In this document: piece by piece, positions 1-63,419 of the stretch
Numbering within the stretch: the stretch's first letter is position 1
How the letters are laid out: each line of letters starts with the position of its first letter
Source: Polyangiaceae bacterium
Lineage (GTDB): Bacteria; Myxococcota_A; Polyangia; Polyangiales; Polyangiaceae
Assembly: GCA_029261965.1 (NCBI GenBank)
Contig: JAJDAH010000378.1
Span: 1 to 63,419, forward strand
Length of the DNA stretch: 63,419 nucleotides
Reading direction: 5' to 3'
Notes under the pieces: model-generated
Seen by the model: the letters and a program-made list of their open reading frames with translations, nothing else
Told to the model about the DNA's origin: nothing
Databases searched by the model: none
Made by a program: the position numbers and the translations under genes

Positions 1-562
1 TGCCGGGCAAGCCATCCGCGAGGGTGTACTGCGCGCTCACCAACCCCCAACTGCCGTTTTGCGCGACGCGGCAGATGCCGAGCGCCTGGGCAGCGACCAT
101 CGGATCCGAATACCCGATGTCGTAGGTGTTGACGTCGCAACCGGTGGGCTCGTCGTCGGGGATGCCGTTACAGTCTTCGTCGACGTTGTTCGCGGGGAAG
201 TCGACGGCACCCGGGTTCATCTGCTGAGTGCAATCGTTGCAGTCTCCCGCAGCGACGGTGAAACCATCGCCGTCGTTGTCGACATTGGGATCGGGCGAAT
301 CACACGGCGGCGGACTCGTGAGCACCCCGCCGACGCCGCCACCGCCCGGCCCACCGCCGGCCCCAGGATTGATGAGTCCGCCGCTTCCGCCGGCTCCACC
401 GGCTCCGATGATGCCACCACCGTTACCACCCGCCGCTGCGCCGCCGCTCGTGCCTCCGTTGCCGAAGGTCGAACGTCCGCCACTGTCGGATCCGCACGCG
501 GCGGTGCCGCTGGCGACCAGCACCACGAAAAACAAGGCCGTGCCTCGCGTCAATCGCATCAT
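1..562 (-). CDS. Lipoprotein with MopE-type metal-binding motif (C-terminus cut by window edge)
   Basis: Secreted lipoprotein of unknown overall role; about 187 residues are visible and the protein runs off the left edge. It begins with a hydrophobic signal ending in a lipobox (TAAC, Cys near residue 22). A Gly/Ala-rich linker of about 45 residues follows. Next comes a calcium/copper-type motif, NVDNDGDGFTVAAGDCNDC, then a run containing NPGAVDFP and VDEDCNG. This is the pattern of the Cu-binding MopE family found in Myxococcota surface proteins. The last visible part, around GICRVAQNGSWGLVSAQYTL, resembles the start of a choice-of-anchor L domain (family knowledge, moderate certainty). Two ATG codons at 562 and 559 are possible starts; no strong ribosome site is visible. 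The decayed gene upstream on the same strand (679-1173) was also a linker-type secreted protein. Confidence 0.8.
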   Translation of the reverse strand, partial: MMRLTRGTALFFVVLVASGTAACGSDSGGRSTFGNGGTSGGAAAGGNGGGIIGAGGAGGSGGLINPGAGGGPGGGGVGGVLTSPPPCDSPDPNVDNDGDGFTVAAGDCNDCTQQMNPGAVDFPANNVDEDCNGIPDDEPTGCDVNTYDIGYSDPMVAAQALGICRVAQNGSWGLVSAQYTLADGLPG

Positions 563-678
563 CACGGTGCAAATCGTACCGTCCATCGCTCGGTCCCGAC
601 CGCCGCCGGCAGCGCGAAAAGGTCGGCTGTTCCGGGTGACTGGACAATTCCGACGCGATCGTTGCCACCCGGGGACGG

Positions 679-1173
679 CTAAGGAACGAGCGCGGCTCCC
701 CAAATTTTGAAGTCGTCGACAAGCCCGCCGGCTGGTTCGTTGTCGGTGGTCCCCCACGATCCGACGAAAAACACGTTACTTTGGCTCGCTGGTGGCATCG
801 ATACCGGTCCGGCTATGTCCGTGAGGTAGCTCGCCGCCTCCACGCCGTCGAAGAAAACGCGAGCGACCCGCGGGCCGGTCTGACCGAAATCCCAGATGAC
901 AGTGATCCGTGTCCAAGTCCCGGGGCTCAACGAGTAGTCCGTGGGCGCAATCTGGGTTTCGAAGAAGCCCCCACTGCCGTCGAGCGCCGTGAACTGAATG
1001 CCGTTGCCGTTCGATGAGCCCGCCTTGCGCTGCCGGACCCGGCCCCGCCGGTGCTACCGGTGGCGCCCGAGCTGCCGCCGCCGTCTTCCAGCTCGAACGT
1101 ACCCCCGGTGCCCCACGGCCACGAGCACGCCCGCCGCCCCCGTCATCGCCACGCGCCACCAGTTTGCAACCAT
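679..1173 (-). pseudogene. LamG/concanavalin-like secreted protein, frameshifted and truncated
   Basis: The last 110 or so residues in one frame (stop at 679) contain YSLSPGTWTRITVIWDFGQ, ARVFFDGVEAASY and GGLVDDFKIWGAAL, typical of the C-terminal half of a LamG-like beta-sandwich. Upstream this frame meets a TAG at 1054-1056. The expected N-terminus, MVANWWRVAMTGAAGVLVAV from an ATG at 1173, lies in the same frame but before that stop. A Gly/Ser linker (GGGSSGATGSTGGAGSGSA) is readable only in a different frame between about 1020 and 1095. The simplest reading is a secreted protein gene with two frameshifts and loss of the first half of LamG. Sequencing error in the G+C-rich linker cannot explain the missing half domain but could explain the shifts. 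Confidence 0.55.
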
Positions 1174-1230
1174 GTCGCCTCCACCAAGAAGTTAGCATAT
1201 CGGAGGCACTTCTCGCCCGGAGCGGCGAGC

Positions 1231-2397
1231 ATGGTTGCTCTGCCAGAGGCTGTTTGCTTGAGTGGCCTCCCGGTGAACGAGGTCATTGCACGCGACGAGC
1301 AAGATGCGGGACAGCCGGTGTTCCGCTGGCCGAAACGCGTGCGCCCGGGTGACGTGTTGGAGTGTGCGAGCCAAGAAGTCGTGGGTTTCGTCACGGACGG
1401 CGCCCTCGCGGGACTCACCGAGTCGGGACGACACACGCTGACGCCGGCCGAGCTTCCATTTCTGGGCGAGCTCGAGAAAACGATCGGAGGCGAAACGGTC
1501 TTCGACGCCGAATTGTGGTTCGTGTCGCTCGAGCCGCAACGCTGCACGGCCACCGGCGAGCTCGGTGAAATCGAAGACATAGAATTTCACCTACCGATTT
1601 CGTCGAGCTTCAGCGTCGACATCTCGGTACGCATCATGGATGCGGAGACTGCTCTGGGGGAACACGCCGGCGACATCGGCGCAATCCCGGAAATCTTGCG
1701 GGCGCAGCTCGGTCGGTTGCTCCGCCTTCAACTCCGAAAGTGCTTCTCCGACGACCGCATGAGCTTCACCGAGATCGGCGACGAGTTCTTCGAGGAAGCG
1801 GCTCACGTCGAGGTGCTGCCCGCCGTCCGCTCAGCGTTCGCCCGCCACGGCTTCGCGGCCGACGACCTGCAACTCGACGTCGAACCGGACGCGCAGTCCA
1901 AGAGGCGACTCGACGAGATGCTCAGCTCGATCCCGCCGGCGCTCGGGCGACCGCCGACCCCTCCGCCACCGGCGTTTCCGACGGCGGCCACCGACGCCGA
2001 TGACATCGACATGTTGCTCGAAGACGACCAAACCCTCATCGATGGCGGGCTCTCTTCGCCAAACATCGGGGCGCGGGTTCGGGCACAAGCTGGCAACACC
2101 TGGTACGAAGGCGTCGTCGTCGAACTGGAGGGGGAGCGCTGTCTGGTTCGCTGGGACGGCGCGCCGACCACTTGGGTGGGCCCGGACGAGGTCGAGGTCA
2201 TCGAACCCGGCACTGGCGTGCCACCTCCCGACCCGATCGAGCCCGCGTTCATGCCCGGCAGCGTCGTCATCGCCGAATTCGACGACGGCAATCACTACCG
2301 AGCCCGGGTCCTTCGAGCGACCAGCGGCTGGTACGAGGTGGAGTGGGAAAACGGCAACAACGCCTGGCTCCCCGCGGAGAAGCTCGGCGACGCTTGA
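1231..2397 (+). CDS. SPFH-domain (virion core protein-like) protein with two C-terminal Tudor-like modules
   Basis: 388 residues. The N-terminal part (about 25-235) has FRWPKRVRPGDVLECAS and GFVTDGALAGLTESGRHTL, the usual opening of soluble SPFH proteins of the YdjI/virion-core type, followed by a helical band-7-like region. A Pro-rich linker near 245-260 separates two small beta modules: WYEGVVVELEGERCLVRW...WVGPDEVEVI (about 293-330) and HYRARVLRATSGWYEVEWENG...WLPAEKL (about 350-385). Both look like Tudor/agenet (DUF4537-like) barrels. The start is taken as the ATG at 1231 because GGAG lies 7-11 nt upstream and the SPFH homology begins just after it; longer in-frame starts would add non-family sequence. 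SPFH proteins scaffold membrane or protein complexes; a role for the Tudor-like modules in bacteria is not known to me. Confidence 0.7.
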   Translation: MVALPEAVCLSGLPVNEVIARDEQDAGQPVFRWPKRVRPGDVLECASQEVVGFVTDGALAGLTESGRHTLTPAELPFLGELEKTIGGETVFDAELWFVSLEPQRCTATGELGEIEDIEFHLPISSSFSVDISVRIMDAETALGEHAGDIGAIPEILRAQLGRLLRLQLRKCFSDDRMSFTEIGDEFFEEAAHVEVLPAVRSAFARHGFAADDLQLDVEPDAQSKRRLDEMLSSIPPALGRPPTPPPPAFPTAATDADDIDMLLEDDQTLIDGGLSSPNIGARVRAQAGNTWYEGVVVELEGERCLVRWDGAPTTWVGPDEVEVIEPGTGVPPPDPIEPAFMPGSVVIAEFDDGNHYRARVLRATSGWYEVEWENGNNAWLPAEKLGDA

Positions 2398-2447
2398 GCC
2401 GCTCGGATTTTGGCCCTACCGGCAGAGTGTGTGCCTTACACTAAGGA

Positions 2448-3374
2448 ATGGCCGAAGCTCCCGCGCTCGTCTACTCCACCACGTCCTACGACTACTTTCG
2501 CGATCGACTCTGCCGAAGCGAGCACTTCGAGCCGGGAGAAGTCGAACGACGCGACTTCCCCGACGGCGAGCACTACCGCCGAATCGCCACCAACCCCGAC
2601 GACCGAGACGTCGTGCTGGTCGCCGGCACGGTCGACGACACCGACACCCTCGAGCTTTACGACTTGGCTTGCGGGCTCGTCTACTACGGCGCACGGCGAC
2701 TCACGATTGCCATTCCGTTCTTCGGGTATTCGACGATGGAACGCGCGGTCAGAGACGGCGAGGTCGTCACCGCGAAGACTCGCGCTCGCCTCCTATCCGG
2801 GATCCCCGTTTCATCGCTCGGCAACCGCGTGCTCTTGCTCGACCTGCACGTGAGTGGACTGCCGCACTATTTCGAAAACGAGCTCCATCCCGTTCACATC
2901 TACGGGAGCCCGGTCATCTCCCGAGCCGCCGGTGAGCTCGGTGGCGACGACTACGTGCTCGCGTGCACGGACGCTGGTCGCGCAAAATGGGTGGAATCGC
3001 TCGCCAACGAAATCGGTGTCACGCCCGCGTTCGTCTACAAACGTCGACTGAGCTCGGACACCACGGAGGTCACCGCCGTCAGCGCGAGGGTCAGCGGAAA
3101 GTCGGTGGTCATCTACGACGACATGATTCGCACCGGCGGCTCGGTCCTCAGCGCCGCCGAGGCCTACGCCGAAGCTGGCGCGACGAGCATTTCAGCTATC
3201 TGCACCCACGGCATCTTCCCCGGCGACGCCCTCGAACGCCTCGAGAAACACGGCGTTCTCGAGAAGATCGTTTGCACGAACAGCCACCCTCGGGCGGTGA
3301 AGCTCGAGTCGAGCTTCCTCGAGGTCAAGGACGTCGTGCCGCTCTTCGACGAGTCTCTGCGGAGGAGACCGTGA
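2448..3374 (+). CDS. prs: Ribose-phosphate pyrophosphokinase (PRPP synthetase) family protein
   Basis: 308 residues, the normal length for the family. It would make PRPP from ribose 5-phosphate and ATP, feeding NAD, purine, pyrimidine, His and Trp synthesis. The C-terminal half carries the PRPP-binding loop [13 protein letters not shown] (about 219-231), with CTDAGRAKW (173-181) in place of the canonical pyrophosphate-binding sequence and [12 protein letters not shown] as the flexible loop. The N-terminal half has the weaker RDFPDGEHY and LLLDLHVSG motifs. It diverges from housekeeping Prs, so it may be the specialised copy found beside NAD genes. Its stop codon overlaps the start of the NrtR-like gene (GTGA at 3371-3374), implying translational coupling. 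AAGGA abuts the ATG and a TACACT hexamer ends 5 nt before it, so the transcript may have little or no leader. Confidence 0.8.
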
Positions 3375-4060
3375 AGTACAGCTACGACTATCCACGCCCG
3401 GCAGTCACCGTCGACTGCGTCGTGTTCGGTCTCGACGAGGGCGACCTCAAGCTCATGCTGATTCAACGAGAGCTCGACCCGTTCAAGCACCAATGGGCGC
3501 TCCCTGGGGGGTTCGTGCACATCGACGAGGATCTCGAAGAGGCAGCGCGGCGCGAGCTCGACGAAGAAACCGGCATCAGCAAGGCCTACCTCGAGCAGCT
3601 CTACACCGAAGGCGCCGTGGAGCGGGACCCGCGAGGCCGGGTCATCACGGTGGCGTACTACGCGCTGACGAATCTCGAGGACCACAACATCGTTGCGGCG
3701 ACGGACGCCGAAAACGCTGGTTGGTTCTCGATCCACGATTTGCCGACGCTGGCGTTCGACCACCGCAAGATCATCGGCGTTGCGCTAGAACGTCTCCGAA
3801 ACAAGGTCCGCTACACCCCTGTAGGCTTCGAGCTCCTGCCCAAAAAGTTCACCTTGAGCGAGCTCCAGGCCCTCTACGAAACAATCCTCGAGCGACCCCT
3901 CGACAAGAGGAACTTCCGAAAGAAAATCCTCGGAATGGGGCTGCTCATCGAGACCGACGAGGTCGAAAAAGATGTCGCGCACCGAGCGGCTCGGCTCTAC
4001 CGGTTCAACCGCAAAGAATACCGACAGCTCAGTCGCCAAGGCTTCAACTTCGCCATTTAG
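3371..4060 (+). CDS. NrtR-type Nudix transcriptional regulator / Nudix hydrolase
   Basis: 229 residues in two parts. The Nudix fold (about 10-140) keeps a complete Nudix box from G47 to I69, with the REL..EE..G core (RELDEETGI), so hydrolase activity on ADP-ribose-like compounds is possible. The C-terminal part (about 145-229, [14 protein letters not shown] and [15 protein letters not shown]) matches the winged-helix DNA-binding domain of NrtR regulators, which sense ADP-ribose and repress NAD salvage or synthesis genes. The GTG start overlaps the prs-like stop by four bases, so the two proteins are co-translated. The pair is consistent with a PRPP/NAD module whose product represses its own operon; no palindromic operator is obvious just upstream of 2448. 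Alternative: a plain Nudix hydrolase with a helical tail. Confidence 0.8.
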
Positions 4061-4072
4061 CGCCCGCCGAGC

Positions 4073-4096
4073 TGCCCAGCCGCCCAGCCGCCCAAC
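4073..4096. repeat. Three 8-bp tandem repeats between nrtR-like and vWA genes
   Basis: Three near-identical octamers, (T/C)GCCCA(G/A)C, run head to tail just after the NrtR-like stop codon. Not a hairpin; probably slippage-generated. The rest of the 114-bp gap holds only the ribosome site of the next gene. Confidence 0.5.
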
Positions 4097-4174
4097 CTGA
4101 GCGACTGCCTCTTCGCCAGCAGGTGTAAGCGGCACGCCGGCTCCTCCGTTCTCCTCGAAACCGGAGGAGAAATC

Positions 4175-5776
4175 ATGCGCGGATGGAAATTGGTGGGCTC
4201 GATCGCGGCGATCATGCTCGGGGCTGGACTCGGCGCTTGCAGCATGCATTCGAAGACGGGCGCAGCCGCCCCCGAGAGCTTGGTCGCGCCAGCCAGCTAT
4301 CCGCAGCCGGCGTTCGCGGGCGGGCTCGCCGTCGCCAACGACCACAATACCGAGAGCTACGACCGCATCGTCGAAAACGACTTCCTCGCGGTCAAAGACT
4401 CGCCGCTGTCGACGTTCTCCGTCGATGTCGATACCGCCTCCTACTCGAACACCCGCCGATTCCTCCGCCAGGGCGAGCTGCCACCGAAGGACGCGGTCCG
4501 AGTCGAGGAGCTCATCAACTACTTCTCGTACGACTACCCGGAGCCCGTGGGGGACAAACCCTTCGCCGTGAAAACCGAGGTGTCCGCCGCGCCGTGGAAC
4601 GAAGAGAACCGGCTCGTGCACATCGGGCTCCAGGGCAAGAAGGTCGCGCACGCCGAGCTCCCGCCGAGGAACCTCGTCTTCTTGCTCGACGTCTCCGGCT
4701 CGATGTCGGACGCGAACAAGCTGCCGCTCCTCCGGCGCGCCATGAAACAAGTCGTCGAGGGCATGCACGCGCGGGACCATGTCTCGATCGTCGTTTACGC
4801 CGGAGCGAGCGGGCTCGTGCTTCCGCCGACCTCCGGAAAAAACAAGGAGCGCATCACCGACGCGCTCAACGAGCTCGAAGCCGGCGGCAGCACCAACGGC
4901 GGCGAAGGGATCCAGCTCGCCTATCAGATGGCGCGAAAAAGCTTCGTGAAGGGCGGCATCAATCGCGTCATCTTGGCCACCGATGGCGACTTCAACGTCG
5001 GCGTCACCAACCAGGGCGACCTGACGCGCCTCATCGAGCACGAGCGCAAGAGTGGCGTTTTCCTCACCGTGCTCGGGTTCGGAATGGGAAACCTCAAGGA
5101 CTCCACCCTCGAGAAGCTCGCCGACCAGGGCAACGGCAACTACGCCTACATCGACGACATGGCCGAAGCGCGGAAGGTTCTGGTGAACGAAGCGGGCTCG
5201 ACTTTCATGACGATCGCCAAGGACGTGAAGATTCAGGTCGAATTCAACCCGAAACACGTCGCCGCTTATCGCTTGGTCGGCTACGAGAATCGGCTGATGG
5301 CGACCCGGGACTTCAACGACGACCAGAAGGACGCCGGCGAGATCGGCGCCGGTCATACTGTGACGGCGCTCTACGAAATCGTCCCGGTCGGAGGCAGAGC
5401 CGACACGGGCTCGGTCGACCCGCTGAAGTATCAGGCGCCCGCGTCGGTCAACGGCGAAGGCTCCGGCGAGTTCTTGACGGTCAAGCTCCGGTACAAGGCC
5501 CCAGACGGCGACCAGAGTTCTCTTCTGAGCTTCCCGGTGAGCACAGCTCACGTCACCGCGCAGACCTCGAACGCTTTTCGTTTCTCCGCGGCGGTCGCCG
5601 AGTTCGGGATGTTGCTACGCGAATCCAAGCACGCCGGAACTGCGAGCTTCGGCTCGGCCCGACAGCTCGCGATGAACGCGCGCGGCGAGGACCCACACGG
5701 TTATCGCCGAGAGTTCGTTCGCCTCGTGGACCGCGCCCGTGAGCTCAAGAGCAAGTCGGCGACGCTGGCGAACTGA
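4175..5776 (+). CDS. YfbK-like von Willebrand factor A lipoprotein
   Basis: 533 residues, the usual length of the YfbK/vWA-DUF3520 family. The signal peptide ends in a lipobox (GLGAC, Cys22), so the protein is expected to be lipid-anchored. Residues about 62-135 form the N-terminal region typical of the family (TFSVDVDTASYSNTRRFL). The vWA domain (about 165-340) has an intact MIDAS metal site, DVSGSMS (172-178), with later T and D ligands in GGSTNGGEG and LATDGDFNVG. The C-terminal region matches DUF3520. The ATG at 4175 is preceded by GGAGGAGA at a good distance. The role of the family is not settled; it is a protein-interaction module of the envelope. Convergent with the next gene, with stops three bases apart. 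Confidence 0.88.
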   Translation: MRGWKLVGSIAAIMLGAGLGACSMHSKTGAAAPESLVAPASYPQPAFAGGLAVANDHNTESYDRIVENDFLAVKDSPLSTFSVDVDTASYSNTRRFLRQGELPPKDAVRVEELINYFSYDYPEPVGDKPFAVKTEVSAAPWNEENRLVHIGLQGKKVAHAELPPRNLVFLLDVSGSMSDANKLPLLRRAMKQVVEGMHARDHVSIVVYAGASGLVLPPTSGKNKERITDALNELEAGGSTNGGEGIQLAYQMARKSFVKGGINRVILATDGDFNVGVTNQGDLTRLIEHERKSGVFLTVLGFGMGNLKDSTLEKLADQGNGNYAYIDDMAEARKVLVNEAGSTFMTIAKDVKIQVEFNPKHVAAYRLVGYENRLMATRDFNDDQKDAGEIGAGHTVTALYEIVPVGGRADTGSVDPLKYQAPASVNGEGSGEFLTVKLRYKAPDGDQSSLLSFPVSTAHVTAQTSNAFRFSAAVAEFGMLLRESKHAGTASFGSARQLAMNARGEDPHGYRREFVRLVDRARELKSKSATLAN

Positions 5777-5779
5777 AGC

Positions 5780-7198
5780 TCACTTCACCATTAGCGGACC
5801 GAGGCTCATCGTCGTCCGGCACCGCTCGAGCTCAATCGAGTACACGCACACGTTCGCCGCGTCCCGACGCAGGTAGAGGGTGCGATCGTCCGGCGAGATG
5901 TTGATGTTCATCGGAAGGAACTCGCTTGGCAACATCCGCGAAGCCGCACGTTCGATGTCGATCTCGAAGAGCCCACCGTCGAGGCCGTAGGCGCGATTCG
6001 ATGCTCCGTTGATCACGAAGTTCTCGAGCTGCACGACGGCGCCGTCGACGGAACGGAAACTGAGCGCCGCCGTGTCGAACAAGCGCACCGCGTTTTCCGA
6101 GAACGCGCTGTCGACAAGAAGTACCTCGCCATTCGGCGTCATCGCGTACCGAGGGAGCTGCTCCCCAACGGCCGCAAAGTCGTAGGTGAGCCGCTTGGCG
6201 TCGAGAACCATGATGTGGTAGCGGCTGCTCGACCGTTCCAGCCTCTCGGCCTCCGCCGGGTCATCGAACAACGAACGGTCGATGAGGTCGCGGTCGGCGA
6301 ACGCAACGGCGGTGACGCCGTCGGGCGCCATGGCCACGGGCCCGAAGCCGGGCAGATTCCTCACGAAGGACTCGTTCCCCGAGTCGAGGTCGATCAGACT
6401 GACGGGGTCGTAGCCTCGATTACTCCCCCTCCCTCGGAAGCCGAAGTCGATGTCGATGTCGATGTCGATGCTGAAAGGATCGGTGCAGGTCGTCGGCGCC
6501 AGAAACGCGCGCTGACCATCGGGAGTGATGGCGACCTGGTCAGCGCAGTTCGGGACGTCCAGCTCGCGAACTTCGCCGCTGCCGAGCTCCACGACGGCAA
6601 CGCGCGTGGTCGGTGTCTCGTTTTCTCCGACGCCACTCCAAAAATGCTCGGTGGCCACGAGCGCCCGCTCGCCGTCGGGCAGAAGGTCCACGTCGACCAC
6701 GTCGCGTTCGAACTCGTGGGAAAAAGTGGTCAAACCCGTGTCCGCAGCGACTACCCGCAAGCTGCGCGAGAACGCGAGCACGACGTAGCGATCGTCCTCG
6801 CTCGACTCGATGCGAAAGTCGTTGGCCGTGAGCTCGGTTTGCCAGAGTCTGCGGCTGTGGGTCACGTCCACCGCGACCAAAGACGACATGCGCGAGCCCA
6901 CGTACACGACCGGGCGCTTTTTCGAGAAAGCGAGGCGCCCGGGCCGGTCGACCGGCAACTCGCGCACCAGACCATCGTTCGGCCAACCCACGGCCAGCCG
7001 CCCGTCACGCTCGAACAACAGATAATCACCGGTGGGCGCCACGGCGATGTCCCCTATCTGAAGCTCGACCCCCCCGGGTTCGTCTCCCACTCCGCGTTGG
7101 TGAACGTTCTGCCCGCCGTCGGGCGTCCCGCAAGCCAAGAGCGCGGCCAAAACCGGCAGCCCCGACGACAACGTGCCTCTCGAGAGTCTTTCGTTCAC
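5780..7198 (-). CDS. Beta-propeller (YVTN/WD40-like) lipoprotein
   Basis: 472 residues. A short signal sequence ends at a lipobox-like LLAC about 17 residues after the GTG start, followed by polar sequence. The body is a string of roughly 45-residue repeats with the pattern of bacterial beta-propellers: ITPDGQRAFLAP, VAMAPDGVTAVAFADRDL, YAMTPNGEVLLVDSA and ISPDDRTLYLRR. Such propellers bind ligands or partner proteins outside the cytoplasm; nothing here shows enzymatic residues. The GTG at 7198 is chosen because AAAGGGA lies 6-12 nt upstream, whereas a longer in-frame TTG start (7219) lacks a ribosome site. An IDIDIDIDF stretch comes from a 6-bp repeat (6446-6469). Confidence 0.7.
   Translation of the reverse strand: MNERLSRGTLSSGLPVLAALLACGTPDGGQNVHQRGVGDEPGGVELQIGDIAVAPTGDYLLFERDGRLAVGWPNDGLVRELPVDRPGRLAFSKKRPVVYVGSRMSSLVAVDVTHSRRLWQTELTANDFRIESSEDDRYVVLAFSRSLRVVAADTGLTTFSHEFERDVVDVDLLPDGERALVATEHFWSGVGENETPTTRVAVVELGSGEVRELDVPNCADQVAITPDGQRAFLAPTTCTDPFSIDIDIDIDFGFRGRGSNRGYDPVSLIDLDSGNESFVRNLPGFGPVAMAPDGVTAVAFADRDLIDRSLFDDPAEAERLERSSSRYHIMVLDAKRLTYDFAAVGEQLPRYAMTPNGEVLLVDSAFSENAVRLFDTAALSFRSVDGAVVQLENFVINGASNRAYGLDGGLFEIDIERAASRMLPSEFLPMNINISPDDRTLYLRRDAANVCVYSIELERCRTTMSLGPLMVK
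6446..6469. repeat. Four perfect 6-bp repeats inside the beta-propeller gene
   Basis: The hexamer GTCGAT is repeated four times in tandem and encodes alternating Ile-Asp residues on the minus strand. Copy-number changes would keep the reading frame. Confidence 0.8.
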
Positions 7199-7354
7199 CC
7201 GTTGGTCCCTTTCGCCCAAGCCATCCCGGACGGAGACATCGCAACCCTCGTGCCAACGGCAGGGCGAGCGTGAGCGGAAGGGAAATCCGCGGCCTCGCGG
7301 CGTCGTGTCTTCCTCGGTAACCCTCGGCGTCAGGCGCCCCGCCTAGGACATTCT

Positions 7355-7377
7355 TGTCACCCGTGTATCCGGGTCAC
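7355..7377 (-). terminator. Possible hairpin just downstream of alkB
   Basis: An interrupted inverted repeat, GTcACCCG / CGGGTcAC with a 6-nt loop, starts immediately after the alkB stop codon on the minus strand. There is no run of U after it, so it is at best a weak or Rho-assisted terminator or an mRNA end stabiliser. The remaining sequence to 7199 shows no gene. Confidence 0.3.
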
Positions 7378-7378
7378 C

Positions 7379-8593
7379 TCAAGAGGCGGCGAGGCCGGGC
7401 GCGTTTTCCGGCGCAGACCCGGCGCCGATGGCCGCGGGGGAGGGCGGCGGCGGCGGAGAAGCAAGCTCTTCGCGAAAAGGGCCGAGCTTGCGGTCGCGCA
7501 GCTCCTTGGTGGCCGCTTCCATGTACCCACGGTTGTTCATGAGCGCCATCACGATCGTGCCGTAGTAGCCGCGCGGCATCTTCGGCGACTGCTCGAAACA
7601 GCGCAGCTGGTGATAGGGCCGGGAGGCCTGCGCGTGGTGGTCCGCGTGCCGCGACAACCCCACCAGGGTGTGCAGCGTGAACCAGTTGTCCGTGTCCCAA
7701 GAGTCCTCGGCGGTCACCCGGTTGCCCACCCGGGTGAGCCCCCAATGCTCGATGTAGTTGACGGTCTCAAGCAGGGTGATCGCCCCGCGGGCCTGGATGA
7801 GAAAAAAGAACAGCGCGACGAAACCGAAGAAGTACGTGAAAGCGACGAGGAGCAGCACCTGACCGATGACGCCTTGAAGCACCCGGTGGCGGAGCCACTT
7901 AGGCGACAGCGCGCTCACGCCGTCCAGGTCGTTTCTTACCTTCTCGAGGCGCCAGGCGCTCTTGAACTGCGCGGGTACGGTGCGCAGAAAAAACTGCCGC
8001 AGGGTCTCGCCGAATCGCGCGGTGGCCGGATCGCCGGCGGTTCCGATGCGCGGGTGGTGACCTCGGATGTGCTCGGTGGAGAAATGTTCGTAGAGCACCA
8101 TCGCGAGCAGCAACCGGCCCAAGAAAAACTGATGCTTCTTGCGACGATGAATCCACTCGTGTGCGACGACGATGCCCGAGTAGCCGGCGGTCGTGCCGCA
8201 CAAGACCGCGACGGGCACGAGGTTCGCCGCGGCGGTACCCAGATCGGAAAGCGGCCAAATCGAAATCTTCATCGCCATGAAGCCGAGCAGCCCGTGATTG
8301 GCGACCTGGATGGCGGTCAGAAGGTAAACTTGAAGATCGAACGGCCAATTCGCGGTCGGCACGGGCTGGCGTTTGTCGTTGGGCGCGCGGTTGTCGACCA
8401 TTACGAGCACGACGATCGGCGCGATCCACAAGAGCGCTACCCACCAAAGGTGCGGTCCCGTGAGCAGGAACGCCATGTTCACCAGCGGCAGCACGAAGCA
8501 CCACAAGTGAAGGGTGAACGACCGGGCCGGCGAGATCTTCGGCCCAGCCACCGGCTGCTGACGCACTGTCGAGTTGACCGTCGCGGTCGCCAT
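7379..8593 (-). CDS. alkB: Alkane 1-monooxygenase (membrane diiron hydroxylase)
   Basis: 404 residues with about six membrane segments. It hydroxylates the terminal carbon of medium or long alkanes (or related chains), using electrons from a small iron-sulfur protein. All diiron histidine boxes of AlkB are present: HEWIH (145-149), EHIRGHH (174-180) and RHADHH (315-320), plus the AlkB signature NYIEHWG (279-285). The sequence after each box (PRIGTAGDPATAR, PRGYYG) also fits AlkB rather than acyl desaturases. It is transcribed away from a ferredoxin and ferredoxin reductase pair that can supply electrons. The ATG at 8593 lies 8 nt after a -10-like CACTAT, so the mRNA leader is very short; the GGAG directly before the ATG is too close to be a normal ribosome site. 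Confidence 0.9.
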   Translation of the reverse strand: MATATVNSTVRQQPVAGPKISPARSFTLHLWCFVLPLVNMAFLLTGPHLWWVALLWIAPIVVLVMVDNRAPNDKRQPVPTANWPFDLQVYLLTAIQVANHGLLGFMAMKISIWPLSDLGTAAANLVPVAVLCGTTAGYSGIVVAHEWIHRRKKHQFFLGRLLLAMVLYEHFSTEHIRGHHPRIGTAGDPATARFGETLRQFFLRTVPAQFKSAWRLEKVRNDLDGVSALSPKWLRHRVLQGVIGQVLLLVAFTYFFGFVALFFFLIQARGAITLLETVNYIEHWGLTRVGNRVTAEDSWDTDNWFTLHTLVGLSRHADHHAQASRPYHQLRCFEQSPKMPRGYYGTIVMALMNNRGYMEAATKELRDRKLGPFREELASPPPPPSPAAIGAGSAPENAPGLAAS

Positions 8594-8601
8594 GCTCCAG
8601 A

Positions 8602-8631
8602 ATAGTGTTCACATACGAACTCGTATGTCAA
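8602..8631 (-). promoter_or_regulatory. alkB promoter containing a perfect 8-bp-arm palindromic operator
   Basis: On the minus strand TTGACA (8626-8631) is followed after 18 bp by CACTAT (8602-8607). Between them lies a perfect inverted repeat, ACATACGA-ac-TCGTATGT (8611-8628), overlapping the -35 box. This geometry is typical of a TetR-family or similar dimeric repressor that blocks polymerase. The site sits in the 81-bp gap shared with the divergent ferredoxin gene and could control both. No regulator gene is adjacent. Confidence 0.65.
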
Positions 8632-8674
8632 ACCAGATACCCTTGTTCGGTGATGCGAGGTTAAGGAGGAGCGC

Positions 8675-8866
8675 ATGAAAATCGTCGTCGATTTCGATTC
8701 TTGTCAGAGCCACGGCCTATGCACCCAAGCCGCCCCAGAGGTCTTCGAGATCCGGGACGACGGCTTTCTTTACATCCTGCAAGAGACCCCGGGCGAGGAG
8801 CTCCGCGCCAAAGTGGAGAAGGCCGTGCGCGAATGCCCGACGACCGCGATCAAGCTCGAAGAGTGA
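8675..8866 (+). CDS. Small [3Fe-4S]-type ferredoxin
   Basis: 63 residues, the normal size for the ferredoxins that serve P450s and related oxygenases. Cluster ligands are C10, C16 and C54 in the pattern C-x2-H-x2-C...CP (CQSHGLC and CPTTAI). His replaces the second cysteine of a [4Fe-4S] site, as in many [3Fe-4S] ferredoxins. It would carry electrons from the reductase encoded 13 bp downstream to an oxygenase; the divergent alkB is the obvious partner, although AlkB normally uses rubredoxin. A strong ribosome site (TAAGGAGGAG) precedes the ATG. Confidence 0.9.
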   Translation: MKIVVDFDSCQSHGLCTQAAPEVFEIRDDGFLYILQETPGEELRAKVEKAVRECPTTAIKLEE

Positions 8867-8879
8867 GCGCGCTGGCCTC

Positions 8880-10067
8880 GTGAAGAGAGTTGCCGTCATC
8901 GGGGCGTCTCTCGCGGGACTTCGTTCGGTCGAAGCGCTTCGGCGCCTCGGGCACGACGGCGAGATCGCCTGGGTTGGTGCCGAGAAGCACTTGCCCTACG
9001 ACCGCCCGCCGCTGTCCAAGCAGGTGCTCGAAGGCCGTTGGGGATCCGAGCGGTTGTTCCTGCGGCAAAACTACGACGAGCTCGAGGTCGAGTTTCATCT
9101 CGGCAGGAGCGCTGCGCGTCTCGACGAGCGATTCGTCGAGCTCGACGATGGCCGTAGAGTCGAATTCGACGGCCTGGTGGTCGCAACCGGAGCTTCACCC
9201 CGACAACTGCCGGACGGCCGGGATCTCGAGGGCGTGTTCACCCTGCGCTCGCTCGACGATGCGCTCGCGATCGAAAAAAAAATGCAGCGTGGGCCGCGGG
9301 TCGCGATCGTCGGGGCAGGATTCATTGGCCTCGAAGTCGCCGCGTGCTGTCGCACACGCGGCCTCGAAGTCACGGTCATCGAGTCGGCCGCGGTGCCGCT
9401 CGGCCAAGCCATCGGCGAAGTGCTAGGGCAATGTGTCGCTGACCTGCACCGAAGCCGCGGTGTCGATCTGAGGTGCGGGCGGACGGTCACCGGCGTCGAG
9501 GGCACCGAGCGGGTGAGCGGCGTCCGCCTCGACGACGGCTCGCTCATCGCGGCGGACTTGCTCGTGGTGGGCATCGGCGTGAAACCCAACACGGACTGGC
9601 TCGACGGCTCGGGGGTCGACGTCGACGACGGTGTCGTCTGCGACGCGACGTGCCAGACGAGCCGACCGGACGTCGTCGCTGCCGGCGATGTGGCTCGGTG
9701 GCATCACGAGCTGTTCGACGAGTCTGTCCGCGTGGAGCATTGGACCAATGCTGCCGAGCAAGCCGATGCCGCTGTCCGCCGGCTGCTCGAACCCGAAGCC
9801 GAAAAGAAACCGTTCGTTTCCGTCCCCTACTTTTGGTCGGATCAGTACGACACGAAGATGCAGATGGCCGGCCGGTACCGACCGGGCGACGAGATGCGTT
9901 GGGTCGAACGCCCCGAAGATGCGTCGGGCGACGACAAGCCCCGCCTCGTCGCTCTGTTCGGGCGCGGCGGCCGGCTAACAGGCGCGCTCACACTCAATCG
10001 GCCCGCCAAGCTCGTGCGCTACCGCCGGGCCATCGCCGAGCGCGTGTCGTTGGACGACGCGCTCTGA
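8880..10067 (+). CDS. FAD-dependent NAD(P)H-ferredoxin reductase
   Basis: 395 residues, normal for the rubredoxin/putidaredoxin reductase class. The FAD-binding Rossmann motif is at the N-terminus (VAVIGASLAGLRSVEALR) and a second GxGxxG for NAD(P)H is central (VAIVGAGFIGLEVA). VVAAGDVARW near residue 270 is the conserved FAD-contacting ATG/GD motif, and a C-terminal reductase domain follows (VPYFWSDQYDTKMQMAG). It oxidises NAD(P)H and reduces the ferredoxin encoded just upstream. The GTG start lies 13 bp after the ferredoxin stop, so the two form an operon. No strong ribosome site is visible, suggesting coupling. Confidence 0.88.
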   Translation: MKRVAVIGASLAGLRSVEALRRLGHDGEIAWVGAEKHLPYDRPPLSKQVLEGRWGSERLFLRQNYDELEVEFHLGRSAARLDERFVELDDGRRVEFDGLVVATGASPRQLPDGRDLEGVFTLRSLDDALAIEKKMQRGPRVAIVGAGFIGLEVAACCRTRGLEVTVIESAAVPLGQAIGEVLGQCVADLHRSRGVDLRCGRTVTGVEGTERVSGVRLDDGSLIAADLLVVGIGVKPNTDWLDGSGVDVDDGVVCDATCQTSRPDVVAAGDVARWHHELFDESVRVEHWTNAAEQADAAVRRLLEPEAEKKPFVSVPYFWSDQYDTKMQMAGRYRPGDEMRWVERPEDASGDDKPRLVALFGRGGRLTGALTLNRPAKLVRYRRAIAERVSLDDAL

Positions 10068-10070
10068 CGA

Positions 10071-10817
10071 TCACATCGGCGAGCCGAGCGACAGAGTCAT
10101 CCCCAAGCCGAATGTGAGACCCTCGTCGACACGGCCGAGGCCCCGGTCGCGACAGTCGCGCCCGGTGCACGAGCGTTGGCGCTGGGACAACACGCGGTCG
10201 TAGTCGATCACCGGACCGAGCCGAAGGCGCGCGGACACCAAGAAGTCGAAGCCCGCGCCGATCCGGGTGGAGAAGCCGGTGCGCCGCGACGTGTGCTCGA
10301 CCAGGCCAATCTCGTCCGCGCTCATCGCGGCCACTACCCCACCACCCAGTCCGAGCTCGACCCAGGGATCGAGCTTGCCCGAGTCGAAGAGGTACACGCG
10401 CCCCAAGACCCCGGCGACGAGCGCGTCGGTCTTGCCCCGCGACGAGCTCGGCCCTCGGAGCTCGAATCTCGTGACCTCGCCATACACGCCCCACGCGAAC
10501 GCCGGGGTGGACCGCCAGAGCGCAGTGAAACCCACGGTCTTGCCCCGTTCGGTGTTGCTGCAGCGGGTGGCGGAACCGAAGCGGTCCGAACAGAGCGGCA
10601 ACGTGACGCCGAATCCCGCGCCGATCTCCGCGGGCCGTCGGGCAAGCTCTGGCCGATTGCCTTCGGGCGCTGGCGGAAGATCCGGCGGTGGAGCACCCGG
10701 GGCGGGCACCCACGGGTCCACCACCTCGTCGACGACGTATTCGCCGCCGGGCTCCGCGTGGCCGAGGAGCGACCGGGTGAACAGGATCAGGAAAACCACG
10801 ACGGGGTAATGGCGCAT
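10071..10817 (-). CDS. Putative outer-membrane beta-barrel protein
   Basis: 248 residues. A signal peptide (MRHYPVVVFLILFTRSLLGHA) is followed by a Pro-rich segment. The rest alternates short polar and aromatic/Gly strands, such as FTALWRSTPAFAWGVYGEVTRFEL, WVELGLGGGVVAAMS and GFDFLVSARLRLGPVIDY, with GLTFGLGMTLSLGSPM at the end. This is the look of an 8-strand outer-membrane barrel. No specific family is recognised. The ATG at 10817 is chosen because it begins the signal peptide; a longer start adds charged residues. Its stop is three bases from that of the convergent reductase gene. Confidence 0.6.
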   Translation of the reverse strand: MRHYPVVVFLILFTRSLLGHAEPGGEYVVDEVVDPWVPAPGAPPPDLPPAPEGNRPELARRPAEIGAGFGVTLPLCSDRFGSATRCSNTERGKTVGFTALWRSTPAFAWGVYGEVTRFELRGPSSSRGKTDALVAGVLGRVYLFDSGKLDPWVELGLGGGVVAAMSADEIGLVEHTSRRTGFSTRIGAGFDFLVSARLRLGPVIDYDRVLSQRQRSCTGRDCRDRGLGRVDEGLTFGLGMTLSLGSPM

Positions 10818-11022
10818 GGGTGGGCGGCTCCGGCTCGGCACGCCCCCTCATCGGTCAACCGCCGTGGCCAGTTTCGCGAAAAACGCGGTCCGAGCTCGCC
10901 GGTGGGCTCTGCCCGCTCTGCCCCGCATTTTTGACGGTAACTCGGGCACTTATATTCCTAAACGCGGTCGAAACCGCCGCAAAGCGGCACCTCGGAGGGC
11001 CCCGCGTTACGCTCCATGTCTG

Positions 11023-14000
11023 GTGTCCAGGCGACTCGCCCCGTCGTCGTTGTCCCGCTGGAATCGGGACTACGGCCGCTCGTTCGCGCGGATCCTCTGC
11101 GGGGTCTTCGCGTTGGTCGGCGCCTTGCCACTGCTCGGCGGCTACCTCGTGCGATCTCGCCCGGTGCTCGACTGGGCCGCGTCCGAAACAGCGCGTGTCC
11201 TGAACGAGCAGCTCGGCGTCGAGGCCAGCTACCGAGTCGAGATGCAGCTCTGGCCGCTCGAGCTGTCGCTTCACGACGTGGTCATTCCTTCCAACGACGG
11301 CGGAGCCCCTGCGCTTCAGGCGACTCGTATGGCGGTGACGCCGCATATTTTTTCTTTGCTCGCCGGCCGACTCGACGTGGGCGACATCGAAATCGACGAG
11401 CCCGCGAGCCGCCTCGTGATTCGGGACGGCGACCTCGTCAACGTCACCTACCAGCTACCAGAACGCACCGGGCCGACCCCGGAGCTCGAACGCGCGCCGT
11501 TTGCGTCCGTGGCCATCTCCGACGGCACCATCGACCTCGATGTCGACGGCATGATGGTCGACGTCACCGCCGTCGACGTGGATGTCTTCGCCGAGCCCGG
11601 GCCGAGCTTCGAAATCGCGCTCCGAACCGGTCCGTCGAAGCTGACCCGAAAACGCGAGGTCGAAGTCGAGCTACCGCTCCCGAAGGGCGCCCCGGAAGAC
11701 GCCGACCCGCCGAAGGCGCGCAAGACCGCGTACGACGAAGATGCGCTCTGCCGGCTCGACGTGCGAGTCCGGGTGGAGCCCCAGAGTGTTCTGGTTCGCC
11801 GCTTGTCGACCCTCGGGAGCGCCGACGACGACCCGCGGAGGGGCACCCGGCCGACGTGCCGACTCGAAGACGACGACGTGCGACGAGTCGCCTTGAGGTT
11901 GTCGCAGGTGCGCGTAGTTCCACACGCAGACGCCGACCCTACCGGTCATGGGCACGTGTTCGCCCGAGCGCCGGCCTCGCTCTTGAACCGATTCGTCGAC
12001 ACCTTGCCCATCAAGGGCTGGGTCGGGATCACGGCCGACGCGAGCTACGACGGCACGGACAAGATGCCCGACCTGCGGGGAAGGCTGCGCGGAGACGGGC
12101 TGGCGTTCGGCAGGTACCACCTGGCCGATCGCGTCGACGCCAAGGTACGCATCAGCGACGACAAGATCGAGATCCCTCGTTTTCAGTGGGACTTCGCGAT
12201 GGGGACGAACGTCGCCACCAACGGGGTCGTCGCACCATTCGCGGACCCACCGACGCTGGCGGTCGAGAACATCGTCGGTCTCGGCATGAAGTTCGAAGGG
12301 TTCATGCGAGACCTCGGCGTGACGCCGAACACCATCGTCAGTTGGGACCTCACGCGGCTCACCGTCAACAACTTCCACGGCAAGCTCCATCCGCTCGAGC
12401 TCGATGGCTACATGGTGGTCGACTCGAAGGACTTCGAGATCTTCGACCGCGCGTACCACTCGCCCGGGCGCCAACACATGCTCGGCATCAAAGAAGCCAA
12501 GCTCCGCGGTGCGATCGCCGTGCGACCCGACGCGTTCAAGTTCCTCGAGAACCGCGCCGACTTCGGCAACAGCAACCTCACGACCACCGTGTCTCTCGGT
12601 TTCGACGAGGACCTCGTCATCTCCGTCGCCAAAGGCGGCAGCGTCGACTTGCGGGACATCTCTCCGCTCGTGAATATTCCTTGGGCTGGCACGGCACGAC
12701 TCGAAGTGTTTGGCGCCGGCAAGTTCGCGGACCCTGTGCTCAAGGGAAAAATCGCCATCGACGACTTCGTCTTCGGCGGATTCCCGATTGGGGACGTGCT
12801 TTCGGGAGACCTTCGCTTTCGGCCGCTCGAGCTCGACATGAGCGACGTTCGCGGGCGAAAGAACAAGACCGAGTTCGTCGTCAAGACCGGCCGGCTGACC
12901 TTCGACGAGGACGCCACGGTGATTGCGGACGCCAACATCGAGAGCGACGACATGGGCATCCGTGATTTCTTCGAAATGTGGCGCTTCGACGAAGACCCAC
13001 GGTTCGACCCGCTGAAAGGACACGGGAAGGTCGATGCCCGCGTGCACTACGTGCTCGGGGGCAAAGAGGACGTGTGTGGGGAGGGTTACCTTCGGGTGGA
13101 CGGCACGATGGCGATGGTCGAGCTCGATCTCTTCGAAGAGCTCTACGATTCCGGCGAAGCGCGCTTCGACTTCCGATGGATCGACTTCCTCGCCGGGCAC
13201 CGCGGAATCGAGCTCGACGTGCCGAGCGCCACCCTCAAAAAGGGCGATGGCGTCATTCTCACGTCGTTCAAGGTCGATCGAGGCGCGACCGTCCGCGGGC
13301 ACGCGATCGCGACGAGCGTACCGATTTCGAAGATTCAGGCGCTGGGTCCAGTCGGCAAGCTGGCCAGCGCCCGCACGAGCGCTGTCGCGGAAATCTACGG
13401 CACCATCGACGACCTCGCCACCGACATGCACGTGCACGTTTCTCCGACTCGCGTCGGAAACGCGACGCTGCCGGCTTCCGAGTTCGCCATCAACTTGAGA
13501 CCGGCCAAAAGGAAGCTCCCCTCGGTCGGCACCAGCAAGTGCGGTCAGCCCATATCGCCACCCTTCGACAAGCAGAAGTTCGACGACGACGACTCCGATG
13601 GCACGTTCCACGCGGCCGGGTCACTTTTCGCGGGGCAAATTCGCTTCGACGACCTGCAAGTGACTCGCCAGCGCGACAAACACGTTTCCGGCAAAGTCGT
13701 GTTCGAGGAGTTCGACCTCGGGAGCGCCGCCGAGCTGATTCCAGCGCTGAAGGGATCCGAATCGAAAGTCGAAGGCAAGCTGAGCGCTGCCCTCGACATC
13801 GAAGATCTTCCGCTCGAGGCGGCATCCACGAGCAAGGCCAAAGTCACGCTGAAAAAACTCGAAGCGTTGCAAGGCGGATTTCGCCTGAGGGTGCTCGAAG
13901 GAGCCAAACCCATCGTGCTCGATGACGGCCGCCTCGACCTGCCGAAGCTCGCGCTGCTCGCCACCACCCCTGGGGGGCAGAAGGGGACGCTCGACCTGAA

Positions 14001-15444
14001 CGGCAGCATCGACCGCATCGGCGCGGACGCCGAGGTGAACGCGTCACTGGTACTCCGCCCGACTGACTTGTCGGCGTTTGCTGGGTTGATTCCACGCGCC
14101 GAGCGCGCCCGCGGCGTCATCCGTGGACGGGTCGACGTCACCGGGCCCTTGGCCGAGCTTCGTTACGACGGCGGCATCGACCTCGAGAACGGGCAGCTGA
14201 GCGTGCGCGGTCTTCCGGTTTCGTTGACGGACATCAACATCGGCTTGCTCGTCAACGCCAACGAAATACGCATCAACAAAGGCACGGCGGCGGTCGGCGG
14301 CGGCACGGTGCGCATCGGCGGCAGCGTGCCACTCGGTAAAACCGGCCTCGGCGACGGCCGGGCCAGCATCGTCGTTCGCGGGGTGAGCTTGCCGATAGCC
14401 GATGGCGTCAGGACCAAGCTCGACGCTGACCTGGAAGCGACCCTACCGCTCGCCGAGGGTGACACCGAACGCGCGCTCATGCCGCGGGTGAGCGGCAACG
14501 TGCTCGTGAGGTCGTTCGAATACACGAGACCGGTGACGATGACCGCGGACATCTCGTCTTTGGCGAAACGTGGCCGACGAACCGAGTTCGAGGCCTACGA
14601 CTCCGAGGACGACTTCATCGAATTCGACATCACCATGCGCTCGGCACGCGACATGCGGGTCCGCAACAACTTGGTGGACGCGAGGCTGGTGATCGACCCC
14701 TCTGGCCTGTCCTTCGCCGGGACGAACCAACGTTTCGGCATGCGGGGCCAGCTCGAGCTCAAGCCGGGGGGACGAATCAAGTTCCGGCAGAACGAGTTCG
14801 AGATCCGGGAGGGGAACGTGCGCTTCGACGACCCGACGCGCATCGCGCCACTCGTCGACGTGACGGCGGTCACGGAGTACCGACGCTACTCGGCCGGGCT
14901 CGACAGCTCCGGGGCTGATTCGTCGGCGTCAAACGCCGCGGCGGGTGGCCGTTGGGACGTGTCGATGCACGCCTACGGGGATGCGGACAATCTGCAAATC
15001 GATCTGACGAGCAACCCCGAGCTCGGGGAAGACGACATCTTCCTCTTGCTCACGGTCGGCCTCACCCGCGCCGAGCTCGACCAAGCGCAACAGGCCGCCG
15101 TCGGCGGGAGCGTCGCCCTCGAAGCCCTCGGCACCTTGACCGGCGCGGATCAGGCCGTGAGCGAAGCCGTGCCGGTCATCGATGATTTCAGCTTCGGGAG
15201 CGCGTACTCGTCGAGAAGCGGACGGACCGAGCCGACGGTGACCATCGGCAAGCGACTCGCCGAGAGAATTCGTGCGCAAGTCACCAGCGGTCTGACCGAA
15301 TCGCGCCAGGTGGGCTCGAACATCGAGTGGCGGCTGAGCCCCCACGTCAGCGTGGCCGGGTCTTACGACAACCAAAACGACATCTCGAGCTCCGCGCTGG
15401 GCAACCTCGGAGCCGACATTCGCTGGCGCCTCGAATTCGATTAG
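11023..15444 (+). CDS. tamB: TamB-like translocation and assembly module protein
   Basis: About 1473 residues, in the range of TamB/AsmA-like giants. It starts with one membrane anchor (ILCGVFALVGALPLLGGYLV). A long repetitive beta-rich body follows, typical of the bridge-like lipid-transfer groove (many LDL, GTFxL and DLxG repeats). The last 350 residues match the TamB C-terminal (DUF490) domain, with features such as VTIGKRLAERIRAQVTSGL and WRLSPHVSVAGSYD. It is expected to span the periplasm and help move phospholipids or assemble outer-membrane proteins. No TamA/BamA-like partner is adjacent. The start is uncertain: GTG at 11023 and TTG at 11050 are both possible, and neither has a well-placed ribosome site. 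A possible promoter (TTGACG at 10931) lies upstream. A terminator-like hairpin follows the stop. Confidence 0.85.
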   Translation: MSRRLAPSSLSRWNRDYGRSFARILCGVFALVGALPLLGGYLVRSRPVLDWAASETARVLNEQLGVEASYRVEMQLWPLELSLHDVVIPSNDGGAPALQATRMAVTPHIFSLLAGRLDVGDIEIDEPASRLVIRDGDLVNVTYQLPERTGPTPELERAPFASVAISDGTIDLDVDGMMVDVTAVDVDVFAEPGPSFEIALRTGPSKLTRKREVEVELPLPKGAPEDADPPKARKTAYDEDALCRLDVRVRVEPQSVLVRRLSTLGSADDDPRRGTRPTCRLEDDDVRRVALRLSQVRVVPHADADPTGHGHVFARAPASLLNRFVDTLPIKGWVGITADASYDGTDKMPDLRGRLRGDGLAFGRYHLADRVDAKVRISDDKIEIPRFQWDFAMGTNVATNGVVAPFADPPTLAVENIVGLGMKFEGFMRDLGVTPNTIVSWDLTRLTVNNFHGKLHPLELDGYMVVDSKDFEIFDRAYHSPGRQHMLGIKEAKLRGAIAVRPDAFKFLENRADFGNSNLTTTVSLGFDEDLVISVAKGGSVDLRDISPLVNIPWAGTARLEVFGAGKFADPVLKGKIAIDDFVFGGFPIGDVLSGDLRFRPLELDMSDVRGRKNKTEFVVKTGRLTFDEDATVIADANIESDDMGIRDFFEMWRFDEDPRFDPLKGHGKVDARVHYVLGGKEDVCGEGYLRVDGTMAMVELDLFEELYDSGEARFDFRWIDFLAGHRGIELDVPSATLKKGDGVILTSFKVDRGATVRGHAIATSVPISKIQALGPVGKLASARTSAVAEIYGTIDDLATDMHVHVSPTRVGNATLPASEFAINLRPAKRKLPSVGTSKCGQPISPPFDKQKFDDDDSDGTFHAAGSLFAGQIRFDDLQVTRQRDKHVSGKVVFEEFDLGSAAELIPALKGSESKVEGKLSAALDIEDLPLEAASTSKAKVTLKKLEALQGGFRLRVLEGAKPIVLDDGRLDLPKLALLATTPGGQKGTLDLNGSIDRIGADAEVNASLVLRPTDLSAFAGLIPRAERARGVIRGRVDVTGPLAELRYDGGIDLENGQLSVRGLPVSLTDINIGLLVNANEIRINKGTAAVGGGTVRIGGSVPLGKTGLGDGRASIVVRGVSLPIADGVRTKLDADLEATLPLAEGDTERALMPRVSGNVLVRSFEYTRPVTMTADISSLAKRGRRTEFEAYDSEDDFIEFDITMRSARDMRVRNNLVDARLVIDPSGLSFAGTNQRFGMRGQLELKPGGRIKFRQNEFEIREGNVRFDDPTRIAPLVDVTAVTEYRRYSAGLDSSGADSSASNAAAGGRWDVSMHAYGDADNLQIDLTSNPELGEDDIFLLLTVGLTRAELDQAQQAAVGGSVALEALGTLTGADQAVSEAVPVIDDFSFGSAYSSRSGRTEPTVTIGKRLAERIRAQVTSGLTESRQVGSNIEWRLSPHVSVAGSYDNQNDISSSALGNLGADIRWRLEFD

Positions 15445-15498
15445 CGTTGGTCGGCTTCCTGGCGCCCCGAGGGGACTGACCAACGGCCTTCGTTTTTT
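15445..15498 (+). terminator. Rho-independent terminator-like hairpin after tamB
   Basis: Directly after the tamB stop, CGTTGGTC (15445-15452) pairs with GACCAACG (15478-15485). The loop holds a second small CCCC/GGGG pairing. Seven bases later there is a run of six T (15493-15498). This is the best terminator candidate in the window. Confidence 0.6.
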
Positions 15499-15502
15499 AT
15501 GG

Positions 15503-15526
15503 CCATCGATTCTGACGAATCGATGG
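15503..15526. repeat. 9-bp-arm inverted repeat between tamB and the beta-helix gene
   Basis: CCATCGATT and AATCGATGG form a perfect hairpin with a 6-nt loop. It follows the tamB terminator and lies about 160 bp before the next gene. With no T run it is more likely a protein-binding site or RNA stabiliser than a terminator. The rest of the gap shows no gene. Confidence 0.5.
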
Positions 15527-15687
15527 GGGTGGGGGCGGAGGGCGCGGAGCGGAGCGAAGGGAAGCCGAGCGGGATGGATATCGCGCTTCACGCCATTTTC
15601 GCAGAGTTCGCGGGCCTCGGCGGAGACATACTTCTGAGACGGACCACGAGGGGGTGTATTGTCGTTCGGTCGAGAGGAGCTTTGCGT

Positions 15688-17229
15688 ATGCGTGCTTTGG
15701 CGGTTGCGGTCTTGTTGGCGGTGGGGTCGGGGTGCTCTGGTGGGGGGAGCGGAACGGACTCTGACGGGGCTGCGGGATCGGGTGGGAGCCGTGGCGGCGC
15801 AGGTGGAAGCACGAACACGGGTGGAAGCACGAGCGCGGGTGGGGGCCCGGGCAGCGGGGGCAGTCCCGGCACGGGTGGGGCAGCGACAGGTGGCGGTCCG
15901 GGCACGGGTGGCGCGGCGTCGGGCGGCAGTCCGGGGACCGGGGGCGCCGCGACGGGTGGTGGCCCGGGGACTGGCGGCAGCGCCGGCATGGGCACCGGGG
16001 GCACCGCGGGCATGGGGCCGACGTCGCTTGCGTGCCCACCGCTGGCGCCCGCCACACGCACGACGGTGTCGGTGACTCCGGCCGAAGCAGGCAATCTCGA
16101 TCAAATCGTCGCGAACGCTGCGAGCGGAACGACGATTGAGCTCGCCGACGGCCACTACGACATCGGCCGGCTCAACTTCAACACTCCCAACGTCACGTTG
16201 AGATCGGCCTCGAACGACGCCACCAAAGTCATTCTCGACGGCAACTACAACGTCGGTGAGACGATCTTCATCACCGCGAGCAACGTCACCATTGCTCACG
16301 TGACGGTGCAACGCGCGACGTTCCACCCCATTCACATCACGACGCCCACCGGTGGACCGGACGTGACCGGCTCGCTCATCTACGGCGCGCGCATCATCGA
16401 CGGTGCTCAACAATTCGTGAAGATCAACCCGAACGCCGACCGGGCTTCGTGGGTCGACGATGGTCGGGTGGAATGCAGCGAGTTCTCGATGACCCCCGCT
16501 GGTCGAGCACGCGTCGATTCCTGCTGCGGTGGTTGCTACACCGGGGGCATCGACGCTCACGACGCCCGCGGCTGGGTGGTCCGAAACAACCGCTTCGAGG
16601 ACATCTACTGCGACGGCGCCGGCCTGGCCGAGCACGCGGTGCATTTCTGGAAGAGCTCGCGCGACACCCTCGTCGAGAACAACGTCATCATCAACTGCGC
16701 CCGCGGCATCGGTTTCGGCCTCTCGGGCGGCGTCGGGGATCGCGTCTACTCCGACAATCCGCACGGCGGCGTCGCTCTCGCCCACGTGGACGGGGTCATC
16801 CGCAACAACTTCATCTTCGCGTCGGTGCCTTGGTACGACACCGGAATCGAACTCCACATCGCGAGGGAACCCCAGGTTTATCACAACACGGTGATCTCCA
16901 CGATGTCGGCCACGGCGTTCTTCAGCTCGATCGACTGGCGCTTCGGCGAAACTCGCGCCGTCATCACGAACAACCTCGTTCGTCGCTTGACCGAGCGAGA
17001 CGGCGCGCAAGCGACGCTGACCACCAACTTGCCCAACTCTACTGGTGGATCCGCCGTGCCCATGAGCTACTTCGTCGACCCGGCGGCCGGCGACTTTCAT
17101 CTCACCTCCAGCGCTACCGGGGCCATCGATCAAGGGACGGTCATTGCGAGCTCTGGCATCGACCTCGACGGCGACACGCACGACATTGGCAGCGGTCCCG
17201 ACCTGGGGTGCGACGAATACACTCCCTGA
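15688..17229 (+). CDS. Lipoprotein with right-handed parallel beta-helix (pectate-lyase-like) domain
   Basis: 513 residues. The signal peptide ends at a lipobox (VGSGC, Cys16). A Gly/Ser/Thr linker covers residues 17-110 and contains an 11-residue tandem repeat. The remainder is a right-handed beta-helix, with an opening LDQIVANAASGTTIELADGH (PbH1 pectate-lyase-3-like), then repeated VTLRSASN, VTIAHVTVQ, WVVRNNRFEDI, TLVENNVIINC and VIRNNFIF rungs. Such proteins often bind or cleave polysaccharides, but no catalytic residues can be assigned. Cysteines in SCCGGCYTGG may form disulfides. The ATG at 15688 has GAGGAG 8-13 nt upstream. A large antisense reading frame here is a G+C artefact. Confidence 0.82.
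   Translation: MRALAVAVLLAVGSGCSGGGSGTDSDGAAGSGGSRGGAGGSTNTGGSTSAGGGPGSGGSPGTGGAATGGGPGTGGAASGGSPGTGGAATGGGPGTGGSAGMGTGGTAGMGPTSLACPPLAPATRTTVSVTPAEAGNLDQIVANAASGTTIELADGHYDIGRLNFNTPNVTLRSASNDATKVILDGNYNVGETIFITASNVTIAHVTVQRATFHPIHITTPTGGPDVTGSLIYGARIIDGAQQFVKINPNADRASWVDDGRVECSEFSMTPAGRARVDSCCGGCYTGGIDAHDARGWVVRNNRFEDIYCDGAGLAEHAVHFWKSSRDTLVENNVIINCARGIGFGLSGGVGDRVYSDNPHGGVALAHVDGVIRNNFIFASVPWYDTGIELHIAREPQVYHNTVISTMSATAFFSSIDWRFGETRAVITNNLVRRLTERDGAQATLTTNLPNSTGGSAVPMSYFVDPAAGDFHLTSSATGAIDQGTVIASSGIDLDGDTHDIGSGPDLGCDEYTP
15868..15966. repeat. Three 33-bp tandem repeats in the linker of the beta-helix lipoprotein
   Basis: Three consecutive units encode GTGGAA(T/S)GG(G/S)P. The period is a multiple of three, so length variation keeps the frame; it lengthens the surface linker. 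Confidence 0.75.
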
Positions 17230-17238
17230 GCCCGCCGC

Positions 17239-18297
17239 TCAGGCGCGCACCTCTTCGAGACGACGCCGGAGCTCCGTCGCCCGGATGAAACTCGGCGGCG
17301 GGCCGCTCCGCTCGAGCCCACGAACGATGTCGGTGACCAAAGCGTTGACCGGCGCGGGCACGCCGGCGGACTTCGCGATGCGCACGATCTCGCCGTTGAG
17401 ATCGCCAATCTCGGTCGGGCGACCCCGTTTGATGTCGAGCAGCGTGCTGGTCACCGCACGGTCGTCGATGTCGATCATGCGCCGCGCCGCCGCGAGCACG
17501 ATGAAGTCCGGCATCGTCAACATCTTCGCCAGAGCGGCGGGCCCGAGCGCCACCACCTTCGCCGGACGAATACCGGCCGCTTTCATGACGGCGACGCCCT
17601 CGCGGATGCAGGCGGCAAAACACCACCGCGCGTCCCGCGAACGGAGCGACTCCGAGATGGTCAAGCCCGTGGCGGCGCCGACGCCGTTGTTCAAGTTCAC
17701 CAGCAGCTTGCCAGCGAGCACATCGGCGATCGAAGCGCTCACGTCGAGCTCTTGGTCCGCGTCGGCAAAAGCTCGGACGAGTTGGTCGATGCTCGCTTGA
17801 CCGGCGCCCTCGACTCTCTCGATCACGAGAGCCCCGCGCGCCAGCTGCAAAAAAGACGCTGGCGGCTCGCGAAGCACGTTGAACCCCACCATGCCCGCCA
17901 GCACTCGATGCGAGAGCTGAGCCCGCAGGCGCTCGGCGTTGTGCACGCCATTTTGAAACGAAACTACCACCGCGTCCGACGGAACCGCGCGAGACAGCGC
18001 GCCGACCACCGACGCTGTGTCGCTCGACTTGACCGTCAACAGACAGACGTCGACATCGTCGAGCGCGCCGACGTCCTCGGTGACGACGAAGTCGTCGCCC
18101 GGCCGCTTCTCGACACCACCCACGGAAACCGCGCGGAGCTCGGCGCGCACCTCCACGAGCCCGCGCCGCGCGACCATCACGACCGGCGTGCCCGCGGACG
18201 AAAGGCAAATACCGAGATACGAGCCAATGGCGCCGGCACCGAAGACACCGACACGAAGGCTGGGCCCCGTGGTGCTGCTCGGCGACGGATCGGCCAT
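17239..18297 (-). CDS. panE: 2-dehydropantoate 2-reductase family protein (ApbA/PanE)
   Basis: 352 residues, slightly longer than typical PanE (about 300). It reduces ketopantoate to pantoate with NADPH in coenzyme A synthesis, although many paralogs act on other keto acids. The N-terminus has the NADP-binding VGVFGAGAIGSYLG. The middle holds the family motifs VSFQNGVHNAERL and GKLLVNLNNGVGAATGLTI, with the catalytic Lys in GKLL. The C-terminal substrate domain has IDDRAVTSTLLDIKRGRPTEI. The N-terminal dozen residues are Ser/Pro-rich and may be an over-long start. Convergent with the beta-helix lipoprotein gene, nine bases apart, and divergent from the VOC gene. Confidence 0.85.
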   Translation of the reverse strand: MADPSPSSTTGPSLRVGVFGAGAIGSYLGICLSSAGTPVVMVARRGLVEVRAELRAVSVGGVEKRPGDDFVVTEDVGALDDVDVCLLTVKSSDTASVVGALSRAVPSDAVVVSFQNGVHNAERLRAQLSHRVLAGMVGFNVLREPPASFLQLARGALVIERVEGAGQASIDQLVRAFADADQELDVSASIADVLAGKLLVNLNNGVGAATGLTISESLRSRDARWCFAACIREGVAVMKAAGIRPAKVVALGPAALAKMLTMPDFIVLAAARRMIDIDDRAVTSTLLDIKRGRPTEIGDLNGEIVRIAKSAGVPAPVNALVTDIVRGLERSGPPPSFIRATELRRRLEEVRA

Positions 18298-18422
18298 CTC
18301 AGTCCGAAGCGATTACCGAGTTTGTCGAAGGTCTGCAACGCGTTTGCGCCCGACGCGGCTGTTCGTTTTTCTTTCACGGCGCTCGTCGGATTGTGGACCG
18401 TGATAAAGTCGGCGCCGATCCC

Positions 18423-19166
18423 ATGCCACCTTCCATCAAGCTCGACCACATCGCGTTCGGCATCGAGAACATGGCCGCGGCCATGCCCTTTTTAGTTGGT
18501 GAATTAGGGGGGAAGCCGGATGAAGGCGGCCCCGGCCCGGAGTACATCGGCGCGCAGTGGAAGTACTTCAACGACGCCCGTCTCGAAGTCATCACGCCGG
18601 CGAGTGAGCAAAGCTTCCTCAGTCGCTTCATCGCCGCTCGCGGCCCCGGCATCCATCACGCGACGTTCATCGTGCCCGACCTCGCGACTTCGTGCCGGCG
18701 AGCCGAATCCCTCGGCTACGACGTCGTCGGCTTCAACGACAGCTCCCCGTCGTGGAAGGAGGCATTTTTGCATCCGAAGCAGGCGCTCGGGATCGTCGTA
18801 CAGTTCGCCGAGTCGGATCCGAGCGCCGAAGGCGACTGGGGAAAAGACTTCGCGTTCCCCGACAGTCCGAGCCCGAAAGCGCCCGCAGCCAGCATCATCG
18901 GAATGCGGATGCAAATTCGCGACATCGGTCGAGCCGAACGCCAGTGGGGCGAGCTGCTCGAAGCGTCAGTCGAGCACACAGAAACCGGCCGCGTATTCAC
19001 TTGGCCGGACTCGCCGATGCGGATTGCCGTCGACACAGACCCGGCCAGCGAAGAAGGACCGTCGTTGCTCGAGGTCGCGAGCGAACGAACGCTAGCGCTC
19101 CCCGACGGGCGTCACGAGATTTTGGGCTGCGTCTTCCATCAAATTCGGGGAGCGCCCTCCACCTGA
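18423..19166 (+). CDS. VOC (glyoxalase/methylmalonyl-CoA epimerase-like) family protein
   Basis: 247 residues with two VOC half-domains. The first (about 5-120) begins LDHIAFGIENMAAAM and includes GIHHATFIVPDL and LHPKQALGIVVQFAE, the pattern of the methylmalonyl-CoA epimerase/4-hydroxyphenylpyruvate dioxygenase branch. Metal-ligand-type residues are H8, H79 or H80, and E125. The second half (about 150-240) is more divergent. The substrate cannot be told from sequence. The ATG at 18423 starts the domain directly; an in-frame GTG at 18393 would add ten residues with no domain support. The gene stands alone, divergent from panE. Confidence 0.75.
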   Translation: MPPSIKLDHIAFGIENMAAAMPFLVGELGGKPDEGGPGPEYIGAQWKYFNDARLEVITPASEQSFLSRFIAARGPGIHHATFIVPDLATSCRRAESLGYDVVGFNDSSPSWKEAFLHPKQALGIVVQFAESDPSAEGDWGKDFAFPDSPSPKAPAASIIGMRMQIRDIGRAERQWGELLEASVEHTETGRVFTWPDSPMRIAVDTDPASEEGPSLLEVASERTLALPDGRHEILGCVFHQIRGAPST

Positions 19167-19279
19167 CGCCCACGCCAGTTCCCTGGATCCGTGTCCCGGT
19201 TCTTTCCAGAGTGTGGGGGACTCCTGGTCCACCACGCTAGGCACGGCGACGTAAAACGCGTTATTGCTCCCATGTGGGG

Positions 19280-20107
19280 ATGACTTCGGAGAACGGCAAC
19301 GGGGATGTGCCCGAGTCCGACTGGGTGGTGCGGCACGAGGGCAACGCGCTCAGAATCGGCGAGGAGCCGCTGCTCATCGGGCGGTCGGCTCGCTGCCACA
19401 TCGTGCTCGAAGGGGACAACGTGTCCCGGCACCACGCGCGGCTCTGGGCAGCCCAGGACGTCGTGTTCGTCGAAGATCTCGGCAGCACGAACGGGGTCAT
19501 CGTGGACAGCACGAAGATTGAACGGAAGACGATTGTGCCCGACGGCGCGCAGATCATCATCGGCAAGTTCACGCTCGAAGTCGGCCGCGAGGCGAAACAC
19601 GAACGCGGCAGGGTCACCACCCTCCGAAAAACCGCCATCGGCGAGGCCGTCGAGATCCGAGAAAAGGACGAACGCGAGCAGACCCTTCGCGAGGACACCC
19701 TCGAGCTCATGGGGTCAGTGGCGAGAAAGGCGCTCGCCATCGGCAAGGTGCAGCAGGCCGAGGAGACCCTCCGGCCGCTGCTTCAAAGCGTTCGTGACAC
19801 CGCGCAGCGGCAGGGTCTTCCGCGCAAGACGTGGAAGACCGCGGTCCGCCTCGCCGGCGATCTCGCCAAGGCGAGCATGAAGGCGGAGTGGATCGACTAC
19901 GTGTTCGACATCTCCCGACACGATCCGCATCCGCTGCCCGTCGAGTTCGTCGACCTGGCGATCGCCCTCGTGCCGAAGATAGGCAGCGTCGATCTGGGTC
20001 TGGTTCGCACCTACGTCGCGGCAATGAACCGACGCTCCGGCGAGCTCAATCCCAAGTTGATGATCCAGATCACCGAGCTCGAGCGGCGCGCCGCCGCGGT
20101 CAAGTAG
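19280..20107 (+). CDS. FHA-domain protein with a conserved helical C-terminal domain
   Basis: 275 residues. The FHA domain (about 15-100) has the phosphothreonine-binding landmarks: IGRSARCHIVLEGDNVSRHHA with the key Arg, Ser and His residues, and LGSTNGVIVD. FHA domains bind phosphothreonine, so this protein probably reads the output of Ser/Thr kinases. The C-terminal 170 residues are helical, and the last 85 (from AEWIDYVFDISRHD onward) match the end of the second FHA protein in this window (49411-50286), where the same segment starts with TQWIDRVVEVHLRT. The start at 19280 is preferred; an in-frame GTG at 19274 is possible. Convergent with the GMC gene, six bases between stops. Confidence 0.85.
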   Translation: MTSENGNGDVPESDWVVRHEGNALRIGEEPLLIGRSARCHIVLEGDNVSRHHARLWAAQDVVFVEDLGSTNGVIVDSTKIERKTIVPDGAQIIIGKFTLEVGREAKHERGRVTTLRKTAIGEAVEIREKDEREQTLREDTLELMGSVARKALAIGKVQQAEETLRPLLQSVRDTAQRQGLPRKTWKTAVRLAGDLAKASMKAEWIDYVFDISRHDPHPLPVEFVDLAIALVPKIGSVDLGLVRTYVAAMNRRSGELNPKLMIQITELERRAAAVK

Positions 20108-20113
20108 CCGCGG

Positions 20114-21604
20114 CTAAGCGAGGTCGTCGATCAACCGATCCGCGACGCGATCCGAAAGCGCCATGACCGTGAGGTAGGGATTCACGTGGGACGACTTCGG
20201 AAAAAGGCTCGCGTCGGCAACACGAAGCCACGGCTGTCCGTGCACGACGCCGTAGGGATCGCACACCGAATCGCTCGCGTCCGTGCCCATTCTGCAGCCG
20301 CCTTGGGGGTGCGCGCTCGAGCTGATGATGCGGCCCTTTTGGTACCGCTCGACGGTGACGAGCTGGTCGATGTCGTCCTTCTGGTCGCGGGTGATCATGC
20401 CGTCGGGGGCCGACGGCACGTACACCTCGGTGCACCCAGCGGCAAAAAAGACGCGGGCCGCTTCGCGCTGACCTTGCACGAGCGAACGGATCGACGCCTC
20501 GCTCAGCTGGTATTCGAGCACCGGGCGGCCGGTGCCGGGTTCGGCGGCGACACGGTTCTCGTAGGTCGCCGCGTCGTGGTTGAGCAAGATGATGGCCATC
20601 ATGTGCCGGTACTTTTTCATCCGGCGTAGATGCTCGACGCCGAATCCGTCGATGTTCTTGGCCGTGACTCCGGGGTAATAAAAGGCCGTCTCGAGGTAGA
20701 CGTCGTGGGACTTCGAAAAGTCGTCGACGTAGTACGCCTTCGGAAAGTTCAGGTGCGAATCGACGATCTCCGGGTGAGTCCCGTTCACCGTGAGCGAGGG
20801 GTGCACCGTGAAGAACCTTCCGAGGGTGGGGCTCATGTTCGGCAGCTGGCTCGCTGCGAGCAGCGCCGGAGTGCTGCAGGCGCCGGCCGAAACCACGATG
20901 AATCGTGCCGACAGGCTGATCTTGCCCTCCGGCCGCTCGTTGGGCGTGCTGCCCTCGGGCGCTCGGAGCACCTCCGCGTGGACACGCCCATCTTCGACCC
21001 GACGCACGTGGCAGTTGTGAATGACCTCGAGGCCCGCCTCTTCCGCCGACGGGATCTGTACCTCGAGCGTGGACTGCTTGGCGCCCGACGCACACCCGAG
21101 ATTACAGAACCCGTACCCCTTGCAGCCGCGCACGTTGATTTCGAGCTTGATGGTCTTCATGCCGCAGGCTTCGGCGCCGGCCGCGAAGAGCTCGTTGTTC
21201 TTGTTGATGCGCTCGGGCGGAAGCTCGGCGGCGCCCACCTCTTCTTTCAGCCGCGAAAAGCGCGGCGCGAGATCCTCCACGGTGAGCGTCGGCACGTTCC
21301 ATTCGCGACAAACGTCGTCGGGCAGCTTGAAGGTGACGCCGGTGTAGACCGGTGTCGACCCACCGAGCATGCGCCCCGCCACCATCTGCAAGGTGCCCTC
21401 GGGGTTGAGCCACGCTCCGCCCTCCCAGAACAGACTCTGCATGTCGGCTTCACGTTGGTTGAAGTAGGTGCGGTCGTAGCGCGGGCCACTCTCGAGCAGA
21501 GCTACTCGCAAGCCTTTTTCGATGAGCGGCGCCAAGCGCTTCGCGATGGTGCCGCCGCCCGCGCCGGAGCCGACGATGACGACGTCGTACTCGGGCGAGC
21601 TCAC
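20114..21604 (-). CDS. GMC-family FAD oxidoreductase (long-chain alcohol/sterol oxidase-like)
   Basis: 496 residues. The FAD-binding motif is at the N-terminus (YDVVIVGSGAGGGTIAKRLA), followed by the GMC signature around VAGRMLGGSTPVYTG. The C-terminal catalytic region has SSAHPQGGCRMG and VADASLFPKSSHVNPYLTVM, including the conserved His/Asn pair. It also carries CKGYGFCNLGC near residue 165, as seen in long-chain alcohol oxidases and related dehydrogenases. Likely reaction: oxidation of a primary or sterol alcohol. The GTG start overlaps the stop of the small gene upstream (GTGA), and the products are probably subunits. Together with alkB it could oxidise chain alcohols, but that link is inference. 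Confidence 0.85.
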   Translation of the reverse strand: MSSPEYDVVIVGSGAGGGTIAKRLAPLIEKGLRVALLESGPRYDRTYFNQREADMQSLFWEGGAWLNPEGTLQMVAGRMLGGSTPVYTGVTFKLPDDVCREWNVPTLTVEDLAPRFSRLKEEVGAAELPPERINKNNELFAAGAEACGMKTIKLEINVRGCKGYGFCNLGCASGAKQSTLEVQIPSAEEAGLEVIHNCHVRRVEDGRVHAEVLRAPEGSTPNERPEGKISLSARFIVVSAGACSTPALLAASQLPNMSPTLGRFFTVHPSLTVNGTHPEIVDSHLNFPKAYYVDDFSKSHDVYLETAFYYPGVTAKNIDGFGVEHLRRMKKYRHMMAIILLNHDAATYENRVAAEPGTGRPVLEYQLSEASIRSLVQGQREAARVFFAAGCTEVYVPSAPDGMITRDQKDDIDQLVTVERYQKGRIISSSAHPQGGCRMGTDASDSVCDPYGVVHGQPWLRVADASLFPKSSHVNPYLTVMALSDRVADRLIDDLA

Positions 21605-22017
21605 GCGTCCCCCAGGGTGTCGTACGGGTCCACCGGCAGGTCGAGACGCCTCGGCCGATCGACGATGGGCCCGCCGTACTCGAGCCCCTTCCAGCTGCCT
21701 TCGTCACCATAGAACGCGAGCAGAGCAACCGAGCGCAGGCCCCAAAATCCGAGTCGAAAGAGCCCAACGGGTCCGGTGGCCAGCCAACGAAGGAAGCGCT
21801 CGCGCTTCTGCACCGACAAGCTCGGAAACGTGCGGAAGAAACGGAAGAACGGCAGGATGTTCGCGACGAACATGAACAGCCGCATCTTCTTCTGAATCGC
21901 CGCCGGCTTCGACGAGACCATGCGGTCGGCGACGCCGACGACGTCCTCGTTTGCCTCGGGCACGACGACCTCGAGGAACGCTCGAAAGAAGTGCGTCTGG
22001 CGCTCGCTGAAGCTCAT
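21601..22017 (-). CDS. Small partner protein of the GMC oxidoreductase (gluconate dehydrogenase subunit 3-like position)
   Basis: 138 residues. It begins MSFSERQTHFFRAFLEVVVPEANED, similar in position and length to the small subunit that accompanies GMC dehydrogenases, and contains a hydrophobic aromatic segment (LFMFVANILPFFRFFRTFP). No Tat signal is seen. It lies between nudC (6-bp gap) and the GMC gene (4-bp overlap), so co-expression and complex formation are likely. In eukaryotic long-chain alcohol oxidases a comparable region is fused to the GMC domain. The family call rests mainly on context and composition. Confidence 0.6.
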   Translation of the reverse strand: MSFSERQTHFFRAFLEVVVPEANEDVVGVADRMVSSKPAAIQKKMRLFMFVANILPFFRFFRTFPSLSVQKRERFLRWLATGPVGLFRLGFWGLRSVALLAFYGDEGSWKGLEYGGPIVDRPRRLDLPVDPYDTLGDA

Positions 22018-22023
22018 GATCGG

Positions 22024-22902
22024 CTAATCATCGTCGAGGAAGCTCTGAATGAGGTGGTGGGCGAGCGAAAACGGTGGGGGGTAGAAAAAACCCTGAGGGC
22101 TTTCGAGCTCGGCGCGAGTGTACCAGCGCGCCTCTTCGAGCTCGTCCTCGTCGAGTCGAATTTCGTCACTCTCGGCTTCGGCTCGATAACCGAGCATCAG
22201 TGATTGCGGGAACGGCCAACCTTGAGAGTCGAAGTAACGGATATTTCGTACCCGGAGGCCGACCTCCTCCATGGTCTCGCGCTCGACGCACTCCTCCACA
22301 CGCTCTCCCGGCTCGACGAACCCCGCGAGAGCGCTCACCATGCCTTGGGGGAAGCCGGCCTGGCGCGCGAGCAGGCAACGATCGCCGTGGGTCACCAGCA
22401 TCATCACCGCCGGGTCCGTCCGGGGAAAATGCTTCGCGCCGCAGTTGGTGCACTCGCGAACGTGACCAGCCTCTCTGGGCTTGGTCTTGCCCCCGCACTT
22501 GCCGCAGAACGCGGTATTGCGATGCCAGTGCAGCAGGCCGCGAGCGAACTTGAGCAGAGAAACGTCGCGGTCGCTCATCATGGCGGCCACGAACCGAAGG
22601 TCGCTCAGCTCGCCGACTTCGCGTAGCCGCTCTTCTTCTTTGGGGCGCTCGACGGGAGAGATGTCGAGCGCAAAACATCCGCGATCCCCGAGCATGCCGA
22701 GCCAGGCCAGCTCGAAGCCGCGGTCGACGAATGCACCGAGCTCCTCCATCGTCGGGAGCACCGCCCGGCCCTCGGCGACGAGGTGCTGGCCGCGCCAAAC
22801 CGGAACGAGGATGGTGCGGCCGTCGTTCAGATGGGCGTCGAGCTTTTCACCGTCTCGCCGAACGTGCGCAGCGCGATCGAGCGTTTCGTCGTCGTCGGAC
22901 AT
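22024..22902 (-). CDS. nudC: NADH pyrophosphatase NudC
   Basis: 292 residues, close to the usual length. It hydrolyses NAD(H) to NMN(H) and AMP and can remove NAD caps from RNA. The zinc ribbon has four cysteines (CGKCGG and CTNCG). The Nudix box is complete (GFVEPGERVEECVERETMEEVGL region), and the NudC-specific SQGWPFPQSLM follows it. The N-terminal domain is the normal NudC lead-in (WLGMLGDRGCFALDI). Encoded six bases upstream of the GMC small partner and 24 bases downstream of the PilZ gene, so it is probably co-transcribed with them. Confidence 0.92.
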   Translation of the reverse strand: MSDDDETLDRAAHVRRDGEKLDAHLNDGRTILVPVWRGQHLVAEGRAVLPTMEELGAFVDRGFELAWLGMLGDRGCFALDISPVERPKEEERLREVGELSDLRFVAAMMSDRDVSLLKFARGLLHWHRNTAFCGKCGGKTKPREAGHVRECTNCGAKHFPRTDPAVMMLVTHGDRCLLARQAGFPQGMVSALAGFVEPGERVEECVERETMEEVGLRVRNIRYFDSQGWPFPQSLMLGYRAEAESDEIRLDEDELEEARWYTRAELESPQGFFYPPPFSLAHHLIQSFLDDD

Positions 22903-22926
22903 CAGCCGACAGCATTCACGAGACGA

Positions 22927-23271
22927 TCAACGATGCAAATAGGCTTGCTCGGGCTCTGCGGTGGCGAGCGCGTAATCGAGCCACGGAAGCTCCCGTGCAA
23001 ACTGGACGGCGTAGACATGCGAGAACCAACCGCCACTCGGATCGCGGTCACATCGGACGATGGTTCCGCTCACTCGGGTGTGGTCTTCCTCCGGCGCCAC
23101 CCGAAAGCTCAGCTCGACCTCCTGCCCGCGCTGGAAGCGGCTCGGGCTGCCGACGAGCACTCCCGATATACTGGTGTTTCGAGCAACACCGACGCGCTCC
23201 CGCTTTTCGGCCGTGTCGATTTGCACGGCGTAGTAGAGGGGATGACGGTCGTGGCGGCGCCGGTTCATCAT
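22927..23271 (-). CDS. PilZ-domain protein
   Basis: About 114 residues forming one PilZ domain, a cyclic-di-GMP receptor fold. The RxxxR-type motif is degenerate (MMNRRRHDRHPLYYA), and the second motif appears as NTSISGVLVGS. Without a perfect D/NxSxxG it may bind c-di-GMP weakly. The ATG at 23271 is chosen as the domain begins directly after it, with GGAG about 13 nt upstream; an in-frame GTG at 23343 would add 24 residues. First gene of the minus-strand pilZ-nudC-small subunit-GMC cluster. Confidence 0.75.
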   Translation of the reverse strand: MMNRRRHDRHPLYYAVQIDTAEKRERVGVARNTSISGVLVGSPSRFQRGQEVELSFRVAPEEDHTRVSGTIVRCDRDPSGGWFSHVYAVQFARELPWLDYALATAEPEQAYLHR

Positions 23272-23388
23272 GTAGGTGAAGGTACTCCGTTGCCCCACCT
23301 CCGGAAATATTGCGCGGGAAAGTCGCGCCAACTTTGCATCCACGCTCCAATTTTGCAGCTCAGCTGCACGGATAGTTGAGGAATTTCA

Positions 23389-24264
23389 ATGAGTTACGAC
23401 TACAAGGGCAAGGTCGCGGTGATCACCGGGGCCTCTGCGGGCATTGGCGAGACCACGGCGATCGAGCTCGCAGGCCGGGGCATGAAAACGGTGCTCGCGG
23501 CTCGGCGAGCCGACAAGCTCGCCGCGGTTCAGGCCAAGGTCGAGGCCAAAGGAGCCGAGGCGCTCAGCGTGGTCACCGACGTGACCGACGAGCAGGCCAA
23601 CCAACACCTCATCGACCAGGCCGTCGAGCGGTTCGGCACGGTCGACGTGCTCGTGCTCAACGCCGGCCGTGGCAACACGACCTCGATAGAGGACACGACC
23701 CCAGAGATCCTGAAGTCGATGTTCGAGCTCAACGTGTTTGCGCTCTACTACGCGACCCGGGCGGCCCTTCCGATCATGAAAAAGCAGGGCAGTGGGCGAA
23801 TCATCACGATCAGCTCGATGGCGGGCAAGCTCGGCCTTCCCTACATGAACGCCTACGCGGCCGCCAAACACGCCGCGGTGGGCTTTTCAAACGTGCTTCG
23901 GCTCGAGCTCGTCGAGACCGGAATCGAGGCCACGGTCATTTGTCCCGCCGGCGTCGCCACCGAGTGGGCCGGCGTCACGGAGGGGTCCTCGATGATGGAT
24001 CTTTTCATGGGCTCGTTCGAACGGGCGAAGGAGATCGCCAAAGAGCGCGACATTCGAGGGCGACGCTCGCCCATGCTCACGGCTCAGGACTTGGCGGACG
24101 CGGTTGTCTCTGCGATCGAGAACCCGGTGCCAGAGATCTACACGCACGAGGGCTCCCACGAGTCGTTCATCGACTCGGCGAAGAATCGCGCGGATGCCGA
24201 GCGCACGGCCACGCCCATGGCGCTCGCGATGCGTGAGACCTACGAGCGTCTGGCGAAGAAGTGA
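23389..24264 (+). CDS. Short-chain dehydrogenase/reductase
   Basis: 291 residues, classical SDR with a C-terminal extension. The cofactor motif is VITGASAGIGETTAIELAGR and the NNAG-type segment is LVLNAGRGN. The catalytic triad is visible as ISSMAG (Ser), then YAAAK in NAYAAAKHAAVGF (Tyr and Lys). The AARRAD segment after strand 2 favours NADP(H). Substrate unknown. TTGAGG 8-13 nt before the ATG gives a good ribosome site. It heads a plus-strand cluster: SDR, ferritin-like, amidohydrolase, cytochrome-like lipoprotein. Confidence 0.85.
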   Translation: MSYDYKGKVAVITGASAGIGETTAIELAGRGMKTVLAARRADKLAAVQAKVEAKGAEALSVVTDVTDEQANQHLIDQAVERFGTVDVLVLNAGRGNTTSIEDTTPEILKSMFELNVFALYYATRAALPIMKKQGSGRIITISSMAGKLGLPYMNAYAAAKHAAVGFSNVLRLELVETGIEATVICPAGVATEWAGVTEGSSMMDLFMGSFERAKEIAKERDIRGRRSPMLTAQDLADAVVSAIENPVPEIYTHEGSHESFIDSAKNRADAERTATPMALAMRETYERLAKK

Positions 24265-24282
24265 GGTAGATTGGGCGTTCGA

Positions 24283-25119
24283 ATGACCGAGCCCGCCATC
24301 GACCTCGGTGAAATCGACGTTCGCGCGATGGCGGAGGCGGCCATGCCGGCACGCACGGCCCGCGTGAAGCGCGACCGCGAAACGGCACGCGGGCGCCTCG
24401 AAGATCGCGGCATCGACCCGAACCCGGTCATCGGCACCGACGCTTGGGGCGAGCCGCTGACCGTCGCGGGCTTCTACGTCGTTCTTCGCCGCATCGCGGT
24501 GACGGAGAAGGCCGGCCAAGACCCGACCTACGACGGATCGCGCCTCGTGCTCGAAACCAACCTACCCCAGCGCGTGAAGGACACGATGTTCGTCGCGCTG
24601 AACCAGCAGTCCGCCGAAGAAGCGGTGCATGGCGACAAGGTCTTCGGCGCCGCCTACTTCGAAATGGGAGGAGCTGCGCCGACACCCTACGACGACGAGG
24701 GGTTCGGCAGCGGGCTCAACAAGCCGGGTCCCGACAAGGCGGCCAACGGCGATCGCCTCTGCGACATGATGGCGGCCATCGGCGGCATCGAGACGCTCGC
24801 CATGCGCAACGCTTTTCCCTTCGTGCTCGAGTGTTGCGAAAAATGGAATCACCCGATCGGCAACGCGCTGGCGCGCCAAATCCAAGAGACCGTGCGCCCG
24901 GAGGAGTCTCGCCACATTCTGAGCTGGCGCTACGTGTTCCGCGAAGTGGTCGCCGAGCGGGGTCAGGCGGCGATCGACCGCTACTTCCAGCTGAGTAACC
25001 TGGGCAGAGATCTGTTCGTCGCCGACCGGATGCCGCGAACCGAGTTCGACCGAATGATGAGTGGCTCGACACCGAGCGCCGAGCACTTGCTCGGCCGCCC
25101 GATGCCCACGAGCGTCTGA
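24283..25119 (+). CDS. Ferritin-like (diiron-type) helical protein, unknown role
   Basis: 278 residues, almost wholly helical. Two helices carry carboxylate/histidine clusters like those of diiron ferritin-like proteins: NQQSAEEAVHGDKVFGA (about 105-120) and RPEESRHILSWRYVF (about 204-218). This suggests a metal site, but the family is not recognised with confidence. The ATG at 24283 is used. An in-frame TTG at 24271 has a better spaced GAGG and cannot be excluded. The gene is 18 bp after the SDR and 25 bp before the first amidohydrolase, pointing to a shared transcript. No signal peptide. Confidence 0.6.
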   Translation: MTEPAIDLGEIDVRAMAEAAMPARTARVKRDRETARGRLEDRGIDPNPVIGTDAWGEPLTVAGFYVVLRRIAVTEKAGQDPTYDGSRLVLETNLPQRVKDTMFVALNQQSAEEAVHGDKVFGAAYFEMGGAAPTPYDDEGFGSGLNKPGPDKAANGDRLCDMMAAIGGIETLAMRNAFPFVLECCEKWNHPIGNALARQIQETVRPEESRHILSWRYVFREVVAERGQAAIDRYFQLSNLGRDLFVADRMPRTEFDRMMSGSTPSAEHLLGRPMPTSV

Positions 25120-25144
25120 ACACGAGAAAAACCGAGGAGCAACG

Positions 25145-26830
25145 ATGGCGCGGTTTCCCTGGCTCGCAAAGCGGAAGAAGACGGACCCCGAGCTGCCCTT
25201 CAAGCCGCCGCTACCCGTCGGCGAAACCTTCTCGAACGGCGAGTTCATCCACGAACCGACGAAACGCGAGCTGAAGGTACGCCGCGAGATCTTGGAGAAG
25301 TGCGACGAAAACGCGCGGCGCATCGGGGTGGAGCGACGCGAGTTCATCGCAAGCGCGATGGGCATGGCGACGACGCTGAGCGTGCTGCACGCGGTCGGGG
25401 GCTGCGGCAACAGCTCGGGCGGTGCGAACGGCAGCGGAGGAAACGGCGGCAGCGCCGGAGGCAGCGGCGGCACGAGCGGCAGCGCGGGGGGCGGCGGCAC
25501 GGGTGGCAACACGATCCCGCCCGACGCGATGTGCGACGAGGGTCTGGCCATCGACACCCTCGGCGGTGACGAGTTCATCCTCGATCTGCAGACCCACCAC
25601 ATCGAGGACGAAGAGCACTGGCGCCAGAGCCACCCCATGCAGCCCTTCAACGGCGACGGCATCGCGTCGGCGTTGAACTTTCTCGGGTGCGGCGGCCCCC
25701 CCATCGATTGCCTCGGCAACGACGCCTACCTGCGTGAAATATTTCTCAACAGCCAAACGACCGTCGCCGTGCTCTCCGGGATCCCTGGGGACATTTGTGA
25801 CAGCGGCACGTCCTGCGACAGCCCGATCGACAACAACATGCTCGTGTTCACCCGCGACGAGGTCAACGCGATCGCCGGCAGCCAACGCGTCATTCAACAC
25901 TGCCAGGTCGCGCCCAACGATCGATGGTCTCTTCAGGAGGCCAACATGGAGCGCATCAAGACCACCGCCGGCAACTGGGGCTGGAAGTGCTACCCACCGT
26001 GGGGGCCGGAGAGTGCCGGACCCGGCGGCGGCTGGCGGCTCGACGACCCCATCATCGCCGACCCGTTCATCCAAAAGGTCATCGACCTCACTCCGTCCGC
26101 CCGCGACGGCGAGAGCGCTGACGGCTACCCACCCGCGCCGCTGATCTGCGCGCACAAGGGGTTCATCCTCCTGAACTTCACCGAAGAGTTCGCCGACCCC
26201 GTCGACGTCGGCCCCGCCGCCACGAGGTGGCCGAACGTCAACTTCGTCGTCTACCACTCGGCCGTCACGACGGCAGGAGGAGACCGCGGTCCGTACAATC
26301 CCGGCGCCCCAATTCAGCTCGGCGCCGACCGCCTCATCAAGACCGTCGAGGATCATGGCCTCAAAGGGCAGAACGTGTACGCAGAGCTCGGCTCGGCGTG
26401 GTTCCTCCTCACGCTGGCGTCCACCAACGAGAAGATGCACTTCATCGGCAAGCTCTTGAAACATCTGGGCGAGGACAACGTCGTCTGGGGGAGCGAATGC
26501 CTCTGGTTCAATTCGCCCCAGCCACAAATCGAGGCCTTCCGCGCGCTCACCATCACGCAAGAGTTCCAAGACCAGTTCGGCTACCCCGCGCTCACGGATC
26601 AGGTGAAACGAAAGATCTTCGGACTCAACGCCGCGAAGATCTACAACATCGACGTCGAAGCGACGCGCTGCAAGGTCGCCGCCGACGAGCTCACGAAGCT
26701 CCGCCATCAGATGGATGGCGAATTCGGGGCGAGGCGATGGGCGCTTCAGCCGGCGTGTAACGGGCCGCGCTCGCGGCGCGAGTTCCTGCAGCTGCAGCGA
26801 TGGAAGAAGTTCGTCAACCAACCCGGCTGA
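25145..26830 (+). CDS. Tat-type lipoprotein-like amidohydrolase, paralog 1
   Basis: 561 residues, one of three paralogs here. After an unusual 63-residue charged N-terminal extension (starting MARFPWLAKRKKTDPE) comes a twin-Arg motif, ERREFIASAMGM (R64-R65), a hydrophobic stretch and Cys87 as a possible lipid site, then a Gly/Ser linker to about 120. The catalytic part resembles amidohydrolase-2 TIM barrels: LDLQTHHIED (metal His pair), CAHKGF, FVVYHSAV and VVWGSECLWFNSPQPQIEAF near the end. These supply metal ligands at the expected positions. It probably hydrolyses or decarboxylates a small cyclic or amide substrate outside the cytoplasm; the substrate is unknown. GAGGAG precedes the ATG. 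The lipoprotein gene downstream overlaps its 3' end by 31 bp. Confidence 0.75.
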   Translation: MARFPWLAKRKKTDPELPFKPPLPVGETFSNGEFIHEPTKRELKVRREILEKCDENARRIGVERREFIASAMGMATTLSVLHAVGGCGNSSGGANGSGGNGGSAGGSGGTSGSAGGGGTGGNTIPPDAMCDEGLAIDTLGGDEFILDLQTHHIEDEEHWRQSHPMQPFNGDGIASALNFLGCGGPPIDCLGNDAYLREIFLNSQTTVAVLSGIPGDICDSGTSCDSPIDNNMLVFTRDEVNAIAGSQRVIQHCQVAPNDRWSLQEANMERIKTTAGNWGWKCYPPWGPESAGPGGGWRLDDPIIADPFIQKVIDLTPSARDGESADGYPPAPLICAHKGFILLNFTEEFADPVDVGPAATRWPNVNFVVYHSAVTTAGGDRGPYNPGAPIQLGADRLIKTVEDHGLKGQNVYAELGSAWFLLTLASTNEKMHFIGKLLKHLGEDNVVWGSECLWFNSPQPQIEAFRALTITQEFQDQFGYPALTDQVKRKIFGLNAAKIYNIDVEATRCKVAADELTKLRHQMDGEFGARRWALQPACNGPRSRREFLQLQRWKKFVNQPG

Positions 26831-27435
26831 GCCTCGCTGTCGCCTGCGGTGCTGCGGCGCTCGTCGGCGTCGCGGCGTGCTCGGACGGAGTCAGCACGGA
26901 TGACGACGCCGGCGGCTCGGCGGGAGCTGGCACTGGCGGCTCCGCGACGGGGACCGGTGGCTCGAGCTCGGGAACGGGCGGCGGACCACCGGTCGTCGAA
27001 TGCCCCGTTCCCCCCGATCAGTTCGACGCCGCGGGACCCTCGCCGTCGTTCGCCGACGACGTTCACCCGATCTTGCTTCGGAGCTGCGCGCTCGTGCTCT
27101 GCCACACCGACTGGGAGGATCCGCCCCAAGGCCTCATCTTCGGCTCCGCCGACCAGCCATCGACGCCCGCGCTCCGGCAGGACGTCGCCGACCAACTGTT
27201 GTCACCAGCGGCTGAAGCGCCGGGGCTTCAGCGGGTAGAGCCTGGCGATCCGACACGGAGCTACCTCATGCTCAAGATGGACGGGTGCCAAAACAGCTCG
27301 GGTCTCGCTTGCATCGGCACGACGCTTCCGGACAAACCTTGTGGCGACTCGATGCCGCAAATGCTTCCGCCGCGCCCCGCGCGTGAGCGCGATCTGATTC
27401 GGCGATGGATCGCCGACGGCGCAGTCTTCGACTGA
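26800..27435 (+). CDS. Cytochrome c-like Cys-rich lipoprotein, copy 1
   Basis: 211 residues. The signal peptide ends at a lipobox (VGVAAC, Cys27) and a Gly/Ser/Thr linker follows to about residue 65. The domain begins FADDVHPILLRSCALVLCH, close to the planctomycete-type cytochrome c opening, but the heme motif is CX4CH rather than CXXCH. It contains LMLKMDGCQNSSGLAC and ends with CGDSMPQM and RDLIRRWIADGA, which is the usual close of these domains. Whether heme is attached is uncertain. It overlaps the end of amidohydrolase 1 and is paralogous to the product of 29267-29857. Confidence 0.7.
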   Translation: MEEVRQPTRLSLAVACGAAALVGVAACSDGVSTDDDAGGSAGAGTGGSATGTGGSSSGTGGGPPVVECPVPPDQFDAAGPSPSFADDVHPILLRSCALVLCHTDWEDPPQGLIFGSADQPSTPALRQDVADQLLSPAAEAPGLQRVEPGDPTRSYLMLKMDGCQNSSGLACIGTTLPDKPCGDSMPQMLPPRPARERDLIRRWIADGAVFD

Positions 27436-27453
27436 GCCCGAGAGAACCGGAGC

Positions 27454-29094
27454 TCAGCCGGGCTCGTTGCGATGCTGTCGCCGGTGCTGCATCAGCCCTT
27501 CGTAAGTCTTCGGGCCGAAGGTCTCTTGGAGCGCCCAGCGACGCTCACCGAATTCTCCGTCGACGATCTTTTTCATCCGGGCGAGCTCGCCTTCTGCGAC
27601 CTCGCACCGCCTGGCTTCGGGATCGATTCCATAGAGCTTGGCGGCGTTGAGTCCGAAGATCTTCCGCTTCCGCTCGTCGGTCAGCTCCGGGTAGCCGAAC
27701 TGGTCTTGGTACTGCTGGCTGATGCTGAACGACTTGAACGCCTCGATCTGCGGCTGGGGCGAGTTGAACCAGATCGTCTCCGAGCCCCAGAGCACGTTGT
27801 CGTCACCGAAGTGCTTGAGGAGCTTGCCGATGACGTGCTGCGCGGTGTTCGGATCGAGCATGGCTTGGAGCCAGAGCGAGCCGAGCTCCGCGTAGAGGTT
27901 CGAGTTCTGACCGAGCCCGGCGTCCTCGAGGGATTTGACGACGTTGTTCACGCCGTTGTCGACCGCGGGGTCGTAGGGGCCGCTGGTGCCGCTCGGGGAG
28001 GTGTCGCCGGGGCGCCGGAAGCCCGCACCCGAGTGATAGATGACGAATTTTGCCTCGGGGAACATCTTGGCGACTCGCCCCATGTCCGCGGCGTCGTTGA
28101 ACACCGGGTCGAAGCCGGGAAGCTCGGGCCCCTTGTGGACGCAGAAAACGTTCACGCCGAGCTCGAGGCCTTTTTCGATGACGGGAATGGCGACGTTCGG
28201 GTCGTCCATCGTGTAGCCGGGGGGCCCGCTCAGCCCACCGTTGATGTCGCCGACGGTCGGCGCCCAAGCGGGGTACATCTTCCAGCCTCCGACGACCTTC
28301 AGCTCGCCCTGCAGCTGCTCCATCCGCGCGAGCTGCGCTGGCAGGTTGTCGTTCGGCGCGAGATTGAAGTGGTTGAGCATGCGCTGGCTGCCGGCCGACA
28401 TGTTCACGACGTCGCGCGATCGCGCGATACCCTCGGTCGACAGGAGATTGCCGCAGCCTTCGGTGATGCCGTCGGCGCAGAGGGGCGCCGGAAACCCGGA
28501 CAGAACCGACATGGTCGTGTCACTGCTGAGGAAAATCAGGTCGACGTAGCGCTCGAACCCGAGGCATTCGAGGTTGTCGTCGAACAGCCCTTGGTCGAAC
28601 TCCGAACACTGGGCTCCTGGAAACAAGATGCGAAACACGGAGCCGATGCCCGGATTCGACTGTGACCACTCGTTGTCGGCGCTCACGTCGGCGTGGTGGG
28701 TCTGCATGTCGAAGATGAAGTAGTCGTGATTGAGCAGCGTCTTGGCGAGCTCTTCGTCGCAGAGCGCTTCGGCGGGCGCGTCGAAGCCGCCATCGGTCGG
28801 CGGTGCGCCGCCGCTTCCCGACGTGCTCGAGTCCGAGCAGCCGCTCAGCGAATTGAGTGCCGAGAGCGACGCCATCATGCCCATCGAGCTCGCGAGAAAC
28901 GCGCGCCGGTCGATGCCGAGCTTCCGGGCCTTCTCGTCCGCGGTCGCGAGAATCATCTTCTTGACCTTGCGGATGTGCTCGGTCTCCCCCCGGAAGAATT
29001 CCCCGTTCGAATAAGGAGGCAGCGGGATGGGCGCTCGGGCTGGGATCTCCGGATCGGTCTTCTTCTGCTGCTTTAACCAAGGGAATTTGGGCAT
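27454..29094 (-). CDS. Tat-type lipoprotein-like amidohydrolase, paralog 2
   Basis: 546 residues, same plan as paralog 1: MPKFPWLKQQKKTDPE start, twin-Arg IDRRAFLASSMGM at 63-64, hydrophobic stretch, Cys in LSGCS, short linker. Metal-site motifs are DMQTHHADV, CVHKGPELPG, FVIYHSGAG and LWGSETIWFNSPQPQIEAF. The C-terminus, NAAKLYGIDPEARRCEVAEG, is shared by all three. It is the last gene of a minus-strand set after paralog 3 and lipoprotein 2, and is convergent with lipoprotein 1. The ATG at 29094 has GAGG about 10 nt upstream. Confidence 0.75.
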   Translation of the reverse strand: MPKFPWLKQQKKTDPEIPARAPIPLPPYSNGEFFRGETEHIRKVKKMILATADEKARKLGIDRRAFLASSMGMMASLSALNSLSGCSDSSTSGSGGAPPTDGGFDAPAEALCDEELAKTLLNHDYFIFDMQTHHADVSADNEWSQSNPGIGSVFRILFPGAQCSEFDQGLFDDNLECLGFERYVDLIFLSSDTTMSVLSGFPAPLCADGITEGCGNLLSTEGIARSRDVVNMSAGSQRMLNHFNLAPNDNLPAQLARMEQLQGELKVVGGWKMYPAWAPTVGDINGGLSGPPGYTMDDPNVAIPVIEKGLELGVNVFCVHKGPELPGFDPVFNDAADMGRVAKMFPEAKFVIYHSGAGFRRPGDTSPSGTSGPYDPAVDNGVNNVVKSLEDAGLGQNSNLYAELGSLWLQAMLDPNTAQHVIGKLLKHFGDDNVLWGSETIWFNSPQPQIEAFKSFSISQQYQDQFGYPELTDERKRKIFGLNAAKLYGIDPEARRCEVAEGELARMKKIVDGEFGERRWALQETFGPKTYEGLMQHRRQHRNEPG

Positions 29095-29266
29095 GTCGAC
29101 GAACCTCGCTTGTCAGTAATGGTCTCACGATTTGGCCGACGGGCCTATCCCAAATCTGGCCGACCGGTCGAACACGGGTGTCCGTGCTGCTCGCGACAAA
29201 GTCGTGCTCGCGAGACGCGCTGTTCGATCGGCCGCACGTCGCCGCGCGTTCATCCAGCGTCGCGGT

Positions 29267-29857
29267 CTAGTCGTTGGCAGCGCCGGCGAGGATCCAGTCC
29301 CGAAACACGTTGCGCTCTTCTTCGCTCAACGGTTTCTGCGCTTGCGGCATGCGATCGCCGCAAGGTGAAAACGAAAACACCCCGGGTTGCTTCTCGCAGG
29401 CGAGTCCCGCCGCCGCCGAATCCTGACAACCGTCGAGCTTCAGCATCAGAAAGCTACTCTCGGGATCGCCGGGGGCGACGCGCTTCATCGCAGGAACGGT
29501 GAGCGAATCGGCGAGCAGGTTGGCGTGCGCTGCGTCGAGATCCTCTTGGGTCGGTACGGGAGTTTCGGGGCCGACGAGATCGGGGCCCAGCAAGAAGTCG
29601 AGCGGAGGCATGCCGAACATCGATCTGGCGTGGCACGAGACGGAGTTGCTGCAGTTGGCTTGAAGAAGCGGCATCACGTCGCCGGAAAACGTCGGCGGCG
29701 ACGGACCGGGCTCGTAGCCGTCGTAGTCGAACGGACAGTCGAGCTGGGCGGGGGAAAGGGCGTCCGGAGTGCCGGCGTCCTCCGGCCCGACCGCCGCATC
29801 GCCCGCCGAACAGGCACCGACGACGACGAGCAGCGCCAAGAGAGCTACACGAATCAA
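29267..29857 (-). CDS. Cytochrome c-like Cys-rich lipoprotein, copy 2
   Basis: About 196 residues. A short signal peptide (LIRVALLALLVVVGAC) ends in a lipobox. The domain starts FSGDVMPLLQANCSNSVSCH, with a CX5CH motif in the cytochrome c position, and continues LMLKLDGCQDSAAAGLAC and CGDRMPQAQKPLSEEERNVF, parallel to copy 1. Both copies lack CXXCH. The start is uncertain. TTG at 29857 lies 19 bp after the stop of paralog 3 and gives a normal signal peptide, but has no clear ribosome site. Encoded between amidohydrolases 3 and 2 on the same strand. The 172 bp to the next gene shows nothing recognisable. Confidence 0.65.
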   Translation of the reverse strand: MIRVALLALLVVVGACSAGDAAVGPEDAGTPDALSPAQLDCPFDYDGYEPGPSPPTFSGDVMPLLQANCSNSVSCHARSMFGMPPLDFLLGPDLVGPETPVPTQEDLDAAHANLLADSLTVPAMKRVAPGDPESSFLMLKLDGCQDSAAAGLACEKQPGVFSFSPCGDRMPQAQKPLSEEERNVFRDWILAGAAND

Positions 29858-29876
29858 GAGCCGAGCCGAAACGAGC

Positions 29877-31586
29877 CTAGCCGGGAACGCCCAGCGCTTT
29901 TCGGAGCTTCGCCAAACGAAGGAACTCGCCCCTGGTACGCGGGCCTCCGGGTGCGTTGTAGACGGCCCAACGCCTCGGGCCGAGCTCGGCATCGAGGCGC
30001 TCTTTGACGCGCACCACACTGTCCGAACGCACACGACAGCGAGCGGCGTCGACGTCGAGGTTGTAGAGCTTGGCCGCGTTGAGCCCCAAGATCTTCGCTT
30101 TGCGCTCGGGCGTCAGCTCGGGGTAGCCCCACGGATTGTTCGCGGGGATCTGCAGGCACTTGAGCGCCTCGATCTGCCACTGGGGATTGCCCGCCCACAT
30201 CGACTCGCTGCCGTACAACACGTTGTCGTCGCCGAAGGCTCGAAGCAGCTTGCCGATGAGATGCACCGCGTTGTCCGGGTTCGTCGCGGCCGCACCCCAA
30301 GTCGATCCGATCTCGGCGTACACGTTCTTGCCCGTGAGCCCGGCGGACTCGATGTCCTCCACGAATCCGTCCACCCCACGCGTGCCGCCGCCGCCGGAGT
30401 GGTAGATGACGAACTGAATGTCCGGCCACTTCTTCGCGGCCAGTGGCACATCCCTCGTGTCGTTGTGCGCCACGGTGAAGATGAGCCCACCGAAGCTGGG
30501 TCCCTTGTGAACGCAAAGCACGGGCTTTTGGGGAAAGTCCGCCGCGCAGCCCATGACCGGGTGAGAGGGCGTCAGATCGGTGATTTTCTGAAACAGGGCG
30601 TCAGCCACTGGCCCCGGCGCGTTCGGGTCCATGCGGTTCATGTCGTCGTCGAGCCACCAGCCGCTCACTCCGTCGAACGCCCGACTCCACGGCGGATAGC
30701 ACTTCCAACCATGGTTGCCGTAGGTGTCCTTGATCCTGTCCATCATCTGCGCCTGGAGCGGCCAGTCGTCGTTCGGCGCGACCTGACAGTGTTGCACCAT
30801 GCGCTGGCTCGCCGCCTCGCTGTTCACGGCGTCGCGCAAGATCGCCATGAAGTTGTTGCTGAGCACGTGACCGTGAAGCTCCGGCCGGGGATAGCCGGGG
30901 CACTCCGACGGGCCGCCGGCGCCGAGCTCGTTGCAGATGCCTCCGGGGAAACCCGAGAGAACGGCGATCGAGGTGTCGCTGTTCATGAGGATCTCCTGCA
31001 CGTATCGGTCGTCGCCGATGCATTCGGGAGCGCGCCCACAAACGGGGTCGAACGAAAGAAGCCCCGCGAGAAAGTTCCCCGCGTCATAGGACTGACCCGG
31101 GTGAAGATCGCGCCAGGTCTCTTCGTCTTCGATGCAATGCGACTGCATGTCGATGATGAAGTAGGGGTTGTTCGGATCGGTGGCGCAGGTGCCGAGACCG
31201 ATGAGCTCGCGGGCGGCCTCCTCGTCGCAGGTCGCCGCCTCGGGGATGCAGTATCCAGCGCCCGCCGTGCCGCCGGCGCCACCGACTCCTGCTCCACCCG
31301 CCCCGCCCGAACCGGCATTGCCGTTGCCTCCGCCGCCGCAGGCTTGAATGACGGCCAGCGTCGTCGCCATGCCCATGGTGCTCGCCATGAACTCGCGCCG
31401 ATCCATGCCGAGGCGGTTCGCCTTCGCGGCGCACACTCGCAAGATCTCTTTTCTGACCTTCCGTTCACGCGGCGTCTGCTCGTGAAAGAACTCGCCGTTC
31501 GAACGGTTACCGAGCCAGATGGGCGACTCGTAAGGGAGTTCCGGATAGGTCTTCTTCCAACTCTTGAGGAAAGGCAGCCATTTCAT
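29877..31586 (-). CDS. Tat-type lipoprotein-like amidohydrolase, paralog 3
   Basis: 569 residues. Same architecture: MKWLPFLKSWKKTYPE, twin-Arg MDRREFMASTMGM (63-64), Cys in QACGGGG, Gly linker. Metal motifs are changed at the first site: DMQSHCIEDEE has Cys where paralogs 1 and 2 have the second His. The others remain (CVHKGPSFGG, FVIYHSGGG, LYGSESMWAGNPQWQIEAL). The substitution may alter metal choice or activity. It heads the minus-strand set and is divergent from the AGPS-like gene. AGGAG lies 7 nt before the ATG. Confidence 0.75.
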   Translation of the reverse strand: MKWLPFLKSWKKTYPELPYESPIWLGNRSNGEFFHEQTPRERKVRKEILRVCAAKANRLGMDRREFMASTMGMATTLAVIQACGGGGNGNAGSGGAGGAGVGGAGGTAGAGYCIPEAATCDEEAARELIGLGTCATDPNNPYFIIDMQSHCIEDEETWRDLHPGQSYDAGNFLAGLLSFDPVCGRAPECIGDDRYVQEILMNSDTSIAVLSGFPGGICNELGAGGPSECPGYPRPELHGHVLSNNFMAILRDAVNSEAASQRMVQHCQVAPNDDWPLQAQMMDRIKDTYGNHGWKCYPPWSRAFDGVSGWWLDDDMNRMDPNAPGPVADALFQKITDLTPSHPVMGCAADFPQKPVLCVHKGPSFGGLIFTVAHNDTRDVPLAAKKWPDIQFVIYHSGGGGTRGVDGFVEDIESAGLTGKNVYAEIGSTWGAAATNPDNAVHLIGKLLRAFGDDNVLYGSESMWAGNPQWQIEALKCLQIPANNPWGYPELTPERKAKILGLNAAKLYNLDVDAARCRVRSDSVVRVKERLDAELGPRRWAVYNAPGGPRTRGEFLRLAKLRKALGVPG

Positions 31587-31687
31587 CGTGAGCTCCTGAC
31601 AATCCGAATAGGACAGAAATCCGAGGCATCCGCCGCCGTCGCGAAAACCTACCGCCCAGCCAGTTTACCACGAGTAGGCTGAGTCCC

Positions 31688-33289
31688 GTGAAACGCAAAC
31701 GATCGTTCTGGGGTTGGGGGTGGGAGGACGAGTCCGCCGACGCGACCCAGGTCGCTGCGATTGAAGCCGCGCTCGGACCGATGCTGGGCATCGAGAAGGT
31801 TGAACGAACACCCGTGCCTCGCATCGGTGACGTGACACTCGCGTCTGCTCGGGTGGCACGACCGAAAACGCTCACGCCGATCTTGAGCGAAGACCCCGAA
31901 GATCGGGCGGGACACACCTACGGGAAATCCTACCGCGACGTCGTTCGCGGGCTCGCGCTGGATTTTTCTCGTGCGCCCGATTACGTCGCGCACCCGAGAT
32001 CCGAAGCCGACGTGGTCTCGCTGCTCGACTGGTGCGCCGACGCACGAATCGCCGCGCTTCCCTACGGAGGCGGCTCGAGCGTTTGCGGCGGCGTCGAAGC
32101 CGAAGTGGGCAGTGGGTTCGAAGGCGCGGTGTCGATCGATCTCACCGGGCTCGATCGCGTGGTCGAGATTGACCGAACGTCGCGCGCGGCGCGGATCCAA
32201 GGCGGCGCGCTCGGGCCCGTGCTCGAAGACCAGCTGCGCCCCGAGGGGCTGACGCTTCGGCACTTTCCGCAGTCGTTCGAGTTCTCGACCCTCGGCGGCT
32301 GGATTGCGACGCGGTCCGGGGGACACTTCGCAACGCTGTACACGCACATCGACGAGCTGGTGGAGTCGCTACGGGTGGTCACCCCGACCGGCGTCGTCGA
32401 ATCGCGACGCCTCCCGGGTTCCGGCGCCGGACCGAGCCCCGACCGCCTGTTCATCGGCTCCGAAGGTGCGCTCGGCATCATCACCGAAGCCTGGATGCGC
32501 GTCTTCGAGCGGCCAAAGTTCCGCGCGAGCTTCAGCGCGCGGTGCCCGGACTTCATGGTGGGCGCCGAAGCCATGCGGCACATCGCGCAAGCGGGCCTCT
32601 TCCCGGCCAACTGCCGCTTGCTCGACCCGACCGAAGCGATGCTCAACGGCGCGGGCACCGGCGACCACGCGGTGCTCATCGTCAGCTTCGAAAGCGCTGA
32701 CCACGCGCTCGACCCGTGGATCCAACGTGCCGCGGAGCTCTGCCGAGACCACGGCTGCGAGGTCCCGGCGGATCGAATCAAGACCCGTACCGACGAAGGC
32801 GCGTCGCGCGAGGGGGCCGCGGGCGCCTGGCGGCAAGCGTTCATTCGCGCGCCGTACTTGCGCGATGCGCTGGTGCGCATGGGCGTGTTCACCGAAACCT
32901 TCGAGACCGCGGTCACGTGGGATCGCTTCCGGGATTTGCACGCGGCGGTGAGCCGCGCGGCCCGCGAAGCGTGCGAGCCTCGAAAATCGATCGTCACCTG
33001 CCGCGTGACCCACGTCTATCCGGACGGCGCGGCGCCGTACTTCACGGTGATCACCCCGGCGAATCGCGGCGCGGAGCTCGACCAGTGGGCCGCGATCAAG
33101 ACCGCGATCTCCGACGCCATGCTCGAGCACGGCGGCACGACGACGCATCACCATGCCGTCGGTCGCGACTTCATGCCGTGGTACGAAAAGCAGCGCCCCG
33201 AAGGCTTCGCCCGCGCTCTCCGGGCGACGAAGTCCGAGCTCGACCCGAGCGGCGTGCTCAACCCCGGGGTATTGCTCCGAGTGAGCTGA
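31688..33289 (+). CDS. FAD-binding oxidase of the alkyl-dihydroxyacetonephosphate synthase type
   Basis: 533 residues, like AGPS and bacterial homologs. It holds a VAO/PCMH-type FAD domain, with PYGGGSSVCGGVE (about 120-132) for the pyrophosphate and QSFEFSTLGGWIATRSGG and IGSEGALGIITEAWMRV downstream. The C-terminal cap has TVITPANRGAELDQW and ends with HHHAVGRDFMPWYEKQRP, the AGPS His-rich motif, and LDPSGVLNPGVL. AGPS makes ether-linked lipids; Myxococcota are known for ether lipids, so this role is plausible. The GTG start lies 7 nt after a TAGGCT hexamer, so the leader may be absent. Confidence 0.85.
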   Translation: MKRKRSFWGWGWEDESADATQVAAIEAALGPMLGIEKVERTPVPRIGDVTLASARVARPKTLTPILSEDPEDRAGHTYGKSYRDVVRGLALDFSRAPDYVAHPRSEADVVSLLDWCADARIAALPYGGGSSVCGGVEAEVGSGFEGAVSIDLTGLDRVVEIDRTSRAARIQGGALGPVLEDQLRPEGLTLRHFPQSFEFSTLGGWIATRSGGHFATLYTHIDELVESLRVVTPTGVVESRRLPGSGAGPSPDRLFIGSEGALGIITEAWMRVFERPKFRASFSARCPDFMVGAEAMRHIAQAGLFPANCRLLDPTEAMLNGAGTGDHAVLIVSFESADHALDPWIQRAAELCRDHGCEVPADRIKTRTDEGASREGAAGAWRQAFIRAPYLRDALVRMGVFTETFETAVTWDRFRDLHAAVSRAAREACEPRKSIVTCRVTHVYPDGAAPYFTVITPANRGAELDQWAAIKTAISDAMLEHGGTTTHHHAVGRDFMPWYEKQRPEGFARALRATKSELDPSGVLNPGVLLRVS

Positions 33290-33318
33290 GGACGGGTAGA
33301 GCGCGCGCGGACCGACGG

Positions 33319-33579
33319 CTACCAATCCGGGTCGAGACCCGCCAAGTCACCGAGTGCGACCGGACGCATCGGCGGTCGCGGCGTGATGCCCTGGCCGGGA
33401 TCGCCGCCCAACTCCACCAGACGCCTCGCGCACGCGACCAAACACGACTTGCCTTGGCACCAACCGGTACCGAATCCGGTGTAGCGCTTGAGCGATTCGA
33501 TGTCGTCGTGCCCGAGCTCTATGGCGCGATCGAGTTCGTGCAGGGTCACGTCTTCGCAGCGGCAGACGATGTGTTTCAA
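33319..33579 (-). CDS. BFD-like [2Fe-2S]-binding protein
   Basis: 86 residues. Four cysteines in the BFD arrangement, CRCEDV near the N-terminus and WCQGKSC in the middle, should bind a [2Fe-2S] cluster. Similar stand-alone or fused domains are electron-transfer parts of amine, proline or cyanide-forming oxidases and of bacterioferritin release. The start is TTG at 33579, with the conserved KHIVCRCE directly after it. It lies 12 bp after the MocR gene on the same strand. A partner oxidase could be the convergent AGPS-like gene, but this is only positional. Confidence 0.8.
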   Translation of the reverse strand: MKHIVCRCEDVTLHELDRAIELGHDDIESLKRYTGFGTGWCQGKSCLVACARRLVELGGDPGQGITPRPPMRPVALGDLAGLDPDW

Positions 33580-33591
33580 CGGTCACGGATC

Positions 33592-35214
33592 CTAGCGCGA
33601 ACGGCGACGAGGGCGAAGCTCGCCGAGCACGTCTCCCAGTCGGCGGATCCCCTCGGCGATGGCCGACTCGGTGAGGTTCGGGTAGCCCATGAGCAATCCG
33701 GCTCTCGGTGGTGGCCGCACGTAGTGCGGCCCCACCGAGTAGATTCCGACCTCGCGCTCTTTGGCGAGCTCGCAGAGGCTGTTAGCCTCTCGGCTTCTGA
33801 GGTTTCGAAGCCACATCAACACGTGCACGCCTGCGTCGGTGCCCACGAGCTCGACCTGGTCGCCGAGCTGCTCGTCACACGCCCGGAGCAGGGCCTCTCG
33901 CCGCGACTGATGCTGAAGCCGCATTCGTCGCAAGTGGCGCTCGAACTCGCCCGACTCGAACATCATCGCGAGCGCACGCTGCGGCAAGACGGGACAATGG
34001 CGATCGGCGAGCCACTTGGCACGCCGAAACGGCTCGACGAGTTCCTGCGGCAATACCAAGTAGCCGAGGCGTAGTGCGGGAAAAAGCACCTTGGACAACG
34101 TGCCAACGTAGATCGTGCGACCCGATGTATCGAGGCCGAAGAGCGTCTCCACCGGCCGTCCCACGTAGCGGAAGTCGCTGTCGTAGTCGTCTTCGATGAC
34201 GTAGGAATTCCGCGCGTTCGCCCACTCGAGCAGCGCCAGGCGCCGGCGAAGCGACTGGACCGCGCCAGTCGGAAACTGATGCGACGGCGTGACGTAGGCG
34301 AGCTTCGCGCGGTCCGCCGTTTTCGGAATGCTGTCGACGACGAGTCCCTCCTCGTCGACGGGACAAAAGATCAACTTCGCGCCGATGGCGTGGAAGGCGT
34401 GACGCGCGCCGCGGTAGGTCGGGCTTTCCAACAGCGCCGAGTCACCGGGGTCGAGCAACACCCTCGCGCACAAGTCGAGCCCCTGCTGCGACCCGGAGAC
34501 GACGAGGATCTGTTCCTCGTCGCAAGCGACCCCGCGGCTCACGCGCAGGTACTCTCCGAGCGCGCTCCGCAGATCTCCCAGCCCCTCGGGTGGCGCGTAC
34601 TGCACCGCGTGGCGTTCGGCAGCCCGCGCCAAGAATCTACGCCATTGACGATCGGTCCTTTCGTCCTGGGGCACGCGGCCGTACCGAAAATCGTAGCGAA
34701 GACGCGGAGGGTCGAAGAGGATCGGCATGCCGCTGCTCCGGCGCGAGTACGCCGAGAGACGAGGTTTGGGCCGCCGGGGGGAGTTGGCCGCCCGGCCCGA
34801 GCCCGAGGTCGTGGGGGGTCCAGTCGAACGCGCTCCGGTCGCCGTCGCGCGTCGAACGAGGGGGCCCCCTGGTAGGTCTTCCGCGACGAACGTGCCCGAC
34901 CCCACTCGCGACACGAAGTAACCCTCCGCGAGCAACTGCTGGAACGCGAAAACGACGGTGTTGCGCGACACCCCGAGCGTCGTGGCGAGCTCGCGCGAGG
35001 CGGGCAAGCGGTCGCCGGGTTGCAGGCGTCCGTTCAGCACCGCGTCTCTCAGCGAACGATAGAGCTGAACGTAGCGAGGCCCCGACCCCGACCAGCGGGG
35101 AAGGGCGGTGACCAGTGGGCGGGCGGCGATCGAACGAGATGTGATGGGGCGGGATCCTGCGATGAGAATTGGTACCTCAAATAGTACATGAATTGGCTCT
35201 TTGCTTGGAGCCAC
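33592..35214 (-). CDS. MocR/PdxR-type GntR regulator with aminotransferase-like domain
   Basis: About 540 residues. A GntR winged helix (about 45-105, [18 protein letters not shown] and [20 protein letters not shown]) is followed by a fold-type I aminotransferase domain. The PLP lysine is in [15 protein letters not shown], and [10 protein letters not shown] supplies the cofactor Asp. Such regulators bind PLP and often control vitamin B6 genes. The divergent neighbour is a pyridoxamine-phosphate-oxidase-like gene, the usual partner. The start is unclear: in-frame GTG codons at 35223 and 35214 lie almost on the divergent start, while no conventional start follows before the winged helix. Confidence 0.8.
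35166..35196. promoter_or_regulatory. Direct repeats near the MocR/PNPOx divergent start, candidate MocR operator
   Basis: GAATTGG occurs at 35166-35172 and 35190-35196, 24 bp apart in the same orientation, with the palindrome GGTACC next to the first copy. MocR proteins commonly bind direct repeats near divergent starts. A TACTAT hexamer on the minus strand overlaps the interval. Confidence 0.4.
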
Positions 35215-35238
35215 TTGGGGCACACATTCGTGGGCATC

Positions 35239-35928
35239 ATGTCAGCGACGCTTCGAGAGACCTTCGCCCCCACCGACAGAACCCGCCTGAGGCGTGGCGC
35301 AAAGCGCGGCTGCTTCGACGAGAAGCGCATTTTCGCCATCCTGGACGAGGCGCTCGTGTGCCACGTCGCGTTCCTACGCGGCCAGCAGCCGGTGCTACTT
35401 CCGATGGCCTACGCTCGCGACGGCCACGACCTGTTGCTCCACGGATCGGCCAAAAACGGCATGCTTGGCGCCCTCTGTGACGGCAGCAAAGTGGCTGTCT
35501 CGGTGACTCTTCTCGACGGCCTGGTCTTCGCGCGGTCGCATTTTCACCATTCGATGAACTACCGATCCGTCGTCGTGTTCGGCCGACCGCGCGCAGTCAC
35601 CGGCGTCGAAGAAAAGCGCCGCGCGCTCGGTCGGCTGGTGGACAGGCTCGCCCGAGGAAGAAGCAGCCAGAGTCGGCCACCGTCGTGCGCCGAGCTAGCG
35701 GCGACCCTGGTGGTCGCGCTCGAAATCGAAGACGTTTCGGCGAAGATCCGCGAGGGAGGGCCGGTTGATTCCGCCGAGGATGTGAAGCTGCCGTACTGGG
35801 CGGGAGTCGTGCCGGTGAGCCTCAGCTCCCGAGAGGCCCTCGCGGCGGACGATCTCGCCGACCGAGCTACTGCGCTCGGTGCCGTGAGCGCGGTCGTGGG
35901 TCAGCAAAAGCTCGCTTCAACGGGCTGA
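35239..35928 (+). CDS. Pyridoxamine 5'-phosphate oxidase family (FMN-binding split-barrel) protein
   Basis: 229 residues. It begins with a short lead, then the split-barrel pattern: HVAFLRGQQPVLLPMAYARDGHDLLLHGSAKNGML. It is followed by VAVSVTLLDGLVFARSHFHHSMNYRSVVVFG, typical of FMN-binding PNPOx-like proteins. The C-terminus has LPYWAGVVPVSL. It may act in B6 metabolism or as a flavin-dependent reductase. The ATG at 35239 fits the domain start; a more upstream ATG at 35188 would overlap the regulator. Divergent from the MocR gene, which probably controls it. Confidence 0.8.
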   Translation: MSATLRETFAPTDRTRLRRGAKRGCFDEKRIFAILDEALVCHVAFLRGQQPVLLPMAYARDGHDLLLHGSAKNGMLGALCDGSKVAVSVTLLDGLVFARSHFHHSMNYRSVVVFGRPRAVTGVEEKRRALGRLVDRLARGRSSQSRPPSCAELAATLVVALEIEDVSAKIREGGPVDSAEDVKLPYWAGVVPVSLSSREALAADDLADRATALGAVSAVVGQQKLASTG

Positions 35929-35986
35929 CACCGCCGGTCGGCGCACCCGTTCGGTGCGTCGATCTACGAGGGCCAGCGAGCGGCGG

Positions 35987-36769
35987 CTATTCGGCGGCCG
36001 GCGCCGGAAGCGGCGCGCGTTGGAGGCTCTTGGCGTCCCGCATCTCGATGATGCCGAGCTTCGCGAAGATGGTGATGACGACGTAGCCCGGGTCGATCTC
36101 GAACCAACGGGCGGCGAAGTTGGGACGCGAGCCGTGGCGATGATGGTTGTTCTGAAACAGCTCGCCGAAACACACGAAGTCGAACAGAAGGGTGTTCTTC
36201 GAGTTGTCCTTCTCGTCGAAGTTTCGGTAGCCGAGCCAATGGCCGAACCAATTGACGATGGCTCCGTGGGTCGGGCCCATCAGAAAGTGGATCGGCAAAA
36301 GCAGGAGCTGCCACCACGCCGTGGCGAAATGGAAATAGAACAGGGCGTAGGCGGCACCGAAGAGCAACACCGTGCTCACCCGGCCGGCGATCCGGTCGAG
36401 GGCCGGCCATTCGGGATAACCCCCCAAGAAGCGCGGCTCGACGTCGAAGGTGCCCGTGCGGATACCGAGGTAGATCGCCCAGGTGCGCGTCATCATCGTG
36501 AAGGGATCTTTGGCGACGACCGGCGAGTGCGGATCTTTCTCGGTGTCCGAATACGCGTGGTGCATGCGGTGCAGAATCGCGTAGCCACGCGGGTTCAGGT
36601 ACGAGCTGCCCTGGGTCAGAAACGTGCAGAGGTGAAAGAAGCGCTCCCACCTCGGCGACATCTCGAACATCCGGTGCGCGCCATAGCGATGAAGGAAGAA
36701 CGTCTGAAAGAAGACGCTCAACACCCAGTGGCCAACGAAGAACAGGATGATCGGTAGGGGCACAGGCAT
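35987..36769 (-). CDS. Acyl-CoA/acyl-lipid delta-9-type fatty acid desaturase
   Basis: 260 residues with about four membrane segments. The three His boxes of the delta-9 desaturase family are present: HRYGAHR (near 27-33), HRMHH (near 67-71) and QNNHHRHG (near 209). It introduces a cis double bond into long acyl chains, altering membrane fluidity. The family's usual FGEL(F)QNNHH segment is complete. An 8-bp-arm inverted repeat covers the start codon and could hide it in an mRNA hairpin. Confidence 0.88.
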   Translation of the reverse strand: MPVPLPIILFFVGHWVLSVFFQTFFLHRYGAHRMFEMSPRWERFFHLCTFLTQGSSYLNPRGYAILHRMHHAYSDTEKDPHSPVVAKDPFTMMTRTWAIYLGIRTGTFDVEPRFLGGYPEWPALDRIAGRVSTVLLFGAAYALFYFHFATAWWQLLLLPIHFLMGPTHGAIVNWFGHWLGYRNFDEKDNSKNTLLFDFVCFGELFQNNHHRHGSRPNFAARWFEIDPGYVVITIFAKLGIIEMRDAKSLQRAPLPAPAAE

Positions 36770-36778
36770 AGCCTGTGC
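36760..36778. promoter_or_regulatory. Perfect inverted repeat over the desaturase start codon
   Basis: GCACAGGC-ATA-GCCTGTGC, with arms 36760-36767 and 36771-36778, includes the ATG (36767-36769 on the minus strand). It could be a repressor site or an RNA hairpin limiting translation, for example by temperature. TAGGAT lies about 9 nt before the ATG. Confidence 0.45.
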
Positions 36779-36808
36779 ATCCTAAAGAGGGCGCCGGACA
36801 AAGGGGGC

Positions 36809-36825
36809 ATTGTGCGCGTCACAAT
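36809..36825. promoter_or_regulatory. Short CRP/FNR-like palindrome upstream of the desaturase gene
   Basis: ATTGTG-CGCGT-CACAAT, six-base arms with a five-base spacer, in the 103-bp gap before the desaturase. The half-sites resemble CRP/FNR-family sites but the spacer differs by one base. Confidence 0.3.
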
Positions 36826-36872
36826 TCGGTCACGAGGCCTGACGCGACGCGGCGGGAGCTGGAAAAATCCGT

Positions 36873-37532
36873 TCAGCCCGGGACGAGGTCGTCGCACATG
36901 CTGGCCAGGGGCCCCCCAGGCTTGCCCTTCGTGAACTCGACCTCGTGGCAGGTCATCGGGCCCAGTAAGCTCTCGGCAAACTGGACCGTGAGCGGGTGCG
37001 CCCAGTTCCGAGCGCCATCGAACCGAGCGCGCACGACGCCTTTCGGATCGATGAACCAGGTCTCCGGAAAGAGCTTCGTGCCGAACTTGTCGCCGACGAT
37101 CTCCGAATCCACGTCGACCGCCGTGACGAATGGCGCCTCCGCACCGAGGATCGAGCGGAGCGTCGCGTCGGCGTCCTCGGCGGTTTCGTCCGTCGAAATC
37201 GTCAAGAGAACCACGTCTCGGTGCCCCTCGAGCAACTGCGAGAGCTTCGCCAGTGACGGCATCTCTTCGAGGCAAGGCCGACAGCTCTTGGTCCAGAAAT
37301 TCAGGATGACGACCTTGCCGCGGTAGTCGGAGAGACGGACCGTGCCGCCGCCGATCTTGGGCAGCTCGAAGTCTGGGGCGAGCCGATTGGTGGCCGCGTA
37401 GTTCGGCCGGATGGCGCACATTGGCGTGCAGAGCTCCCGCCGGAAGCCGTCACGAGAGGAAGCGACAAATGAATAGACGCCGACCGCGGCCAGCAAAATG
37501 AAGACAATCTGCGCGATTTGGCTTGGTTTCAT
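36873..37532 (-). CDS. Membrane-anchored TlpA/redoxin-like thioredoxin-fold protein
   Basis: 219 residues. One N-terminal membrane anchor (IAQIVFILLAAVGVYSFVA) is followed by a thioredoxin fold outside the membrane. APDFELPKIGGGTVRLSDYRG and KVVILNFWTKSCRPCLEEMP show the AhpC/TSA-redoxin type with a C-R-P-C active site, and GTKLFPETWFIDPKG the conserved cis-Pro loop. Probable role: reduction of disulfides in exported proteins. Two other Cys pairs lie near the N-terminus (CTPMC) and the C-terminus. The ATG at 37532 begins the anchor; an in-frame upstream codon has no support. Confidence 0.8.
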   Translation of the reverse strand: MKPSQIAQIVFILLAAVGVYSFVASSRDGFRRELCTPMCAIRPNYAATNRLAPDFELPKIGGGTVRLSDYRGKVVILNFWTKSCRPCLEEMPSLAKLSQLLEGHRDVVLLTISTDETAEDADATLRSILGAEAPFVTAVDVDSEIVGDKFGTKLFPETWFIDPKGVVRARFDGARNWAHPLTVQFAESLLGPMTCHEVEFTKGKPGGPLASMCDDLVPG

Positions 37533-37613
37533 GGTCCGAAGGGTGCCCACCGGGGGGGCTGATCACTTTTACAGGATTCTCGCGGGGTTTGCTCGGACCG
37601 TACCGTCCATTGC

Positions 37614-38570
37614 ATGAGCCTAGACAACCTCGCAGAGCAGCTCAGCAATCCCGAGCACATCGGGCTCGACGAAGGCCTCGTCGAGAAGCTCGACATCCAA
37701 CCGAAGGATGCCACCCGCGGTCGGCTCATGGCGCAGATGGAGGCGGACCGGGCGCATCTCGGGATGTACCTGCTCGCCTGCTATGTCGTCGACGACACCG
37801 ACTTCTGGGGCGACGGCGAAATCTACTGGTGGAGCATTCCGACCATTGCGACCGCCGACGGCAAGGTGAAAAGAGACTCGCTCTACGGCCTGCCGAACGG
37901 TGCCGCGCCCCACAAGTGTGGCGACCACGAGTGGATGACGAATCTTTCGCTCGGCAAGCCCCCGCTCTTGGCGGTCATCCCTCCCGAGGAGGCGGTGAAC
38001 GCGGCCGTCGTGCGCATCGCGTTCTACGACGACGACGGGGCGGCAGCGGACGTGCCCAAGGCGATGAACGCCGGCCTCGAAGCCCTAGCCGAGACGTCCA
38101 CCGAGGCGCTGAGCGGCGCCGAGCAGATCATCACCCCAGTGCGCGACGCTATTTGGAAGAGCTTGCGCGCCGAGCAGGACGACATCCTGATCGACCAGGA
38201 TGTCACCTTGCGCAAGGGCGAAGTCACCCTGTTCGGATCCGGCATGATCGGATCGGTCATCAACGCGATGTGCCGCGTCTACTACTTCGTCCGTGACGAG
38301 CAGAAGACCCAACAGTTCGGTCCGGTGACGCTGCACAAGGGCCAAACGGACACGGTCAAGTTCGACAGCGCGCTCAAAGGCGGCGGACGCCTCGCGCTGT
38401 TCGCTCGCGGAGGCACCGTGACCTGCTCGGCATTCGGGGAGCTCAACACCGACATGCCGTTCATGAATCGCGTGCTCGAGACGCGTCACGAGGGCGGCCT
38501 CGAGAACGGGTTCAACGTCTCGGCAACGAGTGACAGCGCGAAGTTCGTCGCGTTCTACACGCCCGCCTAG
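37614..38570 (+). CDS. Conserved-looking protein of unknown function
   Basis: 318 residues, soluble, no signal peptide. I do not recognise the family. Visible features are an acidic N-terminal half with LGMYLLACYVVDDTDFWGDG and YWWSIPTIATADGKV, and a segment DHEWMTNLSLGKPPL. The C-terminal half has short beta-like repeats (VTLRKGEVTLFGSGMIGS; QQFGPVTLHKGQTDTVKF). The codon pattern is normal for the window, so the gene looks real. It stands alone between the divergent thioredoxin-like gene and ttcA. TACCGT lies 7 nt before the ATG and no ribosome site is clear. Confidence 0.7.
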   Translation: MSLDNLAEQLSNPEHIGLDEGLVEKLDIQPKDATRGRLMAQMEADRAHLGMYLLACYVVDDTDFWGDGEIYWWSIPTIATADGKVKRDSLYGLPNGAAPHKCGDHEWMTNLSLGKPPLLAVIPPEEAVNAAVVRIAFYDDDGAAADVPKAMNAGLEALAETSTEALSGAEQIITPVRDAIWKSLRAEQDDILIDQDVTLRKGEVTLFGSGMIGSVINAMCRVYYFVRDEQKTQQFGPVTLHKGQTDTVKFDSALKGGGRLALFARGGTVTCSAFGELNTDMPFMNRVLETRHEGGLENGFNVSATSDSAKFVAFYTPA

Positions 38571-38590
38571 TGGTCTCCCTGTTTCCTGGC

Positions 38591-38691
38591 GGTGCTTCGC
38601 ACCGCGAGTGCCGTGTCCTCACGAAATCGCGAACTCTAGCGAGAATGGCGCGGCGTCCGAATTCCCTTCGCAACTATTGGGACACGGCACT
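38591..38691. repeat. Short element with 12-bp terminal inverted repeats, plus a small hairpin
   Basis: AGTGCCGTGTCC (38607-38618) and GGACACGGCACT (38680-38691) are perfect inverted repeats bounding an 85-bp element. It ends 9 bp before the ttcA start. Immediately left is a perfect GGTGC-TTC-GCACC hairpin (38591-38603). It could be a MITE/REP-like element or a long RNA stem before ttcA. No target duplication is obvious. Confidence 0.55.
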
Positions 38692-38700
38692 AGGACCCGA

Positions 38701-39516
38701 GTGACCGATCGCGACCTCAGTCCGCTCTTCAAGCGTCTCGTCCGACGAGTTTCGCGGGCCAGCATCGACTTCGAGCTGCTCGAGCCGGGCGACCGCGTGC
38801 TCGTCGCCGTCAGTGGCGGCAAGGACTCTCACGCCATGCTCCGGCTCCTGCGTGAAGTGTCCAGGCGCGTCCCGTTCGAGCTGTCGCTCGTCGCGCTCAA
38901 CGTCGACCAGGGGCAGCCAGGCTTCCCCAAGCGCACGCTACCGGACTACTTCGAGGCCAATGGCTACGACTACCGGATCATCGAAGAAGACACCTACTCG
39001 ATCGTCAAAGAGAAGGTCCCCGAGAACAAGACCTACTGCTCGCTCTGCTCGCGTCTACGCCGCGGGATCCTGTACACCGCCGCCGCGGAGATGGGCGCCA
39101 CCAAAATCGCCCTCGGACACCACCGAGACGACACCATCGAGACCCTCCTCTTGAACGCGCTCTACGCCGGACGGCTCGGCGCGATGCCCGCCAAGCTCGT
39201 CACGGACGACGGGCGCCACACCGTCATCCGCCCGCTCATCTACTGCTCCGAAGCGGAGCTGACTGCCTTTGCCCAAGAGCAAGACTTCCCCATCATTCCC
39301 TGCGATCTGTGCGGCTCCCAAGAGAACCTGCAAAGACAGCAGATCAAATCCCTGCTCGACCGCCTCACCGCGGAAAACCCCAAAGTCCGTGGCAACCTCT
39401 TCGCCAGCTTGAGCAACGTGCGCCCGTCACACTTGCTCGATCCGTCGATCCGAAAAGAAGACCCAGACGTGAATGACGAAGAGCCCGTCGTACGGCTCCG
39501 GGTCCTCGGTCACTGA
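38701..39516 (+). CDS. ttcA: tRNA 2-thiocytidine(32) synthetase TtcA
   Basis: 271 residues, normal length. TtcA adenylates C32 of certain tRNAs and thiolates it with help from an iron-sulfur cluster. The PP-loop is SGGKDSHAMLRLL (38-50). Two cysteine pairs bind the cluster: CSLC (113-116) and CDLCGSQ (201-207). LGHHRDDTIETLLLN is the family's conserved middle motif. The GTG start at 38701 begins exactly at the conserved N-terminal helix. The 85-bp inverted-repeat element lies directly upstream. Confidence 0.93.
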   Translation: MTDRDLSPLFKRLVRRVSRASIDFELLEPGDRVLVAVSGGKDSHAMLRLLREVSRRVPFELSLVALNVDQGQPGFPKRTLPDYFEANGYDYRIIEEDTYSIVKEKVPENKTYCSLCSRLRRGILYTAAAEMGATKIALGHHRDDTIETLLLNALYAGRLGAMPAKLVTDDGRHTVIRPLIYCSEAELTAFAQEQDFPIIPCDLCGSQENLQRQQIKSLLDRLTAENPKVRGNLFASLSNVRPSHLLDPSIRKEDPDVNDEEPVVRLRVLGH

Positions 39517-39558
39517 CGTCGACCCCCCCGGTCCACCGCGCTCGCACCGCGCGACGGG

Positions 39559-41058
39559 TCACGGCGCGATGGCGAGACGCGTGCGTCCGTCGCCCGGCGT
39601 TCCTTTTGGGCTGGCGCCAATCGCCTCGAGCTCTCGGCGATAGTCCGAGAACTTTCCGCCGGAGCGCACGGCTCGCGCGAAGGCGAGACCTTCACGCTCT
39701 CCGCCTTGGGCGAGCACGTACTCCACCCACGCCCACCGCGCGCTGGTCGAGCGAACTTCGGCGCGGCCGCGCAGGCCCTTTCGCAAGCGTTTGAGACGCG
39801 AGGCGACGACGTCGACGCCGGCAAACGGTTGGCGGTCGAGCGGCGTATTTCGTTTGGCGCAGAACGGCGCGATGCCGAGCGCCACGGGCACGATCTTCGA
39901 AAGACCCCCGACGAAGTCGGCGCACTCGTCGATGTCGTCGTCGGTCTCGGTCGGCAAACCGATCATGAGGTACAGCTTCAAGCGGTTCATGCCGTATCGC
40001 TTCGCTCGCTCGGCGGCTCGCTCGTAGTGCTTTTCTCGTCCGCGGCGTTCGATGGTGTCGCGAAGACGTTCGCTCGCACCGTCGAGGGCCGTCGTCAGCG
40101 TCCGGTACCCCGCCTTGGCCAGCGCTTCGACGAACTCTTCGCGCAGGCGGTCCGGCCGCAGACTGCTCAAACCGACACTGCACCCGCGGCCAGCCAGCTC
40201 GGTGACGATTTCGGTGATCTTCGGGTGATCGCTCACGGCAGCGCCGACGAGACCGACGCGCCGACAATCGGTGGGTATCGAGTCGAGCACGACGTCTTTC
40301 GGGACGAGTCGCATTCCCCCGTTGGTCGAACGGCGCATGACGCAATAGGTGCACCCGCGCGAGCAGCCGCGCTCGGTCTCGATGAGAAACATGTTCGAAA
40401 GCTCGGTGTGCGGCGTGCGGATCGTGGTCTTCGCCGGCAAGAGCGCGTTGTCGCAAGCGGCAATGGTGGCGAGCTTCGTGCCGTGGTGCTCGGGCACGTA
40501 GACGTGCTCCATCTGCGCCAAGACTTCGAGCGCCTCGGCGCGGCTCGACGCCGACGTGATCGCTTCGACGACCGGCCCGACGAGCTCTTCCGCTTCCCCC
40601 ATGACGATGGCATCGACGAACGGGGCGAGTGGCAGCGGATTCGAAAACGTGAGCGGCCCGCCGGCCAGGACGAACGGCGCGTGCTCGTCGCGCTCGGAAC
40701 GAAGTGCACCGATGCGCGCCGCGTCGAGCATCTTGACGAGCCCGGCGAGCTCGATCTCGTAGGCCACGCTGAACGCGATGATGGGAAAGTCGCCGAGCGG
40801 GCGGCGGCCCTCGTAGGTCACCGGCGCTTCGGCGAGCTCCACCCCCGGCCGGTCCGCCCCGTCGGCCAAGAACGCTCGTTCGCACGCGAAACCCGGCTTG
40901 GCCTGGAGTTGGGCGTAGATCGACTGGAAACCCAGCGAGCTCATGCCCACCGTGTACGGAGACGGGTACGCAAGCGCCACTCGGTGGGGAGCGTCTTTTT
41001 CGATGCGCCCGACCTCGTCGGCGAGCCGCTCGCGAATCAGCTGTTCTTGGGAAACCAC
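39559..41058 (-). CDS. Radical SAM protein with N-terminal B12-binding-like domain
   Basis: 499 residues. The N-terminal 180 residues have the fold pattern of cobalamin-binding radical SAM enzymes (VALAYPSPYTVGMSSLGFQSI; FVLAGGPLTFSNPLPLAPFV). The radical SAM core has the cluster motif RGCSRGCTYCVMRRSTNG, so it uses SAM to start radical chemistry. It resembles the first half of the TIGR03960-type enzymes that sit near ribosomal or tRNA genes, but lacks a second module. Substrate unknown. The GTG at 41058 is chosen, with a TATACT hexamer 9 nt upstream; longer starts would overlap the divergent gene. Confidence 0.75.
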   Translation of the reverse strand: MVSQEQLIRERLADEVGRIEKDAPHRVALAYPSPYTVGMSSLGFQSIYAQLQAKPGFACERAFLADGADRPGVELAEAPVTYEGRRPLGDFPIIAFSVAYEIELAGLVKMLDAARIGALRSERDEHAPFVLAGGPLTFSNPLPLAPFVDAIVMGEAEELVGPVVEAITSASSRAEALEVLAQMEHVYVPEHHGTKLATIAACDNALLPAKTTIRTPHTELSNMFLIETERGCSRGCTYCVMRRSTNGGMRLVPKDVVLDSIPTDCRRVGLVGAAVSDHPKITEIVTELAGRGCSVGLSSLRPDRLREEFVEALAKAGYRTLTTALDGASERLRDTIERRGREKHYERAAERAKRYGMNRLKLYLMIGLPTETDDDIDECADFVGGLSKIVPVALGIAPFCAKRNTPLDRQPFAGVDVVASRLKRLRKGLRGRAEVRSTSARWAWVEYVLAQGGEREGLAFARAVRSGGKFSDYRRELEAIGASPKGTPGDGRTRLAIAP

Positions 41059-41081
41059 CGGACGGCGAGTATAGCTTTGCC
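41059..41081. promoter_or_regulatory. 23-bp divergent interval with back-to-back -10-like hexamers
   Basis: The radical SAM gene (minus) and the dehydratase gene (plus) are separated by only 23 bp. The shared AGTATAGC sequence reads TATACT toward the radical SAM gene and TATAGC toward the dehydratase gene, 9 and 6 nt before the respective start codons. Both transcripts would be leaderless or nearly so. Confidence 0.4.
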
Positions 41082-42038
41082 ATGAGCCCGACGTACGCCG
41101 CATCGATCGACACGATTCGCGAGGCCGCCGAGCGAATCGCCCCGTGGGTACACCGAACCCCGGTCATGACGTCGTCGACGCTGGACGACCGCACGGGACG
41201 CAAAGTGTTCCTCAAGTGCGAAAACCTCCAGAAGATCGGAGCTTTCAAGTTTCGTGGAGCGTGCAACGCGGTCATGAAGCTCTCGGACGACGAAGCCAGC
41301 CGCGGCGTCGTCACCCACTCGAGCGGTAACCACGCTCAAGCCGTGGCGCTCGCGGCGAAGCTCCGGGGGATCCCGGCGCACATCGTGATGCCCAAGACTG
41401 CGATGCGGGTGAAACGTGCCGCGGTCGAGGGCTACGGCGCCGAGGTCCACGCCTGTGAGCCGACGCTTCCGGCTCGCGAGGAGCTCGCCGCGAAGGTGAT
41501 CGAGAAAACCGGCGGCACCCTCATTCCCCCCTACGACCACGCCGACGTGATCGCCGGACAGGGAACGACCGCGCTCGAGCTGTTCGAGCAAGTGCCGGAT
41601 CTCGATGTCATCGTCGCCCCCATCAGCGGTGCGGGTCTGATTTCTGGGGTCGCCGTCGCCGTGAACGCGCTTCACCCGAAAGTTCGTGTGATTGCCGCCG
41701 AGCCCACCGGCGCGAACGACGCGGCGCTGTCGAAAGAAAAAGGCGAGCTCGTCAAGAAGACCGGGAAGACGATCTGCGACGGTTTGGTCGCGACCCTCGG
41801 GCGGCTCACCTGGCCCATCGTGCGCGACTTGGTGGACGAAGTGTTGACCGTCGACGACGAAGCGGTGGTCGCGACGATGCGCCTCTTGTGGGAGCGAACG
41901 AAGCTGGTGGTCGAACCGAGCGGGGCCATCGGAGTCGCCCTCGCCATGAGTCGAGCCTTCGAGCACGTCGAAGGGCAACGAGTCGCGATCGTCTTGTCCG
42001 GCGGCAACGTCGACCTCGACCGGCTTCCTTGGAGCTGA
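41082..42038 (+). CDS. Threonine/serine dehydratase (fold-type II PLP enzyme)
   Basis: 318 residues, the length of catabolic threonine dehydratases and serine racemases, without the ACT regulatory domain. The PLP lysine is in KIGAFKFRGACNAV. SSGNHAQAVA binds substrate. A Gly-rich phosphate loop is SGAGLISGVAVAV, and VLSGGNVDL is the final cofactor contact. It would deaminate L-threonine to 2-oxobutyrate or interconvert serine isomers. Followed four bases later by the esterase gene. Confidence 0.87.
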   Translation: MSPTYAASIDTIREAAERIAPWVHRTPVMTSSTLDDRTGRKVFLKCENLQKIGAFKFRGACNAVMKLSDDEASRGVVTHSSGNHAQAVALAAKLRGIPAHIVMPKTAMRVKRAAVEGYGAEVHACEPTLPAREELAAKVIEKTGGTLIPPYDHADVIAGQGTTALELFEQVPDLDVIVAPISGAGLISGVAVAVNALHPKVRVIAAEPTGANDAALSKEKGELVKKTGKTICDGLVATLGRLTWPIVRDLVDEVLTVDDEAVVATMRLLWERTKLVVEPSGAIGVALAMSRAFEHVEGQRVAIVLSGGNVDLDRLPWS

Positions 42039-42042
42039 CGGT

Positions 42043-43023
42043 GTGAGCCGGTGGAGGCGCATCGGCCGCGTCGCGCTCGGCTCACTCGTGGCCCTCGGCA
42101 TCGCGGCGGCGATCGGGGGGGCTTGGTTCCGTAGCCGCCGGCCGGAGCTGCCCGCCAAACGCGCCGAGCCGCGCTCGCTGTCTCACGCTGGCCTCGAAAG
42201 GTCCTACCGGTTGTACGTGGCGGCGAGCTACGACGCCGAAAAGCCCGGCACGGTCGTGTTCGTGCTGCACGGCGCCCTTGGCACGGCCGAGGAGGTCGAG
42301 TTGCTCACCCTCGGGCGGTTCAACGAGCTCGCCGAACGCGACGGGGGCATCGTCGTTTACCCGGACGGCGTCGACAAGTACTGGAACGACGGTCGAACGT
42401 TGGACGACCGGGCCCACAAGGAGAACATCGACGATGTCGGTTTCCTGTCGGCGGTGACCGACGAGCTCGTCGACGACTACGACATCGACACGGCCAAAGT
42501 GTTCGCTGTCGGCATGTCGAACGGCGGGTTCATGTGTCTGCGGCTCGCCTGCGACGCGTCGCAGACCTTCGCCGCCGTGGGGTCGGTCGCGGGGGGGCTC
42601 GCTCAGAACGTGGTCGACGAGTGTCGACCCGAGCGCGCGATTTCCGTCCTACTCGTGCACGGCACCGACGACGAGATCGTGCCCATGGACGAAACGACCG
42701 TGCAAATCATGAGGCGCGCTCGGGGACACAAGCTCACCATCGAAGCCACCGTCCAGCTCTTCACCCAGCACGACGGGTGCGGGCCCCCGGTCGAATCCGA
42801 GCTCGACCCCGTCGACGAAGACGACGACTCGCGCGTCCGTCGCACGCGCCACGCCGGATGCCAGGACGACAGCGAAGTCGTGCTCTATACGGTGGAGGGC
42901 GGCGGTCATACGTGGCCGGGGGGCTGGCAGTACCTGCCCGAGACCCTCGTCGGGAAAACCAGTCGGCAGATCGACACGAGCGAGCTCGCCTGGAACTTCT
43001 TCGCGCGCCACGCGCGGCGCTGA
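42043..43023 (+). CDS. Secreted or anchored PHB depolymerase/feruloyl esterase-like hydrolase (LpqC type)
   Basis: 326 residues. A membrane segment at the N-terminus (VALGSLVALGIAAAIGGAWF) may be a signal or anchor. The alpha/beta hydrolase domain has the oxyanion region VVFVLHGALGTAEE, nucleophile GMSNGGFM, Asp in LLVHGTDDEIVP and His in GGGHTWPGG, all in the order of LpqC/PHB depolymerase-type esterases. Extra cysteines (HDGCGPP, HAGCQDD) probably form a disulfide. Possible substrates: polyester or feruloyl esters. GGAG about 9 nt before the GTG supports the start, and the four-base gap suggests co-transcription with the dehydratase. Confidence 0.83.
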   Translation: MSRWRRIGRVALGSLVALGIAAAIGGAWFRSRRPELPAKRAEPRSLSHAGLERSYRLYVAASYDAEKPGTVVFVLHGALGTAEEVELLTLGRFNELAERDGGIVVYPDGVDKYWNDGRTLDDRAHKENIDDVGFLSAVTDELVDDYDIDTAKVFAVGMSNGGFMCLRLACDASQTFAAVGSVAGGLAQNVVDECRPERAISVLLVHGTDDEIVPMDETTVQIMRRARGHKLTIEATVQLFTQHDGCGPPVESELDPVDEDDDSRVRRTRHAGCQDDSEVVLYTVEGGGHTWPGGWQYLPETLVGKTSRQIDTSELAWNFFARHARR

Positions 43024-43054
43024 GGATCGGCGCGTCGAGCACGGCGGCCGAGAT

Positions 43055-43120
43055 CGAGCGAGACCGCCTAGGCGACCGAGCGAGACTGTCGAGGCGACTC
43101 GACGACGTAGCCCAGGCGAC
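43055..43120. repeat. Imperfect 22-bp tandem repeat after the esterase gene
   Basis: Units 43055-43076 and 43077-43098 both read CGAGCGAGAC...AGGCGAC, differing at four positions; 43099-43120 is a weaker third copy. It lies between convergent genes. Probable neutral or boundary repeat; no function can be assigned. Confidence 0.6.
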
Positions 43121-43132
43121 GGAACGAAAGCT

Positions 43133-43594
43133 TCAAGCGACTCGGCGGGCCCGCGGCGCCATCGGCATCGCGCGGCGCACACTCGGGCGGAGGGAAAAAT
43201 CGACGTGCACCCGGACACCGCCGCCACTGCGGGTGGCGTTGTCCGCCAGGGCGCGCGCCTGACGCTCGGCGCGCTCGTCGCCACCGGCGGTCAACACCAC
43301 CTCGGTCGCCACGCTGCCGTTTCGTGCGGTGCTCACGAGCTCACGCAGCACGCTGAGGCAAAAGGCCTGCTCCTCGGGACTTCGGATCGCTCCGGCGGCG
43401 ACGACCGCCACCGAAGGCGCCCCAGAGTCGCGAAGCGCCGCCAGCTCGAACACGACACGCGCCTCGAGCTCGCGCACGGTTTCGCCGCAACGTTCGGCGA
43501 ATACGTAAACGTTGCTCTCGCTGCCCCCGCGTTCATCGACGAAGGCCGGCCAAGCGGCTCGACGTCTCAGGACCACAATCGAATGCTCGCTCAT
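43133..43594 (-). CDS. Small protein of unknown function
   Basis: 153 residues, soluble, no signal. I do not recognise it. The N-terminal half (SIVVLRRRAAWPAFVDERGG and ARVVFELAALRDSGAPSV) alternates strands and helices like a small alpha/beta domain. The last 40 residues are Arg/Ala-rich and may be disordered. GAGGAG precedes the ATG at 43594 with normal spacing, which supports a real gene; a longer start at 43615 is less likely. Codon use fits the neighbours. Convergent with the esterase gene. Confidence 0.55.
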   Translation of the reverse strand: MSEHSIVVLRRRAAWPAFVDERGGSESNVYVFAERCGETVRELEARVVFELAALRDSGAPSVAVVAAGAIRSPEEQAFCLSVLRELVSTARNGSVATEVVLTAGGDERAERQARALADNATRSGGGVRVHVDFSLRPSVRRAMPMAPRARRVA

Positions 43595-43750
43595 GGGGGG
43601 GCTCCTCGGGGACAAAGGAAGGAAAGCCGCTGACGCTGAAGACGCTGAAAACGCCTTGAAAAACGATCATTCCAGCTCGAGCGCGAGACGGGCAAAATTC
43701 CGTTGGAAACTCGTTAACGGCTGAGCGCGTGGCGGCCTTCCAGCCCTTAG

Positions 43751-45376
43751 ATGACACGCCGCCAATCGCTCACTTCGTTGGTGCTTCGCGGCACCCTTCT
43801 CTTGTTCGGCTGCGCCGGCCCGGTCCTCGGTTGCAACGCGGCGCCGAAGAAAGCCCCGACCGTCACCGCTGCGGCCCCCACACCCACCGAAGCGGCTCCG
43901 GCGAAAAAGACCGACGCCGCCGAAGCGCATCACCTACTCGGTCGATTCGCGTTCGGACCTCGCCCTGGCGACGTCGAGCGAGTCCGCGCCGAAGGAGCCG
44001 AAGCGTGGCTAGAGAGACAGCTGGCTCCTGACGAGATCGACGATGCAAAAGCCGCCGGCGCGCTCGAGCCCTATCGAGACGCTTTTGCCCCGCCCCGTGA
44101 GCTCTACGAAGAATTCGAAGACATGCGGCGGGCTCGCCGCGACGCCGAAGACGGAGGCAAACGGCAGCCGCGAAGGCGAATGCGTCGGTACATGCGCGAC
44201 CTGACGGGCAACGGTCAAATGTCGGTCATCGCCCGCCACCTGAAGAGCGAACGACAAGTCCACGAGGTGATGGTCGATTTTTGGACGAACCACTTCAACG
44301 TCTTCGCCCGCAAGGGCCCGGTCAAGTTCGTCGCGATCGACTACGTCGAAAAGGCGATCCGACCCCACGCGCTCGGTCGCTTCGAGGACATGCTCCTCGC
44401 CACGGCTCGGCATCCCGCGATGCTGGTGTACCTCGACAATGCCCAGAGCGTCGCCGAGCGAGAGGACCGACCCGGCCGAAAGCGCCGCCGCGGGCTGAAC
44501 GAAAACTACGCGCGGGAGCTTCTCGAGCTGCACACGCTCGGTGTCGACGGCGGCTACGAGCAAAAAGACATCGTCGAAGTGGCCCGCGTGCTCACCGGGT
44601 GGAGCATGGGGCGACCTCGGCGAGATTGGGCGATCACCGGCCCCGAGTTTCAGTTCCGGGCTCGCGCTCACGACGACGGAAAGAAGGTCGTGCTGGGCGT
44701 GGAGTTCCCCGAGAACGGGGGCGAAGAGGAGGGCGTTCGTTTGTTGAAAATGCTGGCCGCTCATCCGTCGACGGCGCGCCATCTGTCGCGAAAGCTCTGC
44801 GAACGTTTCGTCGCCGACTCGCCGCCCCCGGCGTGCGTCGACACGCTCGCGCGAACCTACATCGAGTCGCGAGGGGACGTGCGAGCGCTCTTGCGAGCCG
44901 TCGCTCGCTCGCCCGAGTTCTGGAAGAACCGCCGCAACAAGCTCAAGTCGCCCCTCGAGCTCGTGCTGAGCGGAGTACGTGCCCTCGGCGGCTCGACCGA
45001 CGGCACGCTCGGCCTCGCCGAGGTCACCGCTCGCCTCGGCCAGCCGCTCTTGCTTCAACCCGCGCCGACCGGCTACCCCGAAGCCGCCGCCGACTGGCTC
45101 GGAACGAGCGCCATGCTCCAGCGCATGAAGTTCGCCACGGCCCTCGGCGCCGGCGAGCTGTCCGGTGTCTCGCTCGAGCTCGATTCGGTCGTCGCGCCGA
45201 ACGACGACGACGAGGTCCTTCTTCGAAACGTCGAGTCGACCTTGTTCCCCCCGGGTGCTGGTGCCCGGACTCTCGAAGTCATCCGAAGTCGAATCGTGCG
45301 CGTGAACGAGCCCAGCGAACGACGGACGATCGCCCTCGCCCTCGCCCTCGGTAGCCCGGAGTTTCAACGACAATGA
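43751..45376 (+). CDS. DUF1800-family exported protein
   Basis: 541 residues, full length for DUF1800. A signal sequence with lipobox-like VLGC (Cys28) begins it. Family motifs: AEAHHLLGRFAFGPRPGDV at the start of the domain, DFWTNHFNV (about 175-183), ENYARELLELHTLGV (about 255-269) and YEQKDIVEVARVLTGW. The reaction is unknown; DUF1800 genes are usually paired with DUF1501 genes, as here. The stop overlaps the DUF1501 start (ATGA at 45373-45376). Confidence 0.87.
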   Translation: MTRRQSLTSLVLRGTLLLFGCAGPVLGCNAAPKKAPTVTAAAPTPTEAAPAKKTDAAEAHHLLGRFAFGPRPGDVERVRAEGAEAWLERQLAPDEIDDAKAAGALEPYRDAFAPPRELYEEFEDMRRARRDAEDGGKRQPRRRMRRYMRDLTGNGQMSVIARHLKSERQVHEVMVDFWTNHFNVFARKGPVKFVAIDYVEKAIRPHALGRFEDMLLATARHPAMLVYLDNAQSVAEREDRPGRKRRRGLNENYARELLELHTLGVDGGYEQKDIVEVARVLTGWSMGRPRRDWAITGPEFQFRARAHDDGKKVVLGVEFPENGGEEEGVRLLKMLAAHPSTARHLSRKLCERFVADSPPPACVDTLARTYIESRGDVRALLRAVARSPEFWKNRRNKLKSPLELVLSGVRALGGSTDGTLGLAEVTARLGQPLLLQPAPTGYPEAAADWLGTSAMLQRMKFATALGAGELSGVSLELDSVVAPNDDDEVLLRNVESTLFPPGAGARTLEVIRSRIVRVNEPSERRTIALALALGSPEFQRQ

Positions 45377-46635
45377 GCAAAGGCAAAAAAATGGTCTCCC
45401 GAAGGCTCTTGCTGCGCGCGGGCGCGGCGTCCCTCGCCGGTCTCGCGGCGCCTGCGATCTGGTCTCGGGTCGCCGCCGCCAAGCCAGAGGTCGGCGAAAA
45501 ACCAAACGTGCTCGTCTGCCTCTTCATGCGGGGCGGCGTCGACGGCTTGAGCATGGTCGTCCCGCATGCCGAACCGGCCTACTACCGGGCACGCCCGAAC
45601 ATTGCGATCGCACGACCTGGCTCTGGCTCCGGCGCCGCCATCGATCTCGACGGCCGCTTCGGCCTGCACCCGAGCCTCGAACCCCTTCGGGCGCTCTATC
45701 GTGAAAAGTCCCTGGCGGTTGTGCACGCGGTGGGCTCGCCCGATCCGACGCGCTCTCACTTCGACGCCCAAGACTTCATGGAAACCGGAACACCCGGGCG
45801 GGCCTCGACTCGCGACGGGTGGCTGAACCGGTGCCTCGCCGAGCTCGAGCCCGGCAGCTCCGCCTTCCGAGCCGTCGCCATGGGCGGACCCATGCCGCGG
45901 TCGCTCTGGGGTCGAGCCCCAGCGTTGTCGGTCGGCAGCATCGAGAGCTTCGGCCTCATCGGGCCGCCGCGGGTTCGCCAGCAGCTCGGTGCGGGATTCA
46001 AGGCACTCTATGCCGACCGTTCGAACGCCGTGGAGCGGGCCGGGCGCGACGCTCTGGACGCCATCGACGTCGTCGACGCGCTCGATTCCCGCGACGATTC
46101 GGGCTCGCGTGCGCAATACCCGCGCCAATCCGGCGCGCTCCGCGATCTCGCGCGACTCATCACAGCCGACGTTGGCGTCGAGCTGGCCTTCGTCGAGATC
46201 GGAGGCTGGGACACCCACGCGCGACAGGGCGACGCCAAAGGACAGCTCGCCAATCGGCTCGGTTTGCTGGCGCGCGGCCTCGAGGCCTTCCATCGAGATC
46301 TCGGCGACGAAATGCGCCGCGTGGTGGTGCTGACCATGAGCGAGTTCGGTCGCACGGTCGCGCAGAACGGTACCGGGGGGACCGACCACGGCCACGGCAC
46401 GGCGATGATGCTCTTCGGTGGGGCGGTGCGCGGCGGGCGAGTCTACGGCAAGTGGCCGGGCCTGGAACCCGAGCAGCTGCACGAGCGTCGCGATCTGCGC
46501 GTCACGACGGACTTTCGCGACCTGTTCGGCGAAGTCGTGGCCCGTCACCTCGGCGTGCGAGACCTCGAGCGCGTGTTTCCGGGCCACACGTTTCCCGCGG
46601 CGGGCTCGTCGAGCCGAATCGGCGTGTTTGCGTGA
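45373..46635 (+). CDS. DUF1501-family Tat-exported protein
   Basis: 420 residues. A Tat signal, VSRRLLLRAGAASLAG, begins near residue 8. The fold is of the alkaline phosphatase/sulfatase superfamily type, with VLVCLFMRGGVDGLSMVVPH early, SHFDAQDFMETG centrally, FVEIGGWDTHARQG and VLTMSEFGRTVAQNGTGG, then DHGHGTAMM with probable metal-binding His/Asp residues. Substrate unknown; probably in a complex with the DUF1800 protein. Convergent with the vWA lipoprotein gene, three bases between stops. Confidence 0.87.
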   Translation: MSKGKKMVSRRLLLRAGAASLAGLAAPAIWSRVAAAKPEVGEKPNVLVCLFMRGGVDGLSMVVPHAEPAYYRARPNIAIARPGSGSGAAIDLDGRFGLHPSLEPLRALYREKSLAVVHAVGSPDPTRSHFDAQDFMETGTPGRASTRDGWLNRCLAELEPGSSAFRAVAMGGPMPRSLWGRAPALSVGSIESFGLIGPPRVRQQLGAGFKALYADRSNAVERAGRDALDAIDVVDALDSRDDSGSRAQYPRQSGALRDLARLITADVGVELAFVEIGGWDTHARQGDAKGQLANRLGLLARGLEAFHRDLGDEMRRVVVLTMSEFGRTVAQNGTGGTDHGHGTAMMLFGGAVRGGRVYGKWPGLEPEQLHERRDLRVTTDFRDLFGEVVARHLGVRDLERVFPGHTFPAAGSSSRIGVFA

Positions 46636-46638
46636 GCC

Positions 46639-48111
46639 TCAGCGCGGCGGCGCGATCATCGTCTCGCACCCGAGCGCGATGTCGACCTGGGCGTTGATCG
46701 AAACCGAGAACGTGTCGCAGCTCGCCGGACACGCGATGATGCTGGTCGGCTGCGACATGGTGGGATCGACGTCGTAGTACCAGCCACCGTTGACCGGATC
46801 GCACTGTGAAGCGTCCGGCACGTTGAGCACGGTGACCGGCGAGCCGCTGCCGTCGACGAAGCGCACGTTGACCCGGTTGAAGTCGAGGGCGCCGCCGTCC
46901 GGTGGATCGGGCACCTGGAACTCGCACCCCAGCGTGCCGCCCCGGATGGCGTCGAGCGCATCGAGGAACTGTTGGGTGACGTTGCCCGCCGGGTCGACGA
47001 TGAACGCCGTCGACGTCCCGCCGGAGCTCGCGATGCCATTCGAGTTCGTCAGCCCGTCGGTGTCGGTGGGACCGAAAACTCCGATGACATAGGTCTCGAT
47101 GCTCGGCGTCGCCCCGAGCCCCGAAGCGGCGATCGCTTGGATGTTCACGATGTCCGTGGGATCGCAGACCGTGGCGATGCCGTCGGTCGCAAACACGACG
47201 ATCACCTTGTGCCCGGGGGTTGCCTGGGCGAACGCGCTCGCTTGGTCGATGGCGCCGTCGAGGGCCGCCGAGGTGGGCGTGAGGCCCGCGGGCATCTGCG
47301 CGTTGATCGCCGCCACGAGCGCACCGCTGTTGCCGGGCAAGGTGGAGATCGGCACGGCGGGCGTCGAGTAGTCCATCGGATCGCAGGAGCTTCTGCCGAG
47401 GCATTCGCCCCCAGTGAACGGCACGCAGTTGCCGAACAAGCCGCAGTCACCGGCGACCGTCGTCCGGCACGGTCCACCCACCAGACCCGCGCACTGACCA
47501 AAGGGCACGCACGGCGCGTTCGCGCCGCAATCCATGTCGGTCGAGCAGTACTCGACGACGCTGTTGCCCTCACACACGCTGATCGTGCAGGGGCCGTCCA
47601 TGCCGCAGTCCATCTGCGAGCTGCAGGTGGCCGGAACGCCGGTCTTGGCGATCGGGAAGAACTGGATGCCGACGCCGAGCCCGGCGGATCGGGTGTCCAT
47701 CGCGAAATTCACCAACGCTTGACGAACGGCGTCCCACTTGGAGCCGCCCGTCCCGGCGGGGTTGTTCATCGAGCCGGAGATGTCGAGCATGATGTACATG
47801 TCGACCGGCACGGTCTCGCCGCGCTGCGTTTCAGCGACGCAGCCCGAGTCGGGATCGAAGCCGCCACCGCCGCCGGTGGATCCACTGTCGATCATCAAGC
47901 CGCCGCCCACGCCGGCGCCGCCGGTCCCGACGCCGCCAGTGCCGCCGGTGGCCGAGCCGCCGACGCCCGCATCCATGTTCGACGTGCCCCCGCCGCCGAA
48001 CGCGGCGAAACCGCCCGCCCCGTCAGCACGAGTCGAGCTCGAGCTGCAAGAAGCGAAGAGCGCCGCCGCGGCCATCGTCCCCGCCGTCACCCACCGATAA
48101 GTCAAACGCAT
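46639..48111 (-). CDS. Cys-rich vWA-domain lipoprotein
   Basis: 490 residues. The signal peptide ends in a lipobox (LFASC, Cys22). A Gly/Ser/Ala linker runs to about 85. The vWA domain has a MIDAS DISGSMN (about 109-115). A Cys-rich insert with EGF-like spacing (CSSQMDCGMDGPC, CSTDMDCGANAPC, CRTTVAGDCGLFGNC) lies between strands, and VVFATDGIATVC supplies the last MIDAS Asp. The family is frequent in Myxococcota surface proteins and is probably adhesive. It is 73 bp after the HupE-like gene on the same strand. Confidence 0.82.
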   Translation of the reverse strand: MRLTYRWVTAGTMAAAALFASCSSSSTRADGAGGFAAFGGGGTSNMDAGVGGSATGGTGGVGTGGAGVGGGLMIDSGSTGGGGGFDPDSGCVAETQRGETVPVDMYIMLDISGSMNNPAGTGGSKWDAVRQALVNFAMDTRSAGLGVGIQFFPIAKTGVPATCSSQMDCGMDGPCTISVCEGNSVVEYCSTDMDCGANAPCVPFGQCAGLVGGPCRTTVAGDCGLFGNCVPFTGGECLGRSSCDPMDYSTPAVPISTLPGNSGALVAAINAQMPAGLTPTSAALDGAIDQASAFAQATPGHKVIVVFATDGIATVCDPTDIVNIQAIAASGLGATPSIETYVIGVFGPTDTDGLTNSNGIASSGGTSTAFIVDPAGNVTQQFLDALDAIRGGTLGCEFQVPDPPDGGALDFNRVNVRFVDGSGSPVTVLNVPDASQCDPVNGGWYYDVDPTMSQPTSIIACPASCDTFSVSINAQVDIALGCETMIAPPR

Positions 48112-48184
48112 CTCGGTGGACCTATCACGAGAGCTAGAGCCCCGCTAGCCACGCGCCGGCCGCTTTCCCGACCCCGCGGCCGGT

Positions 48185-49399
48185 TCAGAATCCGGAAACG
48201 ATGTCGAAACCCGACGCGCGTTCGGCGAGCCACACGAGTCCCATGAGCGCGACCGCGCCGCTCACCACACGAACGACGAAGCGCGCACGCACCGCGTCCT
48301 TGCGAAGCCAAACCATCGCTCCGAACAGCGGCACCACGATCGCCAACTGCCCAAGCTCCACACCGACGTTGAACGCCAAGAGCGCCGACACGAGCGCCCC
48401 CGACGGTAGGCCGAGATCCATCAACACCGAGCTGAACCCGAATCCGTGAAGCAAACCGAAAGCAAAGGTGACTCCCGCACGCACTCGTGGCCTTTCGCGG
48501 ACCACGTTCTCCACCGCCACATACACGATGCTCAGGGCGATCATCGACTCGACGAACCGGGACGGCACGTTCACCCACCCGAGCGCACCGACGGCGAGGG
48601 TGATGCTGTGGGCGAGCGTGAACGACGTGACGACGAGGGCGAGCTCCTTGACCGACGCGATGACGAGCACCAGGGCGACGACGAACAACACGTGGTCGAT
48701 GCCGAGCCAGATGTGACGAACGCCTTCCCAGAGATAGGCAACGAACGTCCCGCCGACCGTCGCGGCGTCGGCGTCGGTGTTGGCACGGCCCGGGGAGCCA
48801 GCCGCGCCCGTAGAGCCGCGGTCGCTCGTGACGCCTTCGAGCCAGGCCGTGGCGTCGGCGTCGGCCGCTTGCGGCGACTCGCGAGCGTCGACCCGCAAGA
48901 CGTCTTCTTCGGCGGCCAGCAGCTTTTCGTGCACGAGCGTGCCGACGCGCACCTGGGTGAGGTGACGATGCCCACCGGCGTCCTCCAGAAACGCGACGTT
49001 CGACACCGCGAGCTCACCGAGCGAGCCCGGACAGCTCGCCTTCCACTTCAGCCGAACGCGTTTGCCCTGCGCGGTCGCGTCGACTTCTGCATCCCCGACG
49101 AGCTCACAATCCTCGCCGCCGTTCTGGATCCGGATCCGCTCCCGCAGATAGGCGGAGAGAAACGAGGCGCCAGCCTCGATTTCCTCGGCGACCACCCGAC
49201 CGTCTCGGTCGAGATCGAGCCGATCGACGAGCACGACGGACGCCGTCGCTCCGTCGACGTCGAGCGCCATGGAGATCCCGTCGCCGGTCGGCAGAAGGCG
49301 CATGCCGCTCATGGCGTTCTTGTGAGCCGCAGCGGTGCCCGCGAGAACGAAAACGCCGAGCAGCACCAGGGCAGCTGGCAGACGCCGCGTTCCGCGCAT
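48185..49399 (-). CDS. HupE/UreJ-family membrane protein with N-terminal extracytoplasmic domain
   Basis: 404 residues. A signal sequence (LPAALVLLGVFVLAGTAAA) precedes an exported beta domain (about 30-200). About six membrane helices then contain the HupE/UreJ signature HIWLGIDHVLFVVALVLV, and FGLLHGFGFSSVL and AFNVGVELGQL, with conserved His, Asp and Glu. HupE/UreJ proteins are thought to move or bind nickel or other metals; this branch with the exported domain is often annotated only by that domain. The ATG at 49399 starts the signal. FHA and HupE-like genes are separated by 11 bp. Confidence 0.8.
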   Translation of the reverse strand: MRGTRRLPAALVLLGVFVLAGTAAAHKNAMSGMRLLPTGDGISMALDVDGATASVVLVDRLDLDRDGRVVAEEIEAGASFLSAYLRERIRIQNGGEDCELVGDAEVDATAQGKRVRLKWKASCPGSLGELAVSNVAFLEDAGGHRHLTQVRVGTLVHEKLLAAEEDVLRVDARESPQAADADATAWLEGVTSDRGSTGAAGSPGRANTDADAATVGGTFVAYLWEGVRHIWLGIDHVLFVVALVLVIASVKELALVVTSFTLAHSITLAVGALGWVNVPSRFVESMIALSIVYVAVENVVRERPRVRAGVTFAFGLLHGFGFSSVLMDLGLPSGALVSALLAFNVGVELGQLAIVVPLFGAMVWLRKDAVRARFVVRVVSGAVALMGLVWLAERASGFDIVSGF

Positions 49400-49410
49400 C
49401 GGGCGATCGC

Positions 49411-50286
49411 CTAGCGCGCGGTCAGACGGGAGATCCGCGCGAGCAGGTCGCGGGTGACCTCGCCACCACGTGAATCGAGCGACGCGACGAACGTTTTGTA
49501 TTCCCCGAGTAGCTTGGCGTCGACCCCGGCGACGTTCGCCACCAGCCCCTCGAACCGGTCCAAGATCTTCGGCGAGATGAGCCGCCGCGTTCTCAGGTGC
49601 ACCTCGACCACGCGATCGATCCACTGGGTCCGCCCGGTCATCTCCGAGATGTCCATGCACAGAACGCAAGCGTCGATCAGCCGTTGCTCGCCCACCGAGC
49701 GGCCGGCGTACATCAGGTCGCCAATCCAGTCGTCGAGCAGTCGGCTCGCTTGGTCGAGCTGCCCGCGGCCGAGCAACTCGTGCACCATGTGCTCGAGCAG
49801 CTCCGGGCGCTGTTTTCGGAGGGTGGAATCTTCAGACAAGTCGCCAGCGTCCTCGCCCGGCTCGTCGAGCTGAAGCGCCGGATCCGGCGAGACGTCCAGG
49901 GGGGCCTGACTGCCGGCGGGCGGCACCACCTTGCCGGTGCGCATGAGGTCGGACGCGCTCCGCGGCTGAGGAAAATCGTCGGGATCGGTCAAGCCGCCGA
50001 AGAGCGACAGCTGCTGGGTGCCGATGAGAATTCGGTCACCGTCTTGAAGCACCGTCGGCTTGTCGATGATGTGCTCATTGACGTAGACGCCGTTGGCGCT
50101 GCCGAGATCTTCGATGGTCACGCCGCCCGTCGTCACCGTCAGCCGGGCGTGGGCCCGAGAGGCGAGCGCGTCTTCCAAAATCAGGTCGCACGCCGACCCG
50201 CGCCCCATGATGATCTGCCCCTTGGGCAGAGCGAGCTGTCGGCCCTTGTAGAGCAGGCCCCATGCTGGTCTATCGAATCTGGGCAA
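49411..50286 (-). CDS. FHA-domain protein with the same helical C-terminal domain as 19280-20107
   Basis: 291 residues. The FHA domain (about 10-95) has IIMGRGSACDLILEDALASRAHA and LGSANGVYVNE, with the Arg, Ser and His contacts for phosphothreonine. A polar linker leads to a helical C-terminal region, whose last 85 residues parallel those of the other FHA protein. Start is TTG at 50286, preceded by AGGGA. It should respond to a Ser/Thr kinase; the kinase remnant just beyond the divergent gap is now broken. Confidence 0.82.
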   Translation of the reverse strand: MPRFDRPAWGLLYKGRQLALPKGQIIMGRGSACDLILEDALASRAHARLTVTTGGVTIEDLGSANGVYVNEHIIDKPTVLQDGDRILIGTQQLSLFGGLTDPDDFPQPRSASDLMRTGKVVPPAGSQAPLDVSPDPALQLDEPGEDAGDLSEDSTLRKQRPELLEHMVHELLGRGQLDQASRLLDDWIGDLMYAGRSVGEQRLIDACVLCMDISEMTGRTQWIDRVVEVHLRTRRLISPKILDRFEGLVANVAGVDAKLLGEYKTFVASLDSRGGEVTRDLLARISRLTAR

Positions 50287-50564
50287 AGTCTTCCCTGGCT
50301 CGCACGCAGCCGCGCACTTTAGTCAAACCAGTCCGCCACGATAATCTCCGATTCGCTCGGCCGAAGCCCCTGAAAATGTCTGGAGACGAGCTGAACGTCC
50401 GACGAGGCCCGGGCGCGACGGCGAGCGAATCACGCCGGGGCGGCCGTAGGCTAAAAACCGCAGTTTTCAGGCTCTGCCCGCGATTTTTCCGGCGGTCCGT
50501 CGGCACGGGGCTTGCTCTACACGACGCGCGCGGGCCGTGAGCCCGGGCGGACGCGCGCAAGCCA
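50287..50564. other. Intergenic region at the left border of the low-G+C island
   Basis: 278 bp between the FHA gene (minus) and the kinase remnant (plus). I see no gene. It holds a small AAAAC-CGCA-GTTTT hairpin near 50455-50470 and G+C-rich sequence, and must contain the promoters for both flanking genes. Confidence 0.5.
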
Positions 50565-51098
50565 ATGAGCGAAGAACACACGAAGCCAGACTCTACCGCG
50601 GAAAGCCTCGTCGGGGACACCATCGACGGTACGTACGAAGTCCGCCGTTCGATCGGTGGGGGCGCGGCGCCCGAGAAGCCGCTGATCGCGCTCGAGACGC
50701 GGCCGCGGTATCCGCTCGACCCGAGCGAGCAGGAGCGCACCGCGCCTCGTCTGGTCCCGGCAACGCCCGCCTCCGCACCTCGTGCGCGTCCGAGCTCTGC
50801 GCGTGGGAAACGAGCCCATCGCACAGCGGCCGGCTGTCAAGATCGATCGCGGCTTAGAGCCACGGGACGTGAGGCGACGCGCGAGGACGAGCTGCGCCCG
50901 CGTCAGCCCGATGTTGCTCATGCAGGATCCAATGGCTCTTTGCGCGGTGGAAACCTCGGTGGACCGGCACAAACATCCGAACCACCGCGGCCGAACGTTC
51001 CAGCGCCGTCGACTTCTACTGCAAGGCTTGGTCAAGTTCGTCCAACTTGGCCAATTGCGCGGGAGACAGGCCGGCGCGATTCGCCTGCAACCACCTAA
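50565..51098 (+). pseudogene. 5' remnant of a Ser/Thr protein kinase gene
   Basis: The first 40 or so residues, including AESLVGDTIDGTYEVRRSIG, are the normal start of a myxobacterial Hanks-type kinase, up to the glycine-rich ATP loop. There the homology stops (GGGAAPEKP...). The open frame runs on with Ala/Pro/Arg-rich sequence of no recognised family and overlaps the end of the convergent TMTC-like gene. No VAVK lysine, HRD or DFG motif follows. So the gene was broken near 50680, most simply when the island to the right was inserted or a deletion removed the rest. Confidence 0.65.
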
Positions 51099-52740
51099 GG
51101 TCGTCGAGCACGGATCGGCCCTGGCCGCACTCGACGCGAGCCGCAACATTTACGAGCCGCAACTTTTTTCGCAGGTTGCTAGGACCTGCCAACATCAAAC
51201 CTTCTCCCGCGGATTTCGTCGCCGTCGAACAGTCGCCTAGGTTGAAAAGCTCGTTCAGACTGAGCTCGTAGTACGCCGTCGCCTTGAGCGACGAAGAAGT
51301 CGGCAGGTCGATCAAAGCCAAGAGCAGCTGGCGAGCACGCAGATATTGCCCACTCTCCCGCTCTGCCTTTGCGAAATGCAGCATCGTTACCGGCAAGTCA
51401 ACGAACGCTACTATGTCATCCTGCGCCGCTAGGTCGAGAGCGACCTTCGCGTGGTGTGCGGCGCTCGCGTAGTGCCGTGCGGAGTACCGCGCTAGAGCGA
51501 GTCCGCTGTGAGCCTCCGCACACTTCCAATTCCGCGCGATCTCCCATGACCAGAGCGAAGAATCGTCGACAAAGCGACGGCCCCGCTCGGCAGCCTTTGC
51601 GCCTGATAAAACAAAGAAACAGAAACCAATGCCAAGTACCGCGCGGCCGGCCCGCCGCCAACGAATGGCCTGAAGCAAAACGGCGGTTGCCGCCGCCAAT
51701 ATTCCGGCGAGCGGGATGTACAAATACCTGTCCGCCATTGCGTGCCGAAGCGGGATGAGCCCAGAAACGGGGACCAGGAACGCAACGAACCACAGGATGC
51801 CACCGAGGGGCCAACGCATCTCCGGTCGCGAGCGCCGCATGCATGCGCAGACAGTGAGAGCAATCCCTACGAGCAGTAGAACCCATCCCGAACGCCAGGA
51901 ATGAGGAATTGGGAGCGCGTCGCACACGGATGCAGGGACTAGCAGAGCAGTGTATCCCAGATACTTCTCCATCGCGTCGCCAAAAAGGAGCAGGCGGTCA
52001 CCGAGGTTGACCCCGGTGTCCCTGATGGCTAGCCGTGCGTCGACATTGCTTAGAATCACTGCGGCGAGTCCAACGCAGGCACCTCCAACCATCCCCAAAT
52101 GGACCAAACGCCGACGTGGCCCTGTGAGGGCCGCTACTGCAAACGGGATGCAAGCGGCCGCGGCCGCTACCTCCTTAGTAAGCAAGCCAAACCAAAGGGC
52201 CACCCCCGCGAGAAGAGCCCATCGCGCCCTGCCGCGCTCTGCATAGGTCAGCCCCGCGTGCGCCCATAGAAGCAAACATGTCAAAGCCAACAGGTCTGGC
52301 CTCGCCCCGGTCCAAGCCACCACCGTCACGCAAACCGGGTGCGCCGCGAACAGGAGCGCCGTGGCGGGGCCAAGAGCCGAGGCGGGGGCCAATCGCCTAA
52401 GAAAGAAGCCCAGCAAGCATGCGTTTAGGAAGTGGACGGCGAGATTGGATAACCGGAACAGTTGGGGCGCGTCACCGAGCACGTAGAGACAGAGGGTGTT
52501 GTAAGCGGCGACGACGGGCCGATACGGATATTCCGAATGACCTGAGTGAATGAACTCCCAAAGTCTGCCAAAAGAATCAAAAGCAAATCCCCGATCGGTG
52601 ATCTGACGAGTGTCGGTCCACACGAACTCCCCGTTGAGCGCGACCATCAGCGGAAGGCAACCAAGCATCGCAGCCGCGAAGATGAGACGACACGGGATAG
52701 ACTTGCTGATCGACGAGTCGCTCAAGAGTCGTGACGCCAC
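51016..52740 (-). CDS. TMTC-like multi-pass glycosyltransferase with TPR tail
   Basis: 574 residues. About eleven membrane helices (residues 15-385) are followed by a soluble TPR-like helical tail (about 400-574: AHSGLALARYSARHYASAAHH). The first exported loop has NGEFVWTDTRQITD and YPYRPVVAAYNTL, and a later loop RHAMADRYLYIPLAG. These are the landmarks of TMTC/GT-C O-mannosyltransferase-like proteins, which use lipid-linked sugars. Whether it is active here is unknown. It is the last gene of the eight-gene operon, 14 bp after the Lnt-C39 gene; the GTG start has no strong ribosome site. The 3' end overlaps the kinase remnant frame. Confidence 0.72.
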   Translation of the reverse strand: MASRLLSDSSISKSIPCRLIFAAAMLGCLPLMVALNGEFVWTDTRQITDRGFAFDSFGRLWEFIHSGHSEYPYRPVVAAYNTLCLYVLGDAPQLFRLSNLAVHFLNACLLGFFLRRLAPASALGPATALLFAAHPVCVTVVAWTGARPDLLALTCLLLWAHAGLTYAERGRARWALLAGVALWFGLLTKEVAAAAACIPFAVAALTGPRRRLVHLGMVGGACVGLAAVILSNVDARLAIRDTGVNLGDRLLLFGDAMEKYLGYTALLVPASVCDALPIPHSWRSGWVLLLVGIALTVCACMRRSRPEMRWPLGGILWFVAFLVPVSGLIPLRHAMADRYLYIPLAGILAAATAVLLQAIRWRRAGRAVLGIGFCFFVLSGAKAAERGRRFVDDSSLWSWEIARNWKCAEAHSGLALARYSARHYASAAHHAKVALDLAAQDDIVAFVDLPVTMLHFAKAERESGQYLRARQLLLALIDLPTSSSLKATAYYELSLNELFNLGDCSTATKSAGEGLMLAGPSNLRKKLRLVNVAARVECGQGRSVLDDLRWLQANRAGLSPAQLAKLDELDQALQ

Positions 52741-52754
52741 AGATCAAGAGTTGT

Positions 52755-54704
52755 CTACTGGGTGCTAATGACCAAGAGCCTGCCGGACCAGAGACGTTCG
52801 AATTCGTTTCTACGTACGTTGCCCAGCCGGCCCGTGGCAGGATCAAAAACGAAACAGTCTTCGCGCCCGACGCTGACGATGACAACAAAGTGCCCAATTC
52901 CCAAGTGTGCAATGGCAGGCAGTGGAACGGTTCCTAGATCCTCGAATGTCGTTTCTACACCGGCGGCGTCGAAGCCTTGATCTCGGGCGAACTCTGCAAG
53001 ATCAGCGAACGACAAACCCGTCTCGGCCGCCGGAGGTTGTGATGAGACGAAGTCCTCCTCAAAAACTTCCGCACCAAGAAGCGTCAACGAGTAGGCTATT
53101 GCCGCTGCACCGCAAGTCAACTCACTCGACTGCCGGAAGAGTGGAGAAATTTCGTCCGGGATCGTCGCAGCCGACCCAATTCGAGTCGCGGCGAGCAACG
53201 GCACTTCACGCGCGACTGCTGTCGTGACGAGCTGAAGAACCAGTCCAGTGACAATGGCCCCTGCACCGAGCAGTCCCACAAAGCAGTATCGCGGAATCAT
53301 CACCCAGCGAAATGCAGCTTCTTCGCGCGCAGCGACGCCACGGCGCACACCTTGGTACGCCAGCCCTACTACCAACAGCATGGCGGCGACTAACATCGTC
53401 AATCGATGAACGACACAACCAATCGGCGCGGGAGTAGTAGCACGCCCAAGTTGGAAGGCGGTAACAGCGGGACCCTGAGCCTCCATGCTGCCCTGTGACA
53501 ATCTGCCGTACTCGTCCACCACGATCGCGGGTCCTGAATTCGACAGGAACAGCATGGGCCTGCGCACCGCGGCGGCCGCCAGCGCCGAATACTGAACGTG
53601 CCATTCCGTTAAGAAGCCCAGCTCGAAAGACGAGTCGTCACTAACAACAATGATGGCATCCGCGCCGTCATCGACCTGCTCTGCCAAATCGGAATGAAAG
53701 ACCGAGTCGAAGCAAATCGGGACGGCGAACATCCCTAGTGGTGTTTCCACAAGCCCGGTCTGGCCGACATCGTACTTTGATTCGGCGATTGGAACGACGC
53801 GACGCTTTCTGCTTGCGACCGCAACCGTACCATCAGATCGGAACACGACGACGCTGTTGTGTCGACTGCCGTCCGGCTGAAGGTCCGGGCTTGGCGCAAT
53901 AACCGTTGCACTTCGCCCCTTGAGCATTCGAGCAAACGCGCTTCTTCGTCGGTCCAGCCTAGCATTGAACAATCCATTTCCACCCTCTGGCCAGACGACA
54001 ACTTCGGCATCATCTTCCAATGCGGCTACGGTCAGCGCATCGAGTCGGTCTTCGATCAGTCTGCGCTCCTGGAGCGACCACGAGGCTCGATTGTGCGTTG
54101 CGTGGGGAATGGACGGCTCGATCGCATGAATTCTGACCGCGCTACTTGTCCGATCCGATCCTGCCGTCGCCAGAGCCACTAGAATCACAGCCGCCGACGC
54201 GCCCCAGACAACGCCGACGGTCCTCGCATCCAGCGATGCCAAGCTGCTCGACAGCGCGACCACTATTAGCTCAAGCACGGCGATGCCCACCGTACTTGTC
54301 GCAGCGACCAACTCAGGCAACTCTATGGGCAGCGCCCCGGTAATGTAGATTGGGGTGACGTACTCCGACGTAACGGTGGTTAGTGCTACCCACGCCATTG
54401 GCACTGCGCACCATCTCAACGACATCGGCAAGAGCGGCATCACGACTCGTGCACAGTAGAATGCCGCAGCGGCTACGAAGCCGCCGACCGCCCACGCCCC
54501 AAGTTGAAGTGAAGTCTGCCAGCTGGCAAGACTGTAGGGCACTACGGAGTGCCAGATCAGTCCGACCACTGCGCCGCACAGTCCCCAGGAAGGCGCTGAG
54601 TTCTCCTTGCGCAGTGCCCAGAGAACAGGCACGAGAGCTACGCAACTTATCCAGGAGATGTGGACCGGCGGAAAGCTGATCTGCAACAGCAAGCCCGAAG
54701 TCAC
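52755..54704 (-). CDS. Apolipoprotein N-acyltransferase-like protein fused to a C39-type cysteine peptidase
   Basis: About 649 residues. The N-terminal 170 residues are membrane helices like those of Lnt (LLLQISFPPVHISWISCVALVPVLWAL opens them). A nitrilase-type domain follows with a complete Glu-Lys-Cys triad: E240 in WPEGG, K300 in ASRKRRVVP and C331 in VPICFDS. After the last Lnt helix (about 435-453) an added helix (475-496) leads to a C39-like peptidase domain (about 515-649) with Q525...C531 (QSSELTCGAAAIAY), H605 in GIGHFVVIV and D621 in FDPATG. The helix count places both catalytic domains outside the membrane. The GTG at 54704 is preferred, as AGGAGG lies 4 nt upstream; an in-frame TTG at 54752 overlaps the preceding gene. 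Possible roles: acylating lipoproteins of the operon and cutting a Gly-Gly leader. Confidence 0.82.
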   Translation of the reverse strand: MTSGLLLQISFPPVHISWISCVALVPVLWALRKENSAPSWGLCGAVVGLIWHSVVPYSLASWQTSLQLGAWAVGGFVAAAAFYCARVVMPLLPMSLRWCAVPMAWVALTTVTSEYVTPIYITGALPIELPELVAATSTVGIAVLELIVVALSSSLASLDARTVGVVWGASAAVILVALATAGSDRTSSAVRIHAIEPSIPHATHNRASWSLQERRLIEDRLDALTVAALEDDAEVVVWPEGGNGLFNARLDRRRSAFARMLKGRSATVIAPSPDLQPDGSRHNSVVVFRSDGTVAVASRKRRVVPIAESKYDVGQTGLVETPLGMFAVPICFDSVFHSDLAEQVDDGADAIIVVSDDSSFELGFLTEWHVQYSALAAAAVRRPMLFLSNSGPAIVVDEYGRLSQGSMEAQGPAVTAFQLGRATTPAPIGCVVHRLTMLVAAMLLVVGLAYQGVRRGVAAREEAAFRWVMIPRYCFVGLLGAGAIVTGLVLQLVTTAVAREVPLLAATRIGSAATIPDEISPLFRQSSELTCGAAAIAYSLTLLGAEVFEEDFVSSQPPAAETGLSFADLAEFARDQGFDAAGVETTFEDLGTVPLPAIAHLGIGHFVVIVSVGREDCFVFDPATGRLGNVRRNEFERLWSGRLLVISTQ

Positions 54705-54748
54705 CGAACCTCCTAGGAGTCGGCCCGTCACCCCTCGAGCCTGTCCGA

Positions 54749-55714
54749 TCAAGGGACCTGCCCCGGCGTGAGTCCCGCGTCCGAGCCAACGGTCGCAGCA
54801 ACATCCGCCGCCTGAGCTTGATCTTCACGCACCTCGGCGATCTTGTCGACAAGCGGGATGATCGCGTAGCTTAGAACGATTGAGAAGGACACGAGGTAGG
54901 CAAGTCTTGTAATGCGGCGTCCGGTCGCGCACTGAGTGAGGCCCAGTATCAAGAGCAGCCACCCGAAGCCCACGACTGGTGCAACAGCGTATGTTGCGAG
55001 AACAAACGCCAAAAGCAGCCAATCCGCGGCGGCGCTATACCGATTCTTCGGCAGTACAAACATCACCCCGATGACAGCTTCGATTATCAGAGTCGCCCAG
55101 GTCAATCCGAACGCTAGAGCGGAAAGCGCCTGCGGGATAATGAGTGTGGCTGTGTCGCCAGGTAGCCCGTTGCGCAAGAGCCCGCGGAACAGGATCATGT
55201 CGTGGAGAAGCGTTCCACTGTCGGTCACGCCGAGGAGAAGGACGAAGTCGCGAAATCGGCCATCTAGAACCAGACTGGCAGTAAAGAAGGTGCCGTCTCG
55301 GTAGTCTGACGACAGTATCCCCTTCCATATCGCGGCGGCGCAGAACACGGTGCCCAGCAGGGCCCTCGCGTTCCACGCCAACGCTACGATTCTCTCCCTT
55401 GCTCGCATCGAAAGCGCCACCGACCAGCACCAGTAGGCAAGTAGATAGTCGTGGTTGTCAGAAGGCCATTCGAGTCTGAGCGTCGTCAAAAGCGCGATGG
55501 GCACCCAGAGCAGATAGCTCTGAGCTGCTCGCGGACTCAGCAGGCCCAAGGCAGCGAGCGCAGTTGCGCCGAAACGAATTGAATCAGCTCCTACGGGTCT
55601 AAGCAGCAAGTAGAGTAGCGTAACCCGCCCGGCAATTTCTTCTGGCGGAGCATCAAGAACGTCTGAGACGAACTGGGCCCCGCGTTTACGGAGGGCTGCG
55701 AACGTCAACCTCAC
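54749..55714 (-). CDS. HTTM-like (vitamin K-dependent carboxylase-like) membrane protein
   Basis: 321 residues with about eight membrane helices and a short acidic tail. RLEWPSDNHDYLLAYWCWSV and WKGILSSDYRDGTFF resemble the HTTM family, named from bacterial relatives of gamma-glutamyl carboxylase. A large extracytoplasmic carboxylase domain is absent, so no reaction can be assigned. GTG start, overlapping the upstream small gene by 29 bp. Probable partner of that small protein. Confidence 0.6.
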   Translation of the reverse strand: MRLTFAALRKRGAQFVSDVLDAPPEEIAGRVTLLYLLLRPVGADSIRFGATALAALGLLSPRAAQSYLLWVPIALLTTLRLEWPSDNHDYLLAYWCWSVALSMRARERIVALAWNARALLGTVFCAAAIWKGILSSDYRDGTFFTASLVLDGRFRDFVLLLGVTDSGTLLHDMILFRGLLRNGLPGDTATLIIPQALSALAFGLTWATLIIEAVIGVMFVLPKNRYSAAADWLLLAFVLATYAVAPVVGFGWLLLILGLTQCATGRRITRLAYLVSFSIVLSYAIIPLVDKIAEVREDQAQAADVAATVGSDAGLTPGQVP

Positions 55715-56087
55715 GCAACCTCTCCATCGTCAGCGTTGCATCGGAGAAAACCACTCGGTTCACCTGAACTCGCACGCCGTTGAAGCCAGGCGGGTGCTCA
55801 ACAGCAAGTACGTCCTCGCCCAGGCCTTCGAGAAGCTCGAGCGCAGGGAAGATTTTTGCGGTGTGCTCTGCACGTGCGGGCGGCTTCGCGCCAACTATCC
55901 TGGGCTCACTCTCTGCGCCGAGCGCGTAGTACCTGAGCGTTCGGAACCGGGCGCTGTCAGTCGTGGCAAACATGCCAAACCCTCCGCCTTTCCAAGGGGA
56001 GAGATCCGTCGTTGCCGTGAGTCCAACTTGGACCACGGCAACCGCGACCAGCACAGCGGGTGGCAGTTTCCAAATGGGCGTGCTCAT
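55686..56087 (-). CDS. Small single-helix protein with WKGGGFGMF motif, HTTM partner
   Basis: 133 residues. One N-terminal hydrophobic helix (PPAVLVAVAVVQVGLTA) is followed by DLSPWKGGGFGMFATTDSAR and a compact alpha/beta region (FRTLRYYAL; VRVQVNRVVFSDATLTM). Small proteins of this kind are often encoded next to HTTM genes (recalled, not checked). Function unknown. ATG start overlaps the previous stop by four bases (ATGA). Confidence 0.7.
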   Translation of the reverse strand: MSTPIWKLPPAVLVAVAVVQVGLTATTDLSPWKGGGFGMFATTDSARFRTLRYYALGAESEPRIVGAKPPARAEHTAKIFPALELLEGLGEDVLAVEHPPGFNGVRVQVNRVVFSDATLTMERLREVDVRSPP

Positions 56088-56686
56088 TCGCCGGCATCGC
56101 GCGCATCGGCGCCTGCGGTCTCTACGGTCCCGTCCGGTACCTCCCGGCGTTGACCCGAATCGGCACGATTCGATTTCGCGGCCGCGTCGATCACACGAGC
56201 TTTGCGCGTCCCTGCATCGCCGGGTGGGGCCTCTTCCCAGAAACCCCTGATCCGATGTTCCTTCCGGGAAGCGACCTCCAGAATATCAACCTCGTACCTA
56301 CCGAACGCCTTCAGGTCCATTCCCGGCGCCATCATGCCCACGACGTTGCCGCCTAGCACTTTGAGCTTCCCATCGCGGGTCTGGCCTGACCCCAGGCGAA
56401 CTCGAATGTCTCCGCCCGCGCAGGTTCCGGAGCCCGTTAGTACGAGCGCGGGCGCGCCGGCGCCTTGCGGCGTTGCAAGCTGGACCTTTGCACTGATTCC
56501 CCCGGACTCCTGCTTGGTGAGCGCAAGTTTGCCCGCGCCTCGAACCCGACCGAAGTAGTGGACTGAATACGACTGGGACGTGACGGCGGCGCATGTGCTG
56601 CCGCCTGAGCCGCCGCCATCGCACCCGATAAGCGCTGCGACCGCAGCTGACACGAGAAACGACTGCGGAGCCCCGTGGCCTCTCAC
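56084..56686 (-). CDS. Secreted lipoprotein of unknown function
   Basis: 200 residues. Signal peptide with lipobox (AALIGC, Cys22), Gly/Ser stretch, then a beta-rich domain (SYSVHYFGRVRGAGKLALTK; APALVLTGSGTCAGG; IRVRLGSGQTRDGKLKVLGG) and a polar tail. No family recognised. Possible substrate for the Lnt-like acyltransferase encoded three genes later. GTG start overlapping the previous stop (GTGA). Confidence 0.7.
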   Translation of the reverse strand: MRGHGAPQSFLVSAAVAALIGCDGGGSGGSTCAAVTSQSYSVHYFGRVRGAGKLALTKQESGGISAKVQLATPQGAGAPALVLTGSGTCAGGDIRVRLGSGQTRDGKLKVLGGNVVGMMAPGMDLKAFGRYEVDILEVASRKEHRIRGFWEEAPPGDAGTRKARVIDAAAKSNRADSGQRREVPDGTVETAGADARDAGE

Positions 56687-57375
56687 TTCGATGAAAGGAG
56701 CCGTTCCACCCGCGTGGCGTGCTTCCGAATACCTGGGTAGGGACTCTCAGCCGCCCGTGCCAACAGCGGAGCGCCGCTGACATTGGGGGGTAGAGAGCGC
56801 AGGGCATCCACAACAGCGAATTGAGCACTTCTCTCAGACCCTCGTCGAACCCCCTCTACTTCCTCGGGGTCCACCTGATCAATCGCATGCGCGGGAACTT
56901 TCCTGAGTTTGGCTTCAACGGCACGGTCAGCTATTGCACCAGCGCTGTCGAACACGCGCACCATCGCATCGACGCCTCGATCTCCACCGTGCTTTGCGAG
57001 TACCGTGAGCACGACGTCGAGCTGCTCGCTGCTAAGATGCTCGAGAACCGCAACATCAGCGAGTTCGTCAACATAGCCAGCCTGCGATACGTCGCCGCGT
57101 GTTCGAATCGCCTCGTCGTTGATCGTCGGCTTGATCCTTGGCTTGTCAGGATCAAAAATGTCATCTACCGGCAGGCTTGCCGAAAGAACCGCCGCCACCA
57201 CTTCCGCCCGAGGAGCCTCGTTGCGAGCCACGATCGGCAAGCGCGACGATTTCGTCGTAGCCGTCGTCGTTGCTATTGAGGTCTCTTCTTCTCGTTCGCC
57301 ACTCGTCACTGCGCAGCCACCAGCAACGGCAGCTGTCGCGGCTGCCAAGAGGAAATCGCGTCGAATTCTAGTCAT
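56683..57375 (-). CDS. Tat-type lipoprotein with HEAT-like helical domain
   Basis: 230 residues. MTRIRRDFLLAAATAAVAGG followed by Cys is a twin-Arg signal with lipobox, so it is probably exported folded. The domain from about 50 is helical, with repeat-like pairs (DELADVAVLEHLSSEQLDVV; GVDAMVRVFDSAGAIADRAV; PLLARAAESPYPGIRKHATR), suggestive of HEAT repeats. Likely a binding or scaffolding subunit. The ATG at 57375 is preferred because GAGGAG lies 9 nt upstream; a GTG at 57384 abuts that site. 24 bp after the metzincin gene. Confidence 0.7.
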   Translation of the reverse strand: MTRIRRDFLLAAATAAVAGGCAVTSGEREEETSIATTTATTKSSRLPIVARNEAPRAEVVAAVLSASLPVDDIFDPDKPRIKPTINDEAIRTRGDVSQAGYVDELADVAVLEHLSSEQLDVVLTVLAKHGGDRGVDAMVRVFDSAGAIADRAVEAKLRKVPAHAIDQVDPEEVEGVRRGSERSAQFAVVDALRSLPPNVSGAPLLARAAESPYPGIRKHATRVERLLSSK

Positions 57376-57399
57376 TGCTCTCACTCCTCAGCCCACCCA

Positions 57400-58503
57400 C
57401 TACGGGCACGCATTCAAGTCCGGAAACAGCGTGTCCTCGTAGACCTCGGTACACTGGGTAGTCGTCACCTCGCGCCCGGCTGCCGAGCACATGAAGTTGC
57501 GCCCGCCCTCGGAGCCTGAGCAGTCAGTGGTGGTGTGTGACTGTCCTACGCGATGGCCCCATTCATGGACGTAGATCGACGCTCGGTCTACGTCTTTTTT
57601 GATGAGGACCCACCTACGGTTCCCGCCGGGCGCCCAGCCGTTGAACCCCTTGTAGCTCTCAGTTTCCGCGTCCCACTGGTTAATCGAGTCGACGTAGATG
57701 AAGTTGATGTGTTCCTCGTGTGTCGAACTCTCAGCTGCCAACGCCTCTTCGAAAGTGGCCTTGTAATCGTCACACGATTCCAAACTGAACAGCTCGCGAT
57801 CGGGCCCCGAGGGTCCATCGAAGAAGATGTCGAGACAGTCCTCCTCAGAGTGTCCCTTGCTGGTCAGCTCATGAAACTTCCGGGTTTCATCGTATCGGAA
57901 GTTCCACTGTTCGGCACCAGCACAATGCCCCGAGATGACGTCGAACCCCTCGGTCGATGCATTGTAGTATCCAACGTCCAAATTGTCGGCGAAGTCCTGA
58001 TTCTCTGCGACTGTATCACCGGTAATGGTTCCCCCAACCTCCTGCTGGTAGAACCTCGCGGATGCTAGTTTGACTTCGGGATCGATCCGGTAATCGTTCG
58101 TATCGTCGCTACCCGGCTCGGCGCTTCCGCAGTTCTCGCCGTTCGTGTCACACGGAATCAAGGTGACCGTCTGGTACCCACACACGGGAAAATTGCGCGC
58201 GCGCTGCCGGTAGGTGTCTGTATGATCCGGGGCCGACGTATCAACGGTCCCGAAGTTGTTCTTGGTCCCCTCCACGTCCATTTCGATACCGACACTACTC
58301 AGCGTGTAGCTGTAGATCGTGGCTGTCACGTAGACGTTATCGAACTCACTAGTGTGATTTTCGGAGTGAAGGATGTTGATGAACACGCCGCCTTTGGTCG
58401 CTTCCATTTCGGTAGCACTCAACGAACGGGTGGCCTGCGCTGCGTAGGTTTCGCCGGCCAACAGGAGCCCGACGGCAGGCAGCAGATAGTGGTGGAATCT
58501 CAT
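57400..58503 (-). CDS. Secreted metzincin-type zinc protease with a double-Gly leader-like prosegment
   Basis: 367 residues. A Sec signal (1-21, MRFHHYLLPAVGLLLAGETY then A) is followed by QATRSLSATEMEATKGG (23-39). This looks like the leader ending of double-glycine peptides: LSxxEM then Gly-Gly at 38-39. The mature part contains the full metzincin zinc motif HEWGHRVGQSH (313-323) and a probable Met-turn at M338 (GRNFMCS), so it should be an active metalloprotease. Cysteines at 108, 118, 125, 194, 223, 244, 328, 339, 351 and 366 suggest disulfides. AGGGAG lies about 8 nt before the ATG. The C39 domain encoded five genes downstream is the obvious candidate to cut after Gly39. Confidence 0.82.
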   Translation of the reverse strand: MRFHHYLLPAVGLLLAGETYAAQATRSLSATEMEATKGGVFINILHSENHTSEFDNVYVTATIYSYTLSSVGIEMDVEGTKNNFGTVDTSAPDHTDTYRQRARNFPVCGYQTVTLIPCDTNGENCGSAEPGSDDTNDYRIDPEVKLASARFYQQEVGGTITGDTVAENQDFADNLDVGYYNASTEGFDVISGHCAGAEQWNFRYDETRKFHELTSKGHSEEDCLDIFFDGPSGPDRELFSLESCDDYKATFEEALAAESSTHEEHINFIYVDSINQWDAETESYKGFNGWAPGGNRRWVLIKKDVDRASIYVHEWGHRVGQSHTTTDCSGSEGGRNFMCSAAGREVTTTQCTEVYEDTLFPDLNACP

Positions 58504-58513
58504 AACAATCTCC

Positions 58514-59086
58514 CTATGGACTACTGGGCGAACCACACAGATCGTCGTCGTCACAATCTTCGAAGCCTAACTGGCCGGGCCCTTCATCGGCGCATTTTGC
58601 GAAAGGAACGCTGATGGTAGAGCAGCACGTCAGGAGGTTGGAGAACTCTGCCTCGGTGCCCTGATCCGCCGCGAGCTCCTGCCCATCGATACAGCGCTGC
58701 TCACAATCGGCCCGAAAGTACGCCGGACAGCTGTCGAAGAGGTGACCGCACACCTGCCCGCACGGACCGGGCCCGAACCGCCCAGAGTCCGGCGTGGAGC
58801 CGCCGGAGTCGGGCGTCGAAATCGAGGAGTCAGGTTTCACGCCGGCGTCGGGCGCCGAAGTCATGGAGTCAGGTCTTACGCCGACATCGGGGTTGCCTGG
58901 GCCCGCTCCACCCGCTGCTGCCATGCCACCGGCACCCGTTCGGGAGTCACCTGCGCCACTATCAAGGACCGCAGCGCCGCCCACTCCTCGCACCCCGGCG
59001 TCCGGGCTCAAAGCCCCAGAGTCAGTCTGCCCACCGCACGCCGGAACGGCAAGAAGGCAAGCAAGCGCCCCCCCTAGTGACGTCAT
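58514..59086 (-). CDS. Cys-rich lipoprotein with Asp/Pro/Ser repeat linker
   Basis: 190 residues. Signal with lipobox (LLAVPAC, Cys17), then an acidic linker with repeats of PDxGVxPDSxxS and STPDSG to about 105. A compact Cys-rich domain follows (CGQVCGHLFDSCPAYF, CEQRCIDGQ, LTCCST, CADEG, DCDDDDLCG), probably disulfide-bonded. No family recognised. It is the first gene of the operon, 10 bp before the metzincin gene, with its own promoter directly at the start codon. Confidence 0.72.
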   Translation of the reverse strand: MTSLGGALACLLAVPACGGQTDSGALSPDAGVRGVGGAAVLDSGAGDSRTGAGGMAAAGGAGPGNPDVGVRPDSMTSAPDAGVKPDSSISTPDSGGSTPDSGRFGPGPCGQVCGHLFDSCPAYFRADCEQRCIDGQELAADQGTEAEFSNLLTCCSTISVPFAKCADEGPGQLGFEDCDDDDLCGSPSSP

Positions 59087-59092
59087 GGGTCT

Positions 59093-59122
59093 AGTCTATG
59101 CGTGCCACGAATGCGCTGTCAA
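59093..59122 (-). promoter_or_regulatory. Promoter of the eight-gene operon
   Basis: On the minus strand TTGACA (59117-59122) is followed after 18 bp by TAGACT (59093-59098). Transcription would begin at or next to the A of the ATG at 59086, giving a leaderless first gene. It is the clearest sigma-70-like promoter in the window and the only obvious one for the operon. Confidence 0.6.
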
Positions 59123-59316
59123 CCCGCTTTCCATTGGTTCCCGTAATATCTATCCGCTGCCGCGCCGTGTCAGGCTTGTCCCCTACGGACAACCGCGGAG
59201 TCGGACGCTGCGCGGCAGCACATTCCGAGAGACGGCTCGGGACCCTGGGAATCCACGGGGTGGTGCCAGATGCGGCGACTTCGTGAGGGGCGTCAATCCA
59301 GTGCTACGCTTACAGC

Positions 59317-59844
59317 ATGACACTAGATCTGCGCTTCTTCAGGCTATTGATTGGACTTTCCGCTTTGACCTACAGCGTCGTCGCACCGGCTGCGGCGCCC
59401 GAGGAGTCGTGCACAAGTGCTCTGGAATGCACTGACGGCGACTGCGTCATGGATGGCTGCGTCTGCGCGAGGCCGACCGACAGCACGATGAAGTGCCTCC
59501 GGAAGCTCGAGCTAGGGGATGGCTGCCACAAGGACGAGCAATGCGTTTTGGGAGAGTGCGCCGAGAATCTGGGATGTGGATGCATCCCTAGGGAAGGTGA
59601 GCCGGTCACTCAAGATCCCACGTTCGGCGAATGCGTGGCCATTGAGTCGGTAGACAACGAGCCGCCAGATGGAGGGGGTAGCTGCACGGTGTCTTCCGGG
59701 CATGATCGCAGCGTGGGCGTGGCAGCGCTGCTTTGCGCACTCGCGGTGATGACACGCCGCCGCGCTCGGCATGCATCGTCACTTGACGCCCCCGACGCAT
59801 CACGACGGACTCGTCCCGCGTCTCCGACGCGGCGAGATGCGTAG
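59317..59844 (+). CDS. Small Cys-rich secreted protein with MYXO-CTERM-like tail
   Basis: 175 residues. Signal peptide (FFRLLIGLSALTYSVVAPAAA), then two Cys-rich modules (CTSALECTDGDC...CVCARP; DGCHKDEQCVLGEC...CGC). Near the C-terminus a Gly-Gly-Gly-Ser-Cys is followed by a membrane helix (VGVAALLCALAVM) and Arg-rich tail, as in MYXO-CTERM sorting signals. About 35 extra residues follow the basic cluster, which is unusual. Probably surface-attached. Divergent from the operon. The 292 bp after it shows no gene. Confidence 0.68.
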   Translation: MTLDLRFFRLLIGLSALTYSVVAPAAAPEESCTSALECTDGDCVMDGCVCARPTDSTMKCLRKLELGDGCHKDEQCVLGECAENLGCGCIPREGEPVTQDPTFGECVAIESVDNEPPDGGGSCTVSSGHDRSVGVAALLCALAVMTRRRARHASSLDAPDASRRTRPASPTRRDA

Positions 59845-60136
59845 CTCACCGAACGCAACCAACCCGACAGTCTCGGGATGCCGCGCGAGGTTTGTTCTTG
59901 TGACGACTGAGCTCGTGCTCTGCTCGGGTCTGCGAGCCGATTGATCCGGAGGCGCTGCCAGTGGGAACACATCACGTGCACGATGGTAGAGCCGGCTCGT
60001 ATCCGCGCCAGGACGTCGACTTTCTTCCAAAGCTGCGGGACCGCGCCATGGTGCCTGGTGGCTCTGTCCGGCCTGCCGATGGGTCCAAGACGGTTGTGAC
60101 TACCCAGGTCCGTCCTACGCTATTCTTCCGTGCGTC

Positions 60137-60850
60137 GTGGCCGTTGACCCGAATGCCCCAACCGACACGAATGTTGGGGGGCCGTGGAGCACGAAGGATG
60201 CTTCCGCGTCGGAACCCGTGTTGCACCTCGTGGTGGGATGGTTTCTCGCCGAGCAGGATCGGGCTGGCCAGGTAGCGTCACTCGCTGGGCCGCGGTGGCT
60301 CGGGCGGGGTGAAACGAGGCCGGACGACGTCGGCGAGGCGATCGACTTCGTCGAGCAGCGGCCGGGCGAGACGCTGTCCACGCCGGCCATCAAGTCGACA
60401 TCCATCTCGCGGCGGCAGTTGCTCTTCAGTCCGGCAGGGCGGGGTGGGGTCGACGTTCGGTGCGTCGGGCGGCGGGCGCTCTTCCACAACGGCGCGAGGG
60501 TCGACGAATGCGTCGCGGCGGTGGGGGACGTGCTCGTGCTCGAGGACACAGCGGTGTTCTTGCTCGAGGAGCGCCCGACCACACTGAGCTCGGCACGGCA
60601 CTATGGGACGCCGGCGTTCCCGTTCGGCAAGTCGGACGCGCAGGGGGTCGTCGGCGAGAGCCCTGCGGCGTGGCGGCTGCGCGAGCTACTGGCGGAGGCG
60701 GCGCAGTCGGGGACGCACGTTCTCATCCAAGGAGAGTCTGGCGCGGGCAAGGAGCTCGCGGCGCGTTTCGTTCACGAGCGCTCGAAACGCGCTCGGGGCC
60801 CGCTGGTCGCGCGGAGCGCGTCTCTTCCGTGCACCCCCAATAGACTCTAG
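60137..60850 (+). pseudogene. Truncated FHA/sigma-54 activator
   Basis: 237 residues. An FHA-like N-terminus (LHLVVGWFLAEQDRAGQVA; ISRRQLLFSPAG; LFHNGARVDE) is followed by the start of the sigma-54 AAA+ domain, including VVGESPAAWRLRELL and the Walker A loop HVLIQGESGAGKELAARFVH. After ARGPLVARSASLP the homology ends and a stop follows. Walker B, the GAFTGA loop and the Fis-type HTH are absent, so it cannot activate sigma-54 promoters. Together with the kinase remnant it marks the edges of the low-G+C island. GTG start. Confidence 0.72.
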
Positions 60851-61023
60851 CACGCGCCCCGACACCATCCTCGCGGCTGACCGCGCTATGCGGCTCGCAT
60901 TCGTACTTGACTGGAGCATCGCCCCGTAACCACATGAAAAACGGAGTTGGAGCCCTTCTTCGACCTCGGTACGCTACCGACGCCGTCTCCAGCGGCGAGC
61001 CGCAACACGAGCGGGCGGAAGGC

Positions 61024-62103
61024 ATGGCGGAAGAGAATGCATCGAGGGTGTGGATCGTAGGTTCGGGGTTTAGCGTTCCACTCGGCGGCCCGACGTTGAA
61101 GACGCTGTTGAGTGGCAACTCCTTCGTCGTGCTGCGCAACTTGTATCCGGTAGACAGATTTCCCAAGCTGGGCGATGGCGACGTTGAGGCGATCTACAAG
61201 ACGTATGCGGCCGGCGTGGCGAGCAGTGCCTGGAACGATGCCGAGGCCTTCCTGAAGACGCTAGACGCTGCCGCGAACAGCGCCGAGGCGAAGGTCAAAG
61301 ATGCGAACCTCGTGTTGCTGCGACACCTCAGGGCTCCGGCGATGACTCAAAGCACGACCCCCGTTCACAAACTGGCCCCTGTTGCTCGAAGAGTCATTGC
61401 TGCCGAGTGCTGTGCGTTTCTCAAGGGTGCGGATGCCAGGGATGAGGAGTGGCGGGCGTATCGGTCGTGGGGAGCACAGCTCGACGGCGGCGATTCTGTC
61501 ATCACCTTCAACTACGACCGCGTACTGGAGCGGCTCGCAGCAGCGAAGCGCGCTCCATGCCTTGGCACTCCCCGGCTTAGCCTCGAACGCTTCGTCGGGA
61601 CGACCGGCTACGACGCCAACCTTCCCGATACGCCGAACGTCTTCAAGATGCACGGGAGCGTTGATTGGGCGGCATCTGACGACGGCATTTGCCAACGGGG
61701 CGACGAAAATGCGCTGATGTGTGACGACGACGAGTTGCTGATAGCCACGCCGGGACGCAAGAAAAGGGAGACGGTAGCGGCACGCCTGCTGGAAATCTGG
61801 AACAAGGCGATCGCGACGATTGAGCGCGCTCGCCATGTGGTTTTCGTCGGCTACCGCCTACCGGAGACGGACGGCGAGGCGCTTGAGAGGATCATGCGCG
61901 CGCTCAGACGGAATCAGAACCGGGATCTCACAATCCACATCGTTCTCGGGCCGCACGACAGCGCGGACGTTCAGCGAATGGACACGTTGATGCGATACGT
62001 CGCGCCCCAACGAACGGGTGCGACGCTCGTGCGTACGCAGCGGGCCTGGGCGCAGGACTTCATGGCGGCGTACGAGCCCGGACTGCTCGACGCGAACCCG
62101 TGA
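61024..62103 (+). CDS. SIR2-like (NADase-type) protein, probable defence effector
   Basis: 359 residues. SIR2 fold motifs: VWIVGSGFSVPLGGPTL (9-25) for NAD binding, SVITFNYDRVLERL with N163, NVFKMHGSVDW with H210, and HVVFVGYRLPETDGEALERI near the C-terminus. The Asn/His pair is that of SIR2-type NAD hydrolases found in anti-phage systems (DSR, Thoeris ThsA-like and others). No second domain is evident. The ATG at 61024 is chosen because the NAD motif follows directly; a longer frame to 60907 adds unrelated sequence. Followed 165 bp later by an unknown gene. Confidence 0.78.
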   Translation: MAEENASRVWIVGSGFSVPLGGPTLKTLLSGNSFVVLRNLYPVDRFPKLGDGDVEAIYKTYAAGVASSAWNDAEAFLKTLDAAANSAEAKVKDANLVLLRHLRAPAMTQSTTPVHKLAPVARRVIAAECCAFLKGADARDEEWRAYRSWGAQLDGGDSVITFNYDRVLERLAAAKRAPCLGTPRLSLERFVGTTGYDANLPDTPNVFKMHGSVDWAASDDGICQRGDENALMCDDDELLIATPGRKKRETVAARLLEIWNKAIATIERARHVVFVGYRLPETDGEALERIMRALRRNQNRDLTIHIVLGPHDSADVQRMDTLMRYVAPQRTGATLVRTQRAWAQDFMAAYEPGLLDANP

Positions 62104-62268
62104 GATCACGCCGACGATAGGCGCCACCACCAGCGCGCGCGTGGGAGCCCGTTGGCGAGCGCTGCCGCGTGGCGCCTCCGTTGCGTGCCCTCTAGTGTGT
62201 TTGATACGTCTGGCATCGCCTCAGAAACATCGCGATAATTCGAGCAGCATTGGAGGCTCGACACAGTC

Positions 62269-63321
62269 ATGACCGACGCTAACGAGGACGTGATCTTTGA
62301 CCGCCGCACGAACTTCGTTGTCCGAGCGATCTTTATCAAAGGGAATGAAACACAGGCAACGCCAGAGGTCATTCGCGAGTTTGACCAGCTGCCCGGCCAC
62401 ATCAGCGAACTGCTCATGCAGCACGAAGGGATCTGCTTCAGTGTCTATGGCGAGAACCTCATCGTTCCTGTCCTTGTCAAGGCTTACGGTTTCAGGGGTC
62501 TCCACGAGCTGCTCGAACAAGGCGCAATCAAATTTCGGCTCGAGGACACCGGAGTGACCCACATCACGAACGGTCCCAAGGGCCTGATGCCTCTTCAGTC
62601 AATGAAGCTCACGAGTTCGACGCATGTTGATCCTGAACAGTCCGTGCGGGAAGCCTTCGCCAGATCGACTCGGGTGTACGAAACCAAAGCACTCAAGAGG
62701 TTGGAGCAAGAGCTTGCTGGCTCGTACATTAGCCTTCCAGAGTCGTTTGCTCCCAACGCGGTTGCGTTTGGTCACGAAGGTCACAAGTTGGGCCGCTTCG
62801 CGTTCGCGGGGCTCGACGGATCAAAGCCGCTTGAGGACCTGGACGGAACCGAGCGTGCCGAGTTGGCGCGATTGGCAAACGAGATGCAAGACTTGTCGGT
62901 AGTCACCGCCCTGCGAATGCACGTGATTGACGAGTTTGCAATCGCGGGCGTCATTGACGAATCAATTGATCGCCTTCACCGTGCGCGACGCATCGAAGAC
63001 GGACTAAGGAAGATCTTTTCCATTGAAGGGGTTCCCGCGCTATCCGAGCTTTTTGTTGCGAATCAGCTCGATATTGAAGGGGTTCCGAAACTTCGGATGA
63101 GCAAGCACGCGCGGAAGTTCCGTCACTGGATGCGTGGGGTAACTGAGGATCGATACGCGGGAGATGCTGCGGAGGAGTACTTGTCGGCGCTTTCCTCGGA
63201 TACGGGAATGCTAAAGAGCCGCCCCGCGAAGGTTCTCAAGTCGCTCACCGTTTCTGGTCTCTCGTCCATTGCGGGCGGGGGCGCGGATCGCGCTCGGAGC
63301 CCAGCGAAGTCCCACACGTGA
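62269..63321 (+). CDS. Unknown protein downstream of the SIR2-like gene
   Basis: 350 residues, soluble, mixed alpha/beta then strongly helical. I do not recognise it. The N-terminal 110 residues (TNFVVRAIFIKGNETQATPE; GICFSVYGENLIVPVLVKAY; GAIKFRLEDTGVTHITNGPKG) have beta character. The rest is helical with many charged residues and ends Ser/Lys-rich. GGAGG lies 13 nt before the ATG. Lower G+C than the left part of the window, like the SIR2-like gene. It may be its partner. Confidence 0.65.
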   Translation: MTDANEDVIFDRRTNFVVRAIFIKGNETQATPEVIREFDQLPGHISELLMQHEGICFSVYGENLIVPVLVKAYGFRGLHELLEQGAIKFRLEDTGVTHITNGPKGLMPLQSMKLTSSTHVDPEQSVREAFARSTRVYETKALKRLEQELAGSYISLPESFAPNAVAFGHEGHKLGRFAFAGLDGSKPLEDLDGTERAELARLANEMQDLSVVTALRMHVIDEFAIAGVIDESIDRLHRARRIEDGLRKIFSIEGVPALSELFVANQLDIEGVPKLRMSKHARKFRHWMRGVTEDRYAGDAAEEYLSALSSDTGMLKSRPAKVLKSLTVSGLSSIAGGGADRARSPAKSHT

Positions 63322-63387
63322 CGTGATTTTATAGAGGGCCCCCTCCGTCGAACAGGTTGTGAAAATCCAACCGACAGAGGTGACCCC

Positions 63388-63419
63388 ATGAGCACGATGA
63401 ACGCGTCTGAGCTGATCGC
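63388..63419 (+). CDS. Start of a gene cut by the right edge
   Basis: ATG at 63388 with AGAGG seven bases upstream, followed by an open frame (MSTMNASELI) to the end of the window. Too short to identify. Confidence 0.45.
   Translation, partial: MSTMNASELI

Follow-up and report, generated by a model that had tools for sequence, protein, structure and literature searches.

Four of the eight genes in a compact minus-strand operon from a Polyangiaceae bacterium look like a real but rare protease-maturation system. They encode a metzincin, a HEAT-type protein, a small barrel lipoprotein, and a fusion of an apolipoprotein N-acyltransferase (Lnt) to a C39 peptidase, and they recur together in another family of the same order (genome G260). 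From the domain content, the intact catalytic residues, an in-register Gly-Gly leader behind a signal peptide, the predicted topology, and conservation in two families, we lean toward reading this core as a dedicated maturation unit for the secreted metzincin, in which a tethered periplasmic C39 domain would cut the exported pro-metzincin after Gly-Gly. Judged by sequence comparison, the eight-gene operon as a whole is a composite of this four-gene core, the lineage-specific genes g1 and g8, and a g5-g6 module.

Operon layout and conservation of the core

The window, the whole 63,419-nucleotide stretch of DNA that was analyzed, contains eight open reading frames on the minus strand between 59086 and 51016, which we number g1 to g8; all features described below lie on this strand. 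The close packing was confirmed: from g1 to g8 the junctions measure +10, +24, -4, -4, -29, -4, and +14 bp (with the g2 start at the ATG at 58503), that is, overlaps of up to 29 bp and gaps of at most 24 bp. Were g7 to begin at the second of its in-frame GTG codons (54704, as read in the sequence), 44 bp would separate it from g6. Because the genes are so closely spaced, a single transcript for all eight is likely. No strong terminator interrupting the minus strand was found inside the operon, where terminator-like sites are weak. The promoter proposed at 59093-59122 is present as a pattern (59122-59093) and is the only one near the expected place, but such patterns are about as frequent as in shuffled sequence (3 sites found versus 1.8 +/- 1.4).

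The four core proteins of the window share 26% (metzincin), 34% (HEAT-type), 34% (g4-like), and 33% (Lnt-C39) identity with their counterparts in G260. Gene order is partly changed: the window runs metzincin, HEAT, g4, g5, g6, Lnt-C39, and G260 runs metzincin, HEAT, Lnt-C39, g4-like, so that g4 precedes Lnt-C39 in one locus and follows it in the other. The G260 genome is a Myxococcales MAG. When the 184 genomes of the order were searched with a profile, G260 alone yielded a second full Lnt-C39. Active Lnt-C39 was detected in 2 of 318 genomes of the class, a class-wide search for fusions adding only one from genome G126, and the metzincin was detected in 2 of 379 genomes of the phylum and 2 of 184 of the order, the same two that carry active Lnt-C39; the full core is present in two genomes only. 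Beyond the phylum-level searches, scanning 84,980 species genomes with a single protein gave no match, and a profile scan of species genomes returned the G260 contig and ordinary Lnt proteins and nothing else. Viral contigs gave no match, and plasmids gave only partial Lnt or C39 matches. Two genomes are few, but chance would not easily account for genes kept together at about 30% identity.

The G260 locus has no counterparts of g1, g5, g6, and g8, and relatives of g6 and g8 were found nowhere in that genome at E<=1e-5. The original prediction had treated all eight genes as one envelope maturation system. That unity is not supported, given these absences and the separate existence of g5-g6 elsewhere; what survives of the idea is a four-gene protease-maturation unit, kept together in a second family though partly reordered.

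The genes outside the core are of several kinds. The first, g1 (58514..59086), encodes a Cys-rich protein of 190 aa with a lipobox-like start (LAVPAC) and has no Pfam or NCBIfam match; Pfam is likewise silent on g4, g5, and g6, and has nothing of substance for g3. At the other end, g8 (51016..52740) encodes a PMT_2-type multi-pass protein with a helical C-terminal part. Its description as TMTC-like stands in part: PMT_2 (PF13231) passes narrowly (26.8 bits, with the cut-off at 26.1; E=6.8e-6), but the TPR repeats that were sought gave no Pfam match at E<=1. Between them, g5 (55686..56087) encodes a one-helix protein with a SPWKGGGFGMFAT motif, the obligate partner of g6 (54749..55714), a multi-pass HTTM-related protein. 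Relatives of g6 occur in 16 of 242 genomes of the phylum, and in G432, as in all 10 loci retrieved from other families, a g5 relative lies directly upstream of the g6 relative. The motif GGGFGM(F/Y) was seen in G432 and in 8 of the 9 loci that were read first. In 6 of the 10 loci, g5-g6 has two further recurring genes upstream, one for a periplasmic protein of the DUF2092 type and one for a secreted protein rich in Gly and Arg, which is DUF6515 in one locus. Because g5 and g6 relatives pair at other loci in the phylum, g5-g6 is an independent and widespread two-gene module, here sited inside the protease operon. The HTTM assignment of g6 had to be weakened to a remote relationship suggested by profiles and lying under the Pfam cut-off: HTTM (PF05090) gave no Pfam match at E<=1 for g6 or two relatives, and the FH histidine is absent in the g6 family, but a family profile aligned to HTTM with an hhalign probability of 82% (E=1.1e-5, a comparison without shuffle control) and a two-row profile scored 26.1 against a shuffle maximum of 20.9, the HTTM comparison covering the K..W/Y.xG and E motifs. 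An AlphaFold model of g6 from one sequence (pLDDT 46.7) was too poor for use.

The metzincin, its leader, and the Lnt-C39 fusion

The presumed client, g2 (57400..58503), encodes a pro-metzincin with a Sec signal peptide and a GG leader, and the metzincin motif and Gly-Gly leader noted for it were confirmed. The zinc-binding motif HEWGHRVGQSH (57535..57567, residues 313-323), of the HExxHxxGxxH type, corresponds to HEIGHTYLGGH in G260, and in the sequence alignment a Met-Cys at g2 M338, a candidate Met-turn downstream of the zinc motif, is conserved with G260. Pfam matches are below threshold in both, with Matrixin at 15.4 bits against a cut-off of 24 for g2 (E=0.018) and Reprolysin_2 at 18.5 bits against 27 for the G260 protein. 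The leader LSATEMEATKGG (58387..58422) spans residues 28-39, with a predicted C39 cut after residue 39. It and its G260 equivalent LSREQMQEIEGG are in canonical register: both metzincins have a signal peptide followed by LSxxxMxxxxGG, with residues L-12, S-11, E/Q-8, L/M-7, and GG in place. The canonical GG leader is LSXXELXXIXGG (PMC6181422), and in the window leader residue -4 is Thr instead of Ile or Val. The usual GG-leader precursor carries the leader at its extreme N terminus with no Sec signal; in both metzincins a signal-peptide-like stretch precedes it. Because leader-like patterns occur genome-wide at background frequency (3 matches versus 3 in the control), what speaks for the match is solely where it lies and that it is conserved. 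A pattern scan of the genome found no further GG-leader clients with a signal peptide.

The Lnt-C39 fusion, g7 (52755..54752), is firm: all three domains exceed their Pfam cut-offs, with Peptidase_C39 (PF03412) at 66.5 bits against 22 (E=2.8e-18; 49 bits in the G260 fusion), CN_hydrolase at 36.4 bits against 23.2 (E=4.5e-9), and LNT_N at 28.7 bits against 27.1 (E=1.7e-6). The C39 domain (52764..53141) has the catalytic set Q541, C547, H621, and D637, which is invariant between the two fusions. In the nitrilase (CN_hydrolase) domain (53496..54044) the Lnt triad E256, K316, and C347 is invariant in four aligned sequences. Y388 and E389 are essential in E. coli Lnt (PMC5500890, PMC3850990), and both fusions have Phe and Asp at the corresponding positions (F348 and D349 in g7). 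Against the Lnt equivalog model TIGR00546, g7 scores 105.2 bits, under the cut-off of 132.9. Each of the four genomes examined carries another, canonical Lnt, so Lnt-C39 is not the housekeeping Lnt, and it is plausible that its Lnt half is a specialized acyltransferase. The nitrilase domain of E. coli Lnt is periplasmic and sits between TM7 and TM8 (PMC5500890). Hydropathy places after TM8 a loop with 5 KR and 2 DE residues (10 and 2 in G260), then an extra helix, TM9 (53226..53282), and then C39. Because of this charged loop and ninth helix, the positive-inside rule predicts that the C39 domain of both fusions should be periplasmic, on the side of the membrane where a leader exported by Sec would emerge.

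The two remaining core members are lipoprotein-type proteins. The RR-containing, lipoprotein-like HEAT-type protein g3 (56683..57375) has a lipobox in the window alone; its G260 homologue looks like an ordinary secreted protein and matches HEAT_2 under the Pfam cut-off (E=8.3e-5). The lipoprotein g4 (56084..56686) has a lipobox in both loci (LIGC in the window) and a predicted eight-strand beta barrel. Its structure model is of low confidence (pLDDT 51), and the best matches are generic eight-strand barrels of the avidin type and of the NHBA, fHbp, and TbpB type (Z up to 9.6), Inh-type inhibitors being absent among the matches listed. Because the model is of low confidence and its matches only generic barrels, g4 can be claimed neither as an inhibitor nor as a lipid binder.

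Proposed maturation of the metzincin and alternative explanations

If the core is a maturation unit, Sec would export the metzincin and signal peptidase would remove its signal. The exposed LSxxxMxxxxGG would then dock on the C39 domain, tethered by Lnt-C39 at the outer face of the inner membrane, and C39 would cut after Gly-Gly, releasing or activating the protease. The nitrilase half, on the same face, might acylate the operon lipoproteins, which is the more conservative option, or the new N terminus, and g3 and g4 could bind, chaperone, or inhibit the protease. The bolder version of the acylation step, in which Lnt-C39 is bifunctional, C39 exposing a new N terminus on a GG-leader protein and the nitrilase N-acylating it to anchor a protease in the membrane without a lipobox cysteine, seems to us rather doubtful.

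The two halves of the fusion could instead serve different clients, the Lnt half triacylating g1, g3, and g4 and C39 trimming the metzincin, with the fusion only co-regulating or co-localizing the two activities. We consider this possible but less likely than not. The lipoboxes of g4 (both loci) and g3 (window) would supply substrates, the Glu-Lys-Cys triad of g7 is intact, and mycobacterial Ppm1 offers a precedent for an Lnt fused to a second enzyme (PMC3850990); however, a separate canonical Lnt is present, g3 in G260 has no lipobox, and the two residues essential in E. coli are changed in g7.

Relatives of the fusion bear on a further alternative, that C39 is a leader-binding or quality-control module and the metzincin activates itself. 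In the Lnt relatives of G126 and G015 the C-terminal domain is kept and the C39 Cys is lost, a pattern that would suit a binder, and inactive C39-like domains do bind substrates in some type 1 systems (PMC5557850). The G015 domain scores above shuffles against the C39 profile, but that of G126, considered as a dead C39, does not, and at both loci that encode a GG-leader protease the catalytic residues are complete. We regard a role in binding or quality control alone as unlikely, and maturation by C39 cleavage remains our preferred reading. In G126 a trypsin-like protease gene lies directly upstream of Lnt and a lipoprotein gene next after it, and G015 has a similar Lnt with no protease neighbor; on this pattern of neighbors, Lnt-type proteins may be coupled to secreted proteases more widely than in the four-gene cassette alone. 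A chance Gly-Gly motif within an unrelated array of eight envelope genes is very improbable: the leader pattern is at genomic background and four of the eight genes are not conserved together, but the G260 homologue, at 26% identity, has the motif in the corresponding position and belongs to the same set of four genes.

Comparison with known systems

In serralysin operons (AprA with the AprI/Inh inhibitor), a secreted metzincin adjoins a small periplasmic barrel protein and is exported by type 1 secretion. The core shares the adjacency of a secreted metzincin and a small barrel protein, g4 being comparable to Inh by layout only, but the metzincin of the window carries a Sec signal. Like Lnt, g7 has LNT_N and a nitrilase domain with Glu-Lys-Cys; unlike Lnt, it has an extra helix and a C39 domain, falls short of the equivalog cut-off, and differs at the Y388/E389 positions. 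Mycobacterial Ppm1 carries Lnt and a Ppm synthase domain in one protein (PMC3850990) and, like g7, joins acylation to another envelope modification, although the fusion partner is a peptidase in g7 and a polyprenol-monophosphomannose synthase in Ppm1. PCATs share with the core a C39 domain and a GG leader (LSxxELxxIxGG in PCATs), whereas g7 has no ABC or permease domain (Pfam finds only LNT_N, CN_hydrolase, and C39), its substrate has a Sec signal, and its C39 is on the periplasmic side by prediction. Among the papers searched, none names apolipoprotein N-acyltransferase, C39, and double glycine together.

A precedent in mechanism is FapD of the Pseudomonas functional amyloid system, a periplasmic C39 protein needed for amyloid secretion; it is soluble and Sec-exported, and the Fap clients have no canonical GG leader (PMC5557850). 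As with FapD, the locus combines a predicted periplasmic C39 with no ABC transporter and a gene beside a secreted client; unlike FapD, the C39 of the window is fused to Lnt and the neighboring client carries a leader, and g7 scores 28.7 bits against the FapD model NF058616, whose cut-off is 330. The parts are known, and the proposed mechanism would extend what is already known of periplasmic C39 cutting. If the Lnt half does work on the same client, it would provide a second, cysteine-independent route to lipid-modified proteins. Periplasmic C39 peptidases have been described as uncharacterized (PMC5557850); because the locus pairs a predicted periplasmic C39 with a neighboring client that carries a canonical leader, the specificity of this poorly understood enzyme class becomes directly testable.

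The operon start and its upstream neighbor

Just ahead of g1, the first of the eight operon genes, lies a TTGACA/TAGACT site (window 59093-59122); if this site is the promoter, the transcript would begin at about the g1 ATG (59086) and be leaderless. Farther upstream of the operon, at 60907-62103, is a gene whose protein matches SIR2_2 and, more weakly, the AbiH type, and which is possibly a phage-defence gene.

The g5-g6 gene pair

The GGGFGM protein g5 and the HTTM-related membrane protein g6 (window 54749-56087) form an obligate gene pair across many families of the phylum, as seen in the window and at ten loci of other families (L121-L130). At these ten loci, the pair is often preceded by genes for a periplasmic DUF2092 protein and for a secreted protein rich in Gly and Arg.

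Lnt-type and C39 genes elsewhere

Besides g7, the Lnt-C39 fusion, the source genome (G000) carries three further Lnt-type genes, all above the family cut-off, on contigs C401 (18334-19521), C42 (12588-13769), and C155 (26764-27873). A 558 bp C39 peptidase gene is also found on a mobilizable 5.9 kb E. coli plasmid (L105:577-1134), with no ABC transporter gene listed in the stretch of the plasmid that was covered. In another genome (L051:6971-11176), a gene for a trypsin-like protease is followed directly by one for an Lnt whose C-terminal domain has no C39 Cys, and then by a lipoprotein gene, a row that may parallel the four-gene core of the window.
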